Positions 1 to 14,649 of a stretch of 14,649 nt of DNA are shown here, piece by piece. The stretch spans positions 1-14,649 of the forward strand of contig JAJYAH010000083.1 of assembly GCA_021779635.1 (NCBI GenBank). The letters are read 5' to 3'. Each line of letters opens with the position of its first letter. The first letter of the stretch is position 1. Both the position numbers and the translations under genes were made by a program. The stretch comes from Pseudomonadota bacterium (lineage in GTDB: Bacteria; Pseudomonadota; Alphaproteobacteria; Rhizobiales; Xanthobacteraceae). Under the pieces are notes generated by a model that saw only the letters and a program-made list of their open reading frames with translations, searched no databases and was not told the DNA's origin.

Positions 1-16
1 CGCCAAATTTCCACCC

Positions 17-544
17 ATGACCATCGTCACGCTCGCTCTCATCGCCACGTTCCTGCTGCTCGCCGCCTGGACGAAGGGCTTTCTCCGCCGCAACCGGATC
101 TTCCACCTCGCCAACGTCGGGGAAGGCCAGAGCCTCCACGGTCTGAAGACCTATACTGCGGTCTCGACCGGTTCTCTGCGCTACCTGATCGCCAAGCTCG
201 GCGCCACGCCGCTCAACGCGGACATCGCCGGCCAGGCCGATCAGCCGCTCGGCATCTTCACCGACCAGCCCACCGCCGCCGATCCGATTGCGGTCGCGCT
301 CCTCGGCGCCTCGGAAGGCACCCAGAAGGTCGCGATCAACAGCGCCGTCGCTGACGGCGATCTGCTCACGCCGGACGCCAACGGCTATGCGCGCACGCTG
401 CCGACCGCGAACGGCACCTACTGGGTCTTCGGCCGCGCGACGCTCGCTGCCACGCCCGCTGCGGCCGGCGATACCATCGAGTTCATTCCGCGTTCGCCCG
501 TGAAGGCCACGGTTAACGCGGGGGTCATCACTCTCGGCTTCTAA
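17..544 (+). CDS. Capsid decoration-like protein (DUF2190-like), putative
   Basis: This 175-residue protein lies directly upstream of the major capsid gene, the usual place for a head decoration or cement protein. Residues from about 45 onward (TYTAVSTGSLRYLIAKLG, then QPLGIFTDQP, VALLGASEGT, GDTIEFIPRSPV) have the short beta-rich, Ala/Gly/Thr-rich layout of small capsid-stabilising proteins that bind the shell. The N-terminus is odd: residues 3-18 (IVTLALIATFLLLAAW) are hydrophobic enough for a membrane segment or signal anchor, followed by basic KGFLRRNR, which is not typical of decoration proteins. The frame is open to the left window edge, so the real start could lie outside. ATG at 17 was chosen because it is the first visible start; it has no Shine-Dalgarno sequence and follows ttccaccc. 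The family assignment rests on pattern and position only. Confidence 0.6.
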   Translation: MTIVTLALIATFLLLAAWTKGFLRRNRIFHLANVGEGQSLHGLKTYTAVSTGSLRYLIAKLGATPLNADIAGQADQPLGIFTDQPTAADPIAVALLGASEGTQKVAINSAVADGDLLTPDANGYARTLPTANGTYWVFGRATLAATPAAAGDTIEFIPRSPVKATVNAGVITLGF

Positions 545-593
545 GGCCCCACGCGACGACCCAGCAACCATCACCCTCAACATCGTTTCAATC

Positions 594-1655
594 ATGTCCC
601 GTTCCATCATTCGCCCCTCGCTCGGGGCCACCGTGAACCTGGCCAACGCCGATCCGATTCCGTTCGACCTCGGCAACAGCAACATCCCCGGTCAGGTCTA
701 CCGCGTCGCCAACGACAGCCGCTTTGCGGAAACCTACTTCTCAGAGCCGCTGACGACCTACGCCGTCGGCTACAAGGATCCCAACAATCTCGAGGCCGCG
801 CTCGAGTTCTTCTCGCCGACGACCCGCGTTCCCGGCCGCCTCTTCGAGTTCAAGAAGTGGAACAACGCCGAGGAGTTCTACTCTGAGGTCGACGACGTGC
901 GCGCGATCGGCGCCGACTTCAAGCGCGTCGAGTACACCGGTCAGGATCAGACCGCCAAGACCCAGAACAAGGGTCTCACGATGCGCGTCGATCTCGACAA
1001 CGTCGTGCAGGTGCCCGGCTGGGAGAATCTCTACGTCGCGAAGCTGATCCGTCGTCTGCTCCGCAACGAGCTGCGCCGCTCGATCGGCGTCCTCTCTGCT
1101 GCCGCGGTCAATACGGCCAAGACCTGGAATCCGGGCGTGAACGCCGCCGCCGATCCCGATCAGGACGTCCTCGCCGAGGAAAGCTTGGCGGCCGACGTCC
1201 AGGGCTTCGCGTTCAACCGCGTGGGCTACGGTCACTCCTCCTGGGTGCTCCGCTCGCAGGCTCTGCGCGGCAATGCCAACGCGGCGAAGTTCGCCACCGC
1301 CGGCATGACGCCCGAGCAGCTCGCCGCATTGCTCGCCGTCGATGAAATCTACGTCTCCAGGGAGCGCTTCCAGTCGAGCGCCACGGCCAAGAGCCAGCTT
1401 GTTGGCAACACGGTGCTCATGTTCACGGCGATGGCCGGCCAGGACATCGAGGATCCGTCGAACATCAAGCGGTTCGTCTCGCCTCCGCCAAATATCCAGG
1501 TTGGTGGCAAACCGTTCGACCGTCCCGCTGGCGGTCTCGATATCAACGTCTACCTTCAGCAGATCTCGAGCAAGCTGGTCGACATCACGGTCGAGCACTA
1601 CTCGCTGATCTCACTCACGAGCACGCTCGGTATCCGCAGTTTCACGACGAGCTGA
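594..1655 (+). CDS. Major capsid protein
   Basis: This 353-residue protein is probably the major head subunit. The size and the position between a decoration-like protein and head-tail connector genes fit an HK97-fold capsid protein. Visible features are an acidic, aromatic N-terminal half (AETYFSEPLTTYAVGY, KKWNNAEEFYSEVDDVRAIG), a central helical region (ENLYVAKLIRRLLRNELRRSIGVLSAAA, about residues 143-170) like the spine helix of HK97 capsids, and a C-terminal beta-rich part (GGLDINVYLQQISSKLVDITVEHY) as in the A domain. No separate protease or scaffold gene is visible beside it in this window; either could lie upstream. ATG at 594 has no Shine-Dalgarno sequence; its leader is C/A-rich (accctcaacatcgtttcaatc). 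A strong hairpin starts 18 bases after the stop codon. Confidence 0.8.
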   Translation: MSRSIIRPSLGATVNLANADPIPFDLGNSNIPGQVYRVANDSRFAETYFSEPLTTYAVGYKDPNNLEAALEFFSPTTRVPGRLFEFKKWNNAEEFYSEVDDVRAIGADFKRVEYTGQDQTAKTQNKGLTMRVDLDNVVQVPGWENLYVAKLIRRLLRNELRRSIGVLSAAAVNTAKTWNPGVNAAADPDQDVLAEESLAADVQGFAFNRVGYGHSSWVLRSQALRGNANAAKFATAGMTPEQLAALLAVDEIYVSRERFQSSATAKSQLVGNTVLMFTAMAGQDIEDPSNIKRFVSPPPNIQVGGKPFDRPAGGLDINVYLQQISSKLVDITVEHYSLISLTSTLGIRSFTTS

Positions 1656-1673
1656 GTCAGGGGTGATTTCTTC

Positions 1674-1703
1674 GAGCCCCGACGCCAAGCGCGGACGGGG
1701 CTC
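1674..1703 (+). terminator. Hairpin after the capsid gene (possible attenuator or mRNA stabiliser)
   Basis: A perfect 8-bp inverted repeat, GAGCCCCG (1674-1681) and CGGGGCTC (1696-1703), encloses a 14-base loop in the gap between the capsid gene and the next start at 1717. No T-run follows (next bases tctagaaaac), so it is not a classic intrinsic terminator. It may damp transcription after the capsid gene or protect the 3' end of a processed capsid mRNA. If translation of the next gene began at the GTG at 1663, this hairpin would be coding, which is one reason for preferring ATG 1717. Confidence 0.45.
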
Positions 1704-1716
1704 TCTAGAAAACATC

Positions 1717-2178
1717 ATGGCCTGGATTACCATCACCGAAAGCGACCTGATCGGCTCCCTCACCGGGCCCGAGATGACTGCCGTGCAGTCGGCGGCCCTA
1801 GGTGCGGGCCAGACAGATCCGATCCCCGAGAAGGTTCTCGAAGCGGTCCAGGAGATCCGCGGCCGCGTGGCTGCGTGTCAGAACAATCGACTTGGCGACC
1901 TCACTCAGGGAGAGCAGATCCCAGAGGAACTGAAGCCGGCCGCGCTTGCGATTATCCGCTATCGGATCCTCATCCGGTTGCCGCTCTCGAGCCTTATCAC
2001 ACCGCAGCGCGAGCGCGAATACACCGACGCCTTGACTCTCCTGTCTGCTGTCGCCGCCTGTAAGTTTCGCATCGAGCAGCCCGCCTATATTTCGGCCCAA
2101 ATCATTGCGGGCCCCGCTGTGACGCTCGCCTCGAGCGAGGAACGCAAGATGACCCGCGACTCCATGCGCGGACTCTGA
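1717..2178 (+). CDS. Head-tail connector, Mu gp36-like (DUF1320-like)
   Basis: This 153-residue protein begins MAWITITESDLIGSLTG, the short N-terminal pattern common in Mu gp36-type (DUF1320) adaptor proteins. A helical core (PEKVLEAVQEIRGRVAACQNN) and a middle segment (IPEELKPAALAIIRYRILIRLP, with REREYTDAL after it) are also typical of that family. These proteins close the head vertex and connect it to the tail, and the position just after the major capsid gene fits. ATG 1717 is preferred over an in-frame GTG at 1663 because the extra 18 residues look like noncoding sequence and would run through the intergenic hairpin. There is no Shine-Dalgarno sequence (gaaaacatc before ATG). The next gene starts two bases after the stop. 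Confidence 0.65.
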   Translation: MAWITITESDLIGSLTGPEMTAVQSAALGAGQTDPIPEKVLEAVQEIRGRVAACQNNRLGDLTQGEQIPEELKPAALAIIRYRILIRLPLSSLITPQREREYTDALTLLSAVAACKFRIEQPAYISAQIIAGPAVTLASSEERKMTRDSMRGL

Positions 2179-2180
2179 CC

Positions 2181-3398
2181 ATGCTCTTCAGTTCACCAGA
2201 ACCTATCGCCGCGGCGGTCGATCGCCTGGAGTCCAAGACTCCGGTTGGTTCTCCGCTCACCTCGGCGCAGTGGCAGGAGATCGACGTTGCGCTCCGTGAT
2301 CGCGCGTTTTTCTCGGCGAGAGTGGAGGATGTCCGCATCGTCTCCGAGATGCAGTCGCGCATTGATGATGCGCTCAAACTCGTGCGTCGCGATGGCGGCG
2401 CATTCATGGATCGCTCGCGCTTCATTGGCGACATGCGCTCGCTCCTGGGCGCGCAGCCGGGCGACTCCGGCAAGCTGACGGACATCACCTCCGGGTCGCG
2501 CCTGGGGCTCGTGTACGATTTCAACACGGAGGACGCCATGGCCTACGGCCGTTGGCTGAGCCGCCAGGATCCTGACGCGCTCGACGCCTATCCATGCGAC
2601 GAATTGATCCGGGTCGAGGACCGCAAGGTTCCCCGCGGTTTCCGCAAAGGGAAGGGAGGCGTGCTCATCGAAGTGCCCGAGGAGAGCTGGCCCGCGCGTT
2701 GGCAAGCCGCCGGGGGCACCTTCGTCGACGGCCGCATGATCGCGCTCAAGAACGATCGGATCTGGACAGCCATCTCACGCTTCGGCCGGCCCTGGCCTCC
2801 CTTCGACTTCAACAGCGGCATGGGACTCGCGGATATTTCGCGAGCGGAGTCCGAGAGCCTGGGTGTGATCGCGCCGAGGGCTCCAGCTCCCAAGCCGCGC
2901 AGCGAACCGTTCAATACCAATCTCCAGGCGACGATGGCCGAGGTGACGCCCGCGATCGAGGAAGCCTTTCATGAAATCTTCGGCGACCAGGTCGATGTGC
3001 GCGATGGCAAGATCATCTGGCGCGGCGATCGCATCCGCGAACTCACCCGCGCCGCGCTCGATCGTCCGCAATCGACGGAGTCGCTCGACCTGGGCCAAGC
3101 TACTCCCGATGCGATTCGAGCCGCCGGTTCCTCGCAATTCGGGGGCGGCAATATGCGCCTCGATGCCGCGAGTATCCGCGCCATCGATTCGCCCATGCTT
3201 TCCGAGCTCGATTTCCGGCTCGTCCCGCAGATCTGGCGCGCACCTGACGAGGTAGAGGCGCTTTCGGGTGGTGGGCTGGTCTTCACTAAGCGGTTCCTCG
3301 GCCGTACCGCCAGCGCCACCTTCCGCCGCGATGCCGGCGATACATGGACGCTCGCGACGCTCGAGGTGCAGTCGGCCACGAAGGGAGGCGCGCGATGA
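2181..3398 (+). CDS. Minor head protein, Mu gpF-like, with C-terminal nuclease-like domain
   Basis: This 405-residue protein appears to be a minor head or morphogenesis protein. Residues 102-145 (TSGSRLGLVYDFNTEDA, then ALDAYPCDELIRVEDRKVPRG) and 167-229 (SWPARWQAAGG, DGRMIALKNDRIW, FGRPWPPFDFNSGM, ADISRAESESLGV) resemble the C-terminal part of phage head morphogenesis proteins, where residues after W..RW..AGG and GRM.ALK lead to PPFDFNSGM. A probable linker (APRAPAPKPRSEP, 231-243) and a helical segment follow. Residues about 335-399 (LVPQIWRAPDEVEAL, then GLVFTKRFLGRTASATFRRD and WTLATLEV) look like the small phage Barnase/EndoU/ColicinE5/RelE-like (PBECR) domains found at the ends of such proteins. 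A portal or terminase is not in this window. The nuclease-like call is by pattern only, and catalytic residues were not identified. Confidence 0.6.
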   Translation: MLFSSPEPIAAAVDRLESKTPVGSPLTSAQWQEIDVALRDRAFFSARVEDVRIVSEMQSRIDDALKLVRRDGGAFMDRSRFIGDMRSLLGAQPGDSGKLTDITSGSRLGLVYDFNTEDAMAYGRWLSRQDPDALDAYPCDELIRVEDRKVPRGFRKGKGGVLIEVPEESWPARWQAAGGTFVDGRMIALKNDRIWTAISRFGRPWPPFDFNSGMGLADISRAESESLGVIAPRAPAPKPRSEPFNTNLQATMAEVTPAIEEAFHEIFGDQVDVRDGKIIWRGDRIRELTRAALDRPQSTESLDLGQATPDAIRAAGSSQFGGGNMRLDAASIRAIDSPMLSELDFRLVPQIWRAPDEVEALSGGGLVFTKRFLGRTASATFRRDAGDTWTLATLEVQSATKGGAR

Positions 3399-4006
3399 TC
3401 ACTCTCCACACCGAGACCTCGCAGATCCAGGTGATCCACCAGAAGCTCCTACCGGCGAACCGCCGCGGGCTCATGGTTGTGCTTGGCATCGCCGCTGAAC
3501 AGGCCGTGCAACGCCATTTCATCCGCCGCGACGCCGAGAGCCCGAACAAGAAGGGATGGCCGCGTCAGCATTTCTGGGCGCGGCTCGCGAAGCGCACCGC
3601 CTTCGATCCGAGCAAGACCACGGAGGACAGGGCGACTGTGACCGTCGCGGATCCCGCTCTGGCTGCGAAGGTGAATGGCGCCACGATCCGCGCCACCGGA
3701 GCCGTTTCTCCGGCCACCGGCAAGCCGACGAAGAATATCGCGATCCCAATGCAGGCGGCCGCCTACGGCAGCTGGCCTCGGGCGCAGACGTTCCCTGGCA
3801 TGTTTTTCATCAAAGCGAAAAATGGCATGGGCGGCTTCTTGGTCATGCGAGAGCAGAAGGGCGGACCGCTTACGTTCCTCTACCGACTCGTCCCGCAGGT
3901 CGTTGTCCCCGCGGATCCGGATGCGCTGCCGACCGACACAGAGATCGAGAGTGCGCTCGTGCCCCACGCGGAAGCCTACCTCGCGCGCAAGGAGGGCAAG
4001 TCATGA
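3395..4006 (+). CDS. Virion morphogenesis / tail completion protein, putative
   Basis: This 203-residue protein sits between the minor head protein and a tail terminator-like gene, where phages of this layout encode a neck or tail completion protein (Mu gpG-like or HK97 gp10-like). Visible features are a helical N-terminus (LLPANRRGLMVVLGIAAEQAVQRHF), a basic aromatic stretch (KKGWPRQHFWARLAKR), and a C-terminal segment with FLYRLVPQVVVPADPDALP and a terminal helix. ATG 3395 overlaps the previous stop by ATGA and has a good Shine-Dalgarno sequence, GGGAGG at 3383-3388, six bases upstream. This choice removes a 17-residue upstream extension that only shadows the previous gene. The family assignment is inferred mainly from position. 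Confidence 0.5.
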   Translation: MITLHTETSQIQVIHQKLLPANRRGLMVVLGIAAEQAVQRHFIRRDAESPNKKGWPRQHFWARLAKRTAFDPSKTTEDRATVTVADPALAAKVNGATIRATGAVSPATGKPTKNIAIPMQAAAYGSWPRAQTFPGMFFIKAKNGMGGFLVMREQKGGPLTFLYRLVPQVVVPADPDALPTDTEIESALVPHAEAYLARKEGKS

Positions 4007-4461
4007 GCAATCCCTTCTTCACGCTTCAGCAACGGGTGCATGACCTGATCGCCGCGCAAAGTTACTTTGTTGCCCTCGCGCCCAATCAAATCCTCACCGA
4101 GCAAGTCGCGGATCTTGATAACAGGATCCAGACCGTGCTCCTCCAGCTTGGCTTCGGCATCGTGGTAATGACGGCCGAGGGCGTACCGGCGACTTCAGCC
4201 GATTTCGGCGTAGTCGTCTCGCTCGAACGACTGACTGTCTCGATCGTCCACAATCCGACCCTCGACATGACCCACAATGCCCTCGATGCGCTCGATGCCG
4301 TGCGTCAGGCGGTCATCGGGCAGAGCGTGCAGCCGACGCCGCCCGACGCCGACAAGGCGTGGGATTATTTCGGATACGCAGGGCATCAGCGCCGCATGGA
4401 TTCTCTGCCCGAACTCAACGTCCACGAACTCCACATCACGGCGGGGCTGAGGCTCCAATAA
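4003..4461 (+). CDS. Tail terminator-like / minor tail protein, putative
   Basis: This 152-residue protein starts MSNPFFTLQQRVHDLIAAQSYF and ends SLPELNVHELHITAGLRLQ. The helix-then-sheet layout, a central strand pattern (FGVVVSLERLTVSIVHNP) and the place directly before the tail tube gene fit a tail terminator, which caps the tail tube and joins it to the head. The ATG at 4003 overlaps the previous stop by ATGA and has a strong AAGGAGG (3989-3995) seven bases upstream, so the start is well supported. A longer in-frame extension to 3556 only shadows the preceding gene. I do not recognise a specific family. Confidence 0.5.
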   Translation: MSNPFFTLQQRVHDLIAAQSYFVALAPNQILTEQVADLDNRIQTVLLQLGFGIVVMTAEGVPATSADFGVVVSLERLTVSIVHNPTLDMTHNALDALDAVRQAVIGQSVQPTPPDADKAWDYFGYAGHQRRMDSLPELNVHELHITAGLRLQ

Positions 4462-4480
4462 TTTTCCACCAACCCATCCC

Positions 4481-5038
4481 ATGAATAAAGCACGCAAAGT
4501 CATAGGCTCAAAGTCCCTCTTCTTCCTCGAGGCTGCGGCCGTCTCCGTCCCTGCGGCTGGCACTGGCAGCATCGCCGGTCCGGCGTCCGCCTCCAATAAA
4601 CCCGATGTCACCGATCCGCTCTACATCGACATCGGGCCCGTGAAATGGAATTCCGCCCAGAGCGGGAAGACCGAGAAATACATGTCGCCGGCCGGTGGCG
4701 GCGCTTACGTGGTTGAAGACGAAATTCCGCTTTCGCGAGGCAAGACCCTCAAGGGCAAGCTCGAGAAAATGACGAATCTCTTCGTTGCCCTGCGCGACAG
4801 TGCGACGATTCCGAGCAGCGGCGTGGGTGGCGTTTACAATCCGCTTTCCGCGGCGCCGAACGTGCGCGGCTGGCTCCATATCGAGGAGCGTGATCAGAAC
4901 AATGTCCTGATCAACACCGTCGAAATGTGGGTATCCCTGCGCGCTTCTGGCGACACGAACATGGACGACAAAGCCTCGGAGACGCCGGTCGAGGCCGAGG
5001 TCCTCTATTCCACGCTCAACGTCGGCAACCTCACCTAA
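4481..5038 (+). CDS. Major tail tube protein
   Basis: This 185-residue protein fits the monomer of a siphovirus tail tube in size, composition and place between a terminator-like gene and the downstream tail genes. The sequence is beta-rich, with segments such as DPLYIDIGPVKWNSAQSGKT, VVEDEIPLSRGKTLKGKLEK and LHIEERDQNNVLINTVEMWV, and ends VEAEVLYSTLNVGNLT. The spacing from the previous stop is 19 bases. The ATG has no Shine-Dalgarno sequence and follows the leader ttttccaccaacccatccc, which resembles the leader of the gene at 17. A 13-bp hairpin follows the stop, as after the capsid gene, which fits a highly expressed structural gene. Confidence 0.7.
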   Translation: MNKARKVIGSKSLFFLEAAAVSVPAAGTGSIAGPASASNKPDVTDPLYIDIGPVKWNSAQSGKTEKYMSPAGGGAYVVEDEIPLSRGKTLKGKLEKMTNLFVALRDSATIPSSGVGGVYNPLSAAPNVRGWLHIEERDQNNVLINTVEMWVSLRASGDTNMDDKASETPVEAEVLYSTLNVGNLT

Positions 5039-5049
5039 GTCTTCAACTC

Positions 5050-5079
5050 CTGGGAGGGCTCCGCAAGGGGCCCTCCTGG
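5050..5079 (+). terminator. Strong GNRA-capped hairpin after the tail tube gene
   Basis: Arms 5050-5062 and 5067-5079 pair over 13 bp (10 Watson-Crick, 3 G-T) around a GCAA tetraloop at 5063-5066, a stable GNRA loop. It starts 12 bases after the tail tube stop codon. The bases that follow (ccaacccaatcccgcg) contain no T-run, so a classic Rho-independent terminator is not supported. A partial attenuator or 3' mRNA stabiliser that raises tail tube expression relative to the DGR genes is more likely. Confidence 0.55.
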
Positions 5080-5095
5080 CCAACCCAATCCCGCG

Positions 5096-5329
5096 ATGCC
5101 CGCTCCCGGCGATACCACCAATCCACCCGCCACGACCGTCGCCCCTGGCGCCACAGTGCCCAGCGCCGCGACGACCTTCGCGCCGATCGCCGGCGCGACG
5201 CCGGCGCTCACCCTCACCGGACCAATCGTCCAGCCGGCCGCTGGCGTATTCAACGTCGGCTACGTGTCGATCGGCCTCCTCGACGAATCGTCCGCTTACC
5301 TCCTCGGCCTCATTGGCTCCTACATCTAA
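5096..5329 (+). CDS. Small hypothetical protein upstream of the DGR variable protein
   Basis: This 77-residue protein is Pro/Ala/Thr-rich in its first half (MPAPGDTTNPPATTVAPGAT) and hydrophobic in its last third (VFNVGYVSIGLLDESS, then AYLLGLIGSYI). I do not recognise it. Its stop TAA (5327-5329) shares its last base with the ATG of the variable protein gene (TAATG), so the two are probably translationally coupled and could work together, for example as a small virion component or an anchor for the variable protein. ATG 5096 lacks a Shine-Dalgarno sequence and lies 16 bases beyond the hairpin. The GC-rich Ala/Pro content could also arise from noncoding sequence, but the tight junction argues for a real gene. 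Confidence 0.55.
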   Translation: MPAPGDTTNPPATTVAPGATVPSAATTFAPIAGATPALTLTGPIVQPAAGVFNVGYVSIGLLDESSAYLLGLIGSYI

Positions 5330-6306
5330 TGCTCTCCAAATCCAATCCTTTCGCCCCGGCGCTTTCGCTGATCGGCGGCACGCTCAACCTGCTCGCAGGC
5401 ACGCGCGTCGCCGTCGGCACGACGCTTCTCCACGTCACGGTCAATACGCCGGTGCAAATGCCTGCGCTCGCGGCCGGCACCGACTACGCCGTCTACGCCT
5501 GCGCCGACGGCAAGATCGTGGCCGATGCCAATTTCTCGGCCCCGACCGGCTACACATCGGCAAACAGCATTAAGATCGGCGGCTTCCACTACGCCCCCGG
5601 CGGCAACGCCAGCCCCACCGCGCAGACGGGCGGCAACACCACCCCGGCGATCAATCCATGCTCGATTTGGGACCTCAAATGGCGTCCCGCATGCCTGGAT
5701 CCACGCGGCATGGCGCTCCACTCAATGGGAGTCTGGGGCGATGCCTATTTTCTGAATACGGCGTCGGACGTGAACGGCACTTCTAAATTCGGCGCCACCT
5801 GCGCGACGGGAGCCGCGCTTCCGAAGGTCCCTGCCCTCTACGGCGGCGACGGCGTGGCCTCCGAGGCTGACTTTTCGTGGCATACGGCCGCCCGTATCCT
5901 CGCGGCATTTGGGAAGAGACTGCCCACGCAGCAGGAATTTTCCGCCCTCACATTTGGGGTGACGGAGGCTACGTCAGTCGGGCCTCAGACCGTCACCACG
6001 GGCCTAGACGCCCCACGCACCTCGGCCATAGGCATCATGCAAGCGACCGGCAACCTGTGGGTCTGGGGACAGGAGGCTGCCGTCGACCCGACGAGCACCA
6101 CCGCCAATGCTTGGTTTGCCGACACTGGAGGCCGCGGGCAGAGCAACATTTACGGCGTCGGTGACCTCAAGCGAGCTATCTACGGCGCCTCCTGGCTCGA
6201 CGGCGTGTACGCCGGCTCCCGCGCTTCCGCCTGGAGCTCCGCGCCCTCGAACTCGTACAACTACATCGGGGCGCGCGGCGTCTGTGACCACCTGATTCTT
6301 GTATGA
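5329..6306 (+). CDS. DGR variable protein with C-type lectin/FGE-sulfatase-like fold (probable receptor-binding protein)
   Basis: This 325-residue protein is the DGR target. The N-terminal region (LAGTRVAVGTTLLHVTV, GTDYAVYACADGKIV) is beta-rich. From about residue 84 the sequence follows the FGE/C-type-lectin pattern of DGR variable proteins: GGFHYAPGG, SIWDLKWRPACLDPRGM (112-128), FGKRLPTQQEF (194-204, like GKRLPT..E) and GNLWVWGQEA (241-250, like GNVWEW). The C-terminus holds the diversified ligand surface, residues 285-320, with the invariant scaffold AGSRAS, APSN and IGARGVCD. Residues encoded by TR AAC codons that now differ are 285, 288, 290, 294, 301, 303, 304, 310 and 312; 308 and 311 remain Asn. 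It probably sits on the tail or another exposed virion part and binds host surface ligands. The stop overlaps the avd ATG (ATGA). Confidence 0.93.
   Translation: MLSKSNPFAPALSLIGGTLNLLAGTRVAVGTTLLHVTVNTPVQMPALAAGTDYAVYACADGKIVADANFSAPTGYTSANSIKIGGFHYAPGGNASPTAQTGGNTTPAINPCSIWDLKWRPACLDPRGMALHSMGVWGDAYFLNTASDVNGTSKFGATCATGAALPKVPALYGGDGVASEADFSWHTAARILAAFGKRLPTQQEFSALTFGVTEATSVGPQTVTTGLDAPRTSAIGIMQATGNLWVWGQEAAVDPTSTTANAWFADTGGRGQSNIYGVGDLKRAIYGASWLDGVYAGSRASAWSSAPSNSYNYIGARGVCDHLILV
6181..6288 (+). repeat. DGR variable repeat (VR)
   Basis: This 108-bp stretch aligns without gaps to 6727-6834. There are 13 mismatches: seven A-to-T, four A-to-C and two A-to-G (TR to VR), every one at a TR adenine. 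All non-adenine positions are identical. Changed bases fall only in the first two positions of AAC codons, in the frame of the variable protein. Homology stops sharply at both ends: the flanks atc/ggt and cacctg/tatccc are unrelated or nearly so. VR ends 15 bases before the last base of the stop codon's preceding coding sequence, so it covers nearly the whole C-terminus. Confidence 0.97.
6267..6288 (+). promoter_or_regulatory. IMH-like homing element: 14-base G/C tract and following conserved bases
   Basis: The 3' end of VR has an unbroken 14-base G/C run (6267-6280) followed by tctgtgac, identical in TR at 6813-6834. The Bordetella phage BPP-1 DGR likewise has a (G/C)14 element and an initiation-of-mutagenic-homing (IMH) site at the 3' end of VR that sets where homing starts and makes VR, not TR, the recipient. 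Just beyond tctgtgac VR and TR diverge (cacctg versus tatccc), which could provide the IMH/IMH* difference. The role here is inferred by analogy. Confidence 0.7.
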
Positions 6307-6728
6307 GCGAAGCGAAAGCGGAGCGGCTGCACGATCACGAACATGGAAAACCGGATACAGGTCATCTCTGTGCGGAGCAGCTCGCCATCGTCGAGCGCTT
6401 CGAGACCTGCATTGACTACCTCTACCCAGTCCTTCTCGGGATTCCTCGGGCGCATCATGTCCTCCGAGATGCGACCGTCTCCGCGCTCTTCGCTCAGGTC
6501 CAGCTCTTCTCCGAGGCCGGCAAATCGACCTCTTTGTCAAAACTCTATGCAGCAGATGCGAATCTCGCCCTGCTGCGCTTCTATTTGCGGTTCCTCTCGA
6601 GCCCCAAGCGCAAGTCCATCTCTCAGCATCAGCATCAGGTCGCGGCGGTCCACATCGCCGAAACCGGACGCATGCTGGGGGCGTGGATCGCTCGGGCTCA
6701 GAGAACCGCGAAACGACCCGCGGGGTAA
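6303..6728 (+). CDS. avd: DGR accessory variability determinant Avd
   Basis: This 141-residue protein matches the Avd pattern: a first helix (AIVERFETCIDYLYPVLLGIPRAH), a helix around ALFAQVQLFSEAG, a central helix (KLYAADANLALLRFYLRFL) and the family's characteristic last helix with HIAETGRMLGAWI. The known Avd of BPP-1 is a barrel-shaped pentamer of four-helix bundles that binds the RT and the TR RNA and is required for homing. The first 25 residues (MSEAKAERLHDHEHGKPDTG) are charged and His-rich and precede the conserved part. ATG 6303 overlaps the variable protein stop by ATGA. The TAA stop (6726-6728) overlaps the first two bases of TR, so the end of avd lies in the likely structured 5' portion of the DGR RNA. 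Confidence 0.92.
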   Translation: MSEAKAERLHDHEHGKPDTGHLCAEQLAIVERFETCIDYLYPVLLGIPRAHHVLRDATVSALFAQVQLFSEAGKSTSLSKLYAADANLALLRFYLRFLSSPKRKSISQHQHQVAAVHIAETGRMLGAWIARAQRTAKRPAG

Positions 6729-6834
6729 CGGCGCCAACTGGAACGACGGCGTGAACGCCGGCTCCCGCGCTTCCAACTGGAACAACGCGCCCTCGAACTC
6801 GAACAACAACATCGGGGCGCGCGGCGTCTGTGAC
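6727..6834 (+). repeat. DGR template repeat (TR)
   Basis: This is the invariant 108-bp donor copy. Reading in the VR frame it has 11 AAC codons, the codon typical of DGR templates because changing its first two bases gives many residues but never a stop. Nine of the eleven differ in VR. It contains 25 adenines, 13 of them changed in VR; the adenines in the two GAC codons and the ATC codon are unchanged. TR starts within the avd stop codon and is followed by a 153-base spacer before the conserved RT sequence. It is also in the same open frame as the RT gene. Confidence 0.97.
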
Positions 6835-6987
6835 TATCCCTTTACCGCCTCCGCGCTGCTCACGGGCGCGCGGACCGATCCCTTCACCGGTGGTCAGCCC
6901 GCTGGTCGTGCTTCGGCAAATACAATCCTAGGTCGGGGGGCGGCGAGTAGCGCCCTGCGTCGAAACCCGCAACCCCCGCATTTTTCT
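6835..6987 (+). ncRNA. Spacer of the DGR RNA (putative cDNA priming region)
   Basis: These 153 bases lie between TR and the first conserved RT residues. In BPP-1, the roughly 140-base spacer 3' of TR is part of the DGR RNA and contains the site that primes cDNA synthesis, so the length fits. A hairpin is visible with stem gggcg/cgccc (6938-6942 and 6951-6955). The frame of the RT gene is open through the whole spacer, but the translated sequence (YPFTASALLTGARTDPF and on) looks non-protein-like. No promoter was identified. Confidence 0.5.
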
Positions 6988-7974
6988 TTGGGCACACGCT
7001 ACCGCAACCTATTCGCGTCGATCATTGCGCCGGCTAATCTGCGCGAGGCCTATCGGCGCACATCGCTGGGCAAGCGTGGCACGCTCGGCTTCCTCCGGTT
7101 CAAAGAGGATGCGGAGGCGCGGCTCTACTATCTCGCCAAGGCGCTCGAGCGCGGCGATTACCGTCCGGCTCCTCCAAGGGAATTCCTGGTGTTCGATCCG
7201 AAACCTCGCGCGATCTCGGCGCTCAGCTTCGAGGACCGGGTGGTGCAGCATGCGCTTTGCCTCGTGATCGAGCCGATCTTCGATGCGACGCTCATGCCTC
7301 GCTGCTATGCCTGCCGCCGCGGTTACGGGACACATGTCGGCGTCCGGGCTGTCCAGGCGGAGCTCCGGCGCCAGCTCGAGTACGGCGATGTCTATTTCCT
7401 GAAAACGGATTTCAAGGCGTTCTTTGCGTCGATTGATCGCGCCCGGCTATGGCGAGAGATTGAGCGAAAAATCAGCGATCGCCGCACTCTCGAATTGATC
7501 GAGGTCTTTACGCCGCGGGCCGGAACCGGCCTGCCGATCGGGAATCTCACCTCGCAGCTCTGGGCCAATGTCTATGGCGGGGTCTTCGATCGCTGGCTCG
7601 TCGCGCAGGGCGCGCTCCAATGGCATCGCTACATGGACGACGTGGTCGTCCTGGGCGGATCGGACTGGCGAAGCATGGTATCACTTCTCCACCAGGTGGA
7701 GATTTTCGCGGAGCGCGAAATGCATTTGCGCCTCTCACGCTGGATGGTCGCGCACCACAGTCGCGGGATTAACTTTCTCGGCTACCGAATCTGGTCGACG
7801 CACAAGCTCCTTCGCCGTTCTTCAGTGGTTCGCGCCCGGCGCCGCTTGCGCGTTTTTGATCGGCATGGCGATGCCGAGGGCCGCGCCCGATTCCTCGGCT
7901 CATGGATGGGCCACGCCTCCTGGGCAGATTCGCACAATCTCCTCGCATCAATGGGCCTCTGCGCCCGCAACTAA
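6988..7974 (+). CDS. DGR reverse transcriptase
   Basis: This RT copies TR RNA into adenine-mutagenised cDNA. From the TTG at 6988 the protein is 328 residues, in the usual size range of DGR RTs, and begins GTRYRNLFASIIAPANLREAY, the conserved DGR-RT N-terminus. Motifs are: GDYRPAPPREFLVFDPKPR (56-74), SFEDRVVQHAL (80-90), RCYACRRGYGTH (105-116), motif A FLKTDFKAFFASID (137-150, Asp141), motif B PIGNLTSQ (183-190; SQ replaces the usual retroviral QG and marks DGR enzymes), YMDD (215-218) and GINFLGYR (260-267). All catalytic aspartates are present. The start is uncertain: no ATG lies between TR and motif 1, TTG 6988 has no Shine-Dalgarno sequence, and the frame is open back to 6343 through TR and much of avd. 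Confidence 0.93.
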   Translation: MGTRYRNLFASIIAPANLREAYRRTSLGKRGTLGFLRFKEDAEARLYYLAKALERGDYRPAPPREFLVFDPKPRAISALSFEDRVVQHALCLVIEPIFDATLMPRCYACRRGYGTHVGVRAVQAELRRQLEYGDVYFLKTDFKAFFASIDRARLWREIERKISDRRTLELIEVFTPRAGTGLPIGNLTSQLWANVYGGVFDRWLVAQGALQWHRYMDDVVVLGGSDWRSMVSLLHQVEIFAEREMHLRLSRWMVAHHSRGINFLGYRIWSTHKLLRRSSVVRARRRLRVFDRHGDAEGRARFLGSWMGHASWADSHNLLASMGLCARN

Positions 7975-7982
7975 CCCATAGC

Positions 7983-8231
7983 ATGACAATCAACACTCGC
8001 GCCGACCTCGACGCTCTCCAGCTCAGTGATCCCACGGCCTATGCCGCATTCGTTGCCCATCTCAAGGGCTCGCTCACCCGCACGGCGGATACCCAGGTGT
8101 ATCCGTCGACCTACGATTTTACCCTGAAGGTCGGGGAAACCGGCTACCTTCCCCCGGTGATGGGCCCTGTCGCCGATGCGACAACCGCCGATCGCTTCGG
8201 GTTCACCGCGGCTCAACTGGGCGCGATGTAA
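7983..8231 (+). CDS. Small hypothetical tail-region protein
   Basis: This 82-residue protein starts MTINTRADLDALQLSDPTAY and includes AFVAHLKGSLTRT and KVGETGYLPPVMGPVAD. It contains no signal peptide or membrane segment. I do not recognise the family. It begins eight bases after the RT stop and is followed after 26 bases by the tail chaperone, so it is either the last gene of the DGR block or the first gene of the resumed tail module. The ATG at 7983 follows aacccatagc, with no Shine-Dalgarno sequence. Balanced amphipathic composition and tight spacing support a real gene. Confidence 0.65.
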   Translation: MTINTRADLDALQLSDPTAYAAFVAHLKGSLTRTADTQVYPSTYDFTLKVGETGYLPPVMGPVADATTADRFGFTAAQLGAM

Positions 8232-8257
8232 GGGCCATTTTATCGACCAATTTTGCC

Positions 8258-8767
8258 ATGGACTTATCCTCTCCCTCCGCCCCCGAGAAATTCGATCCCT
8301 CCAAACCGCCCCGCGTGCGTTATGCCAACGGTCAGAGCGAAGCCGTGGCATTTCGCACGCTCTCCATCACGGAGCGCCAGCGCTACATCCGCTTTCTCGA
8401 GGAGCGCGATACCGTCGGCATCGTCGCCTTTTGCGCGGGCCGAAACGCGGGCTGGATCGACTCGCTCACCGAGGACTGCTTCGACGATCTCGCGAACTGG
8501 TTTTTCCTCGTAAATTTTTCGTGGGTGATGGAGAGGGCGAGCCGCGATCCCATCACCTCGACGCTGGTGCATCCGTTCGTGACGGCCATGGATCGGGTGA
8601 TGGCGGCGCATCCTGGTCTGACCCAGGAGGCGATGGCAACCGCGTCGTCATCCGCACGGTCGACGACCTCATCGCCGTCTGCCGAGAGCGCCTTGCCGAG
8701 TGGGAGCGCCTCGCCCTCCGCGCCTGCGCCCGTGGCTACGGCGGCTGCAATCTCGGCGCCTGCCTAG
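8258..8767 (+). CDS. Tail assembly chaperone, short form (lambda gpG-like)
   Basis: This 169-residue reading frame lies directly before the tape measure gene, the conserved site of tail assembly chaperones that coat the tape measure during tail assembly. Residues 1-124 look like a folded domain (VRYANGQSEAVAFRTLSITERQ, LEERDTVGIVAFCAG, DDLANWFFLVNFSWVMER, HPFVTAMDRVMAAHPGL). After about residue 125 the sequence becomes Ser/Ala/Pro low-complexity (ATASSSARSTTSSPSAES), which is probably the out-of-frame shadow of the extension encoded in the -1 frame. ATG 8258 has no Shine-Dalgarno sequence (gaccaattttgcc). If frameshifting occurs, most ribosomes would make this short form. Confidence 0.75.
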   Translation: MDLSSPSAPEKFDPSKPPRVRYANGQSEAVAFRTLSITERQRYIRFLEERDTVGIVAFCAGRNAGWIDSLTEDCFDDLANWFFLVNFSWVMERASRDPITSTLVHPFVTAMDRVMAAHPGLTQEAMATASSSARSTTSSPSAESALPSGSASPSAPAPVATAAAISAPA

Positions 8768-8940
8768 ACAGCCCGCCCGATTTTCTCGAGCGCTTTCTCG
8801 GCGAGTGGGCCCGCGTCGAGGCCGCTCGCCAGATCGCGCTCATCCAGTCTGTGAATTTCGCCGTCAACGACACCAATGCGGCAAACCGCCTGATCAACAA
8901 CCTCTCCGAAATCACGAATCCTGATGGCGAATTTGATTGA
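8626..8940 (+). CDS. Tail assembly chaperone, -1 frame extension (gpGT-like)
   Basis: The -1 frame becomes protein-like from about 8632 (VVIRTVDDLIAVCRERLAEW, LDSPPDFLERFLGEWARVEA, ARQIALIQSVNFAVNDTNAA) and ends at 8940, overlapping the tape measure start by 17 bases. It has no credible start codon, so it is best read as the T part of a G-T fusion made by -1 ribosomal frameshifting, as in lambda and many siphoviruses. The product would be about 226 residues. The exact slip site is unresolved: the only X_XXY_YYZ heptamer I see is A AAT TTT at 8512-8518, but it lies too early by coding quality. The start coordinate given is approximate. A single-base sequencing error is the main alternative. 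Confidence 0.65.
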   Translation, partial: GGDGNRVVIRTVDDLIAVCRERLAEWERLALRACARGYGGCNLGACLDSPPDFLERFLGEWARVEAARQIALIQSVNFAVNDTNAANRLINNLSEITNPDGEFD

Positions 8941-11900
8941 ACTCATCGTCTCCGTGGTGGGCGCCGATAAGGCGGCCGGGGACGTGGCGAAGCTGAATGC
9001 AGCGATCACGCAAGGAGGCTCCGCCGCGGGGGCTGCGGCTGCGGCGGCAACTCCGAAGATCCGGAGCTTCCACGATTCGCTTGCGGATGTCTCCGCCGAG
9101 GTGCGTGATCGCCTCGCGCCGCAGCTCGATGCGACGGTCAAGCAGATGCTTGCCATCGCCGTCGCTGCTGCGGGTGTCCGCGCAGTCTATACGGGAATAA
9201 AGACCGCAATCGGCGACGGTGCTGAATACCAGCGGCTCTCCCTGCGCCTGGGCGAGAACGTCCGCGACATCGTCATCCAGGAGCAGGCGTTTCGCAATGC
9301 GGGCCTCAGCGCGAATTACCTCGCGACGGCCTCAAACCTCCTTGATCGGGCGCTCTCGCCGCTCAACCAGAATGCGCGCCGCAACAAGGAGGTATTCGCC
9401 GAGCTCGGTATCTCGATGGACGAGCTGCGCATGCAGTCGTTTGGCGAGCAGCTCCAGACGCTCTCCGCCGGTTTCGCAAAGCTCCCCGATCAAGCCAGCC
9501 GCGCGGAGGCCGCGATGCAGCTCTTTGGTCGCTACGCCGGCGGTCAAATGCTACAGCTCCTCAGCGATCCCAAGGCGCTCGAGCTGGCAAAGAGCCAAGC
9601 CGGCGGATACGCCGATGAGATGGAGCGGGTCGCGGCGCAGATGAACGAGACACAGCGGGACCTGAGCGTCGTGAATCTGCGTTTCAAGGAACTCTGGCTG
9701 GGGGTTGCAGAGCGGTTGCTTCCCGCAATCCGAGAGATTTCAGGGCTGATCGGAGGGATGAACTTTATCGGCCTCGGCAGTATCCTCGGAGGCACCGGCT
9801 CGATCACCGCCGGCGGACTTATTGGGATGTGGGGAATCGACAAGCTGGACCTAAAGCTCCTCGACCTCGCCGAGAAGTTTAAGGGACGTATCACTGGTTC
9901 GTTCGCCGCTGGTGCGGGGAAAATTGTGGGTGGAATCGCCGACGCGCTCCCGCCGGTGCTCGGAGCCGCTATTGCGGGCTCGGTTGTGTTTGGGGTCATC
10001 ACCGCGATGGCAGATTCCGACTTGCGATCCTCGCTTGATAGGGCTGCGCATGAGGGGCGAGATCGCGCATCGTCGGCGAGGCTGGTTTCGAGTATCAGCA
10101 GTGAACCCGAAGCGAAGATCCATCTGGCGCAGCTCCAAGCGACGATCGCCGTAAACGAAAATCGCCTGCACGCCTTGGAGGATATCATCCGCATGCAGCA
10201 AGCGGGAGTGATTTCTCCCGCCGCGGATCTACGGGGTAAAGTCTCCGATTATTTCACGGGAGACGTCACTCCTCGGCATGCCTCATTGGAAGAGAATTAT
10301 ACTGCGAAGCTTGGACTTGCGGCGACCATCAATGCCCAAAAACTTGATGCATCGAAATTGGAAAACGAGGCGGAGGTCGCCAGGACGATCGCGGCGAATC
10401 AAGCCAACTCGCTGAAGGCATCGCTCACGCCCCTCATCCAAAATCTTCCACGGCTCGAGGAGAGTATCGCCAAGTCACACTTCCAGGCTCTCACGCCGGG
10501 AGATCAGGCTGTCTCGCTACGCCATCAGCTCGCCCAGCTCCAGACCGAACAGGCGACAATACCCGCGAGCCTCCGTGGCACCCAGGAGGGCAAGGTCTAC
10601 CAGGACACCCGCGAGGAGAAAATCCTCCAGCTCAAACGCGAGGAGGCCGACGTCCAGAAGCGCATCACCGAGGAGTCGAAGAAGACCGCGGAGCAGGGAG
10701 CGCGCATCGCGATCCTCACGTTCCAAGCAAATGAAAAGGAAGCCGAAGCCTCGGGCAACACGGCGCTCGCCCGGAAGATCAAGGGCGAAATCGAGCTGCG
10801 CCAGGCCTCGGTGCAATATAGTGGCCAGGAGCTGGTCGAGGTGAATCGCCGCATTGCCGCAGAGGATCGGCTGGAGGCGGTCCAGGAGCAGCGCGCCAAT
10901 GCCCGCACGGCGATCGAGCAGCAAAAAACGGCGCTTGAAGCCCAGCTCTCCCAGATTCGCAGCAATCTCGCCGCCATCGAGGCCGACTATCGCCTCACGG
11001 ACGCCGAAAAGTGGGAGGCCCGCCGTCGGGAGCTCCTCGCCGAAATCGCCGCGCTACGTGCGGCCCAGGGCGCCGAGCAGCATGCCGGCGATATTGCCAC
11101 TGATCCCGCAGCGAAGGCCATCTGGCAGAAGAGCGCCTCGGATACCGGTTCGCAAATCGGGAGCACGCAAAGTCAGGTGGCCCATCTCGGCGCAAACCCT
11201 TCCAATTTTGGCGAGCAGATCAGCGCGCAGTTCACGCGCCTGCGCGCCGAATGGACAATCACGGCCGCCTCGCTTGCTCATGGCATTACGACCGTGACGG
11301 CGTCGATCGGGTCGGGATTGTCCAACGGCCTCTTCGATGTCTTCGAGCGCCGGGTTCGAACCCTCGGCCAATTTGTCGGCACCGTCTGGACCTCGATCGG
11401 CCAAAGCGCAGCCCGGATGATCTCAGACATGGCGGCGAAATGGATCATGGAGCATACAGTGATGGCGGCATTCTCCCGGATCTTCGCGCTCCAGGAAGTC
11501 GCCACAAAGGCGGCGGCGACTGGCGCCACCGTGGCGATTCACGCGGGCGGCGAGATTGCGATGACTGCCGCTAGCGGCTCGGGCTCCGGGAATCGCTCGG
11601 GAATATCGCTGGCCGAGACAATTTTTCACGCTCTACAAATCCCGATTCGCGTTGGGCTGCATATTGCCGGAGAAATTGCCAAGACGGCCATCACCGTCGT
11701 CCAGACGGGCATCCGCATCGCTGCCGTGATCGCGGAATCGCTCGCGCATGTCGTGCTAGCAGCGATCGGCGCCATGTCGGCCCTGGCCTCGATCCCCTAT
11801 GTCGGACCAATTCTGGCGATCGCCGCCATGGCGGGTATCCTCGCAGCTGGATATGGCCTTGTGAAGGGTATCAGCCGTGGGTTTAAGGTCGGCGGATTTA

Positions 11901-12205
11901 CGGGCGCAGGAAGCGACGACGAGGAGGCCGGCTCTGTCCATGCCAACGAATACGTTTTCTCCGCGTCCGCCGTGCGCAGCCTTGGTGTGGGGCGGCTCGA
12001 TGCTCTCCATGCGGCTGCACTCTCTGGCGGCAGCGGCGCCGGAGGTCAGTCATCATCCGCAAGTCGTCTCTTTTCACCTGCGAGCGCCCGATCCACTGCA
12101 TCGCCTGTCGCCGTGTTTTTGGACAAATCGGCCTATCTCGCATACCTGCGCTCCGACATGACGGCCGTCGCGCACGAAGTCTACGACAAGCGGGCCCGCT
12201 CATGA
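8924..12205 (+). CDS. Tail tape measure protein
   Basis: This 1093-residue protein sets tail length by spanning the tube lumen. It is the largest gene here, follows the chaperone and precedes the tail tip genes. It has an N-terminal segment (ELIVSVVGADKAAGDVAKLN) like other tape measures, hydrophobic helices around 340-365 (PPVLGAAIAGSVVFGVITAM) and around 940-980, a long charged coiled-coil region at about 525-712 rich in Gln, Glu and Arg, and the common C-terminal motif FKVGGFTGAG...AGSVHANEYVFSASAVR near residue 990. A long amphipathic helix-rich stretch near 750-830 precedes Ala-rich segments. ATG 8924 is inside the end of the chaperone extension, without a Shine-Dalgarno sequence; coupling is likely. 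Confidence 0.9.
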   Translation: MANLIELIVSVVGADKAAGDVAKLNAAITQGGSAAGAAAAAATPKIRSFHDSLADVSAEVRDRLAPQLDATVKQMLAIAVAAAGVRAVYTGIKTAIGDGAEYQRLSLRLGENVRDIVIQEQAFRNAGLSANYLATASNLLDRALSPLNQNARRNKEVFAELGISMDELRMQSFGEQLQTLSAGFAKLPDQASRAEAAMQLFGRYAGGQMLQLLSDPKALELAKSQAGGYADEMERVAAQMNETQRDLSVVNLRFKELWLGVAERLLPAIREISGLIGGMNFIGLGSILGGTGSITAGGLIGMWGIDKLDLKLLDLAEKFKGRITGSFAAGAGKIVGGIADALPPVLGAAIAGSVVFGVITAMADSDLRSSLDRAAHEGRDRASSARLVSSISSEPEAKIHLAQLQATIAVNENRLHALEDIIRMQQAGVISPAADLRGKVSDYFTGDVTPRHASLEENYTAKLGLAATINAQKLDASKLENEAEVARTIAANQANSLKASLTPLIQNLPRLEESIAKSHFQALTPGDQAVSLRHQLAQLQTEQATIPASLRGTQEGKVYQDTREEKILQLKREEADVQKRITEESKKTAEQGARIAILTFQANEKEAEASGNTALARKIKGEIELRQASVQYSGQELVEVNRRIAAEDRLEAVQEQRANARTAIEQQKTALEAQLSQIRSNLAAIEADYRLTDAEKWEARRRELLAEIAALRAAQGAEQHAGDIATDPAAKAIWQKSASDTGSQIGSTQSQVAHLGANPSNFGEQISAQFTRLRAEWTITAASLAHGITTVTASIGSGLSNGLFDVFERRVRTLGQFVGTVWTSIGQSAARMISDMAAKWIMEHTVMAAFSRIFALQEVATKAAATGATVAIHAGGEIAMTAASGSGSGNRSGISLAETIFHALQIPIRVGLHIAGEIAKTAITVVQTGIRIAAVIAESLAHVVLAAIGAMSALASIPYVGPILAIAAMAGILAAGYGLVKGISRGFKVGGFTGAGSDDEEAGSVHANEYVFSASAVRSLGVGRLDALHAAALSGGSGAGGQSSSASRLFSPASARSTASPVAVFLDKSAYLAYLRSDMTAVAHEVYDKRARS

Positions 12206-14217
12206 TCCTCACTAGCTACGGCGGAAAAACCTGTTGGCTGCTGCCATTCGCGCCCAATACCGACGACGCCGTGAAGGTCGAGGTGGCTGTGCCGGTCGAT
12301 TACCGGCGCTCCAAGGAGGGTCCGAGCTCGAGGCGTCCGCAAGGATCGACGGTGCGCATCGCAATGACCTGGGTCACGGTGATGACCGCCGCGGAATTTG
12401 TGGCGCTACGCAACGGCTCGATGCAGGCGCAGGATGAACCCTTCGTCGTTCCATTTTGGCCTTTTTCCTACGCTGCCGGGAGCGCTCCTACCCTCACCGG
12501 CTCCATATTCGTCGGCTGGAATCCCGGATGGTTGGCTTGGGCGTTCTCCCCGGCGCTTACCTATGCTTCCTACGCGCCGGTCCTCTGGGGGCGGCTCAAG
12601 CAGCCCCCGCGCCTCGTCGGCCGTGAAGGGAACTACGTCCACGCAGAGATTTCGTTTTTCGAAGACGGCCCCTATCCTGTGCTTCCCTCGGCGGCCACTG
12701 ATACGATGTTCGCCACTCCGGGCGGATCGACGGCGCCCGTTTGGCCCTGGCTTTGGGAGGGCAGCACCGATCCATTGCCGGGCGCTGCGAGCGTCGAGGT
12801 CGACCGAAAGGTACTCGGCCCTGGCCGCGGGCAATCGACTATCTATTTCCCCCAAACGCCCGAGCGCACGCAGCAGGCGAGTTTTCTGTTCAAGTCCGCG
12901 GCCTCTGCGGCTGCGGCAATAGGCTGGTGGCAGCGTCGCGCCGGTGGATCTGATGCGCATTGGATCCCCACCACGCAGGCCGTTGGGCAGCTCGCCGTCG
13001 ACGCCGTTGCCGGGGCCCTGCAACTCCAGTTCAAGAGCGCTCCAATTCTCCCCGTCGGAGATACCTCGCTTTGTCTGAGTACGCCGGGAGGCCAGCTGGC
13101 CTATGTCAAAATTCTCGCGCCGGCGGGCACGGTGATCCCGCTCGCTGTGCCACTCGCTGCCACCTGGCCCGCGACTTGGACAAACGTCACGATCGCGATT
13201 CTCGCTCGCCACAGCGACGACAAGCTGACCCTCGATTGCAAGCGCGCCGACACCGGATGGCTCGCCCGATCGGCGATCAACTGGCAGGAGCTCGCGAATG
13301 AATATACTGCGCCCGCCGGCGAGACGCTCGGGACCACGCTCGGGCGACTCGCATCCACGGCTTGGTTCTTCGAGATAGATCTCGATTATGCTGGCGCGAT
13401 CCAATCCTGGTATTTCACCAATTGGGAGGGCGGCAGCATCACGGTCGCCGGTCAGACGTGGACCTATAACGCCTGCGATTTCAATCAGATCACCCAGTCC
13501 GACGATCTCGAAGACGATGGCTTCACGTTTGATGCCGACTGGCTCGCGAACGGACCGTGGGCAAATTGGCTTCCCGGCGCGCTCGCCGCTGTTGGGCGAA
13601 TCAAAATCTTCACCGGCAGCGTCGATTCGCTTGGCAATGTGAGTGCCTTCACCCAGCAGATCGCCGCAGATCTATCGGAGCCGACTATCGCCGGCACGCG
13701 GGTGAAGCAAAAATCGCTCGGCATGAATGCGCTCTTTGCGCGGCAGGCCCCGCGTATGGTCTATTCGCCGGCCTGCTCGACTCAGCTATTTTCAGCCCGC
13801 TGCGCCGTCGCCCTCGCGGCATATACATTCAGCGCCACCATCGTCTCGATCGCCGGAGAGACGCTGACGATTGGTACGTTCACAGGATCCCTGCCTGCGG
13901 GTTTCGCCGCGCTCGCCGATTGGTTCGCACTGGGCACCGCCCGCTGGACGTCGAGCGGGCTGCCCATGCGTTCGATGATCCTCACCTCGACAGTTATCGC
14001 AGCGGGCCAAGTCACGCTGACCGTCGATCGTCCGATTCCCCTGGCTGTTGGTGCTGTGGTGTCGGTCGTACCCGGCTGCAATCTGCTCCGCGATGACTCC
14101 AATGGCTGCGCGAAATTTGCGAATCAGATCAACCATCAGGGATTCGCAGACATCCCGGCGATTTCTCCGAGCTTCATTCTCCCGGTGCGCAACGCCAATA
14201 GTCAGGCAAAGAAATGA
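12202..14217 (+). CDS. Distal tail / tail tip protein, DUF2163 and BR0599-like
   Basis: This 671-residue protein starts at an ATGA overlap with the tape measure stop. The C-terminal half carries the DUF2163/phage BR0599 pattern: YNACDFNQITQS near 421, SPACSTQLFSARC near 522-534, and VPGCNLLRDDSNGCAKFANQ with GFADIP near 623-652. In gene transfer agents and related siphoviruses this family forms the iron-sulfur- or disulfide-containing hub of the tail tip. The N-terminal 340 residues (PFWPFSYAAG, VGWNPGWLAWAFSPAL, EISFFEDGPYPVLP) are beta-rich and Trp-rich and are not part of the usual shorter family, so this is an extended or fused version. Cofactor use is from the family, not seen directly. 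Confidence 0.75.
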   Translation: MILTSYGGKTCWLLPFAPNTDDAVKVEVAVPVDYRRSKEGPSSRRPQGSTVRIAMTWVTVMTAAEFVALRNGSMQAQDEPFVVPFWPFSYAAGSAPTLTGSIFVGWNPGWLAWAFSPALTYASYAPVLWGRLKQPPRLVGREGNYVHAEISFFEDGPYPVLPSAATDTMFATPGGSTAPVWPWLWEGSTDPLPGAASVEVDRKVLGPGRGQSTIYFPQTPERTQQASFLFKSAASAAAAIGWWQRRAGGSDAHWIPTTQAVGQLAVDAVAGALQLQFKSAPILPVGDTSLCLSTPGGQLAYVKILAPAGTVIPLAVPLAATWPATWTNVTIAILARHSDDKLTLDCKRADTGWLARSAINWQELANEYTAPAGETLGTTLGRLASTAWFFEIDLDYAGAIQSWYFTNWEGGSITVAGQTWTYNACDFNQITQSDDLEDDGFTFDADWLANGPWANWLPGALAAVGRIKIFTGSVDSLGNVSAFTQQIAADLSEPTIAGTRVKQKSLGMNALFARQAPRMVYSPACSTQLFSARCAVALAAYTFSATIVSIAGETLTIGTFTGSLPAGFAALADWFALGTARWTSSGLPMRSMILTSTVIAAGQVTLTVDRPIPLAVGAVVSVVPGCNLLRDDSNGCAKFANQINHQGFADIPAISPSFILPVRNANSQAKK

Positions 14218-14615
14218 GCCCAGATCAGATCCACTCAATCGAAGCGGCTGCGCTCGCCATGGTCGGTTCGCCCGAGCGGCGTTGTCACGTCGCCATGGCC
14301 GACATTTACAAGGCAGTTGGCCTTTTGCCGCAGGATCTCGAGATCCCGACCGGCGACTACGATTGGGCGCAGTCGCAGGGGCGCAGTCTCATCACGCCGT
14401 GGGTTGAGTCGTGCGGATTTTTCACGCCGGTTGTGGCGCCGGCTCAACCCGGCGATCTCCTGGGTTTCCGCCTCGGCCATGCCCTCCATCACGTCGCAAT
14501 CCAGCTGGAGGGCGGAAGGCTCTTCCACGTCTTCGGCGAGCATGGGCCACAAATCGCGGTCGCCGTCCCCGCGCAATGGGCAAAGCGGCTCGAGAAGATC
14601 TGGAGGCTGAAATGA
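14214..14615 (+). CDS. NlpC/P60-like tail peptidase
   Basis: This 133-residue protein begins at an ATGA overlap. The pattern RCHVAMADIYKAVGLLP, PGDLLGFRLG and ALHHVAIQLEGGRLFHVFG fits NlpC/P60-type cysteine peptidases: Cys24 as nucleophile, His92 or His93 as base and His105 or a nearby residue as third. Phage members next to DUF2163 proteins probably cleave cell-wall peptides to let the tail penetrate. Length (about 130-150 residues) and position after a DUF2163 gene match the gp13-gp14 order of gene transfer agents. Weak Shine-Dalgarno (cagg) before ATG. Confidence 0.8.
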   Translation: MSPDQIHSIEAAALAMVGSPERRCHVAMADIYKAVGLLPQDLEIPTGDYDWAQSQGRSLITPWVESCGFFTPVVAPAQPGDLLGFRLGHALHHVAIQLEGGRLFHVFGEHGPQIAVAVPAQWAKRLEKIWRLK

Positions 14616-14649
14616 GCTACGCTGCCCCGGTCAAACCGACGCTGCTCCC
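14612..14649 (+). CDS. Tail tip gene, 5' end only (cut by window)
   Basis: An ATG at 14612 overlaps the previous stop by ATGA and has GGAGG at 14602-14606 five bases upstream, one of the clear Shine-Dalgarno sequences here. The visible 12 codons read MSYAAPVKPTLL and run off the edge. By analogy with gene order in gene transfer agents the next gene would be a large tip or host-specificity protein, but nothing in these bases shows this. Confidence 0.5.
   Translation, partial: MSYAAPVKPTLL

Follow-up and report, generated by a model that had tools for sequence, protein, structure and literature searches.

The DGR cassette and its phage context

The window, by which we mean the whole stretch of 14,649 nucleotides that was analyzed, carries a diversity-generating retroelement (DGR) of the BPP-1 type, which adds a member to a known class. 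Its features are listed in Table 1. The genes and elements follow the order mtd, avd, TR, spacer RNA and RT, and then an 82-aa relative of bbp4, as in the BPP-1 DGR (AY029185). Both RT and Avd had been called intact in the initial annotation, and this was upheld: they match the solved BPP-1 proteins 8ub7 and 4dwl over most of their length, as Mtd does its own BPP-1 counterpart. From the alignment, the start codon of the RT is probably TTG.

Table 1. Features of the DGR cassette (positions in the window)
Feature	Position	Strand	Description and evidence
mtd, DGR target	5329..6306	+	Major tropism determinant-like tail protein, 325 aa; Pfam mtd_2nd PF21916 2.3e-23; phrog_11262 7.7e-108; PDB 1yu3 E 3.3e-83
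VR, variable repeat	6181..6288	+	36 codons, 14 with a template adenine; TR alignment and codon table
IMH region	6266..6301	+	36-nt string identical in BPP-1; 14-nt G/C-only run 6267-6280 and 21-nt segment 6281-6301
avd	6303..6728	+	Accessory variability determinant, 141 aa; bAvd PF22296 2.5e-26; BPP-1 Bbp7/Avd 4dwl 1.9e-33
Target-site hairpin	6307..6324	+	GC-GAA-GC-GAAA-GC-GGA-GC; GAAA loop, 2 pairs, three consecutive G.A, 2 pairs; within avd codons 2-7/8
TR, template repeat	6727..6834	+	Alignment to VR
DGR spacer RNA	6848..6977	+	Rfam RF03022 Phage_DGR; 71.5 bits, gathering 50
DGR reverse transcriptase	6988..7974	+	328 aa, YMDD motif; RVT_1 2.7e-14; phrog_1423 7.9e-99; 8ub7_A E 1.3e-103, residues 1-320
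82-aa gene	7983..8231	+	BPP-1 bbp4 relative; phrog_30757; in the bbp4 position of BPP-1, 48% over 77 residues

Besides the gene order, the window shares with BPP-1 the RF03022 RNA, related RT (54%) and Mtd (48%) proteins, the IMH region and a GAAA-loop hairpin at a nearly equal distance from VR. Residues 10-324 of the window Mtd align to residues 65-380 of the 1yu3 chain, and by this match the VR-bearing 3' end of the gene would encode a C-type-lectin fold. An AlphaFold model of the window Mtd had a mean pLDDT of 49.8 and was too poor for use. The window protein starts near BPP-1 residue 56 and therefore, unlike BPP-1 Mtd, lacks the first ~55 residues, which we take to be the beta-prism domain. 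Among the best 120 of 1245 Mtd homologues, 14 have at most 20 residues before the place of window residue 10, 30 have 21-40 and 76 have more than 40. The window also differs from BPP-1 in that its avd overlaps mtd and contains the hairpin, and in that its cassette lies between tail genes and a putative tape-measure gene in a siphovirus-like operon.

The flanking genes were assigned by Pfam to the Mu gp36-like, BR0599 and NlpC/P60 families, and a nearby 1093-aa frame, which is without a Pfam match, was taken for the tape measure. These neighbors suggest a long-tailed phage. A frame at 594-1655 was considered as a capsid candidate and set aside, as no phage relative of it was found. The closest RT returned by the genome scan came from an Opitutaceae MAG (L085, 68%), and the nearest records in the phage collection were Bordetella phages (RT 54%, Mtd 48-49%). 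Two phages from IMG/VR, L208 and L214, carry similar flanking tail genes (L208 also a head gene), mtd, avd, RT (69%) and the 82-aa gene in the same order. The 82-aa gene follows the RT in related cassettes and has matches in 55 loci of a set with 214 RT-matching loci. L208 and L214 are also alike to the window in having a short Ala/Thr/Pro-rich gene upstream of mtd; in the window this is the 77-aa gene at 5096-5329, and its likeness to the L208 gene before mtd was insignificant (E 8.1).

Adenine-specific differences between TR and VR

VR forms the terminal part of the mtd reading frame, and the first base of TR falls within the avd stop codon (6726-6728). The two align over 108 gap-free columns, 95 of which are identical, and the homology begins at 6181/6727 and ends directly after ...TGTGAC. 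At all 13 mismatches the TR base is A (A to T in seven, A to C in four and A to G in two), and VR is identical to TR at all 83 of the bases other than its 25 adenines. These coordinates and counts, claimed in the initial annotation, were reproduced exactly. Reading the pair with C or T as the template base left 8 and 6 mismatches at other bases, respectively, and with G there was no match. TR/VR is also the longest direct repeat in the window (107 nt; the next longest has 37 nt, in a comparison of the 20 largest of 48 families).

The adenine pattern is ordinary for the family and is the rule among its relatives. An RT search of viral contigs with a single sequence gave only two loci, and alignment queries were used instead. 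We scanned 165 loci (the window, BPP-1, two found via Mtd and 161 via RT), and an adenine-template repeat was found in 149 of them under a loose filter that admits other repeats too. The same filter returned 70 loci for template C, 134 for G and 86 for T, many of which were the same repeats read reversed. When at most two non-A mismatches were allowed, 199 of 253 oriented loci retained an adenine-template repeat. In those 199 loci, template adenines were changed to G, T or C 2569 times and to N 18 times, and other bases were changed 67 times, a ratio that is partly set by the filter. Close RT relatives had all of their mismatches at A: 13/13 in L001, 11/11 in L006, 13/13 in L085, 15/15 in L208 and 14/14 in L214. 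The share of A-to-G changes is low in the window, 2/13 compared to 1276/2569 across loci (p 0.012).

Another possible explanation is that an ordinary duplication gave rise to TR and VR and that their differences are random, the result of chance or of an assembly artefact. The probability that 13 random mismatches would all land on the 25 adenines of 108 columns is 2.5e-10, close relatives show the same adenine-only pattern, and the explanation is contradicted by adenine specificity and the DGR proteins together. Its probability is negligible.

The IMH region also has the expected layout. Its 14-nt G/C run is common to the VR and TR sides, and the 21-nt segment that follows differs from TR at 8/21 positions; for BPP-1, a G/C run of 14 bp has been described together with a segment of 21 bp that contains 5 mismatches (PMC3240598). 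The whole 36-nt string is the same in both phages despite Mtd proteins that are only 48% alike. It was found in 3 of the 199 TR/VR loci, including the window.

Recent diversification of VR

Next, Mtd proteins closely related to that of the window were compared. These comparisons were made at the protein level with adenine positions taken from the window TR and, thus, the base changes behind the VR variation are inferred. Between P0121, a 97% relative, and the window Mtd, 11 of 325 residues differ. The differences fall at 9 of the 14 adenine VR codons, at none of the 22 other VR codons and at 2 of the remaining 289 residues (hypergeometric 1e-12 for differences at adenine codons). All 36 P0121 VR residues can be reached from the window TR via adenine changes alone. 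Because 9 of the 11 differences fall at adenine codons and none at the other 22, diversification appears to have acted recently.

A similar result was obtained with 15 Mtd pairs that diverge by at most 6% over residues 110-284, taken from a set made up of the window Mtd and its 120 best homologues among 1245; the pairs share members and are therefore non-independent. VR is identical in one pair; each of the other 14 has VR differences at 9-12 of the 14 adenine positions and at 0-3 of the 22 remaining ones. The window Avd was found as one sequence on four contigs, and the P0121 cluster has six member sequences, counts that agree with VR change without proving it. The system had been proposed to be probably functional, or recently so, with an invariant VR among relatives named as the finding that would speak against this; the relatives' proteins proved variable in VR, and recent activity, as judged from these sequences, is well supported. 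The element probably homes now as well, though its noncanonical target hairpin counts against this. One relative, P0299, hints that loss of the DGR does occur.

We consider it highly probable that the locus is a BPP-1-class DGR in the tail operon of an uncultured, probably long-tailed phage, in which the TR-spacer RNA is copied by RT and Avd and the VR of mtd is rewritten. The mechanism is taken over from BPP-1, for which copying of the spacer RNA by RT-Avd, misreading of adenines and transfer of the cDNA into VR at the IMH have been described (PMC12875486, PMC3240598). By analogy, RT and Avd would copy the window TR-spacer RNA and misread its adenines, and the mutated cDNA would replace VR at the end of mtd, at the IMH. 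Up to 14 residues on the receptor-binding face of the C-type-lectin domain of Mtd could be changed in this way.

A target-site hairpin with three consecutive G.A positions

The hairpin, rather than the cassette itself, is in our view the part worth following; its presumed role as a target element is modelled on that in BPP-1. The GAAA loop fits the 4-nt GRNA consensus and starts 25 nt past the end of VR, within the range of the relatives. Like the canonical target hairpin of Guo et al. (2011; PMC3240598), it is placed after VR and has a 4-nt GRNA loop; unlike it, it has only 4 Watson-Crick pairs out of 7, whereas the canonical stems are 7-10 bp and GC-rich, with no mention of G.A pairs in the portion of that paper available to us. 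The BPP-1 stem has 8 Watson-Crick pairs, and among relatives of the window 7/7 are Watson-Crick in L006, L085, L208 and L214 and 6/7 in L001. With DNA parameters, the window hairpin has almost no stability (-1.1 kcal/mol as a 20-mer and -0.1 kcal/mol as an 18-mer with these pairs).

The hairpin lies inside the first avd codons, so coding constraint could shape it. MSEAKAER, the peptide that it encodes, recurs unchanged in three of 12 further Avd proteins (P0242, P0245 and P0299); of the others, one begins MSEAQAER (P0243), four begin MSGAEA, three start later and one is different. The ~15 residues after MSEAKAER vary freely in this comparison of 12 Avd proteins. The core GCGAAGC-GNAA-GCGGAGC recurs after the VR of two IMG/VR loci, L246 and L247, with a GGAA loop. 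These loci are identical over 400 nt around the hairpin and, therefore, count as one site. Their avd begins directly after the hairpin, whereas that of the window begins before it. The recurrence of the core with avd downstream, and the retention of MSEAKAER, speak for a DNA-level role. Seven exact matches to the G.A core were found in viral contigs, and only L246 and L247 follow a VR; in L243, L244, L245, L248 and L249, no VR preceded the core in the stretch as read. A looser pattern returned at least 120 stretches, probably mostly by chance, and 11 loci of the core and pattern scans together had an RT or Mtd match.

Could the window copy be a fossil, that is, a once-active DGR that is now inactive and whose target hairpin has decayed to its present 4/7 Watson-Crick pairs? 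Its hairpin score falls in the bottom 11 of 184 loci if all mismatches are penalized alike, its predicted stability is near zero, the other seven rows of the supported 8-row RT clade that includes the window all have Watson-Crick hairpins, and P0299 suggests that such losses happen. Decay is nevertheless at odds with the kind of mismatch seen, as all three are G.A, the type that recurs in 42 of the 189 hairpins surveyed below. The identical core in L246/L247, the MSEAKAER peptide kept among freely varying neighbors and the concentration of the P0121 differences in VR also argue against it. We regard a fossil as quite improbable.

G.A hairpins recur in BPP-1-like DGRs

The survey identified the tandem or triple G.A hairpin as a new variant that recurs in BPP-1-like DGRs, and this is the part of the locus that goes beyond the ordinary. 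Hairpins were chosen by Watson-Crick count alone, blind to mismatch type. A qualifying hairpin had a GNNA loop closed by two pairs, was Watson-Crick at no fewer than 4 of 8 stem positions and lay at +10 to +36 from VR. An earlier scan that scored G.A milder than some other mismatches is excluded from the enrichment. Such a hairpin was present in 168 of the 199 loci (128 distinct sequences, since some phages were fetched twice). Where stem position 3 was not Watson-Crick it was G.A in 30/33 (25/27 distinct), and at position 4 in 32/40 (26/32 distinct). Tandem G.A at positions 3-4 was seen in 28 loci (23 distinct), with 117 Watson-Crick and 23 other. In 25 of the 28, both arms read 5'-GA-3'; the window, L246 and L247 have AA/GG with a further G.A outside. 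A tandem of the form 5'-GA-3'/3'-AG-5' is known as a sheared motif that is stable in both DNA and RNA; the triple 5'-GGA/3'-AAG is stable in RNA. Hosts of the class include Tepidiphilus (L092), an Akkermansiaceae MAG (L094), Aliivibrio (L104) and Thiothrix (L114).

The states were then mapped onto an RT tree (FastTree, 162 rows, 52 of 141 inner branches weak). At least 16 changes between G.A and Watson-Crick are needed, 12 of which are forced by well-supported branches, and the G.A label is clustered (0 of 500 shuffles were as low).

Two further scans provided 157 new loci, of which 25 had no TR/VR, 47 were already in the first set and 85 were fresh. With the BPP-1-like query A4, a hairpin was found in 21 of 22 fresh loci, and 14 of the 21 were tandem G.A (12 distinct). 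This frequency is biased, as the A4 query was built from 11 RTs, five of them from G.A loci (L092, L094, L104, L112 and L114). With the more distant RT query A5, a hairpin was found in 0/63 fresh loci, which indicates that in this sample the hairpin, in its Watson-Crick or its G.A form, characterizes the BPP-1-like lineage and not all DGRs. As a control, 1700 random places in the 85 loci were searched; 94 hairpins passed the filter and one of them was tandem G.A. A binomial value of 3e-4 for G.A enrichment was set aside, since the re-paired arms are themselves G.A-rich (0.66); the case for enrichment is based on the random-place control and on the covariation described next.

Combining both sets gave 189 hairpins (147 distinct), of which 42 are G.A (35 distinct), 130 are Watson-Crick at positions 3-4 and 17 are other. 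Position 3 is A.G in all 35 distinct G.A hairpins, and position 4 is G.A in 33 and A.G in 2. Their outer stem is Watson-Crick at position 6 in 35 and at position 5 in 31, with all four pair types represented. Both outer positions are paired in 31/35, whereas 5000 rounds of random re-pairing gave 4.6 on average and never more than 13. This covariation indicates that the stem continues past the G.A site. A search of mostly open-access literature on DGR hairpins, the IMH and G.A motifs, in which PMC3240598 was covered in part of its text and not in Figure 5, a drawing of eight hairpins, found no description of G.A pairing in such hairpins.

One strand or two

The open question in the portions of the BPP-1 studies available to us (PMC3240598, PMC12875486) is whether the DGR target element is a duplex cruciform or a hairpin on one strand. 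The stem itself matters in that system: disrupting it caused a >1000-fold loss in tropism switching (PMC3240598), and deleting the stem-loop in an E. coli reconstitution impaired repair severely, though not completely (PMC12875486). G.A hairpins are strand-asymmetric and are thus natural test pieces for this question. It is on the sense strand that the G.A pairs and GNNA loops would arise and can stack; on the complement, C.T mismatches would be needed. For this reason, we propose a sense-strand hairpin. Despite its three G.A stem pairs, the window hairpin may work in this form rather than as a two-stranded cruciform. More broadly, G.A replaces the loop-proximal Watson-Crick pairs in about a fifth of the sampled BPP-1-like hairpins, and homing may read a one-stranded sense hairpin, on the lagging-strand template in the preferred orientation, instead of a duplex cruciform. 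This extension is tentative, and we hold it to be possible rather than probable. The relevant strand in the published preferred orientation would be the sense strand. If the proposal is true, homing in the BPP-1-like lineage reads a single-stranded sense hairpin.

Several observations count against the sense-strand reading. BPP-1 homing was reported to be orientation-independent (PMC3240598), and replication-gap tests were negative, a result that their authors graded inconclusive (PMC12875486). The DNA nearest-neighbor energies of the G.A hairpins are also weak, with a median of -1.7 kcal/mol compared to -8.9 kcal/mol for the Watson-Crick class. The sense strand is favored over the antisense strand, by a small margin, in 35/35 G.A and 95/99 Watson-Crick hairpins.

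It could also be that the G.A positions are not paired at all. GAGC-GNNA-GCGA would then be a motif read by a protein, or a hairpin of the mRNA that acts in avd translation or at a transcript end, and the outer stem would only hold the motif. Positions 1-4 hardly vary within the G.A class, so pairing there is beyond proof by covariation, and with RNA parameters the energy of the window pairs is -3.5 kcal/mol. Both GNRA loops and tandem G.A are known as motifs of RNA as well. The covariation of positions 5 and 6 is against this explanation, because it has the stem spanning the G.A site, and so are the four pair types at positions 3-4 of the Watson-Crick hairpins. For BPP-1, the hairpin or cruciform was demonstrated in DNA by nuclease digestion (PMC3240598). 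Unpaired G.A positions are, in our judgment, unlikely.

Hairpins of the G.A kind also show that plain inverted-repeat searches for DGR target sites miss a part of them; the first hairpin score used here missed the one in the window. In favor of working G.A elements, the median share of altered template adenines was at least as large in the 42 G.A loci (0.53) as in the 130 Watson-Crick loci (0.48); against them, loci free of non-A mismatches were fewer in the G.A class (25/42 compared to 96/130).

Apparent loss of the DGR with retention of mtd

The Avd-like protein P0299 and the Mtd protein P0124 both come from contigs of 13,667 bases, which seem to have lost TR and the greater part of the RT and to have kept mtd. 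P0299 is encoded by a 197-aa frame whose front, by protein comparison, corresponds to the start of an Avd like P0242. The remainder consists of pieces resembling the window frame that runs from the 3' end of the RT through the 82-aa bbp4-like gene (compare ORF 7902-8231). This looks like a natural loss of the DGR; a possible alternative is that the fusion frame arose from misassembly. The 82-aa gene persists in P0299 in the absence of the RT, and this suggests that its product works for Mtd rather than for the retroelement.

Genes of the tail operon

Features of the tail operon in the window and in L208, an IMG/VR phage with a similar cassette
Feature	Locus	Coordinates	Remarks
82-aa bbp4-like gene	window	7983-8231	matches in 55 of the compared loci
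Short Ala/Thr/Pro-rich gene	window	5096-5329	immediately 5' of N-terminally short mtd
Short Ala/Thr/Pro-rich gene	L208	4711-5004	immediately 5' of N-terminally short mtd
Overlapping frames	window	8258-8767 and 8686-8940	5' of long 1093-aa frame

A short Ala/Thr/Pro-rich gene also directly precedes an N-terminally short mtd in L214, a second such phage. The window and L208 versions share no significant sequence similarity. Perhaps this gene encodes a separate anchor that replaces the missing Mtd domain. The Mtds P0122, P0124, and P0125 are identical over residues 110-284 and differ in their N-terminal parts, and recombination may swap the front part of Mtd.

The two overlapping frames look like a tail-chaperone pair produced by frameshifting; none of the slippery heptamer patterns tried was found in 8660-8790.

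Hairpin variants and VR base changes

In loci L109, L098, and L386, the stem of the target-site hairpin has different purine-rich interruptions at positions 3-5, with G.A flanking T.T, G.T, or one Watson-Crick pair. These are perhaps additional G.A motifs. Among the 63 fresh loci of the distant RT set (L446-L525), the filter as used detected no GNNA hairpin.

Within the window VR (6181-6288), A to G accounts for 2 of the 13 changes, compared with roughly half of those across the surveyed loci (p 0.012).
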